A stretch of DNA of 64,000 bases from assembly GCF_029278565.1 (NCBI RefSeq), contig NZ_CP119559.1:1302001-1366000 (forward strand), in the 5' to 3' direction. The notes beneath the pieces are model-generated. The model was not told where the DNA came from. It did not search any database and saw only the letters and a list, made by a program, of their open reading frames with translations. Of the stretch, positions 1 through 64,000 are shown piece after piece. Origin of the DNA: Haloarcula halophila (GTDB lineage: Archaea; Halobacteriota; Halobacteria; Halobacteriales; Haloarculaceae). The position numbers were made by a program, and so were the translations under genes. Positions within the stretch are counted from its first letter, which is position 1. Every line of letters starts with the position of its first letter.

Positions 1-805
1 ACGTGATCGTACACTCGGCCGGTACCTGGTTGGTCGCCTCGCCGCCCTCGATCATCGAGGCTGTCAGGATCGGCCGCCCCAGGACGTCGTGATCGGCGGG
101 ACCGCGCTGCTCGTCGTAGCTCTCCATCGCCTGGAGCACGGGCGCGGCCGCTCGGATCGCGTTCCGCCCGCTGCCCGGGTCCGCCGCGTGGGCGCTCTCG
201 CCGTGGATGGTGACGGTCCCCTCGAACTGGCCGCGGGCGGCGGTACAGACGTCCAGCCCGGTCGGTTCGCCGACGATGAACCCGTCGGCGTCGACCGTCT
301 CGGCGAGGTGCGCCCCGCCGGTCTGTGTCGTCTCCTCGTCGATCGAGACCGCGAGCGTCACCCGCCCGTCGCCGGGGGCGACAGTGAGAAACGCCTCCAG
401 CAGCGCAGCGAGCGGCCCCTTCGCGTCACACGCGCCGCGACCACAGACCACGTCGCCGGTATCTCGCGGTTCCCGCTGGTCACCGCTCGACTGTTCCGAG
501 GCGGGGGGTCCCTCGTCCCCTTCGCCGCCGCTGCCGTCGACGGTCTCGTCGGGTCCGGGTGGCTCCGTGCGACGTTCGTAAGGGAGGTGGGGTGGGACGG
601 TGTCGATGTGGGTGTTGAGCACGAGGTGGGTTCCCGCTCCCTTCCCGCGGGTCGCGACGACGTTACCCAACTCGTCGACGGTCGGGTCGACGCCGGCCTC
701 CGTCAGCGTCTCGACGAGCAGTTCACGCATCGCATCGACGTCCTCGTGAGAGGGCGTCTCGACGGCCGCCCGGTGGAAGCTGTCGAGGTCGAACTCCCGT
801 GTCAT
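1..805 (-). CDS. dapE: M20-family peptidase, probable succinyl-diaminopimelate desuccinylase (3' end outside window)
   Basis: The minus-strand frame opens with ATG at 805 and runs off the left edge, so only about 268 residues are visible. The metal-binding motif HIDTVPPH (His66, Asp68), the GRGACDAKG segment and DEETTQTGGAH are the usual M20 zinc-site signatures. A Gly/Ser/Glu-rich insertion of about 45 residues sits between the first two motifs. The start overlaps the lysA stop (ATGA), so the two are translationally coupled. DapE removes succinate from N-succinyl-LL-diaminopimelate, which agrees with dapD, dapB, dapA and lysA next door. ArgE or another M20 deacylase is possible from motifs alone; the context favours DapE. 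Confidence 0.85.
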   Translation of the reverse strand, partial: MTREFDLDSFHRAAVETPSHEDVDAMRELLVETLTEAGVDPTVDELGNVVATRGKGAGTHLVLNTHIDTVPPHLPYERRTEPPGPDETVDGSGGEGDEGPPASEQSSGDQREPRDTGDVVCGRGACDAKGPLAALLEAFLTVAPGDGRVTLAVSIDEETTQTGGAHLAETVDADGFIVGEPTGLDVCTAARGQFEGTVTIHGESAHAADPGSGRNAIRAAAPVLQAMESYDEQRGPADHDVLGRPILTASMIEGGEATNQVPAECTIT

Positions 806-2034
806 CGTTCGACCCGCGTCACGTCCGACAGCGTCTCCCGCTCCCGGACGACTCGCGTCTCGTCGCCCTCGATGGCGACCTCCGCGGGCCGGGGCTGGGA
901 GTGGAACTGGTTCGCCAGTTCGTAGCCGTACGCGCCGGCGTTACCGATCGCCAGCAGGTCCTCCCGTTCGGGCCGGGCGACCGGCCGGTCCGTACAGAAC
1001 ACGTCGGCACTCGTACAGCACGGCCCGCCCACGGAGACAGGGTCGGCGTCCCGACCCGGCGCTGAGACGTTTCGGATCGGGTGGTAGGAGCCGAACATGG
1101 CCGGGCGGATCAGCGTCGCCAGGGAGGCGTCGACCCCCACGACGGTCGCCGCCGGCGTCTCCTTGATCGTGTTGACCGCGGTGAGGATCAGTTCGGCGTC
1201 GGCGACGACGTACCGTCCCGGTTCGAGTTTGATCTGCGCGTCGAGGTCACCCACCGCATCCCGGACCTTCTCGCCGACGACATCCATGTCGAGTGGCTCC
1301 TCGTCCTCGCGGTAGGGGACGCCAAAGCCCCCGCCGAAGTCGACGAACTCCAGGTCGTGGGACCGCTCGACGGTCCGCCCCATCTCGGCGACCTTCGCGA
1401 TGGCACGGCAGTGGTCGTCCAAGTCGTCGTGGAGGACGCCGCTGCCGGCGTGGGCGTGGATACCGACGAGGTCGAACCGGTCGTCGAGTTCCGCTGCGAG
1501 ATCGGGGACCTCGTCGTAGGGAATCCCGAACTTCGCGTCCTTGCCCGTCGCCACCTTCTCGTGGTGACCGGTACCGATACCGGGGTTGATCCGGATGGCG
1601 ACGCGGCCGTCGTATCCCCGGGCTTCGAGGCGGTCGAAGGTATCCCGCGCGCCCCCGGTGATCGTCAGTCCCGGGTGGTCGGCCGCCAGGTCGACGGCGT
1701 AATCGAGGTCGTGGTCCGGGGGGTTGACGGCGGTGTACTGGAGCGTGTCGGGATCGGCACCGGCGTCGATCGCTCGCTGGAGTTCCCCCCAGGCGGCACA
1801 CTCGATGTCCGCGCCCGTCTCCAGCAGCGTCGACAGCACCGCCCGCCCGGTGTGGGCCTTGGCGGCGTACATCACGTGGGCGTCGGGGAACGCCGCGGCG
1901 AACCGTTCGTAGTTCTCCGCGACGCGGTCGAGGTCGACGACGTACAGCGGCGTCCCGTGCTCGGCAGCGAGTCGGGACAGTCGGTCGTGATCCCAGTCCG
2001 CGAGGCGACGGACCGGCGGCGAGGGGTGACTCAT
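802..2034 (-). CDS. lysA: Diaminopimelate decarboxylase
   Basis: This 410-residue PLP enzyme converts meso-diaminopimelate to lysine, the last step of the pathway. The fold-type III signature is clear: the PLP lysine lies in VMYAAKAH near the N-terminus, HAHAGSG and the glycine-rich FGGGFG bind phosphate, and the C-terminal GGPCCTSADVF supplies the second active-site Cys. I chose ATG 2034 (MSHPSPPVRRL) because the 31 residues upstream in the frame lack family character. It ends in a 4-base overlap with dapE. The direction is opposite to the pseudokinase gene that starts about 170 bases away. Confidence 0.93.
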   Translation of the reverse strand: MSHPSPPVRRLADWDHDRLSRLAAEHGTPLYVVDLDRVAENYERFAAAFPDAHVMYAAKAHTGRAVLSTLLETGADIECAAWGELQRAIDAGADPDTLQYTAVNPPDHDLDYAVDLAADHPGLTITGGARDTFDRLEARGYDGRVAIRINPGIGTGHHEKVATGKDAKFGIPYDEVPDLAAELDDRFDLVGIHAHAGSGVLHDDLDDHCRAIAKVAEMGRTVERSHDLEFVDFGGGFGVPYREDEEPLDMDVVGEKVRDAVGDLDAQIKLEPGRYVVADAELILTAVNTIKETPAATVVGVDASLATLIRPAMFGSYHPIRNVSAPGRDADPVSVGGPCCTSADVFCTDRPVARPEREDLLAIGNAGAYGYELANQFHSQPRPAEVAIEGDETRVVRERETLSDVTRVER

Positions 2035-2126
2035 TGCACGAGACACGGCGTCGGCGAGTAACAAGGGTTCCGCTCTGGAACGGAGACACCCGTCTGCCAG
2101 CGGATTCGGACACCCTCGGCGACACA

Positions 2127-2134
2127 TACTTATC
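2127..2134 (+). promoter_or_regulatory. TATA-like element for the pseudokinase gene
   Basis: TACTTATC, followed by transcription expected near 2156. That placing makes the upstream GTG at 2152 an unlikely start and favours ATG 2203. Confidence 0.4.
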
Positions 2135-2202
2135 AGAGGGGCGATGTTACTGTGTCAAGAGCAACCGGCCGCGCGGGGGGCGCGGCCGGCACTCGTCAGG
2201 CC

Positions 2203-3573
2203 ATGCCACCGGACGTGCCACAGAAGCCACCACTGGAGATCGTCAAACAGGGACGGGTGTGGCTCGTCGAGGAGTACCGCCGGGGTGCCCGCGACGGGGA
2301 GACGTTTTCGACACACGGCGAACAGATCGACGCCGTCCGGAGCGCGAAATCGAAGATGGACGCCGACAGACACCCCTGTGCCGTCCGCTGGGACGGCCCC
2401 CGGAGCGTCAGCGAAGTGTACTGGAACCCGCTGTTCGAGTGCCTGGTCGTCGAGTACGACGACCTGGTCGACGCCTGGACCGTCGTCCCCGACGCTGGAA
2501 CCTGCGCCATGGCGGTCCACGACTCCAGGGAAGCCGCCGGAACGCACGGCAAGCAACTCCAGCGGAGCTACGATTTCAAACACCTGCACGCGTACGACCG
2601 TCGGGGCCGGACCTACGAGGAGCGGGAGCACCGGTTCCTGCGCCACGACGTGACCCGATCGGGAGTCCGGTTCCGCAAGGAAGCGATCGAGTCGGTCCCA
2701 CCGCCCGAGGCGGAAGACGATCCCGAGGAGACGGCTCCCGAGACGACCACCGACGGGACGGCGGTCGACTACGTCGGTCCCGCGAGCCCGGGACAACTGG
2801 GCGCGTCGATCCCCGACGTGACCAAAGTCGAGTTCATCGACACCGACGGTGTCGTCAACCGGTACGCGACTCCGTGGGACGGCGGGACCCGCGCCGAGAT
2901 CCTGGCGGTGTCGAGCAAGCACGGTACCGACGAGGGCGTCCAGCCGGCCTTCTCCGAGCGCCTCTCACGCTGGGAGACAGTCGACGAGAGCACCCACGTG
3001 GCGACGGTCCACGAATCCGGGACCGCGCCGACCCCGTGGGTGGCCTACCGCGTCGGGAAACACACCCTCGCCGAGATCGGGACCGACCTCCCGGTCCAGG
3101 TCCGGCTCGACGTTCTCGGTGACGTCGTCGATGCCGTCACCACCGTCGCCGACTCGTCGTTCCTGGTCTGTGGACTCTACCCGGCGAATATCCACCTGAA
3201 AGGCGGCGACAGCGGCTGGCGAGCGACGGTCTCGAACTGGGGGATCGAGTGGGCCGTCCGGGAAGCCCTGGGCGTCGACCACGGGAGCCCGTTCACCGCA
3301 CCGGAACAGCTCGACGGGCAGTTGAGACCGACAACGAGTGTCTACCAACTCGGCGCGATCGCCTACTGGCTGCTCTGTGAGACGACGCCGGTCGAGGAGA
3401 CGGCCACGGACTCGCAGGCCGCCGTTCGGACCGGACAGCTCCGGACCCCCCAGCCAGTCAGTGACGTCTCCCAGGCGGTCGAGCCGGTGTTGCGCCGGGC
3501 GCTCGCTCCCGACCCCGACGACCGGTACGGCTCGCCGATCGCGTTCTATCGGGACCTCACCGGTTCGGTCTGA
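2203..3573 (+). CDS. Protein kinase-like protein, probable pseudokinase
   Basis: This is a 456-residue soluble protein. The first half holds two similar small segments around WLVEEYRRG and WTVVPDAG that look like a haloarchaeal sensor or DUF2188-like module. The second half resembles a eukaryote-type kinase C-lobe. The catalytic-loop region reads GLYPANIHL, keeping the Asn but lacking the HRD Asp; the DFG position reads SNWG; TAPEQL keeps the APE motif; RRALAPDPDDRYGS matches the end of a kinase domain. With both catalytic Asp residues missing, phosphotransfer is unlikely. The start at 2203 fits the upstream TATA element; GTG 2152 would add 17 residues. It sits alone between lysA and dapD on the opposite strand. 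Confidence 0.7.
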   Translation: MPPDVPQKPPLEIVKQGRVWLVEEYRRGARDGETFSTHGEQIDAVRSAKSKMDADRHPCAVRWDGPRSVSEVYWNPLFECLVVEYDDLVDAWTVVPDAGTCAMAVHDSREAAGTHGKQLQRSYDFKHLHAYDRRGRTYEEREHRFLRHDVTRSGVRFRKEAIESVPPPEAEDDPEETAPETTTDGTAVDYVGPASPGQLGASIPDVTKVEFIDTDGVVNRYATPWDGGTRAEILAVSSKHGTDEGVQPAFSERLSRWETVDESTHVATVHESGTAPTPWVAYRVGKHTLAEIGTDLPVQVRLDVLGDVVDAVTTVADSSFLVCGLYPANIHLKGGDSGWRATVSNWGIEWAVREALGVDHGSPFTAPEQLDGQLRPTTSVYQLGAIAYWLLCETTPVEETATDSQAAVRTGQLRTPQPVSDVSQAVEPVLRRALAPDPDDRYGSPIAFYRDLTGSV

Positions 3574-3749
3574 ACGCCCGCTACGGCTCACTCCGTTCGC
3601 GTTCCGGTTCGAGATGCTTCGCTGCTCGCGGGTCACTCCGTTCCCCGCTGCGCTTTGTCGAGGCCTCCCTACGGTCGGCCTCGCTGTCTCCGCGAGTCGC
3701 TTCGCTCACCGCATCGCTGTCGAGGCGCTTCGCTACGCTCAGCGCCTCG
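3574..3749. repeat. Intergenic hairpin-rich CTTCGCT/CGCTCAG repeats
   Basis: This convergent spacer between the pseudokinase and dapD is built from short motifs such as CTTCGCT, CGCTCA and ACTCCGTTCGC. It contains two perfect hairpins: CGAGGCC/GGCCTCG (3659-3665 with 3677-3683) and CGAGGCGC/GCGCCTCG (3721-3728 with 3742-3749). The second abuts the dapD stop codon. Such motifs recur in haloarchaeal spacers. A role in ending transcription from both sides is inferred. Confidence 0.7.
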
Positions 3750-4589
3750 CTACTCCCGAAGCGCGTCCTCTCTCTCGGTCGCTTCCAGCGTCTCCTCCTC
3801 GACGTCGGTCGCCACGACGGCGGGCTTGTAGGCCCCGCCGTCGAAGAGGTCGTGTTCGCCGACGGAGGAGTCGACGAACCGCTGGAACGCGCGCCGTTCG
3901 GGCGGTAGCTCGCCGTAGATGACCTCGTCTTCGACGAGGTCGTACACCGGAATCCGGGGCGTCAACAGCGTGTTCTCGCCGACGATCGACCCCTCGCCGA
4001 CGACGAAGCCGCTGGTGACGCGACAGCCGGCACCCAGCGAGACGTCGTCCTCCACGATGACCGGGGCGCTCTCGACCGGTTCGAGGACGCCGCCGATCAG
4101 CGTGTTCGCGCCGAGTTTGACGTTCTCGCCGATCTGAGCACAGGAACCGACGGTGTCACACGAGTCGATCAGCGTCCCGTCGCCCACGTGGGCACCGACG
4201 TTGACGAACGAGGGCGACATCATGATGCAGTCCTCGCCGAGATACGCGCCGCGGCGGATGGTCGTCCCGTCCGGTGTGTTCCGTGTGCCACGCTCGCCGA
4301 GGTCGTCGGTGTCCCGCAACGGCAGGACGTCGTGGTAGTCGACGCCGCCGTAGGTTCGGCTCCGGGTCTCCCGGAACGCGAAGTTCAGCAGGATGCCACG
4401 TTTGACCCATTCGTTGGCCTGCCACTCGCCGTCGACCTTCTCGGCGGCCCGTACCTCACCGGCTTCCAGCGCCGCCAGGAAGGTATCGAGCGTGTCCAGT
4501 TGCGACGGTTCGACGTCTTCGATCGTCGCACCCTCTTCGTAGGCCGTCCACAGGTCCCCGATGTTCTGTTCGAGGTCTTGTCCGAGCAT
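3750..4589 (-). CDS. dapD: 2,3,4,5-tetrahydropyridine-2,6-dicarboxylate N-succinyltransferase
   Basis: This 279-residue enzyme adds succinate from succinyl-CoA to tetrahydrodipicolinate in the succinylase branch of lysine synthesis. After a helical N-terminus it shows the left-handed beta-helix hexapeptide pattern (about residues 105-220: GAYLGEDCIM, GAHVGDGTLI, VGSCAQIGENVKLGANTLI, VIVEDDVSLGAGCRV), typical of trimeric acyltransferases. The length matches bacterial DapD. It lies 54 bases downstream of dapB in the same direction, so dapA-dapB-dapD probably form one transcript. Confidence 0.93.
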   Translation of the reverse strand: MLGQDLEQNIGDLWTAYEEGATIEDVEPSQLDTLDTFLAALEAGEVRAAEKVDGEWQANEWVKRGILLNFAFRETRSRTYGGVDYHDVLPLRDTDDLGERGTRNTPDGTTIRRGAYLGEDCIMMSPSFVNVGAHVGDGTLIDSCDTVGSCAQIGENVKLGANTLIGGVLEPVESAPVIVEDDVSLGAGCRVTSGFVVGEGSIVGENTLLTPRIPVYDLVEDEVIYGELPPERRAFQRFVDSSVGEHDLFDGGAYKPAVVATDVEEETLEATEREDALRE

Positions 4590-4643
4590 CGTACCCGTCG
4601 GTACCCGCCCCGGTGGTTTAGCAGTCCCGAATATCGTCGGCGT

Positions 4644-5396
4644 TCAGGCGTCGACGACCGCGCCGAAGTCGTACCAGCCCGCGTCACGGCCGTCGAGCCA
4701 GTCCGCCGCGTCGAGTGCGCCGGCGGCGAACACGCCCCGATCCTCGGCACGGTGAGACAAGGAGAGGACCTCGTCGTTGCCCGCCAGGATCAGTTCGTGC
4801 TCGCCGCGGATATCGCCGGCCCGGCGGGCGAAGACGCCGATCTCGTCGTCCTCGCGGGGCGCGTGGCCCTCACGGCCGTAGACCGGATCGACGTCGCGCT
4901 CTTTCTGGACTGTCTCGAGGAGCGTGTTTGCGGTCCCCGAGGGGGCGTCGACCTTCCCGTTGTGGTGGGTCTCCATGAGTTCCAGATCGTAGTCGTCCAG
5001 CGTGGCGACGGCCTCGCCGACCAGTCGCTGGAGGACCTGGATGCCCTGCGAGAAGTTGGTGGCCTTCAACAGCGCCGTCCGCTCGCTGGCGTCTTTCAGG
5101 CTCGCCATCTCGTCCTCGTCGAAGCCGGTCGTCCCGACGACCAGCGCCGTGCCGGTCTCGGCACAGGCCGCCGCCAGCGGGAGCGTCGACGCCGGGATCG
5201 AGAAGTCGACAACCACGTCGACCTCGTACTCGTCGAGCGTCGCCGCGATATCGTCGCTCTCGACGACCGGAACGCCGGAGACCTCCCCGGCCTCGACATC
5301 GAACCCGACGACGACCTCCAGGCCACGGTCGGCAGCCGTCTCGATGACCGTCGTCCCCATCCGGCCGGTCGCACCGTTGACGGCGACGCGTGTCAT
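4644..5396 (-). CDS. dapB: 4-hydroxy-tetrahydrodipicolinate reductase
   Basis: This 250-residue protein reduces the dapA product to tetrahydrodipicolinate with NAD(P)H. The N-terminal Rossmann motif is VNGATGRMG (residues 7-15). VDFSIPAS and VVGTTGF contact the cofactor, and ETHHNGKVDAPSGTA carries the catalytic His-His and Lys of the family. The start overlaps the dapA stop by four bases (ATGA). Length and motif order are normal. Confidence 0.95.
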   Translation of the reverse strand: MTRVAVNGATGRMGTTVIETAADRGLEVVVGFDVEAGEVSGVPVVESDDIAATLDEYEVDVVVDFSIPASTLPLAAACAETGTALVVGTTGFDEDEMASLKDASERTALLKATNFSQGIQVLQRLVGEAVATLDDYDLELMETHHNGKVDAPSGTANTLLETVQKERDVDPVYGREGHAPREDDEIGVFARRAGDIRGEHELILAGNDEVLSLSHRAEDRGVFAAGALDAADWLDGRDAGWYDFGAVVDA

Positions 5397-6319
5397 CGCT
5401 CCGCCTCCGCGTACTCGTCTTCGAGGTCCTCGGTTTCGAGGGTGGCCAACACGTCCCGCAGGTGGTCCAGATGTTCCTCGGAGAGACGGGTGAGCGGCGA
5501 CCGGACGTGTGCCGGGCCGTAGCCGCGGATGCGCATGGCCTCCTTGACGGGGATCGGGTTGGTCTCGACGAACAGCGCGCGGAACAGCGGGCCGAGTTCG
5601 TGGTGGATCGCGCGTGCGCGCTCGTAATCCTCGGCCAGTGCCGCCCCGACCATCGCACAGGTCCGCTCGGGTTCGACGTTCGCGGCTACGGAGATACAGC
5701 CGTGGGCACCCACCGAGAGCATCGGCAGGGTCATCCCGTCGTCACCGGATAACACCGCGAACTCCTCGTCGCGCGTGCGTTCGACGATCTCCGATATCTG
5801 TCCCATGTCGCCGCTCGCGGCCTTGAACGCCGCGATGTTCTCGTGGCTCGCGAGTTCGACCGCGGTGTCGGCCTCGATGTTGCGGCCGGTGCGGGAGGGG
5901 ACGTTGTAGACGATCTGCGGACAGTCGACCTCGTCGGCGATCGTGGTGTAGTGGTCGATCAGTCCCTGCTGTTCGGGCTTGTTGTAGTACGGGGAGATCA
6001 ACAGGAGTCCGTCGGCACCGGCCTGTGCCGCCCGGCGGGACAGTGAGAGCGCCTCGCGGGTGTTGTTGCTGCCGGTGCCGGCGATGACGGGAACGTCGTC
6101 GACGGCGTCGATGACCGCCTCGACCACGTCGATGTGTTCGTCGTGGGTCATGGTGGCCGACTCGCCGGTCGAACCGACCGGGACCAGGCCGTCGACGCCT
6201 GCGGCTTCGAGTCGCTGGGCGTCTTCCTGAAGTGTCTCGTAGTCGATACTGCGCTCCTCGTCGCCGTGGAACGGCGTGCACATCGCGGGGTACACGCCGC
6301 GGAAGTCGATCGCTGTCAT
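5393..6319 (-). CDS. dapA: 4-hydroxy-tetrahydrodipicolinate synthase
   Basis: This 308-residue TIM-barrel aldolase condenses pyruvate with aspartate semialdehyde. Family motifs: GVYPAMCTPF at the N-terminus, VPVGSTGESATMTHDEH, AGTGSNNT, YYNKPEQQG, the Tyr in YNVPSRTG and the Schiff-base Lys in AAFKAASGD. ATG 6319 (MTAIDFRG) is chosen because the frame upstream is arginine/proline-rich and lacks family character. It is the first gene of the dapA-dapB-dapD set. No clear TATA box stands out in the 266-base spacer before it. Confidence 0.95.
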   Translation of the reverse strand: MTAIDFRGVYPAMCTPFHGDEERSIDYETLQEDAQRLEAAGVDGLVPVGSTGESATMTHDEHIDVVEAVIDAVDDVPVIAGTGSNNTREALSLSRRAAQAGADGLLLISPYYNKPEQQGLIDHYTTIADEVDCPQIVYNVPSRTGRNIEADTAVELASHENIAAFKAASGDMGQISEIVERTRDEEFAVLSGDDGMTLPMLSVGAHGCISVAANVEPERTCAMVGAALAEDYERARAIHHELGPLFRALFVETNPIPVKEAMRIRGYGPAHVRSPLTRLSEEHLDHLRDVLATLETEDLEDEYAEAER

Positions 6320-6557
6320 TGCTGGGGTGTCGTATCGCGTCGGGATATGTCGTCCGGTTGGCGGTGCACGGAACCGACCCGGGACGGGTGCGCCACGCCC
6401 GCCACGAGCCACTAGAAGGTGCGTTTGCGTTTCGGCAGGGAGACGGCCCGCTGGCGGGGGAGGGTCACAGACTGGTCGGTCGTGGGCCGTCGCATGAGAG
6501 AATGACAGATCGTGAGGAACTTAGCCCTTGTGTTCCCGCACGCCGCGCCCGAAAGCC

Positions 6558-6565
6558 TATTTTTA
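6558..6565 (+). promoter_or_regulatory. TATA box of the NYN-domain gene
   Basis: TATTTTTA centred about 25 bases before ATG 6586, which predicts a leaderless mRNA. Confidence 0.65.
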
Positions 6566-6585
6566 CGGGCCGGACAACCATCGGT

Positions 6586-7083
6586 ATGACAGTTTCTCAT
6601 TCTGGACAGCGCGTGACCGTCCTCGCGGACGCGCAGAACCTCTATCATACGGCACAGAGCATCTACTCGCGGAACATCGACTACTCGTCGCTGCTGGACG
6701 GTGCCGTCGACGGCCGCGAACTGACCCGCGCGATCGCCTACGTCATCCGCGCCGACTCCCCCGAGGAGGAGACGTTCTTCGAGGCACTGGACGACATCGG
6801 CTTCGAGACCCGTATCAAGGACATCAAGACATTCCAGGACGGGTCGAAGAAGGCCGACTGGGACGTGGGGATGAGCCTCGACGCGGTCACGCTGGCGAAA
6901 CACAACGACGCGGTCGTCCTCTGTACGGGCGACGGCGACTTCGCACGGCTCTGTCGGTATCTCCGTCACGAAGGCTGTCGTGTCGAGGCGATGGGCTTCG
7001 AGGAGTCCTCCTCGGAAGACCTCAAGGAGGCCGTCGATATGTTCGTCGACCTGAGCGAGGATACCGACCGGTTCCTCCTCTAG
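6586..7083 (+). CDS. NYN (LabA/PIN-like) domain protein
   Basis: This 165-residue single-domain protein has the NYN acidic pattern: VLADAQNLY near the N-terminus, KKADWDVGMSLD in the middle and LCTGDGDF before the last strand. These Asp residues match the metal-site positions of the LabA/Limkain-NYN branch of PIN-like nucleases. The family is thought to act on RNA, but the substrate here is unknown. The ATG follows a good TATA box. The stop codon overlaps the stop of the convergent gene at 7080. Confidence 0.85.
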   Translation: MTVSHSGQRVTVLADAQNLYHTAQSIYSRNIDYSSLLDGAVDGRELTRAIAYVIRADSPEEETFFEALDDIGFETRIKDIKTFQDGSKKADWDVGMSLDAVTLAKHNDAVVLCTGDGDFARLCRYLRHEGCRVEAMGFEESSSEDLKEAVDMFVDLSEDTDRFLL

Positions 7084-7262
7084 ACGGCGCGGCCGTCCTC
7101 GGAGGTGCCGACCAGAAGCGCCCCGGCGGCCAGTCCGAGCGCGGCGAGGGCTGCCGCGTACACCGGAACGTTCAGCGATATCTGTCCCGTGCCGAGAATC
7201 AGGGCACTGCTGACGATCAGCAGCAGCGCACCCAGCGCGACCTTTCGCGTGTCTGTTGCCAT
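7080..7262 (-). CDS. Small membrane protein with two predicted transmembrane helices
   Basis: This 60-residue protein starts with MATDTRKVALGALLLIV. Two hydrophobic stretches (about residues 8-25 and 30-52) end in a short polar tail, SEDGRAV. ATG 7262 lies about 30 bases after a TATA box at 7288-7295 on this strand, so this start is preferred over longer readings. The function is not recognisable. It is convergent with the NYN gene and their stops overlap by three bases. Confidence 0.65.
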   Translation of the reverse strand: MATDTRKVALGALLLIVSSALILGTGQISLNVPVYAAALAALGLAAGALLVGTSEDGRAV

Positions 7263-7287
7263 GTGGATACTCTTTGGCTTCATCCGG

Positions 7288-7295
7288 TATAAATT
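7288..7295 (-). promoter_or_regulatory. TATA box of the small membrane protein gene
   Basis: Reads AATTTATA on the minus strand, about 29 bases before ATG 7262. Confidence 0.6.
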
Positions 7296-7411
7296 TCCCC
7301 AAAACCGCCGGAGGGCTATACGATAAATCATGATAAATACCCCGAATACTGTGGGCACTTCACACGCTCGAAGACCGAAACACCGTTGTCGGCGGCCCGT
7401 CCAGGGGAACC

Positions 7412-7879
7412 ATGACCGACCGAGAGCTCCGCGGGCTCCGACGCTCTGCCGACTACCAGTTCGGCCGGGGCGCCGGGGCGACGCTGTTCACGCCGGCGGA
7501 CGATCTGGAGGTGACCCACACCTCCTCTGGCCGGCCGCGCCAGGTCCACGACGGGGACGGACGAGTGGTGACCTACGGGAACGACGGCCGCTTCAGGCTC
7601 GGGCCGGCCGGCGGTACGCGGCTCGCGGACGGCTTCGCGGCCCCGCGACACCGGGTCGTCGTCGGCGACGAGAGCGAACCGTTCGTCCGTGAGGGACGCA
7701 ACGTCTTCGCGAAGTTCGTCCAGCGGGCGGATCCGGAGTTGCGCCCCGGTGACGAGGTGCTCGTGATGCACGCCGAGGGCACCCTGCTAGCAGTCGGACG
7801 GGCGGAACTGCCCGGCGACGGCATGGGCGACTTCGAGACCGGGATGGCAGTGAAGGTCCGTCAGGGCATCGAAGGGTGA
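7412..7879 (+). CDS. PUA-domain RNA-binding protein
   Basis: This 155-residue protein carries a PUA domain in its C-terminal half (about residues 75-152). The pattern [31 protein letters not shown] and LLAVGRAEL is that of archaeosine-transglycosylase-type PUA folds that bind structured RNA. The N-terminal half is a short basic region. It lies 70 bases before NAC and just upstream of trmI, a translation/RNA neighbourhood seen in other haloarchaea. The exact RNA target is unknown. Confidence 0.85.
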
Positions 7880-7916
7880 GGCCGCGGGCGGAATCGCTCG
7901 CGAGACGGCGGGTCGC

Positions 7917-7925
7917 TATATTTTT
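7917..7925 (+). promoter_or_regulatory. TATA box of the NAC gene
   Basis: TATATTTTT about 28 bases before ATG 7950, consistent with a leaderless transcript. Confidence 0.65.
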
Positions 7926-7949
7926 CCGACCGGAACGCGCAGTTCGGGT

Positions 7950-8348
7950 ATGTTCGGCGGAGGCGGCGGGATGAACCCGCGCAAGATGAAACAGATGATG
8001 GAACAGATGGGCATCGACATGGACGACATCGATGCCGAAGAGGTAATTATCCGTACGCCCGACGAGGAACTCGTCTTCACCGACGCGGAGGTCCAGTTGA
8101 TGGAAGCGCAGGGCCAAAAGACCTACCAAGTCGTCGGTGAACCCGAATCCCGCGAACTGGGCGCTGGCGAGACCAGCGACGCGACCGCGGAAGACGCCGA
8201 AGAGACCGAGGAGACGGGCGACGACGGCGTCGATCCCGACGACGTCGAACTCGTCGCGATGCGCGCCGGCGTCGACGAGGACACCGCCCGCGAAGCGCTC
8301 GAAGCGAACGACGGCGACCTCGCCGACGCGGTCGACCAACTGGAGTAA
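7950..8348 (+). CDS. nac: Archaeal nascent polypeptide-associated complex protein (alpha-NAC)
   Basis: This 132-residue ribosome-associated factor binds emerging chains as a homodimer. It begins with the archaeal signature [20 protein letters not shown], followed by the NAC barrel ([22 protein letters not shown]). After an acidic linker comes a C-terminal UBA domain ([19 protein letters not shown]). The length is normal. It is followed after one base by trmI, implying one transcript. Confidence 0.95.
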
Positions 8349-8349
8349 C

Positions 8350-9072
8350 GTGGCCTACCTCTTCGTCCACGAGGACCGCGAGTACCTGCTGGAACCCGGC
8401 GAGCGCTTCGAGTCCGACCTGGGTATCCTGGAGGTCCCCGAAGACGTCGCGCCCGGAGACGTCGTCGAGACGCATCTCGGGACGGGCTTTACCGTCCGAG
8501 CGTTGCGCGGGCCGGACCTCTTTACCCACCTCAAACGGACCGGCGCGCCGATGATGCCCCGCGACGTGGGGTTGGTCCTGGGCAAGACCGGTATCTCCGG
8601 CGGCGACCGCGTCCTCGACGCCGGGACGGGGACCGGCATCCTCGCCGCCTACATGGGCCGGGCAGGTGCCGAGGTGGTGACCTACGAACGGGACGCCGAC
8701 TTCGCCGCGGTCGCCCGGGAGAACATGGCCGTCGCCGGCGTCGCCGACACCGTCGAGATCAGGACCGGCGACGTGACCGACGATCTAGACGACCTCGCCG
8801 GCTTCGACGCGCTGACACTGGACACCGAAGACGCACCGACAGTCGTCGAGCGGGCGCCGACGCTGCTCGCGCGCGGCGGGTCCCTGGCGGTCTACTCCCC
8901 GTTCGTCGAGAACACCCGCGAGACGGTCGCCGCCGCGCGCGAGGTCGGTCTCGACGGCATCGAGACGCTGGATACGATCCAGCGGGAGATGGACTTCGAC
9001 GACCGCGGCTCGCGCCCGTCGACGGGTGGGGTCGGTCACACCGGCTATCTCACCGTCGCGCGCCGGCCCTGA
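8350..9072 (+). CDS. trmI: tRNA (adenine-N1)-methyltransferase, TrmI/Gcd14 family
   Basis: This 240-residue SAM-dependent enzyme methylates A57/A58 in the T-loop of tRNA in archaea. The N-terminal small barrel (YLFVHEDREYLLEPGERFESD) precedes the Rossmann domain with motif I DAGTGTGILAAYMG, motif II VVTYERD and the GFDALTLDTEDA region. I use GTG 8350, one base after the NAC stop, since the family begins here and no ATG lies nearby. Translation is probably coupled to NAC. Confidence 0.9.
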   Translation: MAYLFVHEDREYLLEPGERFESDLGILEVPEDVAPGDVVETHLGTGFTVRALRGPDLFTHLKRTGAPMMPRDVGLVLGKTGISGGDRVLDAGTGTGILAAYMGRAGAEVVTYERDADFAAVARENMAVAGVADTVEIRTGDVTDDLDDLAGFDALTLDTEDAPTVVERAPTLLARGGSLAVYSPFVENTRETVAAAREVGLDGIETLDTIQREMDFDDRGSRPSTGGVGHTGYLTVARRP

Positions 9073-9118
9073 CCGCGGGCGGGGGTTTCAAACCCTTCTG
9101 GTCCGTACAGGTGGATAG

Positions 9119-9325
9119 ATGAGCGACCCAGAACCCACCGAGACGACGACCTGGCCCGAACTCGCGATCAGCCTCTACGACCGACTGACCGGCCGCAACG
9201 CACAGATCACGTACGACTTCGAGGACATGGAAGTCGACGTCCCCAGCAAGGCCGGCGAGGACGCCGACCACGCTCACTGGCGCGTCGACGGGACACTGAC
9301 GATCACGACCCGCGAAGAAGAGTGA
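9119..9325 (+). CDS. Small conserved-looking acidic protein of unknown function
   Basis: A 68-residue soluble protein with no cysteine or transmembrane segment. The central part (LYDRLTGRNAQITYDFEDMEVDVPSK) alternates like beta strands. Acidic composition and codon use match neighbouring genes. It follows trmI by 46 bases and is followed after four bases by the next ORF, so co-transcription is likely. I do not recognise a family. Confidence 0.65.
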   Translation: MSDPEPTETTTWPELAISLYDRLTGRNAQITYDFEDMEVDVPSKAGEDADHAHWRVDGTLTITTREEE

Positions 9326-9329
9326 GCCA

Positions 9330-9734
9330 GTGACGGCATCCAAGCGCCAGCCCGGCGAGTCCGTCGAGACGGTCGCCGAGTTACTCGACGTCATCGAGGG
9401 GCGCCCGTCGCTCGGAGTCGACGCCGACCTCACCGTGACAGTCGACGGGCGCCCGATCACGCTGACCGGCTACGGCGACCTGGTGGCGGCCGACCTCGAC
9501 GGGTTCGGACCCCTCCTCGCGTTGCGACGGGAGTACGGTGACCGGGCGATGGACGGCGCCGCCGCGCTGGCGTCCGTGGGGCTGACCGCGGAGCTCCGCG
9601 TCCGTGGCGTGCCGATCGCTCGCCTGGGATCGGACGCCGATCCGAGCCCTCTCGCCCGCCGGCTGGGTCTGGGACCGGTCGAACTCGTCCCCGAGGGCCC
9701 GCTGCTCGCGGCGATCACTCGACGGCGCGGATGA
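9330..9734 (+). CDS. Hypothetical protein
   Basis: A 134-residue frame starting with GTG four bases after the previous stop. It is soluble and rich in Leu, Ala and Gly, with strand-like segments LTVTVDGRPITLTGYGD and TAELRVRGVPIARL. No catalytic motif is recognised. Its last 20 bases overlap the end of the convergent gene at 9715. The frame is supported by tight spacing and haloarchaeal composition only. Confidence 0.6.
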   Translation: MTASKRQPGESVETVAELLDVIEGRPSLGVDADLTVTVDGRPITLTGYGDLVAADLDGFGPLLALRREYGDRAMDGAAALASVGLTAELRVRGVPIARLGSDADPSPLARRLGLGPVELVPEGPLLAAITRRRG

Positions 9735-10326
9735 GCGCGAACAGCTCGTCCCGGTAGTCCCGGCCCGACCGCCCGAGCGCCTCCGCAGCCGAGTCCACGC
9801 CGAGGACGTCGGCCACGGGCCGGTCGGGATACGCACCGGCTGCGATCCGGAAGCCGTCACCGTGCCAGACGGCGACCCATCCCTCGATGGCGAGCGTCGC
9901 GTCGGTCTCCGCGAGCGGGATAGAGGCCGTGTATCGCCGGACGCGAGCGCGGTCCCCGGTCCCGACCCGGATGCGTTCCGTCCGGCCGCGGTCGACGTTC
10001 TCGAACCCCCGATCCCGAAGTTCGTCCGCGAAGGCGGACTGTGCCTCCGATCGGACCGTCGGGAGGATCATCGCCGGGCCGATCCCGGGCGACAGCGGTG
10101 GCCGGAAGGAGAGCCGCGTCGCGAAGAAGAACCGCCACTGGCGGTCGATCCCCGTCGCCGCCTCCGCCGTCTCCCGCGTCCGTACGTCGTCGTACAGTTC
10201 CGTCGCTCCCTCGACTTTCGCCGCCGAGAGTTGGAACACCGTCTCGACGCTCTCGTCGATCAGTTCCCAGCCGCCGTCGGCCAGAGCATCGTCCGGCACA
10301 GTCGGGAAGGCGGCGTCGTCGGGCAC
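9715..10326 (-). CDS. Hypothetical haloarchaeal protein
   Basis: A 203-residue soluble protein with strand-like stretches (RQWRFFFATRLSFRPPL, RYTASIPLAETDATLAIEGW) and a compact C-terminal helical part (GRSGRDYRDELFALIRAVE). There is no signal peptide, transmembrane helix or cysteine cluster. It lies 9 bases downstream of the TFS gene in the same direction, so the two may share a transcript. Function not recognised. Confidence 0.7.
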   Translation of the reverse strand: MPDDAAFPTVPDDALADGGWELIDESVETVFQLSAAKVEGATELYDDVRTRETAEAATGIDRQWRFFFATRLSFRPPLSPGIGPAMILPTVRSEAQSAFADELRDRGFENVDRGRTERIRVGTGDRARVRRYTASIPLAETDATLAIEGWVAVWHGDGFRIAAGAYPDRPVADVLGVDSAAEALGRSGRDYRDELFALIRAVE

Positions 10327-10335
10327 GGTACTGTC

Positions 10336-10659
10336 TCAGTGATCGTCCTCGCGCCACTTGTGTTCGCACTCGGTGCAGGTGAAAAAGCGCGTCTCGGACT
10401 CGTCTGCGGCCCGGATCTGTTTCATCTCGTAGTAGGCCCGTTCGTTGCCACACTCCGGACAGCGCGCGCCCGTCGTCGGACCCATGTCCTCGGCGTCGAC
10501 CTCGGAGGTGTCGACGATCTCGGACTCCTCCTGGCCCTGGGTGGTCACCGCCTGCTGGTCGGTCGCCTCGTCGCGGACCGTCTCGTACCCACAGCTCCCA
10601 CAGACCCAGCTGTCACCCTCCGTCTTCATCATCGAGCCGCATTCGTCGCAGAATTTCAT
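10336..10659 (-). CDS. tfs: Transcription elongation factor TFS (TFIIS/RPB9-like)
   Basis: This 107-residue protein has two zinc ribbons: CDECG...CGSCG at residues 4-23 and CPECG...CTECEHKW near the C-terminus. The second contains the acidic transcript-cleavage hairpin, reading RAADESETRFFTC; TFS acts by inserting such Asp-Glu residues into the RNA polymerase channel to rescue backtracked enzyme. The linker is acidic and variable, as usual. A TATA-like GTTTAAC at about 10690 lies roughly 30 bases before the ATG. Confidence 0.93.
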   Translation of the reverse strand: MKFCDECGSMMKTEGDSWVCGSCGYETVRDEATDQQAVTTQGQEESEIVDTSEVDAEDMGPTTGARCPECGNERAYYEMKQIRAADESETRFFTCTECEHKWREDDH

Positions 10660-10709
10660 TGTTGCTCTTCCTTACACCGCCGGATCGTGTTAAACGCCAG
10701 GGTTCCGCG

Positions 10710-11708
10710 TTAGTCGTTGTTCGTCCAGGCCGAGCAAGCGTCCATGTCGTCCATCAGTTTCTCGTGGAACCCACAGTACGGGACGATATCGTCGTCGTGC
10801 ATCACGTACTGGAAGTGTCGGCAGTTGCCACAGTAGATGTCCGGCTCGCCACGGCGGACCGCAGTGTCGGTGATCGGATCACTGGAGACGCTCTCGGTCC
10901 CGCCGTCTGCGGTCGGCGTCGACTCCGGGCCGGCCTGTGCGATGTCGCTGTCGAGGGTCGAGTCAGTGCGGTCGTCCCACTGCCGTGTCTCGCCTGTCCG
11001 CTGTTCCGAGCGCTGTGGGCCGGAGTCCGGCCGGTCCGGAGACTGCCCGCCACCGCCGCTCGCCGGCTGGTGCTCCGTCGTCCCGCTCCCGTCACTCCGG
11101 GCGGCTGACTGGCTCGCTTGGTTGGTCTGGGTCTCGACGTCCCCGTCCGGCTCTCCACCGAAGAGGCCGACACCGCCCACCGACGAGACCGACCCTGCGT
11201 CCTCGACGAGGCGGATGGTCCCCGACTCGGTGACCTCCATCCGTGCGGTCCCGCCGGGGTCGGTGCGCGTCTTGAACGTGGCGACGGCCGCGAACAGCGC
11301 CCAGAACGCGGCCAGGATGCCGAGCGAGTAGACGATACTGACACCCAGTGCCAGAAGCGGCGCCGACTCGACCCAGTTGTAGGGGTAGATACTCCGGAAC
11401 AACGCGACGCCGAGGACGGCGACGCTGGTACCCAACGCCGCCGCGGCGCGGGTCCGACGGCCGGAGGGCAACACGGTAAAGACGCCGAGGATGACCGCCG
11501 GCAACCCCAGCCCGGCGACCGTTCCGGCGACCTCCCGGGCCGCGTACTCGCTGAGTTCGAACCGCTGGCCGATCGGTGTGGTCGCGAACGCGATCGCCGC
11601 GACGAGCCCGGCGGCCCCCGCGAGAAACAGCCCCATCCCGACGACCTGTTGGCGGCGTGATGCGACGCGTCCGACCTCCCCGTCGTACACGTCATTCAGA
11701 CTAGTCAT
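10710..11708 (-). CDS. Membrane protein with four helices, Ser/Thr-rich linker and C-terminal Cys motif
   Basis: This 332-residue protein has four predicted transmembrane helices in the first 150 residues (MGLFLAGAAGLVAAIAFA, VAGTVAGLGLPAVILGVF, GTSVAVLGVALFR, LGILAAFWALFAAVATF). A roughly 100-residue low-complexity polar linker follows, then a C-terminal metal-binding-like segment with YCGNCRHF, CGFH and CSAW. Start ATG 11708 (MTSLNDVYDGEVG) is preferred over 11735. The pattern is familiar from conserved haloarchaeal membrane proteins, but no function is known. Confidence 0.75.
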   Translation of the reverse strand: MTSLNDVYDGEVGRVASRRQQVVGMGLFLAGAAGLVAAIAFATTPIGQRFELSEYAAREVAGTVAGLGLPAVILGVFTVLPSGRRTRAAAALGTSVAVLGVALFRSIYPYNWVESAPLLALGVSIVYSLGILAAFWALFAAVATFKTRTDPGGTARMEVTESGTIRLVEDAGSVSSVGGVGLFGGEPDGDVETQTNQASQSAARSDGSGTTEHQPASGGGGQSPDRPDSGPQRSEQRTGETRQWDDRTDSTLDSDIAQAGPESTPTADGGTESVSSDPITDTAVRRGEPDIYCGNCRHFQYVMHDDDIVPYCGFHEKLMDDMDACSAWTNND

Positions 11709-11819
11709 AGAGGGCTCTAGCACCGCAAGCGGCAAAACACCCCGTCAGACACGCGCATGACGGTCGGGGAAGCAACCGACACCGAAAACACTAATCGAAC
11801 CGACTGGCACAGTGCAGAT

Positions 11820-12101
11820 ATGAGCGACGACGAGGAAGACGAGGAACCAGCCGTCGAACTCGGCGAGGGTCCCGACGTCGAGGGTGCGCCGCTGGCCCGT
11901 GTCTCCGCGCGGCTCACCTGGGGTATCGAACACAGTACCATCGTCGACCGCGAGGGCGAGACGACCATCCGTACTCCGGACGGTCCCCGGGAACTCGCCG
12001 ACGTACTCGAAGCCGTCGACGTGCCGTACTTCTCGGATCGCCGCGAGTTCGAGTCCGCCGTCCGGGACGCCATCGGAACCGGTCCGGTCCCGACCGAGTG
12101 A
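11820..12101 (+). CDS. Small acidic haloarchaeal protein (DUF5789/DUF2795-like)
   Basis: A 93-residue acidic protein. The C-terminal half (IRTPDGPRELADVLEAVDVPYFSDRRE, then FESAVRDAIG) has the helical pattern of DUF2795-related haloarchaeal proteins in which two turns flank a Val-Pro-Tyr/Phe motif; this assignment is from memory of the pattern. ATG 11820 is chosen over 11757 because the upstream part is unlike the rest. Convergent with the gene at 12111. Confidence 0.65.
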   Translation: MSDDEEDEEPAVELGEGPDVEGAPLARVSARLTWGIEHSTIVDREGETTIRTPDGPRELADVLEAVDVPYFSDRREFESAVRDAIGTGPVPTE

Positions 12102-12110
12102 TCGGCTCGG

Positions 12111-12356
12111 TCACTCGCCGTCGCGCGGGCCGTCGGACTCGGCCTGGCGGTCGTCGGTCTCCGAGGTTCCAACCGTGCCCAGATCCGCCGAGAGTTCCTT
12201 GTCGACGTGGTCGTTCCGGTCGCCGGTCCACTCGTCGCGAGTGAGAAAGAGGGCGACCCCCAGGACGATCACGACGGGAACGATCATCGCCACGAGCAAC
12301 AGCGCGATCACGGCGAGGTCGCCGGTTCCCGGGCCGGCCTGTCCGAGCAGAACCAT
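12111..12356 (-). CDS. Small single-pass membrane protein
   Basis: An 81-residue protein with one long hydrophobic helix (about residues 12-38, DLAVIALLLVAMIVPVVIVL then GVALF) and a highly acidic C-terminal tail of about 40 residues. No enzymatic motif. It belongs to a run of very small minus-strand genes (12111, 12398, 12684) upstream of nreA's 3' end. Function unknown. Confidence 0.65.
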   Translation of the reverse strand: MVLLGQAGPGTGDLAVIALLLVAMIVPVVIVLGVALFLTRDEWTGDRNDHVDKELSADLGTVGTSETDDRQAESDGPRDGE

Positions 12357-12397
12357 GCCGCGATCTGGTCGGCCCGTCGAGTAAAGTGTTCGGAGAG

Positions 12398-12541
12398 CTA
12401 TCGCATGTTTTCGAGCGCACAGACGGTATCAGAGGCCAGCCACTCGGCCTCGTGGTCGCCCTCGATACTGAGCGCGAAGAAAGAATCGCGACCGTCGTCG
12501 ACGGTAATCTCGTAGGCACGGCTGGTGAGTCGCTCGGACAT
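12398..12541 (-). CDS. 47-residue microprotein
   Basis: ATG 12541 to TAG 12398 encodes a 47-residue acidic soluble protein starting MSERLTSRAYEITVDDGRDS and ending VCALENMR. The pattern YEITVDD...FFALSIEGDHEAEWLASDTV looks like a small beta structure, and similar microproteins are familiar in haloarchaeal genomes. Composition fits real coding: third-position GC is high and acidic residues abound. Function unknown. Confidence 0.6.
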   Translation of the reverse strand: MSERLTSRAYEITVDDGRDSFFALSIEGDHEAEWLASDTVCALENMR

Positions 12542-12683
12542 ATCGGGGCCAGTTCGCTCCGGAGACACGCCTAGCGCTCACAGATTGGGACCGATAAGCG
12601 GACCGGTTTGCCCGTCAGCAGGTCTGTAATCGGACAATTCGACTCTCGTGGGGTACTTTTCGACCCGGGAGTCACTGAGAGAA

Positions 12684-12854
12684 CTACGGCTCCGGGTCGC
12701 CGGCTTCGGACGCTTCCGAGCGACCCCGGCGCTTCCCGACGAGGTATACAGCCAGGAAGAGAACGCCGGGGACCACGACCAAGAACGCCATCAGCAGGAG
12801 GACGACGAGCAGTTCGATACCACCGGGGATGCCCGGGAAGAGGAGCGGGACCAT
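12684..12854 (-). CDS. 56-residue membrane microprotein with a TatA-like N-terminus
   Basis: ATG 12854 to TAG 12684. The start MVPLLFPGIPGGIELLVVLL resembles the N-terminus of haloarchaeal TatA (FPGLPGGPELL). However, the expected amphipathic helix after the transmembrane segment is replaced by a second hydrophobic stretch (VVVPGVLFLAVYLVG) and a basic KRRGR stop-transfer end. The tail is short and acidic. It is either a diverged Tat-like component or an unrelated small membrane protein. Confidence 0.6.
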   Translation of the reverse strand: MVPLLFPGIPGGIELLVVLLLMAFLVVVPGVLFLAVYLVGKRRGRSEASEAGDPEP

Positions 12855-12893
12855 ACCGTCGCTTGCAGGCCGACCGTCGTCAGCGTTGTGCCC

Positions 12894-14168
12894 TCAGAAG
12901 TCGGTGAGCTGTGACTGGAGCCCAGCGACCAGTTCCGACTTCCGTCGCAACGGCCCCAAGCCGCTCGGAAGCTGATCGGTGATCGCGTCGAGCGTCTCAC
13001 GGAACGACTGTCCGACGCCCGGTTCCCCCTCGAAGGCGTTGCGCACGCCCTCGCGGACCTGCCAGACGCCGACCGGTGCCCAGTAGTCGTCGGTGATCTC
13101 CCGGAGGACCAGACACTTGGCCTGCCGCCCGCGCTCCTGGAGGTGTTCGAGCGCTGCCAGCCGTGCCGCATAGTAGGCTCCGGCGGTCTCCTCGACGTAG
13201 CCGGTCCGTCCCTCGTAGCCCTCGTAGGCGCTTGCGAGGTAGTAGCCGCTCCCGGGCCGGGGGTTCCAGACGCTCTCGGGGGCTTTCATCTCGACGAGTT
13301 CGAACTCCCAGCGGCCGGGCGCGAGCAGCACCCAGTACCGGTTCCCCATGTACTCGTTGTACCAGAGCTCGGGTTTGTCGATGGTGTCGGCCGTCTGCAG
13401 GCTCCCCCGGAGATACTGGCCGACGGTGTCGTCGACCGCGGTGATCGACCATCGGGTGGGGACGAGCGAGCGTTCGCTGGCCTGGCCCAGCGCGCCCGCC
13501 GAGAGGATCGTGTTGATGTCGTAGACGTCGAACCCGCGCCGGTAGAGGTAGGTCATCGCCCCTTCGGCGGCCCAGTCGTCGTCCGAGAGCGTCTTCTCGA
13601 CCGATCGCGGGACGTGGGGGTTCTCCGTGAGGTCTGCACCGGTCGCGCTAGCCCGCGGGCCGGTCGGCGTCCGCACGTCGTCGAACCCCACGTCGATCTC
13701 GGGTGTCCCGTCGAGCCCGACCTCCACGTCGACGGGGTGGTCGGCGATGGCGACCTCCCGCTGAACGCCGACGAAGCCGTCCCAAACGTCGTAGGCGCTG
13801 CCGCGTTGCTGGACCGAGTCGACCGAGAGCGACTGTGCCGAGTTGAGCAGTCCCGTCCGTCGCTGGAGGACGTCCTCGATACCCAGCCCCGAGTCGTACC
13901 AGTCGCTGCTGGTGGCAAACCCCTCGGCGGCCGCGTCGGGTTCGACGGGCGAGAGCAGTCCCGTCGAGACGTTGGGGTAGCCCGACCGACCGACGAAGAT
14001 CTCCGGGGCCGTCGATCCGACGAGCGTGTCGTCCTGGACGGCCTCCTGGACCTGTCGCTCGACGTCTTCGAGGTGGTCCGTAATGGCGTAGGACTTCTCG
14101 GCGGCCAGGCGACGCCGTTGTGCCGCCTCGTCGCGCTCGAACTCGTCGATGAACTCGTCGAGGCGCAT
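12894..14168 (-). CDS. nreA: DNA repair protein NreA
   Basis: This 424-residue protein belongs to the archaeal Nre family, linked in Haloferax to repair of mitomycin-C damage through the sliding clamp. Conserved parts include SAPEIFVGR-like STAPEIFVGRSGYPNV, SLSVDSVQQRG, VPRSVEKTLSDDDW, YLYRRGFDVYDIN and WEFELVEMKAPESVWNP. The C-terminus ends QSQLTDF, a PCNA-interacting peptide as in characterised NreA. The usual N-terminal zinc finger of some Nre proteins is absent, as in NreA types. It is transcribed alone. Confidence 0.88.
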   Translation of the reverse strand: MRLDEFIDEFERDEAAQRRRLAAEKSYAITDHLEDVERQVQEAVQDDTLVGSTAPEIFVGRSGYPNVSTGLLSPVEPDAAAEGFATSSDWYDSGLGIEDVLQRRTGLLNSAQSLSVDSVQQRGSAYDVWDGFVGVQREVAIADHPVDVEVGLDGTPEIDVGFDDVRTPTGPRASATGADLTENPHVPRSVEKTLSDDDWAAEGAMTYLYRRGFDVYDINTILSAGALGQASERSLVPTRWSITAVDDTVGQYLRGSLQTADTIDKPELWYNEYMGNRYWVLLAPGRWEFELVEMKAPESVWNPRPGSGYYLASAYEGYEGRTGYVEETAGAYYAARLAALEHLQERGRQAKCLVLREITDDYWAPVGVWQVREGVRNAFEGEPGVGQSFRETLDAITDQLPSGLGPLRRKSELVAGLQSQLTDF

Positions 14169-14264
14169 TCGGTGCTCGTTGGTCCCTGGCCGCTATGAAC
14201 CTGTCCCCACGAACGTCAGCAACTATTACGTAGGTGGGTCGAGTAACAACAGGTGTAATAAATA

Positions 14265-14672
14265 ATGTCCGAAACGAGAACCACCGTACTCAAGTTGGGG
14301 ACGATCATCGCGGCGCTCCTCGGGTTCGTCATTATCGGACTCGTCGGAGTGTACCGGCCATCCCATCAACAGTCGCTCATCAACGTACTCCTCGGTGAGG
14401 TCGGTACGCTCGCGATCGCCCACTCGGCCTACCGGATCTCCTCGGGGAAACAGGCCAGTACTGTCGGCGCACTCACCGCAGTGGTCTGTGGGCTCGTCCT
14501 GGCCGGGTCCCCGTTCGTGTTCGCGAACTTCGATCCGTTCCTGACGATCCAACTCGTCTGTAGCCTCGTCTTGACCCTCGCCGGCGTGGCGGCGCTGGCC
14601 GAACGGTACATGGGTGGGGAGGAAGGCCGCCGCACCGGTGCCGAACGGATCGCCGGTCGGTCCGGGAACTGA
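14265..14672 (+). CDS. Predicted membrane protein with four helices
   Basis: A 135-residue protein with hydrophobic segments at about residues 9-28, 42-57, 66-84 and 91-110, then an Arg/Gly-rich tail. AT-rich sequence with AATAAATAAT just before the ATG and CTATTACGTA near 14221 could serve as promoter. Divergent from nreA. No family recognised. Confidence 0.7.
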   Translation: MSETRTTVLKLGTIIAALLGFVIIGLVGVYRPSHQQSLINVLLGEVGTLAIAHSAYRISSGKQASTVGALTAVVCGLVLAGSPFVFANFDPFLTIQLVCSLVLTLAGVAALAERYMGGEEGRRTGAERIAGRSGN

Positions 14673-14733
14673 CGACAGGACGTTTTCCGACCGATCACAA
14701 CCGCTATACCGACAGGTCGGTCACCCACAGACG

Positions 14734-15327
14734 ATGCCGGTCATCGAATGCGACGAGGCGACTGCACGCGAGCGACTCGAAGCCGCAGGTGTGTCCGTCG
14801 AATCGGGTAACACCGACCACGAGCGCTGGCGTGCCGAGTACGGCGGTGCGACTGCGGTCGCCTACGACGGGAAAGTCGTCGTCCAGGGCGGGGACACCGC
14901 ACGGCTGGAGGGGGTGCTCCGCGACGACGGCGGCCGAGTCCACCTGTACTCCGACGGGGCCTCCCGCGGGAACCCCGGACCGGCCGCCATCGGCTACGTA
15001 CTCGTCGACGACAGCGGGATCGTCACCGAGGCCGGCGAGACCATCGGCCGAGCGACCAACAACCAGGCCGAGTACGACGCGCTGATACACGCTCTGGAGG
15101 TGGCCGCCGACTACGGCTTCTCGGAGGTCCAGATCCGCGTCGACGCCGACCTGCTCGTCAAGCAGATACGCGGCGAGTGGGACACCAACGACCCCGAGTT
15201 GCGAGAGAAGCGGGTGACAGTGCTGGAACTCCTCCAGCGGTTCGACGACTGGTCGATCGAGCACGTTCCACGGGAGATAAACGAACGGGCCGACGAACTA
15301 GCCAACGACGCACTCGACGATGACTGA
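14734..15327 (+). CDS. rnhA: Ribonuclease HI
   Basis: A 197-residue enzyme that cuts RNA in RNA-DNA hybrids. After a roughly 65-residue N-terminal extension (MPVIECDEATARERLEAAGV) the RNase H fold shows all acidic positions: LYSDGASRGNPGP, NNQAEYDALIHAL, VDADLLVKQIRGEW and ERADELAN. ATG 14734 follows a CTATACC element about 28 bases upstream. The next gene overlaps by eight bases, the usual haloarchaeal rnhA operon layout. Confidence 0.92.
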   Translation: MPVIECDEATARERLEAAGVSVESGNTDHERWRAEYGGATAVAYDGKVVVQGGDTARLEGVLRDDGGRVHLYSDGASRGNPGPAAIGYVLVDDSGIVTEAGETIGRATNNQAEYDALIHALEVAADYGFSEVQIRVDADLLVKQIRGEWDTNDPELREKRVTVLELLQRFDDWSIEHVPREINERADELANDALDDD

Positions 15328-15874
15328 ACTGCCAGCCGACGTGATCGAGGAGGCCGAACGCCTCACCAGACTCGCCCGCCAGGCCGTCGACGAGGACGAG
15401 GCGGCGGCCTACCGAGACGACCGTGAGACATTGCTCGCAGCACACGAGTACACCGCTCGCGTTCGTGAGGACGACACGGGCGACGTCCTCGTCTGCCACC
15501 CACAGGAGTGGGTCGAGGACGGCGTCATCCGACCCGGCCGTGTCGAGGACATCGACCGCGGCGTGGAACGCCAGCTCTCGGGGACCGGCGATCCGAACGA
15601 GTGGGCCGACGTCGCCGACGCGAACGAAGCGGTCGCCGAGGCTGTTGCCGAGGACCACGGCCAGGTCCACGGTGCGACGGCACAGGCGCTAGCGGATTTC
15701 ATGAGCAACCACTACGCCAAACCGATCGCCGACGCGACACCGGCGGAGCTGGCCGAGTTCGAGACCGACTACTTCAGGCGCAACGCCTGGCCGACCGAGA
15801 GACAGCGGTCGCTGCTCGAGGAGTCCGTCGAGTTAGCCGTCGAGAAAGCCGAAAGTCGGTCGCCCGAACGCTGA
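15320..15874 (+). CDS. RnhA operon protein (haloarchaeal, unknown function)
   Basis: This 184-residue, strongly acidic and mostly helical protein overlaps the 3' end of rnhA by eight bases. Halophile genomes carry a homologous gene in this place, usually called the RnhA operon protein. Recognisable parts are DVLVCHPQEWVEDGVIR, a DIDRGVERQLSGTGDP segment and a C-terminal helix, ATPAELAEFETDYFRRNAWP. There are no cysteines apart from CHP, and no known fold. A role with RNase HI is only inferred from linkage. Confidence 0.8.
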   Translation: MTELPADVIEEAERLTRLARQAVDEDEAAAYRDDRETLLAAHEYTARVREDDTGDVLVCHPQEWVEDGVIRPGRVEDIDRGVERQLSGTGDPNEWADVADANEAVAEAVAEDHGQVHGATAQALADFMSNHYAKPIADATPAELAEFETDYFRRNAWPTERQRSLLEESVELAVEKAESRSPER

Positions 15875-15876
15875 AG

Positions 15877-16236
15877 TTACCGCTGAGCGTCGACCAGGTC
15901 GTGGAGTTCGTCCCCACGGCTCTCGTCGGTAGCGAACTTCGAGAACACCCATCCGAGCTGGTCGAGGACAGCTTCCTTCCCCTCGTCGGTCAGTGAGTAC
16001 TGGTTGGTCCGCTTGTCGAGTTCGCTCTTCTCGACGAGCCCCATCTCGACGAGGTCGTCGAGGTTAGGGTAGAGCCGACCGTGGTTGACTTCGTCATCGT
16101 AGTAGGATTCGAGTTCCCGCTTGATCGCGAGGCCGTACCGTGGTTCCTCCGACAGGATGACGAGGATGTTCTGTTGGAAAGCGGTAAGTTCTTTCGCGAT
16201 GCCCGGACTGCTAGTGACTGTTTGTGCCTCTGACAT
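15877..16236 (-). CDS. PadR-family transcriptional regulator
   Basis: This 119-residue winged-helix protein has the PadR pattern FQQNILVILSEEPRYGLAIKRELE, then VNHGRLYPNLDDLVEMGLVEK (recognition helix and wing), then RTNQYSLTDEGKEAV. I prefer ATG 16236 over 16248 because a TATA box at 16258-16265 would start transcription near 16236. Regulation of the divergent pyrophosphatase region or of itself is possible. The effector is unknown. Confidence 0.88.
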   Translation of the reverse strand: MSEAQTVTSSPGIAKELTAFQQNILVILSEEPRYGLAIKRELESYYDDEVNHGRLYPNLDDLVEMGLVEKSELDKRTNQYSLTDEGKEAVLDQLGWVFSKFATDESRGDELHDLVDAQR

Positions 16237-16257
16237 GGATATAGACATGTCGTCAAA

Positions 16258-16265
16258 CTATTTAA
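16258..16265 (-). promoter_or_regulatory. TATA box of the PadR gene
   Basis: TTAAATAG on the minus strand, 25 bases before ATG 16236 but only about 13 before ATG 16248. This decides the start. Confidence 0.6.
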
Positions 16266-16491
16266 CACTTGTTAACTCAATCATCCTATAAGGAATATGT
16301 GCCAGACAGCGCCACACTAACGACGACGAAGCCTTTGTCGGGAAACTGGATAATTACGGGTGTCATAGCTGTATCGGCATCGCGAGAACCGTCGCCTCGC
16401 TATTACTCTGCGAGGGCTGAGGAAATATCTTGTGGCCCAGGGTAAACCGATGACGAAAGTGATTTTTGCCGGCGCGGCACACTCGCGGATG

Positions 16492-17025
16492 ATGACGAAC
16501 CTCTGGGAAGACCTGGAAACCGGACCGAACCCGCCCGAAGAGATCTACGCCGTCGTCGAGTGTCTCAAAGGCGAGCGCAACAAGTACGAGTACGACAAGG
16601 AGGTTCCCGGTGTCGTGCTGGACCGCGTGCTCCACAGCAACGTCCACTACCCCTCCGATTACGGCTTCATCCCGCAGAGCTACTACGACGACGAGGACCC
16701 CTTCGACGTCCTCGTTCTCGTGGAGGACCAGACGTTCCCCGGCTGTATCATCGAAGCCCGTCCGGTCGCGCTGATGAAGATGGACGACGACGGCGAACAG
16801 GACGACAAGGTCATCGCTGTCCCGATCGAGGACCCCCGCTACGATCACATCGAGGACCTCGACGACATCCCCCAGCAGACCCTAGACGAGATCGACGAGT
16901 TCTTCGCGACCTACAAGAACCTGGAGGAGGGCAAGGAAGTCGAGACCCAGGGCTTCGAGGACAAGCAGGCCGCGAAAGACGCCATCGAGCACGCGCAGGA
17001 CCTCTACGACGAGCAGTTCGACTGA
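16492..17025 (+). CDS. ppa: Inorganic pyrophosphatase (family I)
   Basis: A 177-residue cytosolic enzyme that hydrolyses pyrophosphate to drive biosynthesis. The family I active site is intact: ECLKGERNKYEYDK, YPSDYGFIPQSYYDDEDPFDVLVL with the metal-binding Asp cluster, and AVPIEDPRYDHIEDL. Family members start MxNLWEDLETGPNPP, so ATG 16492 (or the adjacent ATG 16489) is chosen. The earlier ATG at 16450 would add an unsupported extension. A weak GATTTTTG element near 16461 fits this start. Confidence 0.93.
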   Translation: MTNLWEDLETGPNPPEEIYAVVECLKGERNKYEYDKEVPGVVLDRVLHSNVHYPSDYGFIPQSYYDDEDPFDVLVLVEDQTFPGCIIEARPVALMKMDDDGEQDDKVIAVPIEDPRYDHIEDLDDIPQQTLDEIDEFFATYKNLEEGKEVETQGFEDKQAAKDAIEHAQDLYDEQFD

Positions 17026-17049
17026 GCCGGGCGGTCCGTTCCCGACGAG

Positions 17050-17100
17050 CCATGCTCATCGATAATATCGGCGGGTGTTGCCGATGATTTATGAGCATGG
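17050..17100. repeat. Perfect 10-bp inverted repeat with nested hairpin
   Basis: CCATGCTCAT at 17050-17059 pairs perfectly with ATGAGCATGG at 17091-17100. Between them ATCGGC and GCCGAT form an inner hairpin. It sits between ppa and the TATA box of the small gene at 17139, so it could end ppa transcription or bind a regulator. Confidence 0.75.
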
Positions 17101-17101
17101 G

Positions 17102-17110
17102 TAATTTTTA
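17102..17110 (+). promoter_or_regulatory. TATA box of the 41-residue gene
   Basis: TAATTTTTA, about 33 bases before ATG 17139 and directly after the inverted repeat. Confidence 0.55.
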
Positions 17111-17138
17111 GGGGGAGGGGTTGGTAGTAGTCGGTGTG

Positions 17139-17264
17139 ATGGCGACCGATCAGACAGACGCAGCACTCGACCACCCGACGGTCGTTCCGGAGCCGACAGA
17201 CAGTGAACCGCCCGGAATCGACCACTTGACAGTCGTTCCCGAAAACGCTGGTACCGGCGAGTGA
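17139..17264 (+). CDS. 41-residue microprotein with an internal DHxTVVPE repeat
   Basis: ATG 17139 to TGA 17262-17264. The acidic product contains the same short unit twice: LDHPTVVPEP (residues 10-19) and IDHLTVVPEN (residues 27-36). It has no transmembrane segment or cysteine. A TATA box and an inverted repeat stand directly upstream, supporting real expression. I do not recognise a family; the repeat suggests a short linear binding motif. Confidence 0.5.
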   Translation: MATDQTDAALDHPTVVPEPTDSEPPGIDHLTVVPENAGTGE

Positions 17265-17349
17265 CACTGTCACCGGTGTACAGGTTGCCGCTTCTCCCGA
17301 CGCTGTTGCGAAAAGAAGCTTCTTGTCCCCGTCACCAGTAAAGAGGGGC

Positions 17350-18693
17350 ATGGGACTATTCGACCGTTTGAAGGGCGACGACGGCCCACGCGTCGCGTTT
17401 TTCGGTATCGACGGCGTACCGTACAGCCTAATCGACCAGCATCCGGACGTGTTCCCGAACCTCACGGAACTGGCCGCAGACGGCAGCGGCGGCGCGATCG
17501 ACAGCATCGTTCCCCCGGAGTCCAGCGCCTGCTGGCCGTCGCTGACCACCGGCGTCAACCCGGGACAGACCGGCGTCTACGGCTTCCAGGACCGCGAGGT
17601 CGGGTCGTACGATACCTACGTCCCGATGGGCCGGGACGTCCAGGCCGAGCGTCTCTGGGACCGGGTCACCGAGGACGGTCGGGACGCGACGGTACTGAAC
17701 GTCCCCGTCACGTTCCCGCCCCAGCGCAACGTCCAACGGATGGTCTCGGGCTTTCTCTCGCCCGGCGTCGACAAGGCGGCCTATCCCGACGACCTGCGTG
17801 ACCGTCTCCAAGAGACGGACTACCGGATCGACGTCAACGCGAAACTCGGCCACGACGACGACAAGACCGAGTTCGTCGAGGACGCCCACGAGACCGTCGA
17901 GAAGCGCTTCGAGACGTTCAAACACTACGTCCAGCAGGACGACTGGGACCTCTTTTTCGGCGTCTTCATGACCACCGACCGGGTCAACCACTTCCTGTTC
18001 AAAGACTACGTCGAGGAGACGGACAACCGGGAGGCGTTCCTGAACTTCTACAGCACAGTCGACGACTACCTGGGGAAACTCCGCGAGATGCTCCCCGACG
18101 ACGTGACGATGGTCGTCGCCTCCGACCACGGGTTCACCGCTCTGGACTACGAGGTCCACTGCAACGAGTGGCTCCGCCAGGAGGGGTGGCTCGACTTCCA
18201 CGACGACGACCACTCGGAACTGGGCGACATCAGCGACGACACGAAAGCGTACTCGCTCATTCCCGGTCGCTTCTACATCAACCTCGAAGGACGGGAACCG
18301 AACGGGAGCGTCCCACAGGACGAGTACGAACAGGTCCGCTCGGAACTCAAAGAGAAACTCGAAGCGCTCGAGGGCCCCGACGGGAACCCGGTCGCCGATC
18401 GCGTGGTCACCAAGGAGGACGCGTTCCGCGGCGACCACGAGGACATCGCGCCGGATCTGGTCGTCGTCCCGAACCACGGCTTCGACCTCAAGGCCGGCTT
18501 CAAAGGTTCCGAGGACGTCTTCGGCGTCGGCCCGCGAAACGGGATGCACAGTTTCGACAACGCGACCCTGCTCGTCGAGGACGACGACGCCCGCATCAAC
18601 GACGCCGACCTCTACGACATCGCACCGACGGTCCTCTCGCTGATGGACCACGACTACGACCGCGGCGAGTTCGACGGGACGAGTCTCGTCTAG
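17350..18693 (+). CDS. Alkaline phosphatase superfamily hydrolase (nucleotide pyrophosphatase/phosphodiesterase type)
   Basis: A 447-residue protein of the type I phosphodiesterase/nucleotide pyrophosphatase fold. The first metal Asp is in FFGIDGVPYSL (about residue 19-20). The nucleophile region is PPESSACWPSLTTGVNPGQTGVYGF. MTTDRVNHFLF and VVASDHGF give later metal ligands, and GMHSFDNATLLV with DIAPTVLSLM closes the domain. There is no signal peptide, so it acts in the cytosol. In haloarchaea relatives lie near lipid or glycan genes, but the substrate here is unknown. ATG 17350 begins the conserved MGLFDRLKG. Confidence 0.85.
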   Translation: MGLFDRLKGDDGPRVAFFGIDGVPYSLIDQHPDVFPNLTELAADGSGGAIDSIVPPESSACWPSLTTGVNPGQTGVYGFQDREVGSYDTYVPMGRDVQAERLWDRVTEDGRDATVLNVPVTFPPQRNVQRMVSGFLSPGVDKAAYPDDLRDRLQETDYRIDVNAKLGHDDDKTEFVEDAHETVEKRFETFKHYVQQDDWDLFFGVFMTTDRVNHFLFKDYVEETDNREAFLNFYSTVDDYLGKLREMLPDDVTMVVASDHGFTALDYEVHCNEWLRQEGWLDFHDDDHSELGDISDDTKAYSLIPGRFYINLEGREPNGSVPQDEYEQVRSELKEKLEALEGPDGNPVADRVVTKEDAFRGDHEDIAPDLVVVPNHGFDLKAGFKGSEDVFGVGPRNGMHSFDNATLLVEDDDARINDADLYDIAPTVLSLMDHDYDRGEFDGTSLV

Positions 18694-18708
18694 ACGCGTC
18701 GGTCGCGG

Positions 18709-19389
18709 TCAGTAGATCAGGTCGTCGTCGTTCTCGACCATGTACAGCGTTCGAGCGGCGATGTTGACCGCGTGGTCGCCGACGCGCTCGATGTCACGGA
18801 TCGTCAGCAAGAGCCGAGAAACGTCGGCCATCAGCTGTTCGATGTCGGTCTCGCTGGAGTCTGCGTCGATCTGGCGCTCGATGAGGTCGCGGACGACCGC
18901 CTCCGAGGCGTCCTCGCACTGTTCGTCGATGACGTCGTCGGTCTCGGCGATCGCGTAACACTGCTCGGGGTCTTCCTCGCTGTAGGCGACCATCGCGTCC
19001 TCGATCATCTCGACGACGGCCGTGCCGATATCCTGGATGTCGACCTCCGGGAACACGTCGCGCTCGGCGTCCATCGAATACTCGCCGAGGTTCGTCGCCA
19101 GGTCGCCGACCCGTTCGAGGTCGGTGATGATCTTGAACGAGGCCGCGATAAACCGGAGATCCGAAGCGACCGGTTGCTGGAGCGCCAGCAGATCGATACA
19201 GTCCTGTTCGAGATCCAGATACAGTTGGTTCACCTCGTCGTCGCCGTCGATGACCTCCCAGGCGAGCTCCTCGTCTTTCTGTTCGAGCGCGTTGAGACCG
19301 AGCCGGAAGCGTTCGAGGACGACTTCGGACATGTAGAGGACGTCCTCACGGAGGGTTTCGAGCCGCTCCTGATACGATTCGCGTGGCAT
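18709..19389 (-). CDS. phoU: PhoU-domain regulator
   Basis: A 226-residue all-helical protein made of two PhoU three-helix bundles. Each carries the metal-binding pattern: DLRFIAASFKIITDLERVGDLATN in the first and LTIRDIERVGDHAVNIA in the second. PhoU proteins normally dampen phosphate uptake. Here no phosphate transporter is near and the neighbours are Trk potassium genes. ATG 19389 (MPRESYQERL) is the family-like start. Convergent with the phosphodiesterase gene. Confidence 0.9.
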   Translation of the reverse strand: MPRESYQERLETLREDVLYMSEVVLERFRLGLNALEQKDEELAWEVIDGDDEVNQLYLDLEQDCIDLLALQQPVASDLRFIAASFKIITDLERVGDLATNLGEYSMDAERDVFPEVDIQDIGTAVVEMIEDAMVAYSEEDPEQCYAIAETDDVIDEQCEDASEAVVRDLIERQIDADSSETDIEQLMADVSRLLLTIRDIERVGDHAVNIAARTLYMVENDDDLIY

Positions 19390-19635
19390 GGTCGGGAGTG
19401 TGCCGGACGCGCGTATCAGCCTTTCCCTTCTCTCAATATCTCCCGATACTCCTCGACAGCGGCGCAGCGATCGGCGTGACTCTGCCAATTTTAATAGTCC
19501 CGCGTGTGCGAGTGACGCCTGTCACGGCCGATCGATCGACGAGTCCGGTCGGCACTCGCGACGAGAGCGCCGAAAACTGATGTTCCAGACAGAATCCACC
19601 GGGATCAACCCGGCCGAGCGGGGTCGTCACGCGTT

Positions 19636-21171
19636 ATGAATACTGTCGTAAACTGGCACAAGAGCGTCGCACTGACCGGAACGGTCGTGAAGTTCCTCTC
19701 GGTAGCGATGCTCGTTCCGCTGGTAACCGCGATCGTCTACGGCGAGGACGTCGTCGTCTTCGGGATCTCGATCATCGTCGCCGTGGGCCTCGGATTCGGG
19801 CTGGAACAGCTCGACGGGGACGAAGACCTCCAGTCCCGGGAGGCGCTGCTGTTCGTCGCACTCGCGTGGTTCGTCGTCGCCGTCGTCGCCGCGGTGCCGT
19901 ACGTCCTGGCCGGCTACGGGACCGAGTCGACCCTGGCGGACCCGGTCAACGCCCTCTTCGAAGCGATGTCGGGCATCTCGACGACCGGCGCGACCGTGAT
20001 GGGCTCGATCAGTACCGACAGCCACTCCCACGCGCTGATGCTGTGGCGCCAACTCACCCAGTGGCTCGGCGGCATGGGGATCATCGTCCTGATGGTCGCG
20101 ATCCTGCCGGAACTGTCGGTCAACGGTGCACAGCTGGTCAGCGAAGAAGCGCCCGGTCCCACCTTGGAGAAACTCACGCCCCGGATCGCCGAGACCGCCC
20201 GTATCCTCTGGCAGGCGTACTTCGCGTTCACCGTCCTGCTCGCGGTCCTGTTGTACGGCCTGCACGTGCTGGGCTACGCCCCGGAGATGGACCTGTACAC
20301 TTCCATCGCACACGCGTTCTCGACGCTTCCGACTGGCGGCTTCTCGACGAGGGCAGACAGCATCGCTGCCTTCTCGGTGGCCGTCCAGTGGATCGTCATC
20401 CCGTTCATGGTCGTCGCCGGCACCAACTTCGCGCTGTTCTGGCACCTGTTCGACGGCGACCTGGGACGGCCGCTCCGTGATCGGGAGTTCCGTGCCTACG
20501 CCGGGGCCATCGCCGTCCTGACAGCCGTGCTCACCGGCCTGCTGTTTTTCCGGGCCGCACCGACCGTCTCGCCCGGTGGAACCACGCAGGGGACCTTCTG
20601 GAACGCGTTGCGACAGGCCGCCTTCCAGGTCGGCTCGCTGATGAACTCCACGGGATACGCGACGAGTAACTTCGCCGAGTGGGACACACACGGACAGCTC
20701 GTCCTCCTGTTCACCATGTTCATCGGGGGGTCGGCCGGGTCGACCGGCGGGGGAATCAAGGTGATCCGCTGGCTCATCGTTCTCAAGTCGTTGCGCCGCG
20801 AGCTGTTCCAGGTGACCCATCCCGAAGCCGTCCAGCCGATCCGGCTGGGCAGCCACGTGATCGACGAGAAGGCGATCCGAGGGGTCGTCGGCTTTACGCT
20901 CCTGTACTTCCTGCTGTTCGGACTTGGTGCGGTGTTCATCGCCCTCGATGCTGCCCGAGTCGGTATCGAACTGACCGCCCTGGAGGCCGTCGGTGCGAGC
21001 CTGGCGGCCATCGGGAACATCGGCCCCGCGTTTGGCCGGCTCGGACCGTTCGGCTCGTATCTCATGCTGCCGGACACGACGAAGTTCGTGATGATCCTGC
21101 TGATGTGGGCGGGCCGCCTGGAGATCATCACCGTCCTGGCGGTGTTCACCCCGACGTTCTGGCGGCGTTAG
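19636..21171 (+). CDS. trkH: TrkH-type potassium uptake membrane protein
   Basis: A 511-residue channel-like subunit that moves potassium across the cytoplasmic membrane. It has four M1-P-M2 units; the filter loops read GISTTGATVMGS, LPTGGFSTRAD, MNSTGYATSNF and AIGNIGPAFG. FIGGSAGSTGGGIKVIRWL links units three and four. It is intact and family length. It is convergent with a second trkH, overlapping by four bases at the stops. The TATA-like AATTTTAATAG near 19486 is 140 bases away, so a leader is possible. Confidence 0.92.
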   Translation: MNTVVNWHKSVALTGTVVKFLSVAMLVPLVTAIVYGEDVVVFGISIIVAVGLGFGLEQLDGDEDLQSREALLFVALAWFVVAVVAAVPYVLAGYGTESTLADPVNALFEAMSGISTTGATVMGSISTDSHSHALMLWRQLTQWLGGMGIIVLMVAILPELSVNGAQLVSEEAPGPTLEKLTPRIAETARILWQAYFAFTVLLAVLLYGLHVLGYAPEMDLYTSIAHAFSTLPTGGFSTRADSIAAFSVAVQWIVIPFMVVAGTNFALFWHLFDGDLGRPLRDREFRAYAGAIAVLTAVLTGLLFFRAAPTVSPGGTTQGTFWNALRQAAFQVGSLMNSTGYATSNFAEWDTHGQLVLLFTMFIGGSAGSTGGGIKVIRWLIVLKSLRRELFQVTHPEAVQPIRLGSHVIDEKAIRGVVGFTLLYFLLFGLGAVFIALDAARVGIELTALEAVGASLAAIGNIGPAFGRLGPFGSYLMLPDTTKFVMILLMWAGRLEIITVLAVFTPTFWRR

Positions 21172-22745
21172 GACCGCCAGTACGCCCTCGTCAACAGGAC
21201 GAACACCGGCAGGATCTCCAGCCGGCCGGCCCACATCAACAGGATCAGGTACACTTTACTGGTCGGGGCGAAGTCGATGTAGCTGTTCATCGGACCGACA
21301 GCACCGAAGCCCGGACCGACGTTGCCAAGCGTCGCCGCGACGGCAGACATGACCTCCAGTACGGAGACCGAGTAGCCGACCCGCACCGTATCCAGGAACA
21401 CCAGCACGACGCTAAGGAAGAAGAGAACGACGTACAGCAACGTGAACGCGTAGATCCCCCGGATCGCCCGCTCGTCGAGCGCCCGTCCGCCCAGCGTGAC
21501 CGGCGTCACGGCCTCGGGGTGGACGATCGTGAACAGCTCGCGGCGCAACGATTTGATGATGACCAGCCAGCGGATCACCTTGATCGAACCGCCGGTCGAG
21601 CCGGCCGATCCACCGAGAAACATCGCAAACAGCAGAAGGGCCTTCGTCGACTGGCCCCAGGTGTTGAAATCCATCGACGCGTAGCCGGTCGTCGTCACGA
21701 TGGAGACGACCTGGAACGTGGCGTGTCTGAGCGCTCGTTCCGCGTTGCCCGGAACGGTCGGCACGCCGCTCGGGCTGGATTCCAGCCCGGCGCCGACCCC
21801 GGCAAAGAGAAGCCCGGCGATGACGGCCGTGAACGCGGCCATCACGCCCGTATAGAAGCGGAACTCGCTGTCTGCCGGGAGCGAGAGCGGCTCCTCCCTG
21901 AGTGCGCGCCAGATCAGCGCGAAGTTGGTGCCGGCGACGACCATGAACGGGATGACGATCCACTGGACGACCGCGGAGAACGCTTCGATCGAACGGGCTT
22001 CGGGGGAGAAGCCGCCCGTCGGGAGCGTCGTCAGCCCGTGGGCGACCGCGTTGTACACGCCCATGTTCGGCGCGAACCCCGACACGTGGGCGCCGTACAA
22101 CAGGCCGATCTCCAGCAGCGTAAACCCGAAGTACGCGAGCCAGAGCACGCGGGCGGTCTCGGCGATGTGTGGCGTGAGCTTCTCGATTCCCGGGCCGGGT
22201 GCCTCCGCGTCCATCAGTTGGGCACCACCCACGGAGAGTTCCGGAAGGATAGCCACGGCGAGAACGACGATCCCCATGCCGCCGAGCCACTGGGTGAGTT
22301 GGCGCCACAGCAACAGGGCGTGTGAGTGTCGTTCGAACCCGATCGAACCCATCACGGTCGCGCCGGTCGTTGTGAACCCGGACATCGACTCGAAGAGGGC
22401 GTTGACCGGATTCGCGAGCGTCGACTCGGTCCCGTAGCCCGCAATCAGGTAGGGGAAGGTGCCGACGATCGCGACGGCCAGCCACGTGAGCGACACCATC
22501 AGGAACGCTTCACGGGCACCCATATCCGGGTCAGCGTCGAACTGTTCCAGCGCGACGCCCAGGACGACGCTCACGACGATCGTGACACCGAACGTCGTGA
22601 TCCCGTCACCGTAGTACAGCGCGACGAGCAACGGGAGTACCAGCGGGACCGAGAGGTACTTTACGACGGTCCCGACCAGCGAAACGGAGGCCCGCCAATC
22701 GACACGAAGGTCCCCGTATCCCGGACCCGTACTGGTGAGAGTCAC
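21168..22745 (-). CDS. trkH: TrkH-type potassium uptake membrane protein (second copy)
   Basis: A 525-residue paralogue of the preceding gene. Filter loops: GFTTTGATVMGS, LPTGGFSPEAR, VTTTGYASMDF and TLGNVGPGFG. The GGSAGSTGGSIKVIRWL segment is shared with the other copy. The start overlaps the trkA stop by four bases, so trkA and this trkH form a coupled pair on the minus strand. The high resemblance to the convergent copy suggests local duplication with inversion, or two diverged partners of one TrkA. Confidence 0.92.
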   Translation of the reverse strand: MTLTSTGPGYGDLRVDWRASVSLVGTVVKYLSVPLVLPLLVALYYGDGITTFGVTIVVSVVLGVALEQFDADPDMGAREAFLMVSLTWLAVAIVGTFPYLIAGYGTESTLANPVNALFESMSGFTTTGATVMGSIGFERHSHALLLWRQLTQWLGGMGIVVLAVAILPELSVGGAQLMDAEAPGPGIEKLTPHIAETARVLWLAYFGFTLLEIGLLYGAHVSGFAPNMGVYNAVAHGLTTLPTGGFSPEARSIEAFSAVVQWIVIPFMVVAGTNFALIWRALREEPLSLPADSEFRFYTGVMAAFTAVIAGLLFAGVGAGLESSPSGVPTVPGNAERALRHATFQVVSIVTTTGYASMDFNTWGQSTKALLLFAMFLGGSAGSTGGSIKVIRWLVIIKSLRRELFTIVHPEAVTPVTLGGRALDERAIRGIYAFTLLYVVLFFLSVVLVFLDTVRVGYSVSVLEVMSAVAATLGNVGPGFGAVGPMNSYIDFAPTSKVYLILLMWAGRLEILPVFVLLTRAYWRS

Positions 22746-24073
22746 AGTTTCGCGCTGGCCTCGTCGAGGGCCGCGGCGTCGACGAACACGACGACGTGAT
22801 CGTCGGGCTCGATGACAGTGTCACCACGGGGGATGACCAGTTCGCCGTCGCGGGTGATCGCGCCGATGACGACTCCGTCCGGGAGGTCCCCGACGGACTC
22901 CCGGATCGGACGCCCGGCCAGCACGCTGTCGGCGTCGACCTCGATTTCGAGGACCTCGGCGCGGTCGGACTGGATGATCGCGACGTTTTCCGCACGGTGT
23001 TCCCGGGTGAACCGGGTGATCTCCTCGGCGGTGACCTCTCGGGGGTTGATCGCCACGTCGATGCCGACCTCCTTGAACAGCTCGACGTACTCCCCGGCGT
23101 CGACGATCGCGACGGCCCGGTCGGCGCCCAGACGCTTGGCGAGCAGTCCGGCGAGCAGGTTCTTCTCGTCGCTATCGAGGGCCGCGACGACGGCGTCGAC
23201 GTCCTCGACGTGTTCCCGTTCGAGGAACTCGCGGTCTGTCGCGTCGCTCTCCAGGACGGTCGTTCCGGAGAGTTGCTCGGCCAGTTCCCGTGCCCGCTCG
23301 TGGTCGCGCTCGATCAACCGGGGTTTGAGTCCGCGTTCCTGGAGGAGGCGTGCAGTGTGGTAGCCGATGTCGCTGCCGCCGACGATGAGTACGTCGCGAG
23401 CGCGGTCGAGCGCCGGCGATACGTCGTGTGCAAACGACTGGACGCTGTCGCGGCTGCCGATGACGATGGCGTCGTCGCCCGTCTCGATGACGGTGTCCCC
23501 GCTGGGGATGACGACATCGTCGTCCCGGATGATCGCGGCGAAGGTAAGCGACTCGTAGCGGTCGGCCTCCTCGACGGTCTGGCCAGTGACCGGACTGCTC
23601 TGGATGATCTCGAACTGGGCCATCTGGACGATGCCGCCAGCGAAGGTTTCGACGTCGTTTGCCGCGGGGAGCCCGATGACGCGACTGACAGTCTCTGCGG
23701 TCATGAGATTCGTCGCGACCATGTGGTCGACGCCGAGTGCTCCCTCGGCGTGCTCCCAGGTCCGGAGGAACCGGGCGCTCTTGACCCGGGAGATGGTGAA
23801 CACGTCCGCGACGGTCTTTGCCGTCCCGCAGGTGACGATGTTCGTCTCGTCGTTGTCTGTGCTGGCGATCACCATGTCCGCCCCGTCGATTCCGGCCTCT
23901 TGGAGCGTATCCAAGTCCGCACCGTCGCCCTCGACGCCGAGGACGTCGACGTCGTACATCAACTTCTCGACCCGGTCGCCGTCGACGTCGACGACGGCCA
24001 CCTCGTGCGAGTCCGCGAGGCTCTCGGCGATGGCGGAGCCGACCTCGCCGGCACCGACGATGATTACGTACAC
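22742..24073 (-). CDS. trkA: TrkA potassium channel regulatory protein (two RCK domains)
   Basis: A 443-residue cytosolic gating ring subunit. RCK-N Rossmann motifs appear twice: VIIVGAGEVGSAIAESL at the N-terminus and VLIVGGSDIGYHTARLL near residue 230. Each is followed by a TrkA-C domain that ends in a GDTVIE segment; these bind nucleotide and control TrkH. It starts with GTG 24073. A minus-strand element CACTTTACG near 24119-24127 may be its promoter. It is the first gene of the trkA-trkH pair. Confidence 0.93.
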   Translation of the reverse strand: MYVIIVGAGEVGSAIAESLADSHEVAVVDVDGDRVEKLMYDVDVLGVEGDGADLDTLQEAGIDGADMVIASTDNDETNIVTCGTAKTVADVFTISRVKSARFLRTWEHAEGALGVDHMVATNLMTAETVSRVIGLPAANDVETFAGGIVQMAQFEIIQSSPVTGQTVEEADRYESLTFAAIIRDDDVVIPSGDTVIETGDDAIVIGSRDSVQSFAHDVSPALDRARDVLIVGGSDIGYHTARLLQERGLKPRLIERDHERARELAEQLSGTTVLESDATDREFLEREHVEDVDAVVAALDSDEKNLLAGLLAKRLGADRAVAIVDAGEYVELFKEVGIDVAINPREVTAEEITRFTREHRAENVAIIQSDRAEVLEIEVDADSVLAGRPIRESVGDLPDGVVIGAITRDGELVIPRGDTVIEPDDHVVVFVDAAALDEASAKL

Positions 24074-24191
24074 GCGCGACCCTCCGCGTCGTTCATGTCT
24101 GCCCGCTTCAGGTGGCCGCGTAAAGTGGGTTTCTATCTCACAGGTACCGCCAGACGTGAACGTTAACTAGCGTCCGTGCTTCGAGGAGGAT

Positions 24192-24269
24192 ATGAACCGG
24201 TCAGCCGCAATGTGGTCGCTGGATCGCCACGAGCATCGGCCCCCCGACGGGAGGTCCTACCATGGCTGA
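24192..24269 (+). CDS. Possible 25-residue leader ORF overlapping the stress-protein start
   Basis: ATG 24192 to TGA 24267-24269. A strong Shine-Dalgarno-like GAGGAGG (24183-24189) precedes the ATG, and its end overlaps the first codons of the downstream gene (ATG 24262). The peptide MNRSAAMWSLDRHEHR... has no known match. The layout suggests a translationally coupled upstream ORF, but GTTAACTAG at 24162-24170 could also start transcription close to this ATG. Confidence 0.3.
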   Translation: MNRSAAMWSLDRHEHRPPDGRSYHG

Positions 24270-24699
24270 CCTGTTGGATCGGGTCATCCTCCCGGTCGAC
24301 AGCGACGAGGACGCAGCGAGTTCCGCACGGGCGCTCGCGGGACAGGACTACGGCGAGGTCGTCGTCATCAACGTCATCGAGAAGGCCGGCGGCGCACCTG
24401 ACAAGGCCGGCGTCGAGCAGCGCGAACTCGCCGCCGAAGAGATGTTCGAGGCCGCCAGGGACGTCCTCGGGGACATCGAGACCGAGATCAGCTACGGAAC
24501 CGATGTCGTCGAGACGATCTTCGGGGCGGCCGCGGACCACGACGCGACGGCGGTCGTCGTGACACCACGGGGCGGGAGTCGGTTCGTGCAACTGATCACC
24601 GGTGACGTGGCACTGCGCCTGGTCACGGAGAACGACCGCCCGGTGGTCGTGCTGCCCGACGCCGAGTCGACGACGGAGGTGACAGACGGCGATGGGTGA
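24262..24699 (+). CDS. Universal stress protein (UspA family)
   Basis: A 145-residue single Usp domain: RVILPVDSDEDAASSARAL at the N-terminus and the loop VVVTPRGGSRFVQLITGDVALRLV near the C-terminus, where the usual ATP-binding GxxGx9GS(T) motif is degenerate (GGSRFVQLITGDVA). It overlaps the following permease-Usp fusion by eight bases, so the two proteins are probably made together. Usp proteins gate or stabilise transporters under stress. Confidence 0.88.
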   Translation: MADLLDRVILPVDSDEDAASSARALAGQDYGEVVVINVIEKAGGAPDKAGVEQRELAAEEMFEAARDVLGDIETEISYGTDVVETIFGAAADHDATAVVVTPRGGSRFVQLITGDVALRLVTENDRPVVVLPDAESTTEVTDGDG

Positions 24700-26950
24700 C
24701 GAGGACCTCGCGAAGGATCTCGGCCCGTTGGCCGCGCTGACGATCGGTGTCGGAACGATGATCGGGGCCGGGATCTTCGTTCTCCCGGGCGAGGCGATCA
24801 TGAACGCCGGTTCGATGGCCGCCGTCGCGTTCGTCCTCGGGGGTGTCATCGCGATGTTCACGGCGCTGTCGGCCAGCGAACTCGGGACCGCCATGCCCCG
24901 CTCGGGCGGTGCGTACTACTACGTCAACCACGCGCTGGGGCCGCTGTTTGGCTCGGTCGCCGGCTGGGCGAACTGGCTCGGCCTGGCGTTCGCCAGCGCC
25001 TTCTACATGGTCGGCTTCGGCCGCTACATCGCACGGATCTTCGGACTCAGTGGCTCGGTCGGTGCCGGGCCGCTCTCGCTTTCGTACATCCAACTGATCG
25101 CACTGGTCGGCGGAGCCCTCTTCGTCGCGATCAACTACGTCGGCGCCAAGGAGACCGGTCGGCTCCAGAACGTCATCGTCGTCCTCCTGGTGGCCATCCT
25201 GGCGGTGTTCACCTTCCTGGGGACGCTGCGGGCCGACCCTGCGAACCTCCCGCCCGCCCGTGACGTCGTCACGACACTGGAGACGACGGGACTGATCTTC
25301 GTCTCGTATCTGGGGTTCGTCCAGATCACGAGCGTCGCCGAAGAGATCAAAGACCCGGGAAAGAACCTCCCGCGTGCGGTCATCGGTAGCGTCGTCCTCG
25401 TGACGGTCATCTACGCGCTGGTCTTGGTCGTCATGAGCGCGGCCGTCCCCCAAGGGTTCATCGCTGACCTGTTCGTCGACATCCCGGCGGACGAGCCACG
25501 ACCCATCGCCGTCGTCGAGATCGGGGAGTACCTCCAGGGGGCGCTGATGGGCGGTGCGTTGCTGTTCGGCGGCCTGCTGGCGACGGCCTCCAGCGCGAAC
25601 GCGTCGATCCTGGCGTCCTCGCGGATCAACTTCGCGATGGGACGGGACGGTATCGTCACGCCGGCGCTCAACGAGATCCACGATCGCTTCGGGACGCCCT
25701 ACCGCGCCATCGGGATCACCGGCGGGCTCATCCTGCTGTTCATCGTGATCGGCGACATCGCGCTGCTGTCCGGTGCCGCCTCCGGCCTCCACCTGATCAT
25801 CTACGGGCTGTTGAACATCGCACTGATCGTGATGCGGGTCGTCGCACCCGAGGAGTACGCGCCGGACTTTACCGTCCCGCTGTTCCCGCTGTTGCCGATC
25901 CTGGGCACGATACTGTCCTTCGCCCTGCTCGCCTTCGTCCCGGGCGAGGCGCTGTTGCTCACGTTCGGGATCGCCGGTGCGGCCGTCCTCTGGTACGTCG
26001 GCTACGCCCGGACCCGCACCGAGAAGCAGGGCATCCTCTCGGAGCACATCCTCTCGCGCTCGGACGAGTTGCCCGACGCTGCGGTCAACGCCGCCGCGGG
26101 GGTCCAACCCGACGGGGGTCAGTACCGCGTGATGGTCCCGCTTGCGAACCCGGAACACGAGACGGAACTCATCACGCTTGCCAGCGCCATCGCCAAACAG
26201 CGTGGTGGGACAGTCGTCGCGACCCACATCGTCACGGTACCGGACCAGACCGCCCTGGCCGGCGCTGCCGAGCGTGCCGACGAGATCGACGAGACCTCGG
26301 CCGGATTGCTCCAGAGTGCCCGTGAGGACGCCGAGACGTTCGGCGTCGACGTCGAGACACACACGATCATCTCCCACCGATCGTTCGACGAGATCTTCGA
26401 CGCCGCCAAGACCCACGACGCGGACCTCGTCGTGATGGGGTGGGGGCCGGACGCCCACGGCTCGCCGGGCCGCGCCGAGTCCGCGTTCGACGAACTGACC
26501 GAGTCGGTGCCGTGTGACTTCCTGGTGTTGCGCGACCGCGGGTTCGACCCCTCGCGAATCCTCCTGCCGACCGCCGGCGGTCCGGACTCGGATCTCTCGG
26601 CCGAGATCGCGCGACTGCTCCAGGCCGAATACGGCTCGGAAGTGACGCTGTTGAACGTCGCCAGCGGCGACGAGTCCGAGGCCGAAGCGCGGGACTTCCT
26701 AGACGCCTGGGCTGCCGATCACGAACTCACGGACGCCACACGCCGGATCGAAACCGGAGACGTCGAGCACGCGATCGAATCGGCCGCCGAGGACGCGACA
26801 CTGGTGTTGATCGGCGCGACCGAGGAGGGACTGCTCCGGCGGCTGATGTCGGGATCCCTCGTGCTCGACGTCGTCGACGACGTGGAATGTTCGGTCCTGC
26901 TGGCCGAGAAACACCGGAGCCGCAGCCTGTTGGAGCGGTTGTTCGGGTAA
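24692..26950 (+). CDS. APC-superfamily amino acid permease fused to C-terminal universal stress domains
   Basis: A 752-residue protein. Residues 1-440 carry about twelve transmembrane helices with the APC signature LTIGVGTMIGAGIFVLPG in helix 1 and PRSGGAYYYVNHALGP in helix 2. Residues 470-610 and 615-745 are two Usp-like domains (YRVMVPLANPEHE..., DLVVMGWG, then RILLPTAGGPDSDLSAE, LVLIGATEEGLL). Such fusions are common in archaea; the soluble part probably senses nucleotide or stress and tunes uptake. The substrate is unknown. It overlaps the upstream Usp gene. Confidence 0.9.
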   Translation: MGDEDLAKDLGPLAALTIGVGTMIGAGIFVLPGEAIMNAGSMAAVAFVLGGVIAMFTALSASELGTAMPRSGGAYYYVNHALGPLFGSVAGWANWLGLAFASAFYMVGFGRYIARIFGLSGSVGAGPLSLSYIQLIALVGGALFVAINYVGAKETGRLQNVIVVLLVAILAVFTFLGTLRADPANLPPARDVVTTLETTGLIFVSYLGFVQITSVAEEIKDPGKNLPRAVIGSVVLVTVIYALVLVVMSAAVPQGFIADLFVDIPADEPRPIAVVEIGEYLQGALMGGALLFGGLLATASSANASILASSRINFAMGRDGIVTPALNEIHDRFGTPYRAIGITGGLILLFIVIGDIALLSGAASGLHLIIYGLLNIALIVMRVVAPEEYAPDFTVPLFPLLPILGTILSFALLAFVPGEALLLTFGIAGAAVLWYVGYARTRTEKQGILSEHILSRSDELPDAAVNAAAGVQPDGGQYRVMVPLANPEHETELITLASAIAKQRGGTVVATHIVTVPDQTALAGAAERADEIDETSAGLLQSAREDAETFGVDVETHTIISHRSFDEIFDAAKTHDADLVVMGWGPDAHGSPGRAESAFDELTESVPCDFLVLRDRGFDPSRILLPTAGGPDSDLSAEIARLLQAEYGSEVTLLNVASGDESEAEARDFLDAWAADHELTDATRRIETGDVEHAIESAAEDATLVLIGATEEGLLRRLMSGSLVLDVVDDVECSVLLAEKHRSRSLLERLFG

Positions 26951-27016
26951 CCGACGCCGGGACCCCCGTCTCGGACGGGGAACGAATTATGCCGCGGGCC
27001 GCCGTTGCCCCGAACG

Positions 27017-27703
27017 ATGCCGGAGCTATCGATCACCGAGTCCCAACGGGAGCAACTCGAAGCCGTCCGTGCCGACGTCGAAGCGGCCTTCGTCGAGACG
27101 TACGGCCACACGACGGTCGAAGACGCGCTGGACTACCTGCTGGACACGTACACGCCGCCGGACGAGCAGGGGGAAGAGCGCGGCCCCTACGACCGCATCG
27201 CGTCGGCCGAGTACCCCGAACTCCAGCAGATCGCCTCGACCGTCGACGACATCCCGGGCAGCGGTATCAACGCCGACGAGATGCGTGGGAAGCTCCTGAC
27301 GACACTTGGACCGGCGGAACTCGCACGCCGCCTCGACGGTGTGGAGGTCGACGGTGACGAGACGGCGTCGGACGACGGGGACAGTCCCACCGCCGACGCT
27401 ACGTCCGCCGGCACGGCGACCCCTGAAAACGAGGACGACGATACCGATGGCGCAGACGCCGACGACACCACTGACGTGACCGACGACGAAGCCACGGACG
27501 GCGACACGGACGACGGGGAGACAGGTGGAAACGGCCCCAGCGGCGTCCTCGCGGCGGCCAACCGGCTCCTCCGGGAACACGACGACAAGTGGCGCAAAAG
27601 CGAGACTAGCGAGGAGCCCTACGAGGTCGATCTCCCGGACGGGACGACGACGGGCGTGCGGACGAAAGACGACGTCCGGCAACTGCTGTTCCGACACTAC
27701 TGA
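27017..27703 (+). CDS. Haloarchaeal protein with acidic low-complexity centre
   Basis: A 228-residue soluble protein. The N-terminal 100 residues are helical (SITESQREQLEAVRADVEAAF, HTTVEDALDYLLDTYTPP, ELARRLDGVEVDG). A block of about 60 Asp/Thr/Gly-rich residues follows, then a conserved-looking end, LREHDDKWRKSE...YEVDLPDG. ATG 27017 sits about 30 bases after GAATTATG (26984-26991). The family is not recognised. Confidence 0.75.
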   Translation: MPELSITESQREQLEAVRADVEAAFVETYGHTTVEDALDYLLDTYTPPDEQGEERGPYDRIASAEYPELQQIASTVDDIPGSGINADEMRGKLLTTLGPAELARRLDGVEVDGDETASDDGDSPTADATSAGTATPENEDDDTDGADADDTTDVTDDEATDGDTDDGETGGNGPSGVLAAANRLLREHDDKWRKSETSEEPYEVDLPDGTTTGVRTKDDVRQLLFRHY

Positions 27704-27748
27704 GCCAGCCCACAGCTATTTGCTCGCCGACCGAGTACGGGTGCGTGT

Positions 27749-27937
27749 ATGGTACACTGCCCTGAATGTGAGACAACCCTGGCCGAGGCGGACGACATCG
27801 AGTTCTCCGAGATGGACGCCACGACCGGGTTCCTGGCGGCATCCAAGCGGTTCTACACCGCCAACTGTGCCGCCTGTGGCGCAACGATCGGCAGCGGCGT
27901 CGCCGGCGCGAAGGCCGGTGGCGGTGGTGCCGTCTGA
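27749..27937 (+). CDS. Zinc-ribbon microprotein (first of a tandem pair)
   Basis: A 62-residue protein with two Cys pairs: CPEC at residues 4-7 and CAAC at about residues 40-43. Between them lies the block EMDATTGFLAASKRFY. The C-terminus is Gly/Ala-rich (GSGVAGAKAGGGG). A GCTATTTG element lies 30 bases before the ATG. The next gene encodes a close copy. Small haloarchaeal two-CPxCG-like proteins often bind zinc and act as regulators, but the partner here is unknown. Confidence 0.8.
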   Translation: MVHCPECETTLAEADDIEFSEMDATTGFLAASKRFYTANCAACGATIGSGVAGAKAGGGGAV

Positions 27938-27971
27938 GAACTACCGACAACCGAATCACGATCGCCCACCA

Positions 27972-28142
27972 ATGGTTCACTGCCCCGAATGCGAGGCGAC
28001 TCTGGACGCACAGGACGACGTGGAGTTCGTCGAGATGGACGCGACGACCGGATTCTTCGCCGCTTCCAAGCGGTTCTATCTCGTCGCGTGTACCGAGTGT
28101 GGCGCCGCCATCGGCAGCGGCGTCGCCGGCGCGAAGGCCTGA
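27972..28142 (+). CDS. Zinc-ribbon microprotein (second of a tandem pair)
   Basis: A 56-residue copy of the previous protein: MVHCPECEATL, EMDATTGFFAASKRFY, CTECGAAIGSGVAGAKA. All four cysteines are kept. It starts 34 bases after the first copy stops, and no separate TATA box is obvious, so the two are probably co-transcribed. The strong similarity indicates a recent tandem duplication; the first copy has a longer Gly-rich end. Confidence 0.8.
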   Translation: MVHCPECEATLDAQDDVEFVEMDATTGFFAASKRFYLVACTECGAAIGSGVAGAKA

Positions 28143-28217
28143 GTCGACCCGGGCCAGAGAGTGACCGACATCGCTCGATGAAACTGCCGACGACCGATTC
28201 TATACTCTTCCCTAAGT

Positions 28218-28225
28218 TTTAAATT
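28218..28225 (+). promoter_or_regulatory. TATA box of the pilus-like operon
   Basis: TTTAAATT within an AT-rich stretch (28216-28229), 29 bases before ATG 28251. It predicts a leaderless seven-gene mRNA. Confidence 0.65.
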
Positions 28226-28250
28226 AAATCGGTAGACAAACCTCTCCAAG

Positions 28251-30482
28251 ATGAGCAATCGAGGGGGTACCGAGGGAGGAGGGAGACGGTCAGTTCCGTC
28301 GCCGGTTCCGCCCGACGACACCGACGCCTGGTACGCGCCGTCGGTCCGCGAGCAAGACGAACTCTATCCTGGCGTCGTCGTCACCATCCGCTCGCGCGAG
28401 GACGGGTTCGGCTACGAGGTCCGTGAACCGGTCCTCGCTGCCGGGGAAGCCGAGGCACTCGCGACGGTCGAGAGCTATTTCGAGACGGCCGAACGACAGC
28501 GGCCACGGACCAGAGAAGGTGCTGTCGAGCGGATGGAACGGGGATTCGACCCGAAACACCAGCAGGTGATCGACCGGCTCGTCGACTGCTCGCCGGCCGG
28601 CCGTCGCCGCATCGAATACCACGCACTCTGTTCGCTGGCGTGTCTCGGCGAACTGACGCCGTACGCACTGGACGACCGGATCGACGTCGCCGATATCGAC
28701 GACGACGGGGTCGTCGTCCACACCGCCGACTACGCGCCCGCCGAGACCGACCTCGACACCGATCCGTCCTACATCGATCGGTTCACCAGCGAGCGCGTCG
28801 AGCGCCACACCGTCGAGTTTCACGAGTTCGAGATCCCGGTCGTCGTCTACCGCGAACACCTACTGGGGTCGGACCCGTTCACCACGAAATACGCCGTCAG
28901 AGAACCGTCGCTACTGCCCGGCGACGAGACACTCATCAAGGAGTGTAAAGAGCGCATCTGGGAGACAAACGTCGACGGACTCGTCGAGGACCGCGTCGAG
29001 TTCGTCCGCGAGCGTGCCCGATCACTGCTCGCACGACAGTTGACGGTCCGAAACACGACCGAGTGGCTCGATGCGGCCAGATACAGACTGCGGGCCGCCC
29101 TGGCGGAGTTCGACCTGGCGGTCCCACCGGTCGACAGTCGGTTCTCCGACGGCCGCCTCGACGACCTGCTGTACTACGTCCTCCGTGATCTGGTCGGATA
29201 CGGACAACTGACAGTTCCGATCCGTGATCCGACGCTCGAAGACATCGAAGCGAACCGCGTCGGCGAACGGATCAAAGTGCTCCCCCGGGCGGACCTGGGC
29301 CACGACGGCCGGGTCCCGACGAACCTCCAGTTCGACTCCGAACAGGGGTTCGTCAACGTCGTCACCCAGTTGGCGACTGACGACGGGACCGAACTCAACG
29401 CTTCGAACCCGAGTGCGAAGGTCAACGTCGATCCCGACAGCGAAGCCGTCCACGACGCCGACGAGACGGTCCGCTGTGCGGTCGCGCTCCCGACGATCAG
29501 CGAGGGCGGCCCACACATCTCGATCCGCAAGCAGTCAGCCGACGCGATGACACCAGTCGATCTGATCGAGCGGGACTCGCTGCCGACGGAACTGGTCGCG
29601 CTGCTGTGGCTGTTCTATGAATCCCACGGCGTCGTCCTGTTTTCGGGTGCAACCGGTGTCGGGAAGACGACGTTGATGAACGCCCACATGCCGTTCATCC
29701 CCTACCGTGACCGTCCGATCAGTATGGATGAAGGGTCACGGGAGGTCCGGATTCCACACGAAACTGGGGTGTCGCTGACGACACGGGACCACGAGCGCGA
29801 CCACCGGCGCGTGACGATGGCTGACCTGATGACACAATGCAACTACCTCAACCCGGATATCGAGGTTATCGCCGAGATCAACACGCCAGCGTCGTTCGAG
29901 ACGTTCGCAGAGGCGCTCAACACCGGCCACGGCGTCATCGGGACGACACACGCCGACGACATCGAGACGCTCGTCAATCGCAGCATCGAGAAGGGAGTCC
30001 CGACCTATCTGTTGGAAGAGATCGATCTGGTCGTGTTTCCGCGGCATATCGACGGTGACCGCTACGTCGGCGAGGTGGTCGAGTTCGTCGACGAGCCACA
30101 GAGCGGCGACCGGGCCGGCACGATCCGGAAGGACGGCACCGTCCTCCACTACAATACGGTCTGCTGGCGAGAGTCCGACGGGAGCTACGCCGTCGGCTAC
30201 GACCACCCGTCACTCGGCGACGAGGACCGCCAGGTCCGGACCGAGGTGTTCGAACGACTCGGGCGACTCAGAGACGAACCCGTCGAAACCGTCGAGGATC
30301 GGTTCCACCGCCGCCATCGGTACGTCAAGTATCTGGTTCGGGAAGGCTGTCGGGACTTCGACGACCTGTTCGGCGTCCTGGCCGATCTCCAGACCAACGA
30401 GGCAGCGACCGTCGAGCGACTGCGCCGACAGGCGGAGGCGGACGGCGCTGGAGTCGAGACAGGGGTGAGCGATGACGACTGA
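28251..30482 (+). CDS. Type II/IV secretion system ATPase (archaeal PilB/GspE family)
   Basis: A 743-residue cytosolic motor ATPase for a type IV pilus-like system. About 300 residues of N-terminal regulatory sequence precede the core. Walker A is GATGVGKTT (466-473 region). The Walker B region is EVIAEINTPASFETFAEALN (538-556), where typical family members have a GEVRG-like box; the His box THADD (566-570) is present. It overlaps the next gene by 11 bases. In haloarchaea such ATPases pair with a TadC-like membrane protein to assemble adhesion or unknown pili. No flagellin or chemotaxis genes lie nearby, which argues against an archaellum FlaI. Confidence 0.9.
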   Translation: MSNRGGTEGGGRRSVPSPVPPDDTDAWYAPSVREQDELYPGVVVTIRSREDGFGYEVREPVLAAGEAEALATVESYFETAERQRPRTREGAVERMERGFDPKHQQVIDRLVDCSPAGRRRIEYHALCSLACLGELTPYALDDRIDVADIDDDGVVVHTADYAPAETDLDTDPSYIDRFTSERVERHTVEFHEFEIPVVVYREHLLGSDPFTTKYAVREPSLLPGDETLIKECKERIWETNVDGLVEDRVEFVRERARSLLARQLTVRNTTEWLDAARYRLRAALAEFDLAVPPVDSRFSDGRLDDLLYYVLRDLVGYGQLTVPIRDPTLEDIEANRVGERIKVLPRADLGHDGRVPTNLQFDSEQGFVNVVTQLATDDGTELNASNPSAKVNVDPDSEAVHDADETVRCAVALPTISEGGPHISIRKQSADAMTPVDLIERDSLPTELVALLWLFYESHGVVLFSGATGVGKTTLMNAHMPFIPYRDRPISMDEGSREVRIPHETGVSLTTRDHERDHRRVTMADLMTQCNYLNPDIEVIAEINTPASFETFAEALNTGHGVIGTTHADDIETLVNRSIEKGVPTYLLEEIDLVVFPRHIDGDRYVGEVVEFVDEPQSGDRAGTIRKDGTVLHYNTVCWRESDGSYAVGYDHPSLGDEDRQVRTEVFERLGRLRDEPVETVEDRFHRRHRYVKYLVREGCRDFDDLFGVLADLQTNEAATVERLRRQAEADGAGVETGVSDDD

Positions 30483-32358
30483 TGGGACGCTCGGACTGCT
30501 CGACCGAGGATTGTATGCCCTGTTCGGGCATCACGCGGACGATACTCGCCACGTCCGTACGCGAGAGCTGTATCGAGAAGCGAACCCGGACGTCGACTTC
30601 GGTCTGTACGTGGCACGGCTGTACGCACTCTCCTGGATACTCTGTCTGGCGAGTGGGGCGGTGGCCGCATCGGCTGTCGCACTGCTCCCGCCGGCAACCG
30701 TCGACGCGGTCACGACGGCCGGGAGCAACAGCCTCCCGGTACTCGATCGTGTACAGCTGCCCGCAGTCCCGCGTGGAGTCGCTGCCGCCGGTGTCGGGCT
30801 CGTCGTCGGGACCCTCGCACGCTGGGTCGTCTTCAGGCTGGGCGGTCGATACCTCGCCTGGGTCGCCACGGCACGGCGGGCCGACATCGAGTCGACACTG
30901 CCGGGAGCGGTCCGGTACCTCCGCGTCCTCGCTGCGGGGGCACAGGATCAGCGAGCGATGTTGCGAGCGGTCGCCCAACAGGACGCGTACGGCGAGACCG
31001 CCGTCGCGTTCCGACGCGCGCTCAACCGGGCCGCGCTGACCGGGAGCCTCGACGAAGGGTTAGAGCGAGTGGCGAGCGAAACTCCGTCTCGGGACCTCCT
31101 CGCGCCGTTCCTGCTGAAGTTCCGGGAGCACGCGAACCAGAGCGCCGAAGCGCTGGAGGGATATCTGGAGATGGAAGGACGGCTCCTCTCACACCAACAG
31201 AGTCGGCGCCACGAGCGAGCGACGGGGTATCTCGAACTGCTCGCGGAACTGTTCGTCGTCTTGCTGATCCTCCCCGCACTCGTCGTCCTCATCGTGACGG
31301 TGATGAGCGTCCTCGCGCCGGGGCTGTCGAGAGCTGTTTCGACCCCGGTGGGGTCGGTCTCGACACAGACCGTCGTCGTCGCAGGCAGTGCCGTCTTCGT
31401 CCTCGCCGCCGGCGCACTCTCGGCCGCGGTCGTCGTCACGCTCCGGCCACACAACGCGGCAGCACCGTCGTACAGCCGTCCGGAGAACCTCGTCTCGATC
31501 CTGGCGACTGCGCCGTCGAACCCGGCAAGTGCGACGGCCGTCTGTCTCCCGATCGGCGGACCGATCGCAGCCGGGTTGTGGGCGCTGGGGTACGGGCCGT
31601 TGAACGTCGCCATACTCACGTACGCGGCCGTCGGCCTCCCGATCGGAGTGGTCTCGATCCGCCGTGCGAGACGAGACGACGCCAAAGACCGAGAGATACA
31701 GGACTTCGTCCACGCAGTCGCGGGGCACGTGGCACTCGGGCGGCCGTTCCCGGACGCAGTCAAACGTGTCGCACAGGACATCCAACTCGGTGCGCTCGCC
31801 GACGACGTCAGGGCGCTTGCCTTCACGCTGGACCTGGGCGACAGCCCCGCCGACGCCTCGGCGGACCGCCGTGCCGCGGCGCTCGATCAGTTCGTCGACC
31901 GGGTCGGGACGCCGCTGGCCGAGCAGACGGTCGGGCTCGTCGTCGGTGCCCTCGACGCCGGCAGCGACGCCGAGGAGATATTCGAGACGCTCCAGACGGA
32001 GATCGGGAAACTCTATCACCAGCGGAAGGCGCTCCGGTCGGCGCTGCTCGTCTACGTCGCCGTCGGCTGGACGACCGCGCTCCTCGTCGTCTGTATCACC
32101 GTGGCGGTAAACGTCTACGTCCTCGACCGGTTCGCACAGCTGTCGGCGGTCACCGGCGGACAGAGCATCGCGTTGAACCCGAGAGCGATCGATCCTGCCA
32201 GTGCTCGTCGCCGGTTCTATCTCGTCACGCAGGCCACGATGGTCTCCTGTGGCTGGTTCGCTGGAACCGCCAGTCGGGGTGTCTACGAGGCGTTGCTGCA
32301 CTCCAGTCTGCTGGTCGTGTTGGGCTACGTCGTCTACGCTGGGGTGGGACTACTGTGA
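30472..32358 (+). CDS. Type II secretion F-domain membrane protein (PilC/TadC-like)
   Basis: A 628-residue polytopic inner-membrane platform with two GspF-type domains. Each has a cytoplasmic helical part (PGAVRYLRVLAAGAQDQRAM; FVHAVAGHVALGRPFPDAV) followed by hydrophobic segments. The double-domain layout matches haloarchaeal PilC. It overlaps the ATPase start side by 11 bases and the next pilin-like gene by 4, so the order ATPase-platform-pilins is fixed. The platform passes ATPase motion to the growing filament. Confidence 0.88.
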   Translation: MTTDGTLGLLDRGLYALFGHHADDTRHVRTRELYREANPDVDFGLYVARLYALSWILCLASGAVAASAVALLPPATVDAVTTAGSNSLPVLDRVQLPAVPRGVAAAGVGLVVGTLARWVVFRLGGRYLAWVATARRADIESTLPGAVRYLRVLAAGAQDQRAMLRAVAQQDAYGETAVAFRRALNRAALTGSLDEGLERVASETPSRDLLAPFLLKFREHANQSAEALEGYLEMEGRLLSHQQSRRHERATGYLELLAELFVVLLILPALVVLIVTVMSVLAPGLSRAVSTPVGSVSTQTVVVAGSAVFVLAAGALSAAVVVTLRPHNAAAPSYSRPENLVSILATAPSNPASATAVCLPIGGPIAAGLWALGYGPLNVAILTYAAVGLPIGVVSIRRARRDDAKDREIQDFVHAVAGHVALGRPFPDAVKRVAQDIQLGALADDVRALAFTLDLGDSPADASADRRAAALDQFVDRVGTPLAEQTVGLVVGALDAGSDAEEIFETLQTEIGKLYHQRKALRSALLVYVAVGWTTALLVVCITVAVNVYVLDRFAQLSAVTGGQSIALNPRAIDPASARRRFYLVTQATMVSCGWFAGTASRGVYEALLHSSLLVVLGYVVYAGVGLL

Positions 32359-33068
32359 GGCGAGCACAGTCACACGTCGTCGGGGTCGTCCTCCTGTTGG
32401 GGTTGACCCACGTCGCGCTCGGCGGCCTCACCGCGACGGTCGGCAGCATCGTCGACGGACAGACGGCCACGGCCGACGCGACGCGGGTCGCGGATGCGTT
32501 TCAAAACGGGCTAGAACCCAGTGAACGGACCGGCCAGGGGACAACACAGCTCCGATTCACCGACGGACACGTCGGGAGCGCCGAGCGGGAACTACGCGTG
32601 CTAAACGCCAGCGGTGTCGTCCGTGTCGTCCCGATAGACGCGCTCGTCTACACCACGTCAGGCGCCCGAACAGCGTTCGTCGGCGGCGCCGTGGTTCGGG
32701 GTCGACCCGACGAGGCGTGGCTCGTTCGCGAGCCGTCGCTGACCGTCACACGGACGAAAGACACGTTAGTCGTCGGGGCACCACGGCTCAACGCCAGCGG
32801 CGGTGCGGTCGCCGGCGATACCGTGACCGCACGGCTCCGGACGAACGTCAGCCACACTCGGGAGCGGTTCCCCAGGGCCGATTATCGGATCGCGATCGAG
32901 ACGGCGACACCCGAGGCGTTCGGGCGGTACTTCCGCCAGTTGGGACTGGCGACGCGGACCCGCGATATCGACGGTGACGGGACGCCGAGCGTCGTCGCTA
33001 GCGTCGGCGGACGGGAGACCGTCTATCTCGTCGTCCACGACATGCGAACGGAGGTAGCACATGGATAG
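32355..33068 (+). CDS. Pilin-like protein 1 of the operon
   Basis: A 237-residue protein that begins with GTG overlapping the platform stop. The N-terminus reads RRAQSHVVGVVLLLGLTH: two arginines, an Ala-Gln site suited to prepilin peptidase, then one hydrophobic helix, as in the haloarchaeal type IV pilin N-terminal domain. The rest is an extracellular beta-rich domain with several N-x-S/T sites. It is probably the major or a minor pseudopilin. It resembles haloarchaeal DUF7289-type proteins, from memory of such operons. Confidence 0.75.
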   Translation: MRRAQSHVVGVVLLLGLTHVALGGLTATVGSIVDGQTATADATRVADAFQNGLEPSERTGQGTTQLRFTDGHVGSAERELRVLNASGVVRVVPIDALVYTTSGARTAFVGGAVVRGRPDEAWLVREPSLTVTRTKDTLVVGAPRLNASGGAVAGDTVTARLRTNVSHTRERFPRADYRIAIETATPEAFGRYFRQLGLATRTRDIDGDGTPSVVASVGGRETVYLVVHDMRTEVAHG

Positions 33069-33507
33069 TCGTGGACTCAGTACGGTCGTCGAGAAGCTAC
33101 TGGGGCTCGGTATCGTCGTCCTCTACATCGGGCTCCTGACGACGACGTTGTACGGCGGCGTGGTGCCTGAGTATCAGTCCGCAGTGGGGAGTGAACTCGG
33201 AGAGCGGACGCTAGTGCAGTCGGCGGCACGGATCGAAGCGGCGGTGCCACCGCGAGCGCGGACCGTGACCGCCAGCGTCCAGGTCGATCTGCCGGCGACC
33301 ATCGACGGAGCCGCCTACACGATCCGGACAGACGGTGATTCGCTCGTCCTCGACCACCCGGACCCGTCGATCGACGGGCGTGTCCAGCCGGTCCTTCCGA
33401 GCCGGGTCGACAGCCTCGACGGAGCCTGGGAGAGCGGAGAGCAGACGACCGTCAGGGTAACCGGCGGGCGGGGAAACGTGACGGTGACACTGGAGGGGGA
33501 TTCATGA
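33061..33507 (+). CDS. Pilin-like protein 2 of the operon
   Basis: A 148-residue protein with N-terminus MDSRGLSTVVEKLLGLGIVV, matching a short basic leader, Gly-Leu cleavage site and a single helix; a Glu sits in the first turn of the helix (STVVE), as in classical pilins. The remainder is a small beta domain (VTASVQVDLPATIDGAAYTI; TTVRVTGGRGNVTVTLEG). It overlaps the previous gene by eight bases and the next by four. Confidence 0.75.
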   Translation: MDSRGLSTVVEKLLGLGIVVLYIGLLTTTLYGGVVPEYQSAVGSELGERTLVQSAARIEAAVPPRARTVTASVQVDLPATIDGAAYTIRTDGDSLVLDHPDPSIDGRVQPVLPSRVDSLDGAWESGEQTTVRVTGGRGNVTVTLEGDS

Positions 33508-34205
33508 GGGAATCACTGGACAGGCCCGCGGCGGAACGAGCACAGACCTCACTCCCGTCGCTCGCAGTCGCTCTGGTGTTGTTGACCGTCGTAACCGGAC
33601 TGGCACTGGCAGTCGCGGACGGAACGCTTTCCGGACACGATCGAACAGCCGACGAACGGCGACTGGCCGTGACGACTGCCGATCGGCTCGTGGCTCCGGC
33701 GGGACCGCTGGCGGCACGCGCCAACGTCCTCAACGCGACACGGGTCGCCACATTCGACCGGGGACGACTCGTTCGATCGGTTCCGCCGGCGCGGAATACC
33801 ACCGTCGCAGTCTCGCTGAACGGCTCACGGCTGGCAGCGACTGGAACGACGAGCGGGGGAACGACGGTTCGGCGGATCGTCCTCGTCGAGCGTCGTGAGA
33901 CACGGACGGTCACCCCGAACGTAACCGGGAGCGGTTCGGTGACGTTGCCCCGCCGGACCGACAGCGCGACGATCACGGTTTCGACACCGCCTGGGACGGA
34001 ACTCTGGACGGTCAGAGCCGACGAGCGGGTCGTCCTGCACAACCGGAGCGGGCTAAACGGGACCTTCACCGTGTCGCTGGTCCCCTACGAAACGACGGAA
34101 CTGCGTTTCGAGGGAGCCGGAGTGGTCCCAGCAGGCTCGGTGACTGTAAAGTACGCACCGCCCCGGACGACGAAGGCGACGCTGGTGGTGACCGTCGATG
34201 CGTAG
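33504..34205 (+). CDS. Pilin-like protein 3 of the operon
   Basis: A 233-residue protein. A basic leader with ERAQTSLPSLAVALVLLTVV gives an Ala-Gln candidate cleavage site followed by a hydrophobic helix. The large external domain is rich in Thr, Arg and Val with many N-x-T sequons (for example FDRG, NTTVAVSLNGS, NVTGSGS). Overlaps of four and eight bases join it to its neighbours. Confidence 0.75.
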   Translation: MRESLDRPAAERAQTSLPSLAVALVLLTVVTGLALAVADGTLSGHDRTADERRLAVTTADRLVAPAGPLAARANVLNATRVATFDRGRLVRSVPPARNTTVAVSLNGSRLAATGTTSGGTTVRRIVLVERRETRTVTPNVTGSGSVTLPRRTDSATITVSTPPGTELWTVRADERVVLHNRSGLNGTFTVSLVPYETTELRFEGAGVVPAGSVTVKYAPPRTTKATLVVTVDA

Positions 34206-34602
34206 GGGACAGCTACCGCTGTCGGTACTCGAAGTGGCTATCGGCGTCGTGGTGATCCTGAGCGTCACGCTCGGCTTCGCGCTTGGACCACCGGCGGCGG
34301 ACGCCCGCGGCCCACAACTGGAAGCGTACGCTACCGACGTGGCGACGGTACTGGCAAACGAACAGCCACGCCACGGTGGGTCGACACGGCTCCGGGAAGT
34401 CGTCGCGAGCGAGGCAGCGTTCGATCGGGAACGCGGAGCGCTCGAACGACGCGTCGAACGGATTCTCCCCGGAAACGTTCTCTTTCGGATCGAGACACCA
34501 CATGGGAGCGTCGGCCTCGCCCAGCCACGACAGACGGTGACAGGGACGGCTGTCGTCCCGACTGGCGCCGGACAGGTCAGCGTCGAGGTGTGGTACGCGT
34601 GA
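34198..34602 (+). CDS. Pilin-like protein 4 of the operon
   Basis: A 134-residue protein starting MRRGQLPLSVLEVAIGVVVI: two arginines, Gly-Gln cleavage site, then a hydrophobic helix containing a Glu. The external part is short and mixed (VLANEQPRHGGSTRLREVV; VSVEVWYA at the end). It is the smallest of the set and could be a tip or priming pseudopilin. It overlaps neighbours by eight and four bases. Confidence 0.75.
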   Translation: MRRGQLPLSVLEVAIGVVVILSVTLGFALGPPAADARGPQLEAYATDVATVLANEQPRHGGSTRLREVVASEAAFDRERGALERRVERILPGNVLFRIETPHGSVGLAQPRQTVTGTAVVPTGAGQVSVEVWYA

Positions 34603-35117
34603 GCGAACGCGGACAGCTCGTCCTCGTCGCCGCGGTACTGGTCGCGATCGCGATCGCGCTACTGGTGCTTGCGGCGTTACAACTCGGCTATCACGGGGAC
34701 GTCCATGCGACAGCCGACGACGACGATCCGACCGCCGCGACGCTACGCGTCCTCGAACGGTCGGTGCCAGCAGCCAGTCGAGGCATTCCACGGGACTACA
34801 GCTGGTCCCGCCGCAGTGCCGCAGTCAGTGCCGTCCGCGGGACCCTCGCACCGACGCTCGATCGGCTCCGGACAGCAGGCGTCCGGGAGGGCGTAGTTCG
34901 GAACGTGAGCTACAACGAGACGGCCGCGACAGCCTGGCAACGTTCGAACTGTGCCAGCGGTCCGAACCGTGCGTTCGGACCGTGTCGGACCGACCGGGGC
35001 GTCGCTGTCCAGGAGCGCACCGGACGAACCCACGTGTTGGCGGTCGGGTTCGACGTGACAGTCACCACACAGCGGGGTCGGACCGCTGTCACCGTCGTCG
35101 TCCCGGTGACTGGCTGA
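34599..35117 (+). CDS. Pilin-like protein 5 of the operon
   Basis: A 172-residue protein. GTG 34599 (in GTGA with the previous stop) gives VSERGQLVLVAAVLVAIAIA: basic leader, Gly-Gln site and hydrophobic helix. The external domain holds three cysteines in CASGPNRAFGPC and nearby residues, so a disulfide is possible. It is the last gene of the operon; the regulator gene begins 56 bases later. Confidence 0.75.
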   Translation: MSERGQLVLVAAVLVAIAIALLVLAALQLGYHGDVHATADDDDPTAATLRVLERSVPAASRGIPRDYSWSRRSAAVSAVRGTLAPTLDRLRTAGVREGVVRNVSYNETAATAWQRSNCASGPNRAFGPCRTDRGVAVQERTGRTHVLAVGFDVTVTTQRGRTAVTVVVPVTG

Positions 35118-35142
35118 GGACGCGACTGGACACGACCGAGTC

Positions 35143-35163
35143 ATTCTTTACCGTACGGCCGTA
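35143..35163 (+). promoter_or_regulatory. Promoter and palindrome of the FilR1-type regulator
   Basis: ATTCTTTA (35143-35150) serves as a TATA-like element. The perfect palindrome TACGGCCGTA (35154-35163) follows at once, before ATG 35174. A protein bound there would block initiation, so autoregulation is plausible. Confidence 0.5.
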
Positions 35164-35173
35164 TGTCGTAGTA

Positions 35174-35971
35174 ATGACACGGGATGCAGTTCACCGGGAC
35201 ATCCAATTTCTGACCGGCTCACCCGCACGGTTCGCCGTGGTCTCCGCGCTGGCCGAGTCGCCGGCGCGTCCCTGTGAACTGTGTGAACGGATCGACGCGA
35301 CGCGGACGACGATCCAACGGATCTTAGCTGGCTGTAGCGACCGGCAGTGGGTCCGGAAAGTCGACGGGGACTACCGGTTGACGCTAACCGGTCGACGGAT
35401 GTACGAACGGTACGCCGCACTGGTGAACGAGGCCGAGCGAGCCAGGGAGTTCGGCCCGCTTGCGCAGTATCTCGGACCGATCGGCGACGAACTCCCCGAT
35501 ATCGTCTTCGACGCCGGAAGGATAACCGTCAGCAGCGAACAGACGCCGCTCGCACCCGTCAACCGGCTCACCGACTGGTTTGCCGACGCCGAAGGGCCGG
35601 TCAAGACGATCTCCCCGATCGTGGCAGCGACGTTCAACGAGGCTGCTGCAACGTTGTTGGAACGAGGCGTCCGGATCGAATCGATCATCGACGACGGCGT
35701 CTTGGAGCGTTCCGAACGGGAGTTCCGCGAGGAACTGGAACGGGGGATCGACCACGAATCGATCGAGTTCTACGTCCACGAATCGTCGCTCGACTTCGGG
35801 CTCGTCGTCGACGACCGCGGGTGCTGTCTGGGTGCCTACGACGACGGGAACAACCTCCGTGTGGCATTGGTCGTCGAGGACCCCGTCGCACGGGAGTGGG
35901 CGATCGACCAGTTCGAACAGTACCGTGCGGCTGCGACGCCGCTCGGGACCGTGTTGTCGGCACCGGAGTGA
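35174..35971 (+). CDS. Helix-turn-helix transcriptional regulator (FilR1/DUF1724-like)
   Basis: A 265-residue protein. Residues 10-85 form a winged helix (FAVVSALAESPARPCELCERI, TTIQRILAGCSDRQWVRKV). The C-terminal 150 residues match the FilR1-type effector domain of archaeal regulators (PVKTISPIVAATFNEAA, RGVRIESIIDDGVLER, IEFYVHESSLDFGLVVDD). It lies 56 bases after the pilus-like operon in the same direction but has its own TATA-like element and a palindrome, so it may regulate the operon and itself. The ligand is unknown. Confidence 0.82.
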   Translation: MTRDAVHRDIQFLTGSPARFAVVSALAESPARPCELCERIDATRTTIQRILAGCSDRQWVRKVDGDYRLTLTGRRMYERYAALVNEAERAREFGPLAQYLGPIGDELPDIVFDAGRITVSSEQTPLAPVNRLTDWFADAEGPVKTISPIVAATFNEAAATLLERGVRIESIIDDGVLERSEREFREELERGIDHESIEFYVHESSLDFGLVVDDRGCCLGAYDDGNNLRVALVVEDPVAREWAIDQFEQYRAAATPLGTVLSAPE

Positions 35972-36116
35972 AAACGGATGGCGGCGACCAGCGGATGAAG
36001 GAGGGGCCGAAGCGTCAGGTGGGGCACCCGTGGACGCCGTAGCGGAAGGGCGTCCGTTACTGAAACCGATACCGACCTATATCTACGCACTGCACTGTGT
36101 TACTGACCCGAACACA

Positions 36117-36135
36117 TGTTACAGCAGTTGTAACA
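36117..36135. promoter_or_regulatory. Inverted repeat TGTTACA-n5-TGTAACA
   Basis: Perfect 7-bp arms at 36117-36123 and 36129-36135 with a five-base spacer, a typical dimer-binding site. A half-site-like TGTTACTG lies near 36099. It is upstream of the small HTH gene at 36236. Confidence 0.6.
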
Positions 36136-36155
36136 CCAAGTTCCGGACCACGGGT

Positions 36156-36193
36156 ACGACCCGACGGTCACCGGGCAGTGACTGTCGGGTCGT
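36156..36193. promoter_or_regulatory. Long inverted repeat upstream of the small HTH gene
   Basis: Arms of 16 bases (36156-36171 and 36178-36193, core ACGACCCGAC/GTCGGGTCGT and GTCAC/GTGAC) with one mismatch and a six-base loop. It ends about ten bases before the TATA box of the gene at 36236. It may be an operator or a strong hairpin ending upstream transcription. Confidence 0.75.
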
Positions 36194-36203
36194 GCCGGTT
36201 CAA

Positions 36204-36211
36204 TCTATAAG
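36204..36211 (+). promoter_or_regulatory. TATA box of the small HTH gene
   Basis: TCTATAAG, 28 bases before ATG 36236, supporting a leaderless start. Confidence 0.65.
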
Positions 36212-36235
36212 TAACATCGGGGCGTCGGTGTGGAT

Positions 36236-36469
36236 ATGTCACCACCCGGACGGGAAATCCAGTACACTGAATCGGATGTCATCGAGGTGTTCAAGCAGCG
36301 TGAGGATTACGCTGAGCCACTGACCGCGTCGGAGATCGCCGATCGATTGGGTTGTTCTCGCCGAACGGCACTGAACAAGTTACACGCACTCGAAGACGAG
36401 ACTGATATCACGAGCAAGAAAGTCGGCGGGCGCTCGCGTGTCTGGTGGATTCCCGTTCGGACCGACTAG
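36236..36469 (+). CDS. Small helix-turn-helix DNA-binding protein
   Basis: A 77-residue single winged-helix domain: SDVIEVFKQREDYAEPLTAS, then EIADRLGCSRRTALNKLHAL (helix-turn-helix), then SKKVGGRSRVWWIPV (wing). This form is widespread in haloarchaea and acts as a simple transcription factor. Its start is fixed by the TATA box. Two strong inverted repeats lie just upstream and may be its own binding sites. It converges with the gene at 36466 and overlaps it by four bases. Confidence 0.82.
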   Translation: MSPPGREIQYTESDVIEVFKQREDYAEPLTASEIADRLGCSRRTALNKLHALEDETDITSKKVGGRSRVWWIPVRTD

Positions 36470-37008
36470 AGGTCCCACTCCTCGGCACGCTCCTGTGCCT
36501 CCGTACGAGCCTGTTCGCGGATCGCTTCGATCTTCGCTTCGTTCTCCAGGAAGGCCTCGACCGCTCCCTGTGTCGACTCCTCGGTCGAGTCCGCTCTCTC
36601 GTCCGTCGAAGCGCGTCGCCGCTCCGTCGGTGCGGCCCGTCGTGTGCTCCGTGCCAGGGCTGGGTCCCCGGCGAGTCGCTCCGCGGCCATCCCGGGCGGA
36701 ATCACGTCGTCCCCGGAGTCGGACAGTACCGACGACTCGGTCGCGTACATCGTGACGTGGTACGGCCCGGGAACGGCCAGGTCCGCGAGCGCCGGCGGGC
36801 CGCCCCGCTCGGTACCGGTGTGGTAGGCGCGTGTCGGGACGCCGTCTTCGAACGTGACGACACCCCGCCCGTCGGCGTCGAGCAGAAGCGCGTCCTGGGA
36901 TTCAAAGACCGTGTAGCCGGTAAAGCCCCGGTCGAGCGCCTCGGCGAGTGTGTCGCGCGGGTCAGCGACGACGCGTGACTTCTCCAAGCGACCGCGGGAC
37001 AGGTTCAT
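36466..37008 (-). CDS. Hypothetical partner of the MinD-like ATPase
   Basis: A 180-residue soluble protein. The first 90 residues look globular (RGFTGYTVFESQDALLLDAD, GVVTFEDGVPTRAYHTGTE, YHVTMYATES). The rest is polar with a long charged helix at the end (GAVEAFLENEAKIEAIREQA). Its ATG overlaps the minD stop by four bases, so the two are made together. A role as effector or cargo adaptor of the ATPase is inferred from this coupling only. Confidence 0.72.
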   Translation of the reverse strand: MNLSRGRLEKSRVVADPRDTLAEALDRGFTGYTVFESQDALLLDADGRGVVTFEDGVPTRAYHTGTERGGPPALADLAVPGPYHVTMYATESSVLSDSGDDVIPPGMAAERLAGDPALARSTRRAAPTERRRASTDERADSTEESTQGAVEAFLENEAKIEAIREQARTEAQERAEEWDL

Positions 37009-37772
37009 GGCGGTTCGGGGATGACGGCACTGCGGACCCGATCGGCCACAGTCTCCGAGGGAACCGGTTGTACGGAGAGTCCGTCTGCAACACGGCGAAA
37101 CGCGCCGGCGGCGTCACACTCCGGTGCGTGAGCGAGTAGTGGCCGGCCGGCGCGGCGGGCCTCGCGGGCCTGCTCGCTCTCGGGCACTGTCGCCAGGGTC
37201 GGTCCGTCGAAATACCGCTCGGTCTTCTCGGCGATCCCCTCGATGTCCTCGTCGGGTCGGACCTTGTTGAACAGGACACCGGCGACACCGGTCCCGTAGG
37301 AACTCGCGTACTCCTGAACCTTCAGACCGTCCGAGATCGCGGGGATCGTCGGCTGGAGGACGACGACGATCCGATCGGCCATCACGATCGGGAGGACCGC
37401 AGCGCGACTATCCAGTGCCGGTGGGGAGTCCAACAGCAGGACGTCGGTGTCGGTCGCGAGCGTCGCGACGGCCTCACGGAGTCGTTTCGGATCGGCGTCA
37501 CGGAACCCGTCGAGGCTCGTTCCGCAGGGGACGACCCTCATCCCGAAGCGGTCGTAGGTGGCCTCACCGATCGGGCGGTCGCCGGCGAGGACGTCGTGGA
37601 GCGTCGTCTCCACGTCCGAGAGGCCCGCGTGAAACAGCAGGTTAGCCATCCCAGTGTCGGCGTCGACGACGGTCACGTCGTACCGGTCGGCCAGTGCCAT
37701 CCCCAGGGCGACCGTGCTGGTGGTCTTCCCGGTCCCACCCTTCCCGCTGGCGACGGCGAAGACTTCGACCAT
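37005..37772 (-). CDS. MinD/ParA-family ATPase
   Basis: A 255-residue P-loop protein with the deviant Walker A KGGTGKTTST (residues 11-20 region) including the signature Lys, VVDADTGMANLLF, VLLLDSPPALDS as Walker B and VLFNKVRPDED. A C-terminal amphipathic membrane helix as in MinD is not obvious. Start ATG 37772 follows AAGTTTTTTG (37797-37806) on this strand, so it has its own promoter although cobQ ends only 58 bases upstream. It may position a cellular structure; haloarchaea carry several paralogues with different jobs. Confidence 0.85.
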   Translation of the reverse strand: MVEVFAVASGKGGTGKTTSTVALGMALADRYDVTVVDADTGMANLLFHAGLSDVETTLHDVLAGDRPIGEATYDRFGMRVVPCGTSLDGFRDADPKRLREAVATLATDTDVLLLDSPPALDSRAAVLPIVMADRIVVVLQPTIPAISDGLKVQEYASSYGTGVAGVLFNKVRPDEDIEGIAEKTERYFDGPTLATVPESEQAREARRAGRPLLAHAPECDAAGAFRRVADGLSVQPVPSETVADRVRSAVIPEPP

Positions 37773-37830
37773 GGCGGTTCTGGGTTCGCGCTCGCACAAA
37801 AAACTTCGCAGGTTTTGCGGCTGAAAAAAC

Positions 37831-39309
37831 TCAGTCGATACCCAACGGCCCGAGGTCGACGTGGTCGACGACGAGCGCAGCCGCCCGGTCGTAGGCGTTG
37901 TCCCGATCACAGTCAAGCTCCAGTTGATACTCCGTTCCGGCCGTTTCGATCGTATTTTTCACGAAGGCAACTCTCGGTTCGTCGTTGGCGAAGATGTCGT
38001 GGAGGTAGGTTCCGAGGACCGTATCCGTCGCTGCCCCGGTCGAGTCGAACGGCCGGGAGACGTCGGCGGTCGGCGTCGTCTGACCCATGTGGATCTCGTA
38101 TCCTTCGACGACGCCGGTCGCACCGGCTAATGGACCGACCCCGTCGAGACGGCGGGTGACACGTTCGACGGTCTTCTCTGGCGAGAAGGTCGTCTCGACG
38201 GGGAGCAACCCCAGTCCTTCGACTGTCTCGCTGTCGCCGGTCCCCTCGATGTCGGCGTTGTGGATACGATCGCCGAGCATCTGGTACCCGCCACAGAGCC
38301 CGACAATGGGGCCGTCGAACGCCGAGAGCGCCGTGTCGAAGCCGGCCTCCCGGAGTGCGAGCAGGTCGTCGACCGTGTTCTTGCTCCCGGGAAGGACAAC
38401 CGCGTCGGCGTCGGTCAGCGAGGCCGAGAGCGGGAGGTAGGCGACACGGACGCCCGGTGTCGCGGCGAGTGGCTGGAGATCGGTGAAGTTCGAGATGTGG
38501 GGCAACCGTGGGACGGCGACGGTAACCGCCTCCGCGTCGGCGACGCCGTCGTCGGTTCCCTCGATCGCCTGCTGCCCGACCGGCGGGAGTGCGACGCTGT
38601 CTTCCTCCGGCAGTCCGGGGTCGTCGTGGGGGAGCACGCCAAGGACCGGGACGCCCGTTCGGTCCTCGAAGGCGTCGAGCCCGGGCGCGAGCAGCGATCG
38701 GTCGCCTCTGAACTTCGTGATCACCGCGCCGACGACTCGGTCCCTGATATCCGTCGGCAGCAACTCCAGTGTACCGACGAGCGAGGCGAAGACGCCGCCG
38801 CGCTCGATGTCGGCCACGAGGAGGACGTCGGCGTCGGCAAAGCGGGCCGTCTCGACGTTTGCCAGGTCACGGTCGTGGAGGTTGATCTCGGCGATCGATC
38901 CCGCCCCCTCGGCGACGATCACGTCGTGGTCGGCCGCGAGTCGACGGTGGGCCGCGCGGGCGGCCCCGAGCGCGTCGTCCCAGTATCGATCGTAGTACTG
39001 TCCCGCCGGAACGTCCGCGACGGCCTCGCCGTCGACGACGAGTTGGGACTCCCCGTCCCCTCGCGGTTTCAACAGGACAGGGTTGTGGTCCGTCTCCGGG
39101 GGGACGCGGGCCGCCCGGGCCTGGACGTACTGGGAGACGCCGATCTCGCCACCGGGTGTCGCACGGGCGTTCGTGCTCATGTTCTGGGCCTTGTACGGCG
39201 CGACCGATCGACCACGGTCGGCCAACACACGGCAGAGTCCCGCCGCTACAGTGCTCTTTCCCACGTGGGAGGCTGTTCCGGCCACCAGTATCGTCCGCGC
39301 GTCCGGCAT
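37831..39309 (-). CDS. cobQ: Cobyric acid synthase
   Basis: A 492-residue glutamine-dependent amidase that amidates positions b, d, e and g of adenosylcobyrinic acid diamide. The ATP domain opens with [20 protein letters not shown] and [28 protein letters not shown] follows. The class I glutaminase-like half has the nucleophile Cys in [10 protein letters not shown] (about residue 340) and the His in LGTYLHDIF. Last cobalamin gene of the operon, 47 bases after cobA. Also called cbiP. Confidence 0.93.
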
Positions 39310-39356
39310 CTATCGACCGTTCCGCGGGCGACGGACAAGAGTGGTTCGGCGGCGAG

Positions 39357-40007
39357 TCAGTACTCCGTTCCCTTGCGCGCGGAGTGACCGGCATCGAGGG
39401 GGTGTTTCACCTTGCTGACCTCGCTGACGAGGTCGGCGTGGTCGAAGAGGTACGCCGGCCGGTCGTGTCCCCCGGTGAGGACGAGTTCGAGCGAGTCGGG
39501 TTTGGATTCGATCAGCGCGAGGACGTCCTCGGGGTCGATCAGGCCGCGGTTGGCGGCGTACAGCACCTCGTCGAGGACGAGCATGTCGACGCCCGTGTCG
39601 GCCGGCGCGTCGGCACCGAACGGTTCGTCTGCGGGTGCCTCGGCCGTCGCGTCGACGATCTCGCGAGCGCGGTCGAGGGCGCCTTTCGCGCGTGCGGCGT
39701 GTTCGTCGTCGTCGCTCCCGTCCAGGAAGCCGTGCCAGCCGTAGTGGCCCGCGTTCTCGTAGGAAAAGCCCGGCAGGGCCGCGATGGCGTTGTACTCGCC
39801 CCGCACGTCCTCGACCGTCCCGGTCCCGCCTTTCATGAACTGGAGGAGGTGGACCCGGTAGCCGTGACCGACCGCCCGGGTCGCCATCCCCAGGGCGGCG
39901 GTTGTCTTTCCCTTCCCGTCGCCCCACCAGACCTGAACGAGGCCGAACTCGTCGGGGCTCGCCGGTTCGATCGGTTCCGCCGTCGGGCCGGCGTCGTTGT
40001 CGTCCAT
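39357..40007 (-). CDS. cobA: Cob(I)yrinic acid a,c-diamide adenosyltransferase (CobA/CobO type)
   Basis: A 216-residue enzyme that attaches the adenosyl group to cobalt. The P-loop reads VWWGDGKGKTTAALGMATRA (residues 27-46 region). RVHLLQFMKGG, LVLDEVLYAANRGLI and ELVLTGGH are family motifs. It follows cbiZ by nine bases. An N-terminal acidic extension of about 25 residues is haloarchaeal in style. Confidence 0.92.
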   Translation of the reverse strand: MDDNDAGPTAEPIEPASPDEFGLVQVWWGDGKGKTTAALGMATRAVGHGYRVHLLQFMKGGTGTVEDVRGEYNAIAALPGFSYENAGHYGWHGFLDGSDDDEHAARAKGALDRAREIVDATAEAPADEPFGADAPADTGVDMLVLDEVLYAANRGLIDPEDVLALIESKPDSLELVLTGGHDRPAYLFDHADLVSEVSKVKHPLDAGHSARKGTEY

Positions 40008-40016
40008 ACCGTGAGG

Positions 40017-40718
40017 TTACGGGCGGTCGACATCTGTCTGGCGGTCGGTGACGACGCCGTGGTCGGTGTCGGCCGGTACGGGCGGGCCGTCGTCGTAGTG
40101 GCTATCGAGGCTCGCAGCGACGGCGTCCCGGACACAGGCCCGCGTCGCGGCCCCGACCGTGGTCGCGCTCCCCGCGAACCCGGCCCGCTCGCAGTCGGGT
40201 GCCGAACCCACGAGGACGGCGTCGGAGGTCGTTCCCGGGACGCCGGCGAGCGCCTGGAGCGTCGCGGCCTTCGCCTCGACGGCGGTCGCCAGGAGCGTCG
40301 CCAGCGCGCCGTCGTCCAGCGCCCGCTCGACGCCGACGAGGAGGTTGACCGTGCCGGGACGCCACTCGTCCGTGCCGGTGCTGGCCTCGTCGGCGGCCGA
40401 TCGGTCCGCGTGGACCGGGAGGACCGCGGGGTTCGAGAGTCCCGCCGTGGCGACGACGGTCACCGGCCCGTCGCGGGCACGGCGGGCGTCGGCCATCCGG
40501 ACGCCGGTCAGCAGCGTCGGCCCGACCGGAAAGCCGGCGGCTCCGAGCCGTTCCGCCCGGTAGGCGTCGAGGTCGGTCCGGTCGAACGCCGTCGGGACCG
40601 TGACGTTGTAGGCGGCGTCGGCCCGCACGTAGCCGCCGTCCCACGCCGTCGACAGCCAGCGGGTACCGGGCCGGCGGAGCTGACAGACCCCCTCCCGGAC
40701 TGTCGTCTGGAACGTCAC
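40017..40718 (-). CDS. cbiZ: Adenosylcobinamide amidohydrolase
   Basis: A 233-residue salvage enzyme that cleaves cobinamide-type precursors back to cobyric acid, an archaeal salvage route. Motifs: LSTAWDGGYVRADAAYNVTV, LLTGVRMADA, VVATAGLSNPAV and GTVNLLVGVERAL, then TEAKAATL-like VEAKAATLQALAG. It overlaps cobD by four bases. Its presence means scavenged cobamides can be used as well as new synthesis. Confidence 0.9.
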   Translation of the reverse strand: MTFQTTVREGVCQLRRPGTRWLSTAWDGGYVRADAAYNVTVPTAFDRTDLDAYRAERLGAAGFPVGPTLLTGVRMADARRARDGPVTVVATAGLSNPAVLPVHADRSAADEASTGTDEWRPGTVNLLVGVERALDDGALATLLATAVEAKAATLQALAGVPGTTSDAVLVGSAPDCERAGFAGSATTVGAATRACVRDAVAASLDSHYDDGPPVPADTDHGVVTDRQTDVDRP

Positions 40719-41761
40719 ACCGCCAGTGCCTCCAAGAGCCTGTCGTTGTCGGCCGGCGTGCGGACCGCGACACGGACGTGACGGTCGAGCCCGCGGAAGG
40801 TGCGCGCGTCCCGGAGCGCGATGCCGGCCTCGCGGGCCTCGGTCAGGAGGGCGTCGACGTCGGTGTCGGACACCGACAACAGGAGAAACGGGGCGTCGGA
40901 GGGAGCGACGCCGAACCGGGTCCGGAGGCGCTCGCGCATCCGTTCGCGTTCGCGGTCGACCCGCTCGCGCGTGCGGTCGACGAACGCCGTCTGTCCGTAA
41001 CAGTGCGTGCCGACCGCGGCCGCGGCGGTGCTCATCGACCAGGCGCGCCGCGCCGTCACCAGCCGTTCCAGGTGATCGCCGGTCCCGACGGCGTACCCCA
41101 TCCGGACGCCGGGGAGACCGAACAGTTTCGTCAGCGAGCGGGCGACGACGACCCCCTCACGCCCGGCCAGCGACGGGTCGTCCGTGAACCCGAGGAACGC
41201 CTCGTCGACCAGCAGCGTCGTCCCGGCGTCCCGACAGCGGTCGGCGAACGACCGGAGCGCGTCCGGGGCGGCGGTCTCGCCGGTCGGGTTGTTCGGGTTG
41301 CAGACGATCGTGAGCGCGTAGGGCTCGGGGTCCGCATCGAGTAGGTCGTCGTGGGCGACGAACGCGGGCTCGGCCCCCTGGAGACGGATCTCGCGTGCGT
41401 ACTCGCCGAAACTCGGCCGGGGGACGAGGACGGCGTCGCCGGCCCGGACCGTCGTCTGGATCGCTAACCGGATCGCCTCCAGGCCGCCGGCGGTCGGGAC
41501 GACCTGGCCGGGCTCGCAGTCGACGAACGCCGCGGCGGCCTCCCGGAACTCGGGATAGCCGTCGTCGGGATAGCTCCGCGCGCGGTCGAACGCGTCCTCG
41601 AAGACCCCGGTCACGCCAGGGGGAGTCGTTGGGTTCGTGTTGGCGCTGAAATCCAGCAGTTCCGGGTCGTCGCTGCTACCGTGTGGTACCCGGCCGTCGG
41701 CGTCGATAGCGCCGTCGATCCCACCCTGCGCCCGTAGTGCCGCGACCGTATCGGGGTCCAT
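40715..41761 (-). CDS. cobD: Threonine-phosphate decarboxylase (PLP aminotransferase fold)
   Basis: A 348-residue PLP enzyme producing aminopropanol phosphate for the nucleotide loop. LLDFSANTNPTTPPGV, VCNPNNPTGE, the Asp in LLVDEAFLGF, and the Schiff-base Lys in SLTKLFGLPGVRMGY are visible. Histidinol-phosphate aminotransferase shares these motifs; the cobalamin context decides. I use ATG 41761 (MDPDTVAAL) rather than 41782. It overlaps cbiZ by four bases. Confidence 0.88.
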   Translation of the reverse strand: MDPDTVAALRAQGGIDGAIDADGRVPHGSSDDPELLDFSANTNPTTPPGVTGVFEDAFDRARSYPDDGYPEFREAAAAFVDCEPGQVVPTAGGLEAIRLAIQTTVRAGDAVLVPRPSFGEYAREIRLQGAEPAFVAHDDLLDADPEPYALTIVCNPNNPTGETAAPDALRSFADRCRDAGTTLLVDEAFLGFTDDPSLAGREGVVVARSLTKLFGLPGVRMGYAVGTGDHLERLVTARRAWSMSTAAAAVGTHCYGQTAFVDRTRERVDRERERMRERLRTRFGVAPSDAPFLLLSVSDTDVDALLTEAREAGIALRDARTFRGLDRHVRVAVRTPADNDRLLEALAV

Positions 41762-41801
41762 GTCCCTCGGGACGGTCGGCACCGTGGAGAAGCTTTCGCG
41801 C

Positions 41802-42356
41802 CTACAGGCGCTGACCCGCCACGCGGGCGTCGGCCAGCGTGTTGACGTTGATCGCCAGCCGAGGATCGTGGAACAGGACCGCGTCGTCGCCGTCGTCGCC
41901 GACGACGTTGACGCCAGTCGGTGCGACCTCCCGACCCTCCCGCCGGAACGTCGTGTCGTCGCTGACGCCCAGCTCGCGTTTCAGCGCCGCCGGGACGAGC
42001 ACCGTCAGCGATCCGGTGTCGTGGCGCGCGAGGACCTGATCGAGGACCGGCCCGTCCAGCAGCGGCAGGTCCGCGGCGACTGTCAGGACCGGCCGCGAGA
42101 GCCGGTCGTCCGACAGCGCCGCCTCCAGGTCCGGGACGTACCCCTCGCCCGGCGTCTCGATGGCCGGCGCGTCGACGTGAGTGGCGGTCCCCGGGGCCTG
42201 CGGTGACGTCACGGCGTAGGCCGTCTCGACGGCGCTCTCCCGGACCGCCGCCAGGACGCGGTCGACCATCGGGACGCCGCCGACCCGAAAGAGGGGTTTC
42301 TCGGCGTCGCTGTCCAGTCGGGTCCCGCGACCCCCACACATCACCAGCGCGTCCAC
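41802..42356 (-). CDS. cobY: Adenosylcobinamide-phosphate guanylyltransferase
   Basis: A 184-residue archaeal nucleotidyltransferase, non-homologous to bacterial CobU, that activates cobinamide phosphate with GTP. The nucleotide motif is ALVMCGGRGTRLDSDAEKPL at the N-terminus; the region VLTVAADLPLLDGPVLDQVL binds metal. I choose GTG 42356 (VDALVMCGG), which overlaps the cobS end by 16 bases; ATG 42338 would remove part of the first strand. The haloarchaeal CobY pattern with C-terminal AINVNTLADARVA is clear. Confidence 0.88.
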   Translation of the reverse strand: MDALVMCGGRGTRLDSDAEKPLFRVGGVPMVDRVLAAVRESAVETAYAVTSPQAPGTATHVDAPAIETPGEGYVPDLEAALSDDRLSRPVLTVAADLPLLDGPVLDQVLARHDTGSLTVLVPAALKRELGVSDDTTFRREGREVAPTGVNVVGDDGDDAVLFHDPRLAINVNTLADARVAGQRL

Positions 42357-43114
42357 AGCGCCACCTCCCCGAGAAGCGCCGTCGCCGCGACCCCGGCGTG
42401 GAGCGCAGCGGCTCGGGCGAGTTCGTTCGTCGCACCCAACACGTCGCCGCCGACACCGTCCAGGCGAGCGTGTGCCCACCGCCGGACGAGGGCGGCGACT
42501 GCGAGGCCGGCGACGACGGCGACGGCGGTCCCCGGGACGGCGAGGACGGCGACGGGGATGGTGACCGCCAGCGGGCCGGCCAGGTCGACGGGTCGCTTGT
42601 CGCCGACGACGGTCGCGCCGAACCCCTCGTGGCTCGGCCGGCCGAGACAGGCCACCGTCGCCATCGCGAGTTTCGCGCTCACCTCGGCGGCAACGACGAG
42701 CGCGACGGCGACGAGCGGGGCGAGCGCGGCCGTCGCGAGCGCCCCGAGCGCCAGAACCGCGAGGACGGTGCCCAGCGCGAGGACGGCGCCGACGCCGACG
42801 GTCGTGTCACGCATCACCTCGCGTCGCTCGCTGGCCGCGCCGTGGACGGCCGCGGCGTCGCCGAGGTCCGCGAGGCCGTCGGGGTGGTTGACGCCGACGA
42901 CGAGGACAACCGCCACGAGGTAGCCCGCCGCCACGACCGGCGTGGGGACGGCTCCAGTCGCCAGGAACGGGACGGCGACGAGTGTGCCGACGACGTAGCC
43001 CGCAAGCGGGAACGCCGTCGGGCTCGCCGTGAAGGCGTTCCAGGCGGCCTCGCTGTGTCCGACCGGGAGCCGCGAGAGGAACCCCAGCGCCCCGCGAAGC
43101 GCGGTCAGGACCAC
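42341..43114 (-). CDS. cobS: Adenosylcobinamide-GDP ribazoletransferase (cobalamin synthase)
   Basis: A 257-residue integral membrane enzyme joining AdoCbi-GDP with alpha-ribazole. It starts with GTG 43114, overlapping cbiB by ten bases. Motifs: LRGALGFLSRLPVG at the start, then VNHPDGLADLGDAAAVHG with the metal-binding Asp pair, EVMRDTTVGVGAVLAL and GDKRPVDLAGPL. About six transmembrane helices follow. Family length and order are normal. Confidence 0.9.
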   Translation of the reverse strand: MVLTALRGALGFLSRLPVGHSEAAWNAFTASPTAFPLAGYVVGTLVAVPFLATGAVPTPVVAAGYLVAVVLVVGVNHPDGLADLGDAAAVHGAASERREVMRDTTVGVGAVLALGTVLAVLALGALATAALAPLVAVALVVAAEVSAKLAMATVACLGRPSHEGFGATVVGDKRPVDLAGPLAVTIPVAVLAVPGTAVAVVAGLAVAALVRRWAHARLDGVGGDVLGATNELARAAALHAGVAATALLGEVALWTRW

Positions 43115-44028
43115 GCGATCACCCCGGTGACAACGTACGCCAGCACGCCCGCGGCGCCGACCCGGCGGATGCCACGGCGTGCGCCGGCGACCGACGGGAG
43201 GTCGCGGTCGGCGTTGAGGACGTAGACGCCGGGCTTCTCCAGGCGACTGTCGAGGGCTGCCGCGGCGACCCCCATCGGCCACCCGGAGTTTGGCGACGGC
43301 ACCCGATCGAGCCACCGGGAGGCGCGCCAGAGACACCTCCAGTCGAGGAAGATCACCGCCAGCAACAGCGCGCTGACCCGGGCCGGGAGCCACATCACCA
43401 CGTCGTCGAGCCGCGCCGCCGGCGTCCCGACCAGTTTCGATCGGTAGCCGAGCATCGAGTCCATCGTGTTGACCGCTTTGACCCAGGCGGCAGCGCCGGC
43501 GGCAGCCGGCAGCGGTGGGAGCCCGACCGCCGGCGCGAGGACGACGGCGAGGGCAAACGCACCGAGCGGCGCGACCAGCCCGTCGGCGAGGTTCTCGGCC
43601 GCGCTCTCGACGGTCGCGCTTCGCAGGAGGCCGGGCGAGAGGTCGGCCGCGTCCCGGCCGGCCAGCGCCAACAGTCCCTCCCGGGCAGCCGCGACATCCC
43701 GGTCGCTGTCCCGGACGACGGCGTTCGCTGCCGACAGCAGTCGCCGGAGACTCGTCGTCAGGAACAGGACGGCACCGGCGACCGCGACGCCGAGGATCGG
43801 TGTGACCGTGCCCGCCCCCACGACGAGTGTCCCGACGCCGGCGGCAGCACCCAGCGGCAGCGCCGCCGCGGCGAGTGCGCCGACGGCGAGGGGCTGGTCC
43901 CACGGGCGGTCGACGGCACCGACGAGCACGCCGAACCAGGCGACGGGGTGCCAGCGGGTAGGCGGCTCTCCGAGGCCACCTTCCAACGCGGCGGCGACGA
44001 GGACGGCCAGCCCCGCGGCCGTGCTCAC
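43105..44028 (-). CDS. cbiB: Adenosylcobinamide-phosphate synthase
   Basis: A 307-residue membrane protein that links aminopropanol phosphate to cobyric acid. Family marks: GEPPTRWHPVAWFGVLVG at the N-terminus, ESAAENLADGLVAPL, VNTMDSMLGYRSKL and the C-terminal SPNSGWPMGVAAAAL. It begins with GTG 44028 and overlaps the HAD gene stop by four bases. It also appears as cobD in some schemes, so I use cbiB here to avoid confusion with the decarboxylase. Confidence 0.92.
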   Translation of the reverse strand: MSTAAGLAVLVAAALEGGLGEPPTRWHPVAWFGVLVGAVDRPWDQPLAVGALAAAALPLGAAAGVGTLVVGAGTVTPILGVAVAGAVLFLTTSLRRLLSAANAVVRDSDRDVAAAREGLLALAGRDAADLSPGLLRSATVESAAENLADGLVAPLGAFALAVVLAPAVGLPPLPAAAGAAAWVKAVNTMDSMLGYRSKLVGTPAARLDDVVMWLPARVSALLLAVIFLDWRCLWRASRWLDRVPSPNSGWPMGVAAAALDSRLEKPGVYVLNADRDLPSVAGARRGIRRVGAAGVLAYVVTGVIAWS

Positions 44029-44645
44029 AGCGACCCCTCCCGACAGCGTCTCGCGACCGTCGCGAGCGGCGTCTCGTCGATCAGGACCGACCGCGCGCCG
44101 ACCCGATCTGCACCGCCGTCGGTACGGGCGTCGTCACCGACGTGGACCAAGGTCGCGAGGGGGACGCCCAGCGCGTCGGCCGTCGCCGCGAATATCTCAC
44201 GGTGGGGTTTCCGCCACCCGCAGTCGACGCTGGTGACGACGGCGTCGAAGGGGCCGAGCGACGCACGGTCGAGCGTCCGTTCGACGAGTCCCGGAACGCT
44301 ACAGTTCGAGCAGACCGCGACCGGTCCCTGCTCCCGGGCAGCGGTAACCGCCGCCCCGGCGTCGGGCCGAACGGTCACCGGCCTGTCGAAGGCGTCGAGT
44401 ACTGCGTCCCGAGCGACCCGGGCAGAAACGTCGACACCGCGGCTCTCCAAGGCGAGGCGGACGTGTTCGGGTAGCGGGGCCTCCCGGCCACGTTCGTACT
44501 CGCGGTGGGAGCTCCGGTAGGCGTCTTCCCAATCGTCCGGGACCGCGATCCCACGGTCGGTCAGCGCGCTAGCGACGGCATCCCACGGCGTACTGGGTCG
44601 GTCGGCCGCGACCAGCGTCCCGAACAGGTCGAAGGAGAGTGCCAC
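44025..44645 (-). CDS. HAD-superfamily hydrolase at the head of the cobalamin operon
   Basis: A 206-residue haloacid dehalogenase-like phosphatase: motif I SFDLFGTLVA (here the Asp nucleophile and F-L-F form), motif II CSNCS, motif III Lys in CGWRKPHREIF and motif IV HVGDDARTDGGAD. It is the first gene of the overlapping cobalamin operon (four-base overlap with cbiB). No recognisable alpha-ribazole-phosphate phosphatase (CobC/CobZ) exists in the window, so it could fill that step; this is inference. Confidence 0.85.
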   Translation of the reverse strand: MALSFDLFGTLVAADRPSTPWDAVASALTDRGIAVPDDWEDAYRSSHREYERGREAPLPEHVRLALESRGVDVSARVARDAVLDAFDRPVTVRPDAGAAVTAAREQGPVAVCSNCSVPGLVERTLDRASLGPFDAVVTSVDCGWRKPHREIFAATADALGVPLATLVHVGDDARTDGGADRVGARSVLIDETPLATVARRCREGSL

Positions 44646-44928
44646 GTTCGCGTAGTTACTGCAATCGTACTTGAACTGTCCGGTGAGCGAGGCAGCGTCG
44701 GGACCTCCCCCGGGAACGACGGGACACCGTCAGACAAATATCAGTTTTAGTTTACTACTGGACCGAGAATCTACCAGAAAATGTATACTTCGATTCGCGT
44801 TTACAGTCAGATTTCGTATCTAAATCGCAATACGGCAGCCACTTGTTTTTACCACCCACCATGGTATCGGTCCGGATTCCAACTCGAAGGTACGGGTAGA
44901 AAAGGGGTACGTAAACCGACAGTAATCG
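44646..44928. other. AT-rich spacer between the cobalamin operon and the aldo/keto reductase gene
   Basis: About 283 bases of lower GC with TATA-like pieces such as TATCAGTTTTAGTTTA (near 44738-44753) and CTTGTTTTTACC (near 44851). I see no convincing gene, hairpin or riboswitch. The left part should hold the cobalamin operon promoter, reading leftward. Confidence 0.5.
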
Positions 44929-45918
44929 TTACCAGCGGTGGTGGACAGCGTCGTACACGTGGTCCTCGTAGACGTCACGCACCGCCCCGTGGGTCTGGTT
45001 CGAGAGGGGTGCCATCTCGCTGACCGCCGCGTTGGCCTGGACGTGCTCCGGGGTCGTCGATCCCGGGATGACCGTCGACACCGCGTCGTGATCGAGGATC
45101 CAGCGCAGCGCCATCTGGGCCATACTCATCCGTTCGGGGACGTGTCCCCGGAGCGCGTCGACGGCGTCGAACCCGTCCTCGACGGGCAGGCCGGCGAAGG
45201 TCTCCCCGCGGTCGAAGGCCTCCCCCTCGACGTTGAAGTTCCGGTGGTCGTTCTCCGGGAACTCCATGTCACGGGAGAGCGTTCCGGTCAGGAGCCCGGA
45301 GGCCAGTGGGACCCGCGCGATGACACCGACATCCCGCCTAGCGGCCTCCTCGAAGAACAGCTCCGCCGGGCGCTGGCGGAACATGTTGAAGATGATCTGG
45401 ACCGTCTCGACCCCTGGGTACTCGATGGCTTTCAGGGCCTGCTCGACCTTCTCGACGCTGACCCCGTAGTGGGCGATCTCCCCCTCCTCGCGCAGGCGCT
45501 CCAGCGCCTCGAAGGTCTCGGGCTGGTAATACGCCTCCGTGGGCGGGCAATGCAGCTGCACCAGTTCGAGCGTGTCGGTCCCCAGGTACTCCTGGGAGCG
45601 GTCGACGAACCGCGAGAGGTTCTCGTAGTTGTAGCGGTCGGCAGTGTGTGGGTCGAGTCGGCGACCCGCCTTCGTCGCGACGGTGACCTCGTCCCGCACT
45701 CCTCGCTCGTCCAGTACTTCGGCGATGCGTTGCTCGCTGAAGCCGTCACCGTAGACGTCGGCGGTGTCGATGAAATCGATGCCGGCGTCCAGGGCGGCCC
45801 GGACTGCCTCGCGGCCCTCCTCGGCGTCCACGTCGCCCCAGTCGCCGCCGATGTTCCACGTCCCGAAGCCGACATCTGTCACTCCGTAGCCGGTCGAACC
45901 GAGCAATCGGTGGTTCAT
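44929..45918 (-). CDS. Aldo/keto reductase
   Basis: A 329-residue NADP-dependent oxidoreductase with TIM-barrel fold. The catalytic tetrad is visible: Asp and Tyr in FIDTADVYGDG, Lys in VATKAGRR and His in QLHCPP. NADP-binding C-terminal part STVIPGSTTPEHVQAN is present. ATG 45918 begins MNHRLLGSTGYGVTDVGFGT. The substrate cannot be deduced. A palindrome lies just upstream. Confidence 0.9.
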   Translation of the reverse strand: MNHRLLGSTGYGVTDVGFGTWNIGGDWGDVDAEEGREAVRAALDAGIDFIDTADVYGDGFSEQRIAEVLDERGVRDEVTVATKAGRRLDPHTADRYNYENLSRFVDRSQEYLGTDTLELVQLHCPPTEAYYQPETFEALERLREEGEIAHYGVSVEKVEQALKAIEYPGVETVQIIFNMFRQRPAELFFEEAARRDVGVIARVPLASGLLTGTLSRDMEFPENDHRNFNVEGEAFDRGETFAGLPVEDGFDAVDALRGHVPERMSMAQMALRWILDHDAVSTVIPGSTTPEHVQANAAVSEMAPLSNQTHGAVRDVYEDHVYDAVHHRW

Positions 45919-45932
45919 ACCTCGGGCTAGCC

Positions 45933-45943
45933 GTGGTTACCAC
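45933..45943 (-). promoter_or_regulatory. Palindrome GTGGT-T-ACCAC next to the aldo/keto reductase start
   Basis: Eleven-base palindrome 15-25 bases upstream of ATG 45918, beside a TATA-like GGCATTAGTG (about 45941-45950, minus strand). A possible repressor site. Confidence 0.4.
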
Positions 45944-46031
45944 TAATGCCTTCCTACGAGGGCGCGATCAGAAAACGGGCGTGAGCCCGCTCGTGCGGGT
46001 CGCGTCGGACGTGCCATGTGGACGCCGACAG

Positions 46032-46190
46032 CTACTCGACCCACTTCGCCCGGCGGATGTCGTAACCGCCACAGGCCGGACAGGAGTGGTACTGGATCTC
46101 GAAGGCGCTCCCGCAGGACAGGCAGACGTAGGGCTGTCGGTCCGCTGTCCCCAGTCCGGAGACGACCTTCGCCTTGTCAAGGACATCCAT
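46032..46190 (-). CDS. 52-residue zinc-ribbon microprotein
   Basis: ATG 46190 to TAG 46032 encodes a small protein MDVLDKAKVVSGLGTADRQP followed by YVCLSCGSAF and HSCPACGGYDIRRAKWVE. The two CxxC pairs, 11 residues apart, form a classic zinc ribbon. The TATA box TTTTATAT (46223-46230, minus strand) stands about 33 bases before the ATG. It is divergent from hemAT. Comparable haloarchaeal microproteins have the same C-terminal RRAKW pattern, so I take it as real. Confidence 0.72.
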   Translation of the reverse strand: MDVLDKAKVVSGLGTADRQPYVCLSCGSAFEIQYHSCPACGGYDIRRAKWVE

Positions 46191-46222
46191 CGACGACCAC
46201 GTCGGCGATACACCCCACCTGG

Positions 46223-46230
46223 ATATAAAA
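46223..46230 (-). promoter_or_regulatory. TATA box of the zinc-ribbon microprotein gene
   Basis: TTTTATAT on the minus strand, within ATATAAAA on the plus strand; about 36 bases before ATG 46190. Confidence 0.6.
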
Positions 46231-46357
46231 GCCGGAGATCGTTCAGGACGTTTTACGCGGTCCGCGTCGGCCGGTTCGTCCGTTCCGTGAGACGAACCAG
46301 CCGACAGAACCGGTCCCCCGCGTCCGTCGTGTCATCTATGGAGTGGTATGCAAATCG

Positions 46358-46363
46358 TTTTTA
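46358..46363 (+). promoter_or_regulatory. TATA-like element of hemAT
   Basis: TTTTTA, about 25 bases before ATG 46386; predicts a leaderless message. Confidence 0.5.
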
Positions 46364-46385
46364 CAACCCATCATAGTCCCATCGT

Positions 46386-47951
46386 ATGGACGACTATGCG
46401 GAGATGTTCGGAGAGGGTGGTCTGAACGACCAAGTCGACGCCGACGAGTTGATGTCCGACATCGGTCTCGACGAAGACGAGGTCGCCTGGCGCAAGGCGT
46501 TCATCGGGTTCGGCGAGGACGATGTCGACCGATTGCGAGCGCTCCAAGACACGTTCGAGGACCACGCAGAAGCGATCGGCGAGCAGTTCTACGAGAACCT
46601 CCTCGAACACGACCAGACCATCGAAGTCATCGAACGATCACCGAAGGCCATCGACGCGCTCAAACAGACACAGGAAGCGTACTTCGCGACGCTCGCCGGT
46701 GGAGAGTACGGCCAGGAGTACTTCCGGGACCGCGCCCGGATCGGGAAGCTCCACGACATCCTCGAAATGCCGATGAAACACTACATCGGCCAGTACGGCG
46801 TCTACTACGACCTGATCCTACCACTGCTTGCCGATCGACTCGAATCCCGCATGCGCGACCGACTCGAAGCCGAATGGGCCGACACAGCCGACGGTAGCAC
46901 GGCCACGGGATCGACAGCCGACTCGGCACCACTCCCCGATTCGGCCGAGTCAGCTATCACCGAGGAGGTCGGCGCGTTCAAACGAGAACTCCTGTCGGTC
47001 CTGCGTATCATCAATCTCGACATGCAGGTGGTCGCGGATACGTATATTCACTCCTACAACGAGAAGGTCCGCGAAGAGGTCGCCCGCCGTGAACGACTGG
47101 CAACGGAAGTCGAGGAGGACCTGGAGGGACCACTGGACGAACTACGTCGTTCCGCCGACGACGTTGCACAGAGTACCCAGCAGATATCCGCGCTGACCGA
47201 CGAACAGGCCGAACACATCGATACTATCACCGAAGAGGTGTCCGGGATGAGCGCAACCATCGAAGAGGTCGCCGCGAGCGCCTCACAGGTCGAATCAAAC
47301 AGCACGCGCGCTCGGAACCTCGCCGAGGACGGCCAGACCGCTGCCGACGATGCAATGGAGGTCATGGATGGTGTCGGTGAGGCCGTCGACGAGGTCGCGG
47401 ACGACGTGGATGCACTCCAGAACCGCGTCAGCGAGATCGACGAAGTCGTCGACGTGATCAACGACATCGCCGAGCAGACGAACATCCTCGCGCTCAACGC
47501 CTCGATCGAAGCGGCGCGTGCCGGCGAGGCCGGCTCCGGGTTCGCCGTCGTCGCCGACGAGGTCAAGTCGCTGGCTGGCGACTCCCAGGCGCGTGCCAGC
47601 GAGATCGAAGCGCTGGTCGCCGACATTCAGGCTGATACGACCGATACCGTCGAGAGCCTCGACACGACGACAGAGCAGATCGAACACGGGATCGAACGAG
47701 TCAGCGAAGCGATGGACCTGCTCGACGACATCACCGACGCTGTCCGCGAGACGGCGAACGGCATCAAAGAAGTCTCGGCTGCGACAGACGACCAAGCCGC
47801 GAGCAGCGAGGAGATTGCGAGTATGCTCGACGAACTCGTCGAACAGACCGATACCGTCGTCGAAGAGGTCGAGCAAATCGCCGCTGCGACCGAACAACAG
47901 GCCGCGACGGTGGACGAGGTCTCACAGACTGCGGATCGGCTGACGGAGTGA
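46386..47951 (+). CDS. hemAT: Heme-based aerotactic transducer HemAT
   Basis: A 521-residue soluble oxygen sensor for taxis. Residues 20-190 form a globin-coupled sensor domain with the likely proximal His at 123 (RIGKLHDILEMPMKHYIGQY). After a linker, residues 230-520 form the methyl-accepting signalling domain with the hairpin tip VVDVINDIAEQTNILALNAS then IEAARAGEAGSGFAVVADEV. There are no transmembrane helices, as expected for HemAT. It signals to CheA, which is not encoded in this window. A TATA-like element precedes the ATG. Confidence 0.93.
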   Translation: MDDYAEMFGEGGLNDQVDADELMSDIGLDEDEVAWRKAFIGFGEDDVDRLRALQDTFEDHAEAIGEQFYENLLEHDQTIEVIERSPKAIDALKQTQEAYFATLAGGEYGQEYFRDRARIGKLHDILEMPMKHYIGQYGVYYDLILPLLADRLESRMRDRLEAEWADTADGSTATGSTADSAPLPDSAESAITEEVGAFKRELLSVLRIINLDMQVVADTYIHSYNEKVREEVARRERLATEVEEDLEGPLDELRRSADDVAQSTQQISALTDEQAEHIDTITEEVSGMSATIEEVAASASQVESNSTRARNLAEDGQTAADDAMEVMDGVGEAVDEVADDVDALQNRVSEIDEVVDVINDIAEQTNILALNASIEAARAGEAGSGFAVVADEVKSLAGDSQARASEIEALVADIQADTTDTVESLDTTTEQIEHGIERVSEAMDLLDDITDAVRETANGIKEVSAATDDQAASSEEIASMLDELVEQTDTVVEEVEQIAAATEQQAATVDEVSQTADRLTE

Positions 47952-48033
47952 ACCACCCGTTGTAACCGCGAGAGGGCTCCACGAGGACAGCGACAAGCTG
48001 ATCGACAGTCGGCTACGGATCGGCTGGAAGAGG

Positions 48034-48056
48034 AGTCCACCCTCCCCGATTTGAAC
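48034..48056. repeat. Partial copy of the tRNA-Tyr 3' end (attachment-site-like direct repeat)
   Basis: AGTCC-A-CCCTCCCCGATTTGAAC at 48034-48056 repeats the tRNA-Tyr 3' end region at 48181-48203 (AGTCC-G-CCCTCCCCGATTTGAAC) with one mismatch in 23 bases, same orientation, 147 bases apart. The spacer holds no gene, only short GC-rich repeats. This is what a collapsed integration event at a tRNA gene would leave. Confidence 0.7.
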
Positions 48057-48182
48057 AGATGCCAGACGTTCCTGCTCAGTCGCTTTGCTCCCTGCGCGGG
48101 TTGCGGCTGGCGTGTTCAGATCGGGTCAGTCGTCGCTCGGATTCGACACCGTTCGCCGTCGCTCACAGGTGTCAAAGTCCAG

Positions 48183-48256
48183 TCCGCCCTCCCCGATTTG
48201 AACGGGGGACAAGTCGATCTACAGTCGACTGCTCTACCAGTCTGAGCTAAGGGCGG
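48183..48256 (-). tRNA. tRNA-Tyr (anticodon GTA)
   Basis: On the minus strand the 74-base sequence folds into a full cloverleaf: acceptor CCGCCCT/AGGGCGG, D stem GCTC/GAGC, anticodon stem GTCGA/TCGAC with loop CTGTAGA (anticodon GTA), T stem CCCCG/CGGGG with loop TTCAAAT, and discriminator A. No CCA is encoded and there is no intron. A TATA-like CCTTAAGT at 48284-48291 lies about 30 bases upstream. Confidence 0.95.
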
Positions 48257-48378
48257 TTACATGAGAAGGCATCCGCCGTCCGGACTTAAGGGTTATTATT
48301 CGATAGGGGTACGGCCGGTCGTGACACGGGAAAGAGCACGAAAGAATATTACTAACGGTGGTCATACACGGTAGTACG

Positions 48379-48600
48379 GTGCTCGGTGACTGCCCATACT
48401 GTAACGGCCGGCTGACCAACGCGAAGAAGTCTGTCATGTGTGACCACTGTGGGGAAGGGTTCCACATCGAGTGTGCGCGCGATGTCGACAGCTTCGAGAT
48501 CACTGTCGAGTCGCATCTTCTCAGATCAGACACCTACACGATCACCTGCCCGAACTGCGCGGAAGCGTGGGAGGTCGGGTTCGACCCCAGAGAGGACTAA
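48379..48600 (+). CDS. Small zinc-binding protein
   Basis: A 73-residue protein with cysteine pairs CPYC, CDHCGEGFHIEC and CPNC, resembling a double zinc ribbon or RING/PHD-like knuckle. GTG 48379 is preferred over GTG 48358 because GAATATTAC (48344-48352) would begin transcription near 48375. It lies upstream of the zinc-ribbon/RHH gene and ftsZ2 on the same strand, with 68 bases to the next gene. Function unknown. Confidence 0.7.
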   Translation: MLGDCPYCNGRLTNAKKSVMCDHCGEGFHIECARDVDSFEITVESHLLRSDTYTITCPNCAEAWEVGFDPRED

Positions 48601-48631
48601 CAGCAGACAGCCGTCAGACAGCGCGGGAAGA

Positions 48632-48639
48632 TTTAATTA
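48632..48639 (+). promoter_or_regulatory. TATA box of the RHH/zinc-ribbon gene
   Basis: TTTAATTA, about 33 bases before ATG 48669. Confidence 0.55.
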
Positions 48640-48668
48640 CTCGGGGATCATCGTGTCCGACGAGTCGT

Positions 48669-49274
48669 ATGAGTAAGATCACGTTCCGCGCGGACGACGA
48701 CCTCGTCGCGCAACTCGAGGAGTTCGACGCCTCCAAGAGCGAGGTCATGCGGGAAGCCCTCCGGGAGTACTTAGGCGAGGGTCAATCCTCGACGGCCGAC
48801 GGAGCGGTGTCTCACACGACGGGAGACACGGACAGCATCGACGAGTTCATCGCGGAACGTGTCGACGCGATCGTCACCGACAGACTCGACGAGACGTTTA
48901 CTCGTCAGCGCGCGCAAGACGTGAACGTAAACATCACGTTAGAACAGGATTCAGCGGCTGTATCACCGGATTCCGGGGCCGAACACGAGGAGAACGAACG
49001 CGTGTCACACGACGCGTCGACGGGCGTGTCACACGACTCCGATTCGCGTAAGACGGACCCGAACGACGACGAAAACGCGGAACCGGACGTGGCACGCGAC
49101 TGCGCGCAATGTGGCGAAACAGTGTCTTCGTCCCACGTTTACTGCCCGAACTGTGGTGAGAAGGCATCCCGCCGTGTGTTCTGTGAGTGCGGTGACGAAC
49201 TCCGATCGGATTGGGGATTCTGCCCGAGTTGCGGTCGCCGGACGCCGGCTGCGGATGTCCTCGATAATCCGTAA
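48669..49274 (+). CDS. Ribbon-helix-helix protein with C-terminal double zinc ribbon
   Basis: A 201-residue protein. The N-terminal 40 residues are a ribbon-helix-helix DNA-binding fold (MSKITFRADDDLVAQLEEFD, SKSEVMREALREYLG). An acidic linker of about 95 residues follows. The C-terminus has two zinc ribbons (CAQCG...CPNCG and CECGDE...CPSCG). The stop codon lies inside an inverted repeat that continues into the ftsZ2 promoter region. This two-part design resembles a regulator. Its position upstream of the ftsZ2 operon makes control of division genes possible. Confidence 0.82.
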   Translation: MSKITFRADDDLVAQLEEFDASKSEVMREALREYLGEGQSSTADGAVSHTTGDTDSIDEFIAERVDAIVTDRLDETFTRQRAQDVNVNITLEQDSAAVSPDSGAEHEENERVSHDASTGVSHDSDSRKTDPNDDENAEPDVARDCAQCGETVSSSHVYCPNCGEKASRRVFCECGDELRSDWGFCPSCGRRTPAADVLDNP

Positions 49275-49308
49275 ACGCTGTGTATACCACTCTTAGACCC
49301 GTTTACGG
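49269..49308. promoter_or_regulatory. Inverted repeat CCGTAAACG...CGTTTACGG before the ftsZ2 operon
   Basis: Perfect nine-base arms at 49269-49277 and 49300-49308, the first covering the stop codon of the RHH/zinc-ribbon gene. The second arm also forms the palindrome CCGTTTACGG (49299-49308). It may end the upstream transcript or bind a regulator of ftsZ2. Confidence 0.6.
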
Positions 49309-49314
49309 CAGGAA

Positions 49315-49350
49315 CGAGTGATTGTCATACACTCGGGGAAAGTTTTAATA
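49315..49350 (+). promoter_or_regulatory. Operator-like repeat and TATA box of the RHH-ftsZ2 operon
   Basis: CGAGTG at 49315-49320 and CACTCG at 49330-49335 form an inverted repeat directly before the TATA box TTTTAATA (49343-49350). Transcription should start near 49373, giving a leader of about 140 bases before ATG 49513. Confidence 0.55.
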
Positions 49351-49373
49351 CATAACGGTCTGTGGTACAGGTT

Positions 49374-49396
49374 GCGTAAGACGGCTTGTCTTACGC
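49374..49396 (+). promoter_or_regulatory. Perfect hairpin at the start of the ftsZ2 operon leader
   Basis: GCGTAAGAC (49374-49382), loop GGCTT, GTCTTACGC (49388-49396): nine perfect base pairs at the predicted 5' end of the mRNA. It could protect the RNA end or be an operator; GTCTTAC recurs near 49490. Confidence 0.6.
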
Positions 49397-49512
49397 GGCG
49401 GCCCTCGGGCGGCATGAACGCCGCAGTCCGGCGGTTTCGCCGTGTAAACAGTCGGCCCGGGCCGCAAACGCGCTCGGACCGAGTCGTCTTACCCAAAGGG
49501 GAAAATACGAAC

Positions 49513-49692
49513 ATGGAGCGTGTGACACTACGGATTCCGAAACAGCAGATCGAAGAGGTCGAACAGATGGTCGCAACGGGGGAATACCCCAACCGGAGCG
49601 AAGCGATCCGGGCCGCTGTTCGAGAGATGCTCGCCGAACAGGAGAACTCCGAGCGGAACGGTAACCGCAAACGGAGCTGGGCGAGGGCATAA
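49513..49692 (+). CDS. Ribbon-helix-helix protein preceding ftsZ2
   Basis: A 59-residue RHH/CopG-type protein: [20 protein letters not shown], then [14 protein letters not shown]. Three bases separate its stop from ftsZ2, so they are co-translated. ATG 49513 begins the canonical strand; an in-frame ATG at 49414 would add 33 basic residues and is less likely. It may autoregulate the operon through the repeats upstream. Haloarchaeal ftsZ2 genes commonly carry such a small gene in front. Confidence 0.85.
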
Positions 49693-49694
49693 CG

Positions 49695-50933
49695 ATGCAG
49701 GACATCGTCAACGAGGCCCTCGAGCGCGACGAGCAGGAACAAAAACAGTTGTCCGACGAGGACGTCGACGGGTTCGGTGACCCCCGTATCGTCATCGTCG
49801 GCTGCGGTGGCGCCGGGAACAACACGGTCAACCGGCTGTACAACATCGGCGTCGACGGTGCCGATACCGTGGCGATCAACACGGACAAACAGCACCTCAA
49901 AATGATCGAGGCCGACACGAAGATCCTCGTCGGCAAGTCCCTGACCAACGGGCTCGGTGCCGGTGGCGACCCCTCGATGGGCGAGCGCGCGACCGAGATG
50001 GCCCAGGGCACGATCAAGGAAGTACTGGGCGACGCCGACCTGGTCTTTGTCACCGCCGGCATGGGTGGCGGGACCGGGACCGGTGCCGCCCCCGTCGTCT
50101 CGAAGATCGCCAAAGAACAGGGCGCGATCGTCGTCGGCATGGTGTCGACGCCGTTCAACGTCGAGCGTGCCCGGACGGTCAAGGCCGAGGAAGGACTAGA
50201 GAAGCTTCGCCAGGAAGCCGACTCGATCATCGTCCTCGACAACAACCGACTGCTCGACTACGTGCCGAACCTGCCGATCGGCAAGGCGTTCTCGGTGATG
50301 GACCAGATCATCGCCGAGACGGTCAAGGGGATCTCCGAGACGATCACTCAGCCGAGCCTGATCAACCTGGACTACGCCGACATGACATCGATCATGAACC
50401 AGGGTGGCGTCGCCGTCATGCTGGTCGGCGAGACCCAGGACAAGAACAAGACCGAGGAGGTCGTCAAGGACGCGATGAACCACCCGCTGCTGGATGTCGA
50501 CTACCGCGGCGCCAGCGGCGGTCTGGTCCACATCACCGGCGGCCCGGACCTCACGCTGAAGGAGGCAGAGGGCATCGCCCAGAACATCACCGAGCGCCTC
50601 GAGGCCTCGGCGAACGTCATCTGGGGCGCCCGCATCCAGGAAGAGTACAAGGGCAAGGTCCGCGTCATGGCGATCATGACCGGCGTCCAGTCCGCACAGG
50701 TGCTGGGTCCGACGACCCAGAAGCAGGCCAACAAGTCCCGCGAGGCCATCCAGGAGGTCGGCGACGACACCTCCTTCGACGCGAGCGATAACGTCGAGGC
50801 CAGCAGTACGGGCACCGGCGGACACAGTGGCGGCCAGAGCGGCGGTCACTCCGCGGGCTACGGCGAGACCGACGGCGGGCGCAGCGAGGTCGAGACCAAC
50901 AACGGACTCGACGTCATCCGGACCAACGAGTAA
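49695..50933 (+). CDS. ftsZ2: Cell division protein FtsZ (FtsZ2 type)
   Basis: A 412-residue tubulin-fold GTPase that forms the division ring. The GTP-binding signature GMGGGTGTG is at residues 122-130. [20 protein letters not shown] and [20 protein letters not shown] match haloarchaeal FtsZ2 rather than FtsZ1, which differs in these positions. The core ends at about residue 345 ([19 protein letters not shown]). A Gly/Ser/His-rich linker ([16 protein letters not shown]) leads to a C-terminal GLDVIRTNE, likely the partner-binding peptide. Confidence 0.95.
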
Positions 50934-50990
50934 CCCGTCGACCCCCGACCCCCACCTTCTCCGTATTTCGACCGATCAGCGGCCGCACTC

Positions 50991-52271
50991 TCAGGCGACG
51001 CCCGTCCCAGCGTAGCCGTCGATCTCGTCACCGTCCGTATCGTTCAGGAACTCGATATCGATGGTGCCACTGTCGATGTCGTCGAGGTACTTGATGTCGC
51101 TGCTGCTTTCCTCCAAGTAGACCAGTTCCGGGTTCCCGTCGCCGTCGACATCGGCGGCAGTCGCAGTCGCCTTCATCGCCGACGGTGTCGACCCGCCACT
51201 CACGTCGCTACTGCCGATCTCGTCCCCGCTCGTGTCGTTGGTGAGGACGACATCGTTCCCGCCGTCGACGCTGGCGACCCGGGGGGTCCCGTCGCCGTCG
51301 AAGTCCGCCATCGTGCCGGCACCGATGCCGGTACTGGAACCGAGGCTCGTCGACATACTGTGAACACTGCCACCGGGTTCCAGATACTGGAGCGTCTGAC
51401 TGCCGTCGGCGAAGACGAGTTCGTCGGTCCCGTCACCGTCGATGTCACCGGGCCCGACGACCGCGTTCGCGCCGTCACCGCCTGGATCGGTTGCGACGAC
51501 GGTCACGCCGCTACTGGGTGTCGAGCGGTAGATCGCCGACGGACTCGTGTCGTTGACGAAAAACACCGACGGCGGGCTCCCGTTCCAAGAGCCAGTGGCC
51601 AGCCGCGTCTTGTCCTCCGTCCCGTCGGGCACGGCTGAGTTGGTCGTGACGGTCGTCACGTCTCCCGTCGCGTCGACGAGTTTGACCGCGCCGCTGCTGT
51701 TGACGTACGGGACCCCGGGTGCGCCGTCGCCGGTGACGTCTGCCTTTGGTGGGCCGATGGCTTCGACGTCGCTGGCGTTCGGGACAACGCTGACGTTGCC
51801 GCCGTCGCCGGAGATCGTGGTGATCCCAGTCGCGTTCCCCGTGAAGACGGTTCCACCGGGGAACCGACCGGACGCGATGATCTCGGCGATATCGAACCGC
51901 GCGAGGATATACGAAGAGGGTTCGCCCTTGGACTCGGTCCAGACGATCCGTAGCGTCTCGTCCTGGGGGAAGACGACGACCGACTGGCCGGCCGCCAGCG
52001 TCCGACCGTGTAACACGTCGGGGTCGGCGACGCCACGGAGCGTGACCCGGTCACCGTCGATCTCCGGTCCGGCCTCGTGGACGAGTTCGTAGGCGCCGTC
52101 GGTCCGTTCGAGGTCGAAGGCCGTCTCCGGGGCGGGCGTCTGTTCGTCGGTCAACTGGAAGACGAACACCGACGAGAGCCCGACCAGCAGGACCACGATA
52201 CCGAGCAGGAGAACGCCGCCGACGACCGGCGAGACGCCACGCTCACCGTTGGAAGACGGCCCGGAGACCAT
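50991..52271 (-). CDS. Secreted pilin-like protein with FG-GAP-like repeats
   Basis: A 426-residue protein. The N-terminus NGERGVSPVVGGVLLLGIVV then VLLVGLSSVFVF is a haloarchaeal type IV pilin signature (Arg-Gly cleavage site, hydrophobic helix). The external part contains at least four repeats with a calcium-loop pattern: ADVTGDGAPGVPYV, GDIDGDGTDELVF, ADFDGDGTPRVASV and ADVDGDGNPELVYL, as in FG-GAP/integrin beta-propellers. ATG 52271 (MVSGPSSNGERG) is chosen. It is convergent with ftsZ2 and 74 bases downstream of ncsA. It may be an adhesin-type filament subunit. Confidence 0.78.
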   Translation of the reverse strand: MVSGPSSNGERGVSPVVGGVLLLGIVVLLVGLSSVFVFQLTDEQTPAPETAFDLERTDGAYELVHEAGPEIDGDRVTLRGVADPDVLHGRTLAAGQSVVVFPQDETLRIVWTESKGEPSSYILARFDIAEIIASGRFPGGTVFTGNATGITTISGDGGNVSVVPNASDVEAIGPPKADVTGDGAPGVPYVNSSGAVKLVDATGDVTTVTTNSAVPDGTEDKTRLATGSWNGSPPSVFFVNDTSPSAIYRSTPSSGVTVVATDPGGDGANAVVGPGDIDGDGTDELVFADGSQTLQYLEPGGSVHSMSTSLGSSTGIGAGTMADFDGDGTPRVASVDGGNDVVLTNDTSGDEIGSSDVSGGSTPSAMKATATAADVDGDGNPELVYLEESSSDIKYLDDIDSGTIDIEFLNDTDGDEIDGYAGTGVA

Positions 52272-52345
52272 CGTAACAGCGAGACGATAGCACTCGGACA
52301 CTCATATTAGCTGCGGGACAGTATCGGAGTTGACAACGGAGCGGC

Positions 52346-53341
52346 TCAGACGGCTTCCAGCGCATCGAGCAGGTTGCACTTCCGGCAGCGATCCCGGGCC
52401 GTCGGCGCGCCGCAGTTCTCGCACTCGCCGAAATCGGTCTCGGCGTCGTCGCCGCCGTAGGTCTGTGCCGCCAGCGCCGCCAGTTTCTCGTAGCCGGCCA
52501 TGATCGAGTGGCGGGTCCCCGGGTGGTTCTGTTCGAGATCGAGCATGAGTTCCTGTATCTCGCCGCGGTAGGCCTCCTCGGCGTGGGGACACTCCGTGAT
52601 GTGAGCCGGCAGGTCCCGGAAGCGGGCGTACAGCGCGATCTCCTTCTCCGGGACGTCACGCAGGGGCTTTGCCCGCGGGACGTGGTGGTCTTGCTCCTCA
52701 CGCGGGCGGTCGGTCGGCCCGTCGCCGTCGCCCTCGAAAGGACCCAGCGAGGCGTCGAAGTGTTTCGCCATCTGGGAGACGTCACCCTCCAGGAAGTTCA
52801 TCAGCGCCGTCTCGGCCTCGTCGTCGAGGTTGTGGCCGGTCAGCAGTTTGTCCGCACCGAGTTCCTCAGCGTACCGCGAGAGGGCGTCCCGGCGGAACAC
52901 CCCACAGTACGCGCAGGCAGCCATCCCCTCGGGATCATCCTCGACGACTTCGTCCATCCGGACGTCGTACTCGGACTCGTAGGAGACGACCTCGTGGTGG
53001 ATGTCGAGGTCGTCGGTCAGTTCCCGGCAGGCGTCTAAGCTCTCGTCGCGGTACCCTTCGATCCCCTCGTGGATCGAGAGCGCGACGAGTTCGATCCGGG
53101 GGTCCTGCTCGAAGACATCGGTCAGAATCTCGGTGAGGACGACGCTGTCTTTCCCGCCCGAGAGCCCGATGACCCACGTCTCGGGGTCCTCGGGCGTGGC
53201 GTCGTCGGGGACGAGCCCGTCGTCCCGGATGCGGCGCCGGACCCGTTTCTCGACGGCGCGACAGAGGTGGTCCCCACAGAGATGCAGCCCCGAGTAGGCT
53301 GCGTGCAGCACCGCGTCATCACCGCACTTGTCACACTCCAT
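52346..53341 (-). CDS. ncsA: tRNA 2-thiolation protein NcsA (Ctu1/TtuA family)
   Basis: A 331-residue PP-loop ATPase needed for thiolation of uridine 34 in tRNA with a SAMP sulfur carrier. The N-terminal zinc finger MECDKCG...LHLCGDHLC is followed by the PP-loop VIGLSGGKDSVVL (about residue 60). The catalytic-cysteine region is MAACAYCGVFRRDALSRYAEEL, then LLTGHNLDDEAET. The C-terminal zinc finger has CENCG...CRKC. ATG 53341 follows the family start. It is divergent in function from its neighbours. Confidence 0.92.
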   Translation of the reverse strand: MECDKCGDDAVLHAAYSGLHLCGDHLCRAVEKRVRRRIRDDGLVPDDATPEDPETWVIGLSGGKDSVVLTEILTDVFEQDPRIELVALSIHEGIEGYRDESLDACRELTDDLDIHHEVVSYESEYDVRMDEVVEDDPEGMAACAYCGVFRRDALSRYAEELGADKLLTGHNLDDEAETALMNFLEGDVSQMAKHFDASLGPFEGDGDGPTDRPREEQDHHVPRAKPLRDVPEKEIALYARFRDLPAHITECPHAEEAYRGEIQELMLDLEQNHPGTRHSIMAGYEKLAALAAQTYGGDDAETDFGECENCGAPTARDRCRKCNLLDALEAV

Positions 53342-53461
53342 TACCCGTGATTTCGTGTGGGCAGAGGTGAGGGTTTCGTCTCGTATCGGACCCGCAACGA
53401 GTTGTGTCCGGAGGTGCGAACACCGGCCACATCGGTACCGGCGAGGGCGAACGCGCCCGAG

Positions 53462-54160
53462 TCAGAACGCGTCGGGGCCGCGTTCCAGCGCGTCCAAGAC
53501 GGTGTCGACGTGGCGCTCGCGGCTCGACGAGGAGAACAGTTCGTGCCCGCCCTGGTACAGTCGGATTCGATCGGCGTGGAGCCGCCGGCCGATCGCTCGC
53601 GGGTCGACGACCCGGTCGGTGAGCGTACAGAAGGCGACGGCGTCGTCCCGGGCCGGCGGCAGGCGTGCCTGTGCCCGCCGGGTCGTCCGCAGGAACGCCG
53701 GCGAGGCGGCGTCGGGACCGTCGGCCAGTTGCGCGTCGGTCGCCAGGTCGCCGATCCCCTCACCGTCTAGGTTCCCCGTCGGGACGATCGGTTTCGAAAC
53801 GGGGAGACTCGTCACGAGATCGAGGACCGGATCGGGAATCGGGAGGTCGCTGCCCCACCACGGACTCAGATAGACGCGGTTCGTCACGCCCGGAACGTCG
53901 AGGAAGGCACTGGTGAGCCCGCCGGCGCTGTGGGCGAGAACCGGGAACTGGTCGAGATCGGCCGCGTACTCCCGGACGGGATCGACCCACTCCCGCTGGA
54001 GGTCGGTGATGTGAGTCGGGAGTTCGACGACGTGGGTCCGGTACTCCCGGGCGACCTGATCGACGAGCCACTGGACGTTCTCGTGGCGACAGCGGTTCCC
54101 CCAGCCCAACACGAGGAGACAGTCCTGCTCGGCGCCGTCGTCGTAGACCCGGATCTGCAT
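53462..54160 (-). CDS. Alpha/beta-hydrolase fold protein
   Basis: A 232-residue hydrolase. The nucleophile elbow reads VLAHSAGGLTSAF, consistent with a G-x-S-x-G-like serine site (A-H-S-A-G). Later VVDPRAIGRRLHADRIRLYQ, then GGHELFSS, holds likely Asp and His of the triad. ATG 54160 (MQIRVYDDGAEQ) is the better start. It lies 120 bases before ncsA on the same strand. The substrate is unknown; esterase or serine hydrolase activity is inferred. Confidence 0.78.
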   Translation of the reverse strand: MQIRVYDDGAEQDCLLVLGWGNRCRHENVQWLVDQVAREYRTHVVELPTHITDLQREWVDPVREYAADLDQFPVLAHSAGGLTSAFLDVPGVTNRVYLSPWWGSDLPIPDPVLDLVTSLPVSKPIVPTGNLDGEGIGDLATDAQLADGPDAASPAFLRTTRRAQARLPPARDDAVAFCTLTDRVVDPRAIGRRLHADRIRLYQGGHELFSSSSRERHVDTVLDALERGPDAF

Positions 54161-54253
54161 GGCTGTGGGTCCGGCCGCCACCGTCTAAAATCCGGTCCCG
54201 AGATCGCCAGCGGAGAGGCAGGGTTTTGAGCGGTCGTCCCCTATCGTCGGTCG

Positions 54254-54907
54254 ATGAGTATGGACCGTTCGACGGCCGTCGAGCGCGTCGAGGAGATCGT
54301 CGCGACCGTCGAGGACGAACGGATGCCGGTGCCGGTCCGGGAACTGTGGGTCTTCGGCGACGTCGCGCTGGGACTGGACCCCGTCGAGCGCCTGGATGTC
54401 TACGTCACGAAGGATATCCTCTTCAAGGACGCTCCCGAGCGCGCCGCGGAGTTCCAGCGGAGCCACGGCGTCGACGGTGTCGGCAAGACCGTCCGTGCCG
54501 CGTGGGCCGACGAGTACCCCGAGTACCTGCGTGCCAACGCCAGCGGTCACGCCGCCCCCGAGAAGTGCCTGGCCGCACACCTCCTGCCCGATACCGACGA
54601 GCCGATCCACCTGGAAGTGTGTAACGCCTCCTTCGACGACAACGTCACCCAGCGACTGAAGGGTGCGATGGCCCGCGAGGACTACGAGCAGATCCTCGAC
54701 CCGCGGGGGGCCTGTCTGTGGGTCGAAGGGAGACGGTCGACGGAGGCCTTCGAGAAGCTCCGGAACGGCGAGTTCGTCCTGCCGACGCTGTCGGGTGCCC
54801 TGGAGATGCTCGGGATGGAGGAAGCCGAGGCCGGCGAGGCCGCCGAGGCGGTACGGGCCTACCGGGAACGGCAGGACGGCCCCTCCGTCCGTGGCGACGT
54901 AGTGTAG
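54254..54907 (+). CDS. Conserved haloarchaeal protein of unknown function
   Basis: A 217-residue soluble acidic protein. It begins with a helical segment (MSMDRSTAVERVEEIVATVE) and a strand motif RELWVFGDVALGLDPVERLD reminiscent of nucleotidyltransferase-like folds, though the G-S/D-x-D pair is not clear. Later segments: YVTKDILFKDAPERA, EYLRANASGHAAPEKC and LHLEVCNASFDD-like IHLEVCNASFDD. It is convergent with the methyltransferase gene. Haloarchaeal in pattern; function unknown. Confidence 0.72.
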   Translation: MSMDRSTAVERVEEIVATVEDERMPVPVRELWVFGDVALGLDPVERLDVYVTKDILFKDAPERAAEFQRSHGVDGVGKTVRAAWADEYPEYLRANASGHAAPEKCLAAHLLPDTDEPIHLEVCNASFDDNVTQRLKGAMAREDYEQILDPRGACLWVEGRRSTEAFEKLRNGEFVLPTLSGALEMLGMEEAEAGEAAEAVRAYRERQDGPSVRGDVV

Positions 54908-54919
54908 CGGGACGGCGAG

Positions 54920-55708
54920 TCACACCCGACCGACGGTGACGAAGAACGGGACGGTCTCGCGGCGCTCGTACGCCCGGTCGCCCATCTGCTCGACGACCGT
55001 CCGCCCCATCTCGCGCCACTGCTCGCGTAGCCGGTCCAGTTCTTCCGGTGTCGTCTCGCCGTCGAGGATCGTCTCGCGGTCGCTGGCCAGCCCCTCGCCG
55101 GTGGCCTTCCGACGCGCGGACCGGATCGCCTGTTCGCCGTAGGGCGGGGTGATCTCACGGACCTGGTCGTATCGACGCGTCGAGACCACGTCCAGCCCCG
55201 CCTCGCGGAGGAGGTCGGCCGCGTCGCTGCCAAGCGCCACGTCGGTCCCGACGCCGTCGAGGTAGAACCGGCGTGCGCGCCGCGCCAGGGGAGGTTCGGC
55301 CGCGACCGTCGATTCGACGGTGACCGCGGCGTTGTTCGGTTCGACCGCCGCGACCCGCTGGCTGGCGACGCGGGCGAACTCCCGGACCGCCGCGCCCGGA
55401 TCGGGGAGGTTGATCAACAGCGCCTGACAGACAACCAGATCGAAACTGTCCTCGGCGAAGGGGAGTCGCGTGGCGTCGCCCTGGACCGTCGGCCCGCCGA
55501 CCGACGCCAGCAGGTCGGCGTCGGCGTCGACCCCGACGACGGTTCCGTCGGTCTCCTCGCGGAGGACGCGGGTGAGTTCGCCGGTGCCACAGCCGACGTC
55601 CAGCACTCGCTGGCACGTCCCGAGTTCGAGATCCGCGAGCGCCGCGCGAGAGTCGGCCCACATCCCCGTCCGGGTGGCTTCCAGGTAGTCGGCGGAAAAC
55701 CGTCGCAC
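54920..55708 (-). CDS. SAM-dependent methyltransferase (class I)
   Basis: A 262-residue protein with motif I VLDVGCGTGELTRVL, motif II VVGVDADADLLASV, motif III-like GDATRLPFAEDSFDLVVCQA and a LINLPDPGAAVREFARV segment, the UbiE-like pattern. It starts with GTG 55708 (VRRFSADYLEATRTGMW). It follows endonuclease IV by 44 bases, so nfo and this gene may be one transcript. The substrate is unknown. Confidence 0.85.
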   Translation of the reverse strand: MRRFSADYLEATRTGMWADSRAALADLELGTCQRVLDVGCGTGELTRVLREETDGTVVGVDADADLLASVGGPTVQGDATRLPFAEDSFDLVVCQALLINLPDPGAAVREFARVASQRVAAVEPNNAAVTVESTVAAEPPLARRARRFYLDGVGTDVALGSDAADLLREAGLDVVSTRRYDQVREITPPYGEQAIRSARRKATGEGLASDRETILDGETTPEELDRLREQWREMGRTVVEQMGDRAYERRETVPFFVTVGRV

Positions 55709-55752
55709 GGGTGGTAGCTGTCGGGTCGCGGTAAAAAACGTCGCGGTCCGGT

Positions 55753-56583
55753 TCAGTCCCGCAGTTCGCGGACCCGTTCGATGTTCCAGGCGAAACTCTT
55801 CCCGTCCTCCGAGGGCGTTTCGAGGACCAGCGGGAGGTCCCGGACTGCGTCGTGGTTGACGAACGCGGTCATGCCGTCCTCGCCGATCTCGCCCTCGCCG
55901 ATGTGGGCGTGTTCGTCCTTGTTGGTCCCACACTCGTGTTTCGAGTCGTTGAGGTGGACACAGGCCAGGTCCGCCAGGCCGACCACCTCGTCGAACTCCG
56001 CGAGGGTCTCGTCGACGCCCTCGGGGGTCGAGAGGTCGTAGCCCGCCGCGAACGCGTGGGCGGTGTCGAGACAGAACTCGATGTCCAGGTCCGTCCGCTC
56101 GCGAACCGTCGCGAGGTGCTCGAACTCCCCGCCCAGTTTCGTCCCGCTGCCGGCGTCGGACTCGACCAGGACGGTCACGCCGTCGGGGACGTCCAGTTCG
56201 GAAAGCGCCGAGGCAGCGTTGTCGAGGCCGCCGTCGACGCCGGCACCGGTGTGCGCGCCCAGGTGGACGTTGACGTACTCGATGTCGAGTTTCGCGGCGG
56301 CGTCGACCTCCTTCTGCATGGCGTCGATGGACTGCTCCCGGAGGTCGTCTTTCGGCGTACAGAGGTTGACCAGATACGAGGAGTGGATGACCCACGGTCC
56401 GACGCCGTGCTCCGCCGACCGGTCCCGAAACTGCTGGGCCTCCTCGTCCTCGATATCGGGGTCCTGCCAGACCTGCGGCGAATGGGAGAAGATCTGGCCG
56501 CAGTTCCCGCCGTAGTCGACCTGTTCGTCGACGGCGTTGTACGCGCCGCCCGCGATAGAGGTGTGTGCACCCACTCTGAGCAT
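55753..56583 (-). CDS. nfo: Endonuclease IV (AP endonuclease)
   Basis: A 276-residue zinc-dependent DNA repair enzyme that cuts at abasic sites. Metal-site motifs: [79 protein letters not shown] and [12 protein letters not shown] 56583 (MLRVGAHTS) is the family start. It sits 48 bases downstream of the HTH gene and upstream of the methyltransferase. Confidence 0.93.
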
Positions 56584-56631
56584 ATCCGTCGGTGGGGTTG
56601 GACCGGGCAAAGAGGTTCCGGACCGCCGCCG

Positions 56632-57306
56632 TCACACCGGTCCGGTGTCCGAATCGACGAGGCCGGCCATCACGCGAGCCTCGGCCTTCCGGAGGTGTTC
56701 GGCTGCTGTCCCGGGGGCACAGTCGATTCGCTCGGCCACGTCCGCGACGGTTCCGTCCCGAGGGTTCTCGTAGTAGCCGGTCTCGACGGCGGCCGCGACG
56801 GCCGCGAACTGCCGGTCGGTGAGCGTGCTGCCGGTGTCGAGCCGTCGGCTGTCGTAGGTACCGACCTCCAGCACGTCGACCTCGATCGGGTCGGGGACGG
56901 CATCGACGGCGCGCTGGACGGCCTGGCCCGGACCGACGAGGGTGAGTTCGACGGTGCCGTCGGCCAGGTACGCGACCGGTGAGACGACCACCAGTTGAGC
57001 GCGCGTCAGCGCCTCGACGAGGGCCGTGTCGGTCTCGCTTGGCCGATCCTGGACGTAGAGGTAGAACGTCTCGTCCGGACACGTCGAGATGGCGTAGTCG
57101 ACGACGAGATCGGTCGCCTCCAGGGCCTCCCGGTAGGGGTCCGGCGGGAAGCCATCGACGTGAAAGAGCAGGGTCTGGAGCTCCTCGCCCACACTGTTGC
57201 CCCGCAGCATGTAGCTGGCGTCGTACCCGTCGGTCTCGACGACGAACTGGTGCATCGGGTGGCGAACCGGCGGGTCCATCGCCAGCGAGAGCCTGACGTA
57301 TTTCAC
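56632..57306 (-). CDS. Bat-type helix-turn-helix regulator (HTH_10 family)
   Basis: A 224-residue protein. Residues 1-165 form a Bat-associated N-terminal domain (VRHPMHQFVVETDGYDASYML and similar), and the C-terminus is the HTH_10 domain: LTDRQFAAVAAAVETGYYEN, then TVADVAERIDCAPGTAAEHLRKAEARVM. GTG 57306 is chosen because TTTATATATG (57324-57333) would start transcription there, 23 bases downstream. Bacteriorhodopsin (bop) lies only 6 kb away, but a regulatory link is not shown. Confidence 0.82.
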   Translation of the reverse strand: MKYVRLSLAMDPPVRHPMHQFVVETDGYDASYMLRGNSVGEELQTLLFHVDGFPPDPYREALEATDLVVDYAISTCPDETFYLYVQDRPSETDTALVEALTRAQLVVVSPVAYLADGTVELTLVGPGQAVQRAVDAVPDPIEVDVLEVGTYDSRRLDTGSTLTDRQFAAVAAAVETGYYENPRDGTVADVAERIDCAPGTAAEHLRKAEARVMAGLVDSDTGPV

Positions 57307-57323
57307 AGCGGTGGTTCCGGACC

Positions 57324-57333
57324 CATATATAAA
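57324..57333 (-). promoter_or_regulatory. TATA box shared by the Bat-type HTH and nuoCD genes
   Basis: TTTATATATG on the minus strand; the plus-strand reading TATATAAA is also a good TATA box, about 60 bases before ATG 57389. Confidence 0.6.
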
Positions 57334-57388
57334 GGAACCTCGCATCAGAGGCGACAGTTCGAGGCGACTCGCGGCCGTCCGTCCGCGT

Positions 57389-59029
57389 ATGTCCCGGACA
57401 GTTGCCGCCGGTCCTGAGCGGGAGTCGGACCTGGTCGAGCCGATCCGCGAGTACGTTTTGGAGACCGAGACGCACGAGAACGCACCTGCTGTCGTCGTCA
57501 GAGCCGACGAGGTCCGGACCGTCCTCGCGACGCTGAAAGCCGAGGCGGGACTGGATCACTGTGCCTGTGTCACGGCCCAGGCCTACGAGGACCGCTACGA
57601 GAGTATCTATCACCTCCGGAGCTACGACGACCCCACGAAGGAACTGTCGGTTGTCGTCCCCTCGCCGACGGACGACCCCCACAACGAATCGGCCGCGCCG
57701 GTCTACCCGACCGCAGCGTGGCACGAACGGGAGGCCTACGACCTGGTCGGGATCGAGTACGACGACCACCCCGACCTCCGGCGGATTCTCCTCCCCGAGA
57801 CCTGGCAGGGCCACCCGCTCTCGCCCGATTACGATCAGAACCAGCCACAGATCGTCACCTACCGCGAACACGAGCGCATCCTCGAAGACCGCCGGGAAGG
57901 TCCCGACACCATGCACATCAACATGGGGCCACACCACCCCTCGACACACGGCGTCCTCCACCTGAACGTGACGCTGGACGGCGAGACCGTCGCGGACGTG
58001 GACCCGGACATCGGCTACATCCACCGCTGTGAGGAACAGATGTGCGAGCAGGGGACCTACCGGCACCAGATCATGCCCTACCCCGACCGCTGGGACTGGA
58101 GCGGGGCCGGCCTCTGTAACGAGTGGGCCTACGCCCGCGCCATCGAAGACATGGTCGACATCGAGGTCCCCGAGTACGCCCAGGTGATCCGGACGATGAG
58201 CGCGGAGTTTTCCCGGATCCTCGGACACATGCTCGCCGTCGCCACCTACGCCCTGGACGTCATCAGCGAGTTCACCGCGGTCTTTCAGTGGGGAATCCGG
58301 GACCGCGAGATCGTCCAAGACATCCTCGAAGACCTCACCGGCCAGCGGCTGATGTTCAACTACTTCCGGGTCGGCGGCGTCGCCTGGGACCTTCCGGAAC
58401 CGCGCGCGGAGTTCTTCGAGAAGATCCGGGCGTTCCTGGACTCCCTCCCACGAAAACTCACGGAGTACCACGACATGCTGACCAGCAACGAGATCTTCCA
58501 GAAGCGGACCGTCGACACCGGCCGGCTCCCCGCCGAGACCGCCAAGGCCTACGGCTGTACCGGCCCGGTCGCACGGGGGTCGGGCGTCGACTACGACCTC
58601 CGACGTGACGACCCCTACGGCTACTACGACGAACTGGACTGGTCGGTCGCCACCGAAGGGAGCGGCGACAACTTCGCCCGCGTACTGGTCCGGCTGCGCG
58701 AGGTCGAGGAGTCCGCGAAGATCATCGACCAGTGTGTCGACCGCCTCGAACAGTGGCCCGAGGACGACCGCGAGATCCAGGCCAACGTCCCCCGGACGCT
58801 CCGGCCGGACCCGGACACCGAGATCTACCGGGCGGTCGAGTCCGCGAAGGGCGAACTGGGCATCTACATCCGCTCGGACGGGACGGACACGCCCGCCCGG
58901 TTCAAGATCCGCGGCCCGTCGTTCTCACACGTCCAGGTGCTGCCCGCCATCGCCGAGGGCGAGTTCATCCCGGATCTGGTCGCCAGTATCGGCAGTCTGG
59001 ACCCGATCATGGGTGACGTCGATCGGTGA
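57389..59029 (+). CDS. nuoCD: NADH-quinone oxidoreductase-like NuoC-NuoD fusion
   Basis: A 546-residue fused complex I peripheral-arm protein. Residues 1-170 are NuoC (HLRSYDDPTKELSVVVPSPT, PTAAWHEREAYDLVGIEYDD, RRILLPETWQGHPL). The rest is NuoD (MHINMGPHHPSTHGVLHLNV, DPDIGYIHRCEEQMCEQGTY). Quinone-site and cluster-contact regions are conserved. The standard haloarchaeal nuo operon would hold nuoB and nuoH beside it; here it stands alone with msrA downstream, so it may be a second or relocated copy. Confidence 0.88.
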   Translation: MSRTVAAGPERESDLVEPIREYVLETETHENAPAVVVRADEVRTVLATLKAEAGLDHCACVTAQAYEDRYESIYHLRSYDDPTKELSVVVPSPTDDPHNESAAPVYPTAAWHEREAYDLVGIEYDDHPDLRRILLPETWQGHPLSPDYDQNQPQIVTYREHERILEDRREGPDTMHINMGPHHPSTHGVLHLNVTLDGETVADVDPDIGYIHRCEEQMCEQGTYRHQIMPYPDRWDWSGAGLCNEWAYARAIEDMVDIEVPEYAQVIRTMSAEFSRILGHMLAVATYALDVISEFTAVFQWGIRDREIVQDILEDLTGQRLMFNYFRVGGVAWDLPEPRAEFFEKIRAFLDSLPRKLTEYHDMLTSNEIFQKRTVDTGRLPAETAKAYGCTGPVARGSGVDYDLRRDDPYGYYDELDWSVATEGSGDNFARVLVRLREVEESAKIIDQCVDRLEQWPEDDREIQANVPRTLRPDPDTEIYRAVESAKGELGIYIRSDGTDTPARFKIRGPSFSHVQVLPAIAEGEFIPDLVASIGSLDPIMGDVDR

Positions 59030-59091
59030 ATCCCGACTGTCACTCTCCCGGCCGTCTCCTTTTGTAGTTCGCGCGCGTACGCGTAGCCACG

Positions 59092-59622
59092 ATGACAGCA
59101 CAGGCGACGTTCGCGGGCGGCTGTTTCTGGTGTACCGAATCGGTGTTCAAGCAGGTCGATGGTGTCGAATCGGTGGTCTCGGGGTACGCCGGCGGCCACG
59201 TCGAGGACCCCAGCTACGAAGCGGTCTGTCGGGAAGAGACCGGCCACGCCGAGTGTGTCCAACTCACCTACGACCCCGACGTGGTGAGTTACGAGGACCT
59301 ACTGGCGGTCTTTTTCACGACCCACAACCCGACGACGCTGAACCGTCAGGGCAACGACGTTGGGACTCAGTACCGCTCTGCCGTGTTCTACCACGGCGAG
59401 GAGCAACGCGCGGCCGTCGAGGCGTTCATCGAGGAGATCCAGCCGGGCTACGACGACGACATCGTCACCGAGATCGAGCCCCTGGAGGCGTTCTACGCCG
59501 CCGAGGAGTACCACCAGGACTACTTCGAGAAGAACCCCAACCAGGCCTACTGTACGATGACGATCCCGCCGAAGATCGAGAAACTCAAGCAGAAACACGC
59601 GGACCTCCTGGCGGCCGAGTAA
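59092..59622 (+). CDS. msrA: Peptide methionine sulfoxide reductase A
   Basis: A 176-residue oxidative-damage repair enzyme. The active site reads ATFAGGCFWCTESVFKQVDG, with the catalytic Cys in GCFWC. SGYAGGHVEDPSYEAVCREE and the conserved DVGTQYRSAVFYH (here NDVGTQYRSAV) and YHQDYFEKNPNQAYC are intact. It is 62 bases downstream of nuoCD on the same strand; no separate TATA box stands out. Confidence 0.94.
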   Translation: MTAQATFAGGCFWCTESVFKQVDGVESVVSGYAGGHVEDPSYEAVCREETGHAECVQLTYDPDVVSYEDLLAVFFTTHNPTTLNRQGNDVGTQYRSAVFYHGEEQRAAVEAFIEEIQPGYDDDIVTEIEPLEAFYAAEEYHQDYFEKNPNQAYCTMTIPPKIEKLKQKHADLLAAE

Positions 59623-59649
59623 CTGTTCGAGGGGACGGACGAGACAAAA

Positions 59650-59657
59650 CATATACA
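59650..59657 (+). promoter_or_regulatory. TATA-like element of the AAA+ operon leader
   Basis: CATATACA in an AT-rich patch (59650-59661) just after msrA. It would start transcription near 59680, at the first hairpin. Confidence 0.45.
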
Positions 59658-59682
59658 TATGCAACTACAATGTAACACTGCT

Positions 59683-59755
59683 GTCGTCTCCGGACGACGG
59701 CACATCCACCAAACCCTGGTTGTGGATACCCGCCACCGGCCGACCAGCCGGTGGC
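59683..59755 (+). ncRNA. Three tandem hairpins in the leader of the AAA+ operon
   Basis: Stem GTCGTC/GACGAC (59683-59688, 59693-59698), a second built on ATCCAC/GTGGAT (about 59703-59728), and a perfect nine-pair stem GCCACCGGC/GCCGGTGGC (59732-59740, 59747-59755). They follow the TATA-like element and precede the first ORF of the operon by about 70 bases. A structured 5' leader or a small RNA are both possible. I know no family for it. Confidence 0.5.
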
Positions 59756-59825
59756 ATACCTTCGACGAGCAGTCGATCACCCGGTGGCACCGACACAGCC
59801 GACCGGGTCGTCGGGAGGACGGGAG

Positions 59826-60002
59826 ATGAACGCGGGTCGGCTCGTTCTCGGCGCACACCTCGTCGTGGCAGCCGTACTGCTGATCGTCGGACTGCTCGCG
59901 GGATTGAACGGGGATCTCGTCCAGTTCGGGCTGTTGAGTGCGGTCGGGGTGATGGTGGGACTGCTGGGGCGGTCGGTCAGTCGCCTGGCAGCGGCCCGCT
60001 GA
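59826..60002 (+). CDS. Small membrane protein, first gene of the AAA+ operon
   Basis: A 58-residue protein (MNAGRLVLGAHLVVAAVLLI...) with two predicted transmembrane helices at about 5-24 and 33-50. A GGAGG ribosome-binding site at about 59815-59819 decides for ATG 59826. It is followed by another small membrane protein and the AAA+ protein, so it may be a membrane anchor for the latter. No homologue recognised. Confidence 0.6.
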   Translation: MNAGRLVLGAHLVVAAVLLIVGLLAGLNGDLVQFGLLSAVGVMVGLLGRSVSRLAAAR

Positions 60003-60081
60003 TCGGCGCCAACGCTAAACCACAGCAGTCGCTAGACCGAGTACTGCTATGCGCGCGGCCAGAACCGAGGAGCGGTAACCG

Positions 60082-60282
60082 ATGACAGGCTTCAAACCGG
60101 AAGACAGGGTACCGATGGCTGCGGCCATCGTCGTCGTCGTAGTGTCGAACGTCGTCGGGTACGCGCTGGGTGTCACGATATACATGAGCATCCTGGCAAC
60201 CCCGCTCGCACTCGTGGCGTTCGGGCTCGTCAGATACGTCCTGCACGGGAGTGCAGTCCCCGACGCACTGGTCCGTAACTGA
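60082..60282 (+). CDS. Small membrane protein, second gene of the AAA+ operon
   Basis: A 66-residue protein (MTGFKPEDRVPMAAAIVVVVV...) with two transmembrane helices (about 12-30 and 34-52). Its stop codon is shared with the AAA+ start in TGATG, so translation is coupled. It has a GAGGAG-type ribosome-binding site near 60068. It is probably membrane-located and works with the ATPase; no function known. Confidence 0.65.
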   Translation: MTGFKPEDRVPMAAAIVVVVVSNVVGYALGVTIYMSILATPLALVAFGLVRYVLHGSAVPDALVRN

Positions 60283-62360
60283 TGGCGCCCCGTATCGACT
60301 GTACGGTCGTCGTCAGGGACGGGATCGACGGGGTCGGACTCTCCCAGTCGGCCGCCACACAGGTGGGAGTAGCCGACGGTGACGCGATCGCCGTCCGTCG
60401 GACCGACGGGACACGGACGACAGCGACGGTTCGGATCGACGGGTCGCTCACCGGGGAGCGACTCGCCGTCGGGAGGGCGTCGCTCGAACGGTTCGGGGTG
60501 AGCGACGGCGAGACGGTGTCGGTTCAGCGGGTCGAGCCGGAACCGGCCGAACAAGTGACGGTCGCACCGGTCACGCGACTCGCCATCCGCGGCGGGGATC
60601 GGTTGGTCAGGGACGCCGTCGGGACTCACCCGGTATCGGAGGGCGACACCGTCACCGCGTCGCTGTTCGACGGCTCCCTCGACATCCCGCTGCGAGTCCT
60701 CTCGACGCGTCCCCCGGGTCCGGTGGTACTGACGGAGGCGACGACGGTCGAGGTGACGGACGGTCCCGCCCCCGTCGGCTCGATGGGTGGACTCGACCCC
60801 CTGCCCGCGTCGGCCGTCGGCGGGTACGATGAGACAGTGGAAGCGCTCGGATCGGCGCTTTCCGGCCCGCTGAGCGGCGGTAGCGCGGAATCGAGCGCTG
60901 GTCGGGCCGGTGTCCTCGTGACGGGACCACACGGTGTCGGAAAGACCCACCTCCTCTGTCACGCCGCGTGGCGCCTCGACGCGGCACTCCACAGCGTCGA
61001 CGTCGGTCGACTCCTCGCCGTGAGCTACGACGCTGCCGAGGACCACCTGAACAGCGTCACCAGGACAGCCCGTGGCGCGGGTCGGAGTGTCGTCCACCTC
61101 GACGCGCTGGACACGATCGCGGAGGAAGGCACCACCAGCGTCCGACTGCTCCTCCGGGACTGGCTGGACGGGATCGCGGCGACCGACGGCGTGGTCGTCG
61201 CCGCCGAGGCGACCGAGGAGAGCGCGGTTCCAGTGACCTACGTCCAGGGGAACCGCCTCTCCCGGACGGTTGCCGTCTCCGAACCGAACCGGAGCGACAG
61301 GGCCGACATCCTCGCCGCCGTCGCCGGGGACACGCCGACCGGGCCGGGTGTGGACCTCACCGAAACGGGTGAGCAGGCCTTCGGCTACGTCGCCGCCGAT
61401 CTCGTCGCGCTGTGGTCACACGCGGTCGATACGGCGACAGCCCGGGACGGATCCAGGGAGGTCGTCGTCCGGGCCGACGACCTCGCCGAGGCGACGGCCG
61501 CCGTCGGTCCCAGCGGGATGCGGGGGTCGGTACCGGAGGTCCCGTCGACGTCGTTCGACGACATCGGGGGCCTCGCGGCCGCGAAGCGGGAGCTGATCCG
61601 GGCCGTCGACTGGCCGCTGACGAACCCCGAACTGTTCGACGCGCTGGAGATCGATCCGCCGGCGGGCGTCCTGTTGTACGGCCCGCCCGGAACCGGGAAG
61701 ACGATGCTCGCACGCGCGGTCGCCTCGACCAGCGGGGCGAACTTCCTCCCCGTCGACGGGCCCGAACTGATGAACAAGTACGTCGGCGAGAGCGAGCGTG
61801 CGGTTCGGCGAGTGTTCGACCGGGCTCGGTCGAACGCACCCGCGATCCTCTTTTTCGACGAGATCGACGCACTCGGTGCGACGCGGGACGACGACAGCGA
61901 CTCCCCGGCGACGGCACGGACCGTCTCACAACTCCTGACGGAGTTAGACGGGATCGAGGGACGAGGCGGGATCACCGTCATCGCGACCACGAACAGACCG
62001 GACCGGCTCGACGAAGCACTGCTTCGGACCGGGCGGTTCGACCGGATCGTCGAGGTCCCGATGCCCGACGCCGACGCCAGACGGGAGATCTTCGCGGCAC
62101 ATCTCGGGGATCGGGTCCACGACTCGGTCGATCTCCGGGCGCTCGCGGAACGAACCGAGGGGTACACCGGCAGCGACATCGCGGCCGTCGTCAGGGAAGC
62201 AGGACTCCTCGCGATCGGGGAACACCTCCGGGATGGATCGAAGTCGTCCCGGACGCCGAAACTCCGGGCCAGGCACGTCTCGGAGGCGCTATCGGCCGTC
62301 GAACCGTCTCTCTCCGAGCGGAGTCGGCGCGAGTACGAGTCGTTCGACCGGTTCGACTAG
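60282..62360 (+). CDS. CDC48/VCP-like AAA+ ATPase with a degenerate first ATPase domain
   Basis: A 692-residue protein. An N-terminal double-psi barrel-like region (1-160) precedes D1 and D2. D1 has Walker A GPHGVGKT (215-222) but its Walker B ends LDALD instead of DE, so hydrolysis is unlikely. D2 is complete: GPPGTGKT (467-474), ILFFDEID (522-529), sensor ATTNRPDRLDEALLRTGRFDR with arginine fingers. The pore loop is MNKYVGESE. This resembles Cdc48-type unfoldases. Coupled to two small membrane proteins, it may act at the membrane. Confidence 0.88.
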   Translation: MAPRIDCTVVVRDGIDGVGLSQSAATQVGVADGDAIAVRRTDGTRTTATVRIDGSLTGERLAVGRASLERFGVSDGETVSVQRVEPEPAEQVTVAPVTRLAIRGGDRLVRDAVGTHPVSEGDTVTASLFDGSLDIPLRVLSTRPPGPVVLTEATTVEVTDGPAPVGSMGGLDPLPASAVGGYDETVEALGSALSGPLSGGSAESSAGRAGVLVTGPHGVGKTHLLCHAAWRLDAALHSVDVGRLLAVSYDAAEDHLNSVTRTARGAGRSVVHLDALDTIAEEGTTSVRLLLRDWLDGIAATDGVVVAAEATEESAVPVTYVQGNRLSRTVAVSEPNRSDRADILAAVAGDTPTGPGVDLTETGEQAFGYVAADLVALWSHAVDTATARDGSREVVVRADDLAEATAAVGPSGMRGSVPEVPSTSFDDIGGLAAAKRELIRAVDWPLTNPELFDALEIDPPAGVLLYGPPGTGKTMLARAVASTSGANFLPVDGPELMNKYVGESERAVRRVFDRARSNAPAILFFDEIDALGATRDDDSDSPATARTVSQLLTELDGIEGRGGITVIATTNRPDRLDEALLRTGRFDRIVEVPMPDADARREIFAAHLGDRVHDSVDLRALAERTEGYTGSDIAAVVREAGLLAIGEHLRDGSKSSRTPKLRARHVSEALSAVEPSLSERSRREYESFDRFD

Positions 62361-62374
62361 CCGGCGACGGCTCC

Positions 62375-62620
62375 TCACTCGAGTGTGCGCTCGCGGTGAA
62401 GCGTCAGCACCGAGATCACGACGCCGGCGAGCGCGACTCCCTCGATCGCGAGGACGAGCCAGAACGCCGGCCGGAAGGCGAGGCCGAACGACTGGAACAC
62501 CGGCAGGATGAACAGTCCGACGGCAGCGAGTGCGACCGAGACGACCAGCCCAGCGAGCGACCGGACGTTCAGTTCCTCCGGAGTGGGCGGGTGGTCGCTC
62601 ATGTCGTCGGAATCGTTCAC
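62375..62620 (-). CDS. Small membrane protein near bacteriorhodopsin
   Basis: An 81-residue protein with two transmembrane helices (about 22-42 and 53-72) and an acidic N-terminus. ATG 62620 is favoured by GCTTTTTAT (62643-62651, minus strand), 26 bases upstream; ATG 62602 is the other option. It lies 46 bases past the bop stop on the same strand and is convergent with the AAA+ gene. Function unknown. Confidence 0.65.
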   Translation of the reverse strand: MNDSDDMSDHPPTPEELNVRSLAGLVVSVALAAVGLFILPVFQSFGLAFRPAFWLVLAIEGVALAGVVISVLTLHRERTLE

Positions 62621-62642
62621 TGCTACGGTGGTGTCCGTCTCG

Positions 62643-62651
62643 ATAAAAAGC
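62643..62651 (-). promoter_or_regulatory. TATA box of the small membrane protein gene
   Basis: GCTTTTTAT on the minus strand, about 26 bases before ATG 62620; favours this start over 62602. Confidence 0.55.
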
Positions 62652-62665
62652 GCTACGGTAGGCGA

Positions 62666-63430
62666 TCAGTCCGCGGCGGTCTCCTCAGCGGACGGGGTCG
62701 GTGCGGAGTCGCTGCCGACGACGGCGCGACTGCGCAGGAGGATGAACCCGAACCCGATCTTGGCGAACAGGTCCAGGATCATGAACAGGAGCGTCTCGCC
62801 GAACAGGCCGACGAGGCCGAGCCCCTCGGTGCCGACGAGCCACGCGACCGGGTAGACGGCCCAGGCCACGAGGATGACGTTCCGCAGGGTGTTGAACGTC
62901 GCCTGCGTGTCTTCGTCGGCCTCGGACGCTGCCTCGCCGACGACGACGACGAGGTAGTACAGCACGAACAGCATCGCGATAGTGCTGATGGTCCAGAAGG
63001 CGTACCGTGCGACGGGCACCTTCATCAGCGTCGCGGCGAGGCCGGTCACGATCATGAACGCGTCGATCGTGATGATCGACGCGAGGTCGCGGTTACTGGC
63101 ACCGGCGAGCAAGCCGATGTCGAGCAACAGTAACGGCGTCGTAAACAGCCAGTCGGCGTACCGCGCCCAGTAGACGTCGATGACTCGTCCGTTGACGAGT
63201 TCGACCTCCGTGAGGCCGAACCCGAAGAACATCGACAGGTAGGACGCCGCAGCGATCCCCGCGATGAGGATCGTGATCACGTAGAACTCCTTTTCACGTG
63301 GGTCTTGCACGTCCCATCCCTTGGACATGAAATACACCATGCCAAGCAGCATTCCGATGGTACCGAGCGCGAGCCATATTCCCTCTCCCTCTACCCCGAG
63401 ACTTGACATCTGCAGCGGTATTGGCAGCAT
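62666..63430 (-). CDS. bop: Bacteriorhodopsin (light-driven proton pump)
   Basis: A 254-residue seven-helix retinal protein. Helix C reads WARYADWLFTTPLLLLD: Asp93 and Asp104 match the proton acceptor and donor Asp85 and Asp96 of bacteriorhodopsin, and the Thr pair is kept, so a proton pump rather than a chloride pump or sensor. Helix G has DLFAKIGFGFIL with the Schiff-base Lys224 and Asp220. Glu202 and Glu212 match the release pair. Leu at the spectral-tuning position suggests green absorption. ATG 63430 lies 24 bases after the TATA box; an upstream ATG at 63460 falls inside that box. No brp/blh or carotene gene is nearby. Confidence 0.95.
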   Translation of the reverse strand: MLPIPLQMSSLGVEGEGIWLALGTIGMLLGMVYFMSKGWDVQDPREKEFYVITILIAGIAAASYLSMFFGFGLTEVELVNGRVIDVYWARYADWLFTTPLLLLDIGLLAGASNRDLASIITIDAFMIVTGLAATLMKVPVARYAFWTISTIAMLFVLYYLVVVVGEAASEADEDTQATFNTLRNVILVAWAVYPVAWLVGTEGLGLVGLFGETLLFMILDLFAKIGFGFILLRSRAVVGSDSAPTPSAEETAAD

Positions 63431-63449
63431 GGTACATGCGTATGAATGG

Positions 63450-63458
63450 ATTATACAC
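63450..63458 (-). promoter_or_regulatory. TATA box of bop
   Basis: TGTGTATAAT-type element on the minus strand, about 24 bases before ATG 63430. An A/T run (about 63458-63464) lies just upstream. Confidence 0.6.
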
Positions 63459-63548
63459 AAAAAAGGCTATACCCAAACTGATACGTGTTTACGGGTAGTT
63501 CGACGTATCAACCGGTAGCAACCCGAACGGGCTCGAACTGATGGGTAA

Positions 63549-63556
63549 TTAAATAG
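63549..63556 (+). promoter_or_regulatory. TATA box of the divergent zinc-ribbon gene
   Basis: TTAAATAG, about 42 bases before ATG 63595. It shares the 164-base divergent spacer with bop. Confidence 0.55.
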
Positions 63557-63594
63557 GTACTACATTGAAAAGTGCGTCTTCCGAAGGTCCCCGT

Positions 63595-63921
63595 ATGGCG
63601 GACGAGTCAGAGACGACCGAAGCCAAGCAGGGGGCGGAAGAGACAACCCAAGACACGGGGGAGGAAGCCGGAGCAGTCCTCGACGCCGATGCGGCAACGT
63701 CGACACAGTCAACCGACGAGCTCCGGGAGATGGTCGACGAGCAACAGAAGCGGATCGAGGAACTGGAGGACCTCCTGTTGGACCTCTCGACGCGGGTGGC
63801 CGACGGGAACAATATGGGTGTCTGTCCGGACTGTCACGGCGCAGTCATCAAAGTGAACCCGTGGTTCAGGTCGGCGAAGATCAAGTGCACACAGTGCCAG
63901 CGAGTCTTCCACGAGTACTGA
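63595..63921 (+). CDS. Coiled-coil protein with C-terminal zinc ribbon, divergent from bop
   Basis: A 108-residue protein. A Thr/Ala/Glu-rich N-terminus leads to a coiled coil (about residues 43-70, DELREMVDEQQKRIEELEDL) and a C-terminal zinc ribbon (CPDCHG at about 77-82, CTQCQRVF near the end). ATG 63595 is preferred over 63565 because the upstream residues are unlike the family. It is not Brz, which is shorter, though zinc-binding control of bop is a known theme. Function not recognised. Confidence 0.72.
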   Translation: MADESETTEAKQGAEETTQDTGEEAGAVLDADAATSTQSTDELREMVDEQQKRIEELEDLLLDLSTRVADGNNMGVCPDCHGAVIKVNPWFRSAKIKCTQCQRVFHEY

Positions 63922-64000
63922 CTCGGGGCCCTAGTGCTGGTTCGCGCACGCGAGCGACGGACTCGAACGGGCGACCGGGACCCGACTGGGGAGAGACTAA
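63922..64000. other. Right edge, no supported feature
   Basis: 79 bases after the zinc-ribbon gene. A GTTCGAGTCC-like stretch on the minus strand looks like a tRNA T-loop, but the flanks do not pair, so nothing is called. Confidence 0.3.

Follow-up and report, generated by a model that had tools for sequence, protein, structure and literature searches.

The closest described systems are the pilB1-C1 operon of Haloferax volcanii, the pil-2 operon of Halobacterium salinarum, and the type IV pilus of subclade 4C. In H. volcanii, a pilB1::tn strain and a pilB1-C1 deletion strain were both less adherent (Legerme and Pohlschroder 2019; PMC6491452). Adhesion was restored by pilB1-C1 in trans, and pilB3-C3 was also able to substitute for it; the pilB3-C3 deletion was not rescued by PilB1-C1, which is believed not to assemble PilA1-6 (PMC6491452). 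In Hbt. salinarum, pil-2 was described as seven co-transcribed ORFs of 6.9 kb that occur in haloarchaea only (Losensky et al. 2015; PMC4292770). The ATPase gene of pil-2 was transcribed at an 8.5-fold higher level in attached cells, with an internal standard as the reference, and FlaFind flagged only three prepilins in the operon (PMC4292770). Makarova et al. (2016; PMC4858521) describe subclade 4C as a halobacteria-specific type IV pilus, the pilins of which comprise a signature family (arCOG02911), three families common to another haloarchaeal system, and one PilA-like family (arCOG06296) proposed as the major pilin.

We analyzed a set of seven genes in a stretch of Haloarcula DNA of 64,000 nucleotides (hereafter, the window). 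We are highly confident that these genes represent the Haloarcula-type orthologue of the pilB1-C1/pil-2 operon of subclade 4C, working in the manner proposed below. The system is thus already known: the striking-looking operon, which an earlier note on this DNA had taken as new, is the Haloarcula copy of a published adhesion pilus. The features of the locus are as follows.

28217..28229, + strand: TATA-like promoter element TTTTAAATTAAAT, found by direct sequence reading
28251..30482, + strand: PilB1-type assembly ATPase (VirB11/T2SSE), 743 aa; Pfam T2SSE, 2.6e-21
30472..32358, + strand: PilC1-type platform protein (TadC/PilC), 628 aa; Pfam T2SSF twice, 4.6e-18
32355..33068, + strand: pilin-like DUF7289 protein, 237 aa, GTG start; Pfam 1.5e-54
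33061..33507, + strand: pilin-like DUF7266 protein, 148 aa; Pfam 1.2e-55
33504..34205, + strand: pilin-like DUF7263 protein, 233 aa; Pfam 8.7e-80
34198..34602, + strand: pilin-like DUF7262 protein, 134 aa; Pfam 7.5e-54
34590 or 34599..35117, + strand: pilin-like DUF7261 protein, GTG start; Pfam 9e-63

The ORF coordinates agree with the original description of a seven-gene, fully overlapping operon: all genes lie on the + strand between 28251 and 35117, a span of 6867 bases, and every junction overlaps, by 11, 4, 8, 4, 8, and 4 or 13 bases in order. The last value depends on the GTG start assigned to the DUF7261 gene (4 bases for 34599 and 13 bases for 34590). The T2SSE and T2SSF matches fall in adjoining, overlapping genes, the ATPase gene being directly followed by the platform gene, and the presence of two T2SSF domains in the platform protein was seen both with Pfam and in a T2SSF search of the genome itself. 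The center of TTTTAAATTAAAT is located about 28 bases upstream of the pilB1 ATG, a position that would be compatible with a leaderless archaeal transcript. The Haloferax orthologue also has an AT-rich element upstream at a similar distance.

The connection to H. volcanii and Hbt. salinarum was drawn through primer matches, locus layout, and named relatives. Among the primers published for H. volcanii pilB1 and pilC1 (HVO_0620/0619; PMC6491452), the pilB1-start primer ATGCCTACCCAAGGC has a perfect match at the start of the operon-type ATPase gene in three Haloferax species (Haloferax prahovense, H. mucosum, and H. marisrubri). In the first and third of these, the pilC1-end primer aligns to the end of the platform gene with a single mismatch, and its site falls in the overlap with the next pilin gene.

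Conservation of the locus was examined in a class-wide sample of 292 genomes, in which DUF7263 was matched in 116. The complete seven-gene set was present in 34 of 40 sampled whole-genome loci fetched around DUF7263 matches. A scan with the ATPase alignment found it in 71 of 80 named haloarchaeal loci, almost always in the order seen here; most of the remaining nine are cut short where the contig or locus ends. Across the sampled loci, the same junctions show the start-stop overlaps again. The conserved gene set and the recurring overlaps indicate that the operon is not a product of chance, and the gene order, on which the earlier note had staked its reading, is indeed kept across haloarchaea. 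Some operons are eroded: in Haloplanus ruber (L115) and the MAG QH_7_66_36 (L158), the ATPase gene occurs without the rest downstream, and in L074 (G014) only the last three pilin genes are present. The platform gene is divided into two ORFs in L070, L108, L119, and L138.

A gene for a FilR1/HVO_A0261-type regulator (35171-35971, + strand) is located directly 3' of the operon, and such a neighbor is kept in most Haloarcula/Halomicroarcula loci as well as in one Halomicrobium and two Halopenitus loci. The region 36466-39309 (- strand) encodes an archaeal MinD-like ATPase, cobyric acid synthase, and a 180-aa protein that belongs to no known family. These three genes are repeatedly found next to the operon, either convergent downstream or co-directional upstream. 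The MinD-like and 180-aa genes were considered as functional partners and rejected: the 180-aa gene was found in 179 of the 292 genomes, compared to 116 for DUF7263, and often tens of kb away from the operon. Their recurrence therefore looks like an ancestral neighborhood rather than a functional connection. The window also encodes, at 50994-52301 (- strand), a predicted pilin in which FG-GAP repeats are fused to a Pilin_N N-terminus; it would be a modular pilin that may carry an adhesin-like domain.

In the alignments, all five families of small proteins have R-(G/A), then Q, L, V, or a similar residue, and then a hydrophobic helix, which is the pattern of a class III signal. The genome contains one A24 prepilin peptidase match. 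These signals, together with the family matches, bear out the view of the locus as an operon of type IV pilus-like character that encodes five prepilin-like proteins. In the AlphaFold models of the DUF7262 and DUF7261 proteins (pLDDT 88.8 and 89.2, respectively), an N-terminal helix is followed by an alpha/beta domain. The helix demanded by a pilin reading is thus present in both modeled proteins, and the description of the small domains as mostly beta does not apply to these two. The subunits had also been called sequon-rich, which is appropriate for the DUF7263 and DUF7289 proteins (six and three sequons, respectively) but not for those of DUF7266 (one), DUF7262 (none), and DUF7261 (two). 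No PDB match at E <= 0.001 was obtained when the DUF7262 and DUF7261 models were used in fold searches; the best VIA Z values (7.9 and 6.0, respectively) are within the noise range of the tool, and no pilin was listed, a result that does not constitute evidence against a pilin fold. The alignment of DUF7261 revealed a conserved pair of cysteines (121 and 132).

The five families differ in distribution and in their resemblance to PilA. In a phylum-wide sample of 247 genomes, DUF7289 is present in 189, among them methanogens, as should be expected of a shared minor pilin. The DUF7289 protein, which also gave a weak Pilin_N match (0.00097), is probably the signature minor pilin arCOG02911. Strong matches to DUF7261 are mainly haloarchaeal, and among the control genomes, only that of H. 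volcanii contained DUF7263. When the DUF7266 profile was compared with the PDB, all three chains listed were archaeal PilA-type pilins, although the matches were weak (E 0.089-2.1). A profile comparison with six PilA proteins of the same genome (hhalign) gave probabilities of 65% for DUF7266 and 67% for DUF7289 over the helix, and no PilA-like similarity for DUF7263, DUF7262, and DUF7261. From these comparisons, DUF7266 is probably the best candidate for the major pilin, and it probably corresponds to arCOG06296. A search of the available literature for DUF7261, DUF7262, DUF7263, DUF7266, and DUF7289 found no paper naming these DUF numbers; the five unnamed Pfam families are now tied to a published adhesion-pilus system.

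On this basis, we propose the following working of the system. As judged from their signals, the five prepilins would insert into the membrane, where their short charged leaders, located in front of the hydrophobic helix, would be clipped by PibD, the only A24 peptidase found in this genome. By analogy with the respective families, a PilB1 hexamer would hydrolyze ATP and drive PilC1 to extract the mature subunits from the membrane, and the subunits would build a helical filament held by the N-terminal helices. The DUF7266 protein, with its PilA-like N-terminus, would probably be the main subunit and the DUF7289 protein a conserved minor pilin, and those of DUF7263, DUF7262, and DUF7261 may be minor subunits starting, capping, or decorating the filament. 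The filament would help surface attachment; the genetic evidence for this is limited to H. volcanii pilB1/pilC1, and we infer the adhesive role in Haloarcula by analogy. The idea of a filament with defined parts is in line with the main/minor subunit model that has also been published (PMC4858521). The accompanying claim of "not just a surface adhesin" is not supported, since surface adhesion is the sole demonstrated role of the orthologous system (PMC6491452).

A variant within this explanation, differing on the major subunit, is that the operon supplies no more than minor or priming pilins and that a PilA-type pilin from elsewhere in the genome makes up most of the filament. Outside the operon, the genome has at least 17 Pilin_N matches that exceed the family cut-off, and the fact that PilB3-C3 works in place of PilB1-C1 would also fit such a supply. 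In contrast, the failure of PilB1-C1 to rescue the pilB3-C3 deletion, the view that it does not assemble PilA1-6, and the PilA-like N-terminus of DUF7266 itself argue against this variant. Codon adaptation was tried as a means of finding the major pilin. The values for the five genes are low (0.48-0.53) and below those of the background genes of the window, which favors the variant; however, the PilA genes of the genome are equally variable (0.34-0.60), and the measure was rejected as uninformative. We regard an external major pilin as possible but rather improbable. Two pairs of identically scoring pilin matches with equal spacing were also observed near the ends of the main contig (G000:C1 26534/3013219 and 42195/3028883), which suggests that the contig ends are redundant.

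The operon-encoded pilus that we favor would be driven by a motor with an altered core. The motifs were evaluated in an alignment of 25 orthologues, in an alignment of the paralogues of the same genome, and by counting motifs in 80 named homologues. The PilB1-type ATPase has about 290 additional N-terminal residues, and its motifs are Walker A GATGVGKT, an altered Walker B AEIN, and the His box TTHA. NYLNPD is present in all 80 named homologues and is followed by AEIN in 64 and AEVN in 16, whereas the other five assembly ATPases of the genome have GE[VI]R, preceded in four of the five by LR..P(D/E). The Asp box is also changed (DEGSRE versus EDT.E in the paralogues); the features retained are Walker A, the glutamate of Walker B (E542), and the His box. 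The PDB relatives of the ATPase are AfGspE, CpaF, and FlaI, and the aligned AfGspE and CpaF keep GEVR. The unusual Walker B region (AEINTP) singled out by the earlier note is therefore real and fixed family-wide, all 80 homologues having AE[IV]N. The invariance of the motif across the family would point to an altered but working motor and argue against decay. ATPase activity is not to be assumed, because the motif arginines that the paralogues have ahead of and within the Walker B region are lost.

The family-wide replacement of LR..P(D/E)...GE[VI]R with NYLNPD...AE[IV]N is apparently unreported; no mention of a remodeled ATPase core was found in the literature on this pilus system, in those parts of it that were available. 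One could suppose that PilB1 ATPases are a mechanistically distinct motor subfamily working with unusual alpha/beta minor pilins, in which ATP hydrolysis would be coordinated differently, for example as a slower, partner-dependent, or assembly-only motor, but we consider this supposition unlikely. With its fixed change, the ATPase core is a well-defined target for biochemical work on the motor in a haloarchaeon that is amenable to genetics.

It was also considered whether the products of the operon form a pseudopilus-like secretion machine, in which a short five-subunit filament pushes a substrate out through the S-layer. Type II secretion systems have five pseudopilins, and the five single-copy, translationally coupled pilin-like subunits, none of which is obviously abundant, recall them; in addition, the predicted alpha/beta folds of two subunits are unlike known PilA filaments. 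However, no type II secretion components were detected among the seven genes (Pfam) or among the neighbors checked, and no substrate or secretion gene could be tied to the operon in the same set. The adhesion phenotype of the orthologous system (PMC6491452) and the ability of PilB3-C3, the builder of PilA pili, to replace PilB1-C1 also argue for a surface pilus, making a secretion machine very unlikely. Finally, an initial assignment of the operon to the PilB4-type system of H. volcanii (HVO_1160), whose ATPase is also described as bearing additional domains at both the N- and the C-terminus and as accompanied by a multi-pilin set (PMC4858521), was overturned by the matches of the pilB1 and pilC1 primers to the operon-type ATPase/platform pair in Haloferax, and it is now scarcely credible, as another ATPase locus of the genome (with DUF7288, DUF7261-like, and DUF7289 proteins) fits PilB4 better.

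The genome contains further loci with pilin-like genes. Multi-pilin sets with DUF7287, DUF7288, DUF7289, and DUF7261-like proteins are located at C1 1159-1184 kb (L166 and L167). One of them adjoins an 832-aa ATPase and its platform, and this set is likely a PilB4-type system. At C1 1236-1247 kb (L170), a diverged FlaI-like ATPase is followed by a 616-aa protein without a Pfam match and then by DUF7285 and DUF7284 proteins with prepilin-type N-termini, a possible further filament system.

As for the archaellum, the ATPase and platform proteins are distantly homologous to FlaI and FlaJ and scored only 137 bits against the FlaI equivalog cut-off of 550 and 45 bits against the FlaJ equivalog cut-off of 550, respectively. 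Consistent with the statement that the operon carries no archaellin or chemotaxis genes, Pfam found none among the seven. The PilA/PilB3-C3 adhesion pili share the machinery families and, in DUF7266 and DUF7289, a PilA-like N-terminus; unlike in those pili, the pilin genes here are part of the operon rather than located in trans, and the identity of the ATPase to the genome's other assembly ATPases is only 21-26%. The likeness to subclade 4C, drawn by description and pilin count, lies in the five pilins including one PilA-like protein; the available extract of that description does not mention a changed Walker B region (PMC4858521). The pil-2 operon (OE1347R-OE1332R) shares the seven ORFs, the length of about 6.9 kb, the set of ATPase, platform, and prepilins, and the restriction to haloarchaea. 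It differs in that pilC2 has an in-frame stop in strain R1 and in that three prepilins were flagged there, compared to the five signals found here. The H. volcanii pilB1-C1 operon (HVO_0620, HVO_0619, and HVO_0618 onward; PMC6491452) belongs to another genus. By the primer matches in Haloferax relatives, its ATPase and platform are the same as those found here, and pilC1 likewise overlaps the first pilin gene by 4 bases.

Follow-up and report, generated by a model that had tools for sequence, protein, structure and literature searches.

The window analysed here, a stretch of 64,000 nucleotides from the Haloarcula halophila genome (contig NZ_CP119559.1, positions 1,302,001 to 1,366,000), carries between ftsZ1 and ncsA a gene whose product joins an archaeal type IV pilin module to a predicted C-terminal beta-propeller. 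A sequence-only reading of this DNA had placed an open reading frame on the minus strand at 50991-52271, and both its coordinates and its strand are correct; it encodes 426 amino acids. The gene and the features of its product are given below.

50991..52271, minus strand: pilin-propeller gene, 426 amino acids plus stop, with the ATG at 52271 and the stop at 50991
52236..52271, minus strand: class III leader MVSGPSSNGERG, with a predicted prepilin-peptidase cut between G12 and V13
52164..52235, minus strand: hydrophobic N-terminal helix of the mature pilin, residues 13-36 (PF07790; helix 15-36 in the model)
51870..52124, minus strand: putative globular beta module of the pilin, residues 50-134 (strands of the model, low confidence)
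50994..51854, minus strand: predicted VCBS/FG-GAP beta-propeller, residues 140-426 (PF13517; model pTM 0.64; PDB propellers)
51723..51740, minus strand: metal-type loop 1, DVTGDG, residues 178-183 (from the sequence)
51579..51593, minus strand: degenerate loop 2, GSWNG, residues 227-231 (from alignments; DxDxDG-like in the related loci L039 and L040)
51429..51446, minus strand: metal-type loop 3, DIDGDG, residues 276-281 (from the sequence)
51288..51305, minus strand: metal-type loop 4, DFDGDG, residues 323-328 (from the sequence)
51135..51152, minus strand: metal-type loop 5, DVDGDG, residues 374-379 (from the sequence)
50994..51008, minus strand: C-terminal GTGVA, residues 422-426, proposed closing strand of a split sixth blade

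Purifying selection acts on the intact gene: dN is 0.10 and dS 0.49 relative to the nearest ortholog, with both halves similarly constrained. A pseudogene or a miscalled frame can be ruled out, since the frame is open in all orthologs and dN is lower than dS. As for alternative starts, a GTG lies 10 codons upstream, but an ATG is found 11-14 codons before the SPVVG motif in 6/6 orthologs. A proviral origin of the protein was also rejected, as two scans of viral contigs gave no relative confirmed by tblastn. Acidic residues outnumber basic ones in the protein by 66 to 17, cysteine is absent, and such an acidic excess is usual in the proteins of halophiles. The sequence contains eight N-glycosylation sequons, all at residue 146 or later.

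Residues 1-12 form a short leader ending in ERG, which is followed by VSPVVGG and a hydrophobic stretch (GERG/VSPVVG, the slash marking the predicted cut). According to PMC4371748, the archaeal prepilin peptidase cuts before the hydrophobic stretch and requires a charged residue at position -2 and G, A or S at -1. Here, the residues are R at -2 and G at -1; in the alignment of six orthologs, R11 (-2) and SPVVG are invariant, and -1 is always G, A or S. The family searches point the same way, with a Pilin_N match (PF07790) over residues 11-77 (E 2.6e-11, 44.6 bits for a Pfam cut-off of 25.2) and an NCBIfam match above cut-off to TIGR02537, arch_flag_Nterm (E 8.3e-7). The type IV pilin signal proposed from the sequence is, thus, upheld at the level of prediction, the leader appearing to be a substrate of prepilin peptidase and not of signal peptidase I. 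DUF7289 and DUF7266, two of the pilin-like families in the window's pilus cluster, gave Pfam matches below cut-off, and no bacterial N-methylation family (IPR012902-type leader) was found among the Pfam matches at E 1 or better. A closely similar pilin module carries other C-terminal domains at three loci (L008, L010, and L011). In these proteins, from genomes G002, G034, and G037, respectively, the propeller is replaced by a C-terminal bactofilin-like repeat part that scores below the Pfam cut-off.

The C-terminal part of the protein matches FG-GAP_3 (PF13517) in three stretches, above cut-off (E 1.2e-11). VCBS propellers bear a DxDxDG motif in the A-B loop (PMC8023676). The four DxDGDG-type repeats announced in the sequence-only reading amount to three strict DxDGDG motifs (at residues 276, 323, and 374), the fourth being the DVTGDG at residue 178. 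Three or more DxDGDG motifs occurred in 0/20,000 shuffles of the protein (mean 0.009), which, together with the PF13517 match, rules out chance repeats in an acidic halophile protein.

Structure prediction relied on an AlphaFold2 alignment of two rows only, the window sequence and a homolog from Halorarius halobius (L079, 44% identity). From these two sequences, the full-length model is poor (pLDDT 51.5, pTM 0.49), and the propeller-only model is of moderate confidence (pTM 0.64, mean pLDDT 58.5). For both models, the top Foldseek matches in the PDB are mostly propellers, and VIA-align superposed the model on PDB propellers with Z-scores of up to 17.6 (244 residues within model positions 3-291, 3.5 A). 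The propeller fold is, therefore, a supported prediction, and on this point the predicted structure agrees with what had been read from the sequence. Besides a three-stranded group at its N-terminus, the model has five groups with three or four strands each. A six-bladed ring, in which the C-terminal GTGVA strand would join the N-terminal three, may be inferred from this arrangement; G424 is invariant and the relatives end alike, and the blade count stays an inference because the model assigns no strand to GTGVA and leaves the closing strand unresolved.

Some VCBS propellers are enzymes, for example, aldos-2-ulose dehydratase (PMC8023676), and the protein could, in principle, be an enzyme that a pilin stalk displays outside the cell. 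This seems very improbable, as the Pfam and NCBIfam matches at E 1 or better include no enzyme family, and a sequence search of the PDB with the propeller profile returned only two chains at E 0.01, both weak matches.

In the genome as a whole, 18 Pilin_N matches score above cut-off, and no FG-GAP_3 protein other than the pilin-propeller protein was detected. There is a single Peptidase_A24 above cut-off, and seven of the eight T2SSE matches exceed theirs. As had been pointed out, the gene adjoins ncsA and is remote from the pilus operon: some 16 kb separate it from the pilus cluster of the window (28251-35117), which encodes T2SSE, T2SSF, DUF7289, DUF7266, DUF7263, DUF7262, and DUF7261 proteins. 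In haloarchaea, solitary pilins are known to work with pilus machines in trans. The same genome also encodes a long pilin-type protein (L075, G000:C1:686344-686553) in a frame of 515 amino acids, with the leader RAQSEVVG and, by eye, a TP-rich linker and a PKD-like part. Separately, two Pilin_N matches near 26-42 kb of the contig G000:C1 recur with equal scores near 3013-3029 kb, about 2,986,686 bases away, so that the two ends of the contig may overlap untrimmed or be duplicated.

The main rival to a pilus function draws in part on the solitary position of the gene. Like the sugar-binding bindosome proteins of Sulfolobus, the protein could be anchored in the membrane as a surface receptor or binding protein, with its class III leader employed outside any filament. 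Class III leaders do serve archaeal surface binding proteins other than pilins (PMC4371748), and the head is bulky, exceeding the pilin module in size. Nevertheless, we judge this rather unlikely, given that the protein retains a pilin beta module besides the leader and that its relatives anchor the propeller through subunits of filament systems.

Among the 32 genomes of the genus, seven contain matches at E 1e-40; six of these are full-length and one (G024) consists of the propeller only. The five full-length orthologs outside the window's genome (G020, G014, G025, G003, and G021) all have the same position as the window gene, with ftsZ1 on one side and ncsA on the other. The same architecture in this slot of five other genomes, and again in G199, G404, and Halorarius halobius, rules out a recent and unique fusion. 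Where ftsZ1 and ncsA are on one contig (31 genus genomes), the pilin-propeller gene separates them in six cases, the junction is empty in 19 (61-152 bases), and it holds other inserts of about 490-2230 bases in the remaining 6/31 (G029, G001, G026, G022, G002, and G010). This junction, situated between housekeeping genes (50934-52345 in the window; L042-L047), hence takes varied inserts across the genus. The insert in G001, G026, and G022 is presumably a Tat-signal protein resembling DUF4397, and that of G029 is what we take to be a dehydratase-like open reading frame. The distant orthologs are 47-53% identical to the pilin-propeller protein, whereas the flanking genes are 82-92% (ncsA) and 93-97% (ftsZ1) identical across the genus. 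The gene is, thus, conserved yet fast-changing, as would be expected of a surface-exposed head.

Across the class, the propeller profile (A2) had matches at E 1e-10 in 58 of 391 genomes. With 80 fetched regions and the loci collected earlier, 98 open reading frames (ORFs) with the propeller domain were gathered; a G007 fragment (127 amino acids, below the length filter) and a G104 fragment were set aside. In one of the searches, the bacterial and other matches proved to be generic FG-GAP proteins at 23 of 24 loci and were excluded. A propeller relative about 32% identical is encoded on plasmid pSR84 of the halophilic bacterium Salinibacter ruber M8 (L216), where it is annotated as a hypothetical protein, and it suggests exchange between domains. 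The pairing of pilin signal and propeller had been called unusual: it is rare within this genome, but it recurs in haloarchaea, where the propeller is found on several anchors.

The position of the propeller was determined for 85 of the 98 ORFs. It ends at most 60 residues from the C-terminus in 59/85, and in the other 26 it is N-terminal in a longer protein, often directly after a secretion-type signal. When class III leaders were called by a crude dipeptide rule in the same 85 ORFs (13 being skipped), these two classes did not separate: 34 of 46 C-terminal-propeller ORFs against 13 of 26 N-terminal ones agree with the rule (p 0.07), or 34/59 against 13/26 once the weak set L201-L211 is included (p 0.64).

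The anchors were scanned in the window gene and 52 C-terminal-propeller ORFs (n = 53), leaving aside four ORFs with a short upstream part, the weak set L201-L211, and those in which the propeller is followed by over 60 residues. The Pfam matches were Pilin_N in 10/53, DUF7261 in nine, DUF7289 in six, Arch_flagellin in five, and DUF7266 in eight, of which three are true ones judging by the leader. The NCBIfam matches were arch_flag_Nterm (10/53), ArlG and ArlF (five each), TafC (four), and TafE (two). Thirteen ORFs share a 'QxGA' leader and have no good family match; a DUF7289 label for them was dropped, as 0/6 checked singly reached E 0.001, and the six DUF7289 matches of the scan are left unassigned. 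Three ORFs share an 'SHGA' leader and are likewise unassigned, the one that was checked having no family match. The proteins L142, L146, L185, and L188 carry the propeller on parts that distantly resemble the fimbrial subunits TafC/TafE, far below the curated cut-offs.

Four of the fusions (L153, L159, L166, and L172) exceed the ArlG cut-off over the whole profile (132-160 bits for a cut-off of 110), and an ArlF-like one (L189) falls slightly below its own (103.5 for 110 bits). In G249 (L220), the ArlG-propeller gene has an archaellin gene as its neighbor, and ArlH, ArlF, and a normal ArlG are encoded in the same stretch; in G248 (L218), its neighbor is again an archaellin gene, and normal copies of ArlG and ArlF are found within a few kilobases. 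By eye, no archaellin, ArlF, or ArlG neighbors of the ArlG-propeller genes were seen in G261 and G272. Such fusions, four of them above the ArlG cut-off and two beside archaellin, lend some weight to another reading of the window protein, since S-layer binding by ArlF is known from Sulfolobus (PMC8667602). The propeller would then grip the lattice of the cell's own S-layer and fix a short pilin stalk there, as proposed for the stator proteins ArlF and ArlG. For the window protein we regard this as improbable: in ArlF, it is the sandwich, and not a propeller, for which S-layer binding has been demonstrated, and the window protein lacks an archaellum context.

A tree of 80 propellers falling into nine anchor classes requires 16 anchor changes, for a least possible number of eight and a mean of 46.5 after shuffling, a count that depends on our own labelling, as the SHGA, QxGA, and TasA-like labels enter it. 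Anchors cluster on the tree, yet they have changed several times. The clearest change is that of L036, whose leader is of the DUF7261 type (below the Pfam cut-off) and whose propeller is 51% identical to that of the window protein; it is placed among Pilin_N proteins, with a branch support of only 83. A tentative extension, which we hold to be possible and no stronger than that, is that one propeller family serves as an interchangeable haloarchaeal head, grafted repeatedly onto pilins, minor-pilin-like proteins, ArlG/ArlF, and fimbrial-like subunits. These heads might share a class of ligand, for instance the glycoprotein of the S-layer or the glycans on it, and the window gene would be the pilus version.

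Taken together, the evidence favors, with moderate confidence, a modular minor type IV pilin with a binding head. The argument combines Pilin_N and arch_flag_Nterm matches above their cut-offs with a leader pattern kept in six orthologs, and the one Peptidase_A24 with the seven T2SSE-type ATPases above cut-off in the genome. It also draws on the C-terminal propeller, the purifying selection, the divergence, and the sequons that all lie from residue 146 on, as well as on the like propeller found at the C-termini of several filament-subunit families, with its anchor changes on the tree. Finally, there is a precedent in the bacterial PilX2, a minor pilin that ends in a propeller (PMC12206443). 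Against this reading, the gene is not beside pilus genes, class III leaders are also found on archaeal binding proteins without pili (PMC4371748), the dipeptide rule does not separate the propeller classes, and the model derives from two sequences.

If the protein is such a modular minor pilin, the single PibD-type peptidase of the genome would cut after RG, and the pilin helix would either sit in the membrane or be packed into a type IV filament by a pilus ATPase acting in trans. The pilin beta module would serve as a stalk, presenting the propeller as a head on the surface or the tip of the filament. Metal in the A-B loops may stiffen the propeller, which is probably a sticky head on the cell surface. 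Its ligand could be a particle, a component of the cell's own envelope, or, on another cell, a glycan or an S-layer protein.

This interpretation carries the modular-pilin idea, documented in bacteria, over to archaea, and suggests a way in which haloarchaeal filaments may gain binding specificity, through head swapping. The ArlG-propeller fusions offer a way to test how the archaellum stator is anchored. Should the ligand be common to all, a single domain could serve as the probe for pilus adhesion, stator anchoring, and fimbriae.

Modular pilins have been described in bacteria, in a census that rests on the bacterial IPR012902 leader (Raynaud 2021, PMC8179133), and are also named there by PMC9934059 and PMC10191384. 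The term archaea was not found in the main text of PMC8179133, nor 'propeller' or 'FG-GAP' in that of PMC4858521, a census of archaeal type IV pilus systems, and the listings of open-licence papers that were searched yielded no description of this propeller fused to an archaeal pilin or to ArlG. Like PilB and PilC of Streptococcus sanguinis (PMC8179133), which bear a functional C-terminal module on a pilin module with a class III leader, the window protein has its non-pilin module C-terminal to the pilin module. Its leader is, however, of the archaeal Pilin_N type instead of IPR012902, and its module is a VCBS propeller. PilY1/PilC tip adhesins are also propellers presented by type IV pili, but PilY1 is a separate, non-pilin tip protein, while pilin and propeller here form one chain; the PilC/PilY1 family (IPR008707) was absent from the Pfam matches of the protein at E 1 or better. 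PVL lectins and alpha-integrins share with it the PF13517 repeats and the DxDxDG A-B loop, and have seven blades where six are proposed here (PMC8023676). The archaellum stator proteins ArlG and ArlF are pilin-derived and, in some haloarchaea, fused to the same propeller family; the window protein itself is a Pilin_N protein and not an ArlG or ArlF. The Saccharibacterium PilX2 is a minor pilin whose C-terminal beta-propeller is a seven-bladed RCC1 domain and which is needed for the function of its pilus (PMC12206443); this bacterial protein has no predicted PilD leader, whereas the window protein combines an FG-GAP/VCBS propeller with a clear class III leader. Modular pilins and one bacterial pilin-propeller fusion are, thus, already known, and the archaeal VCBS/FG-GAP version appears to be new.
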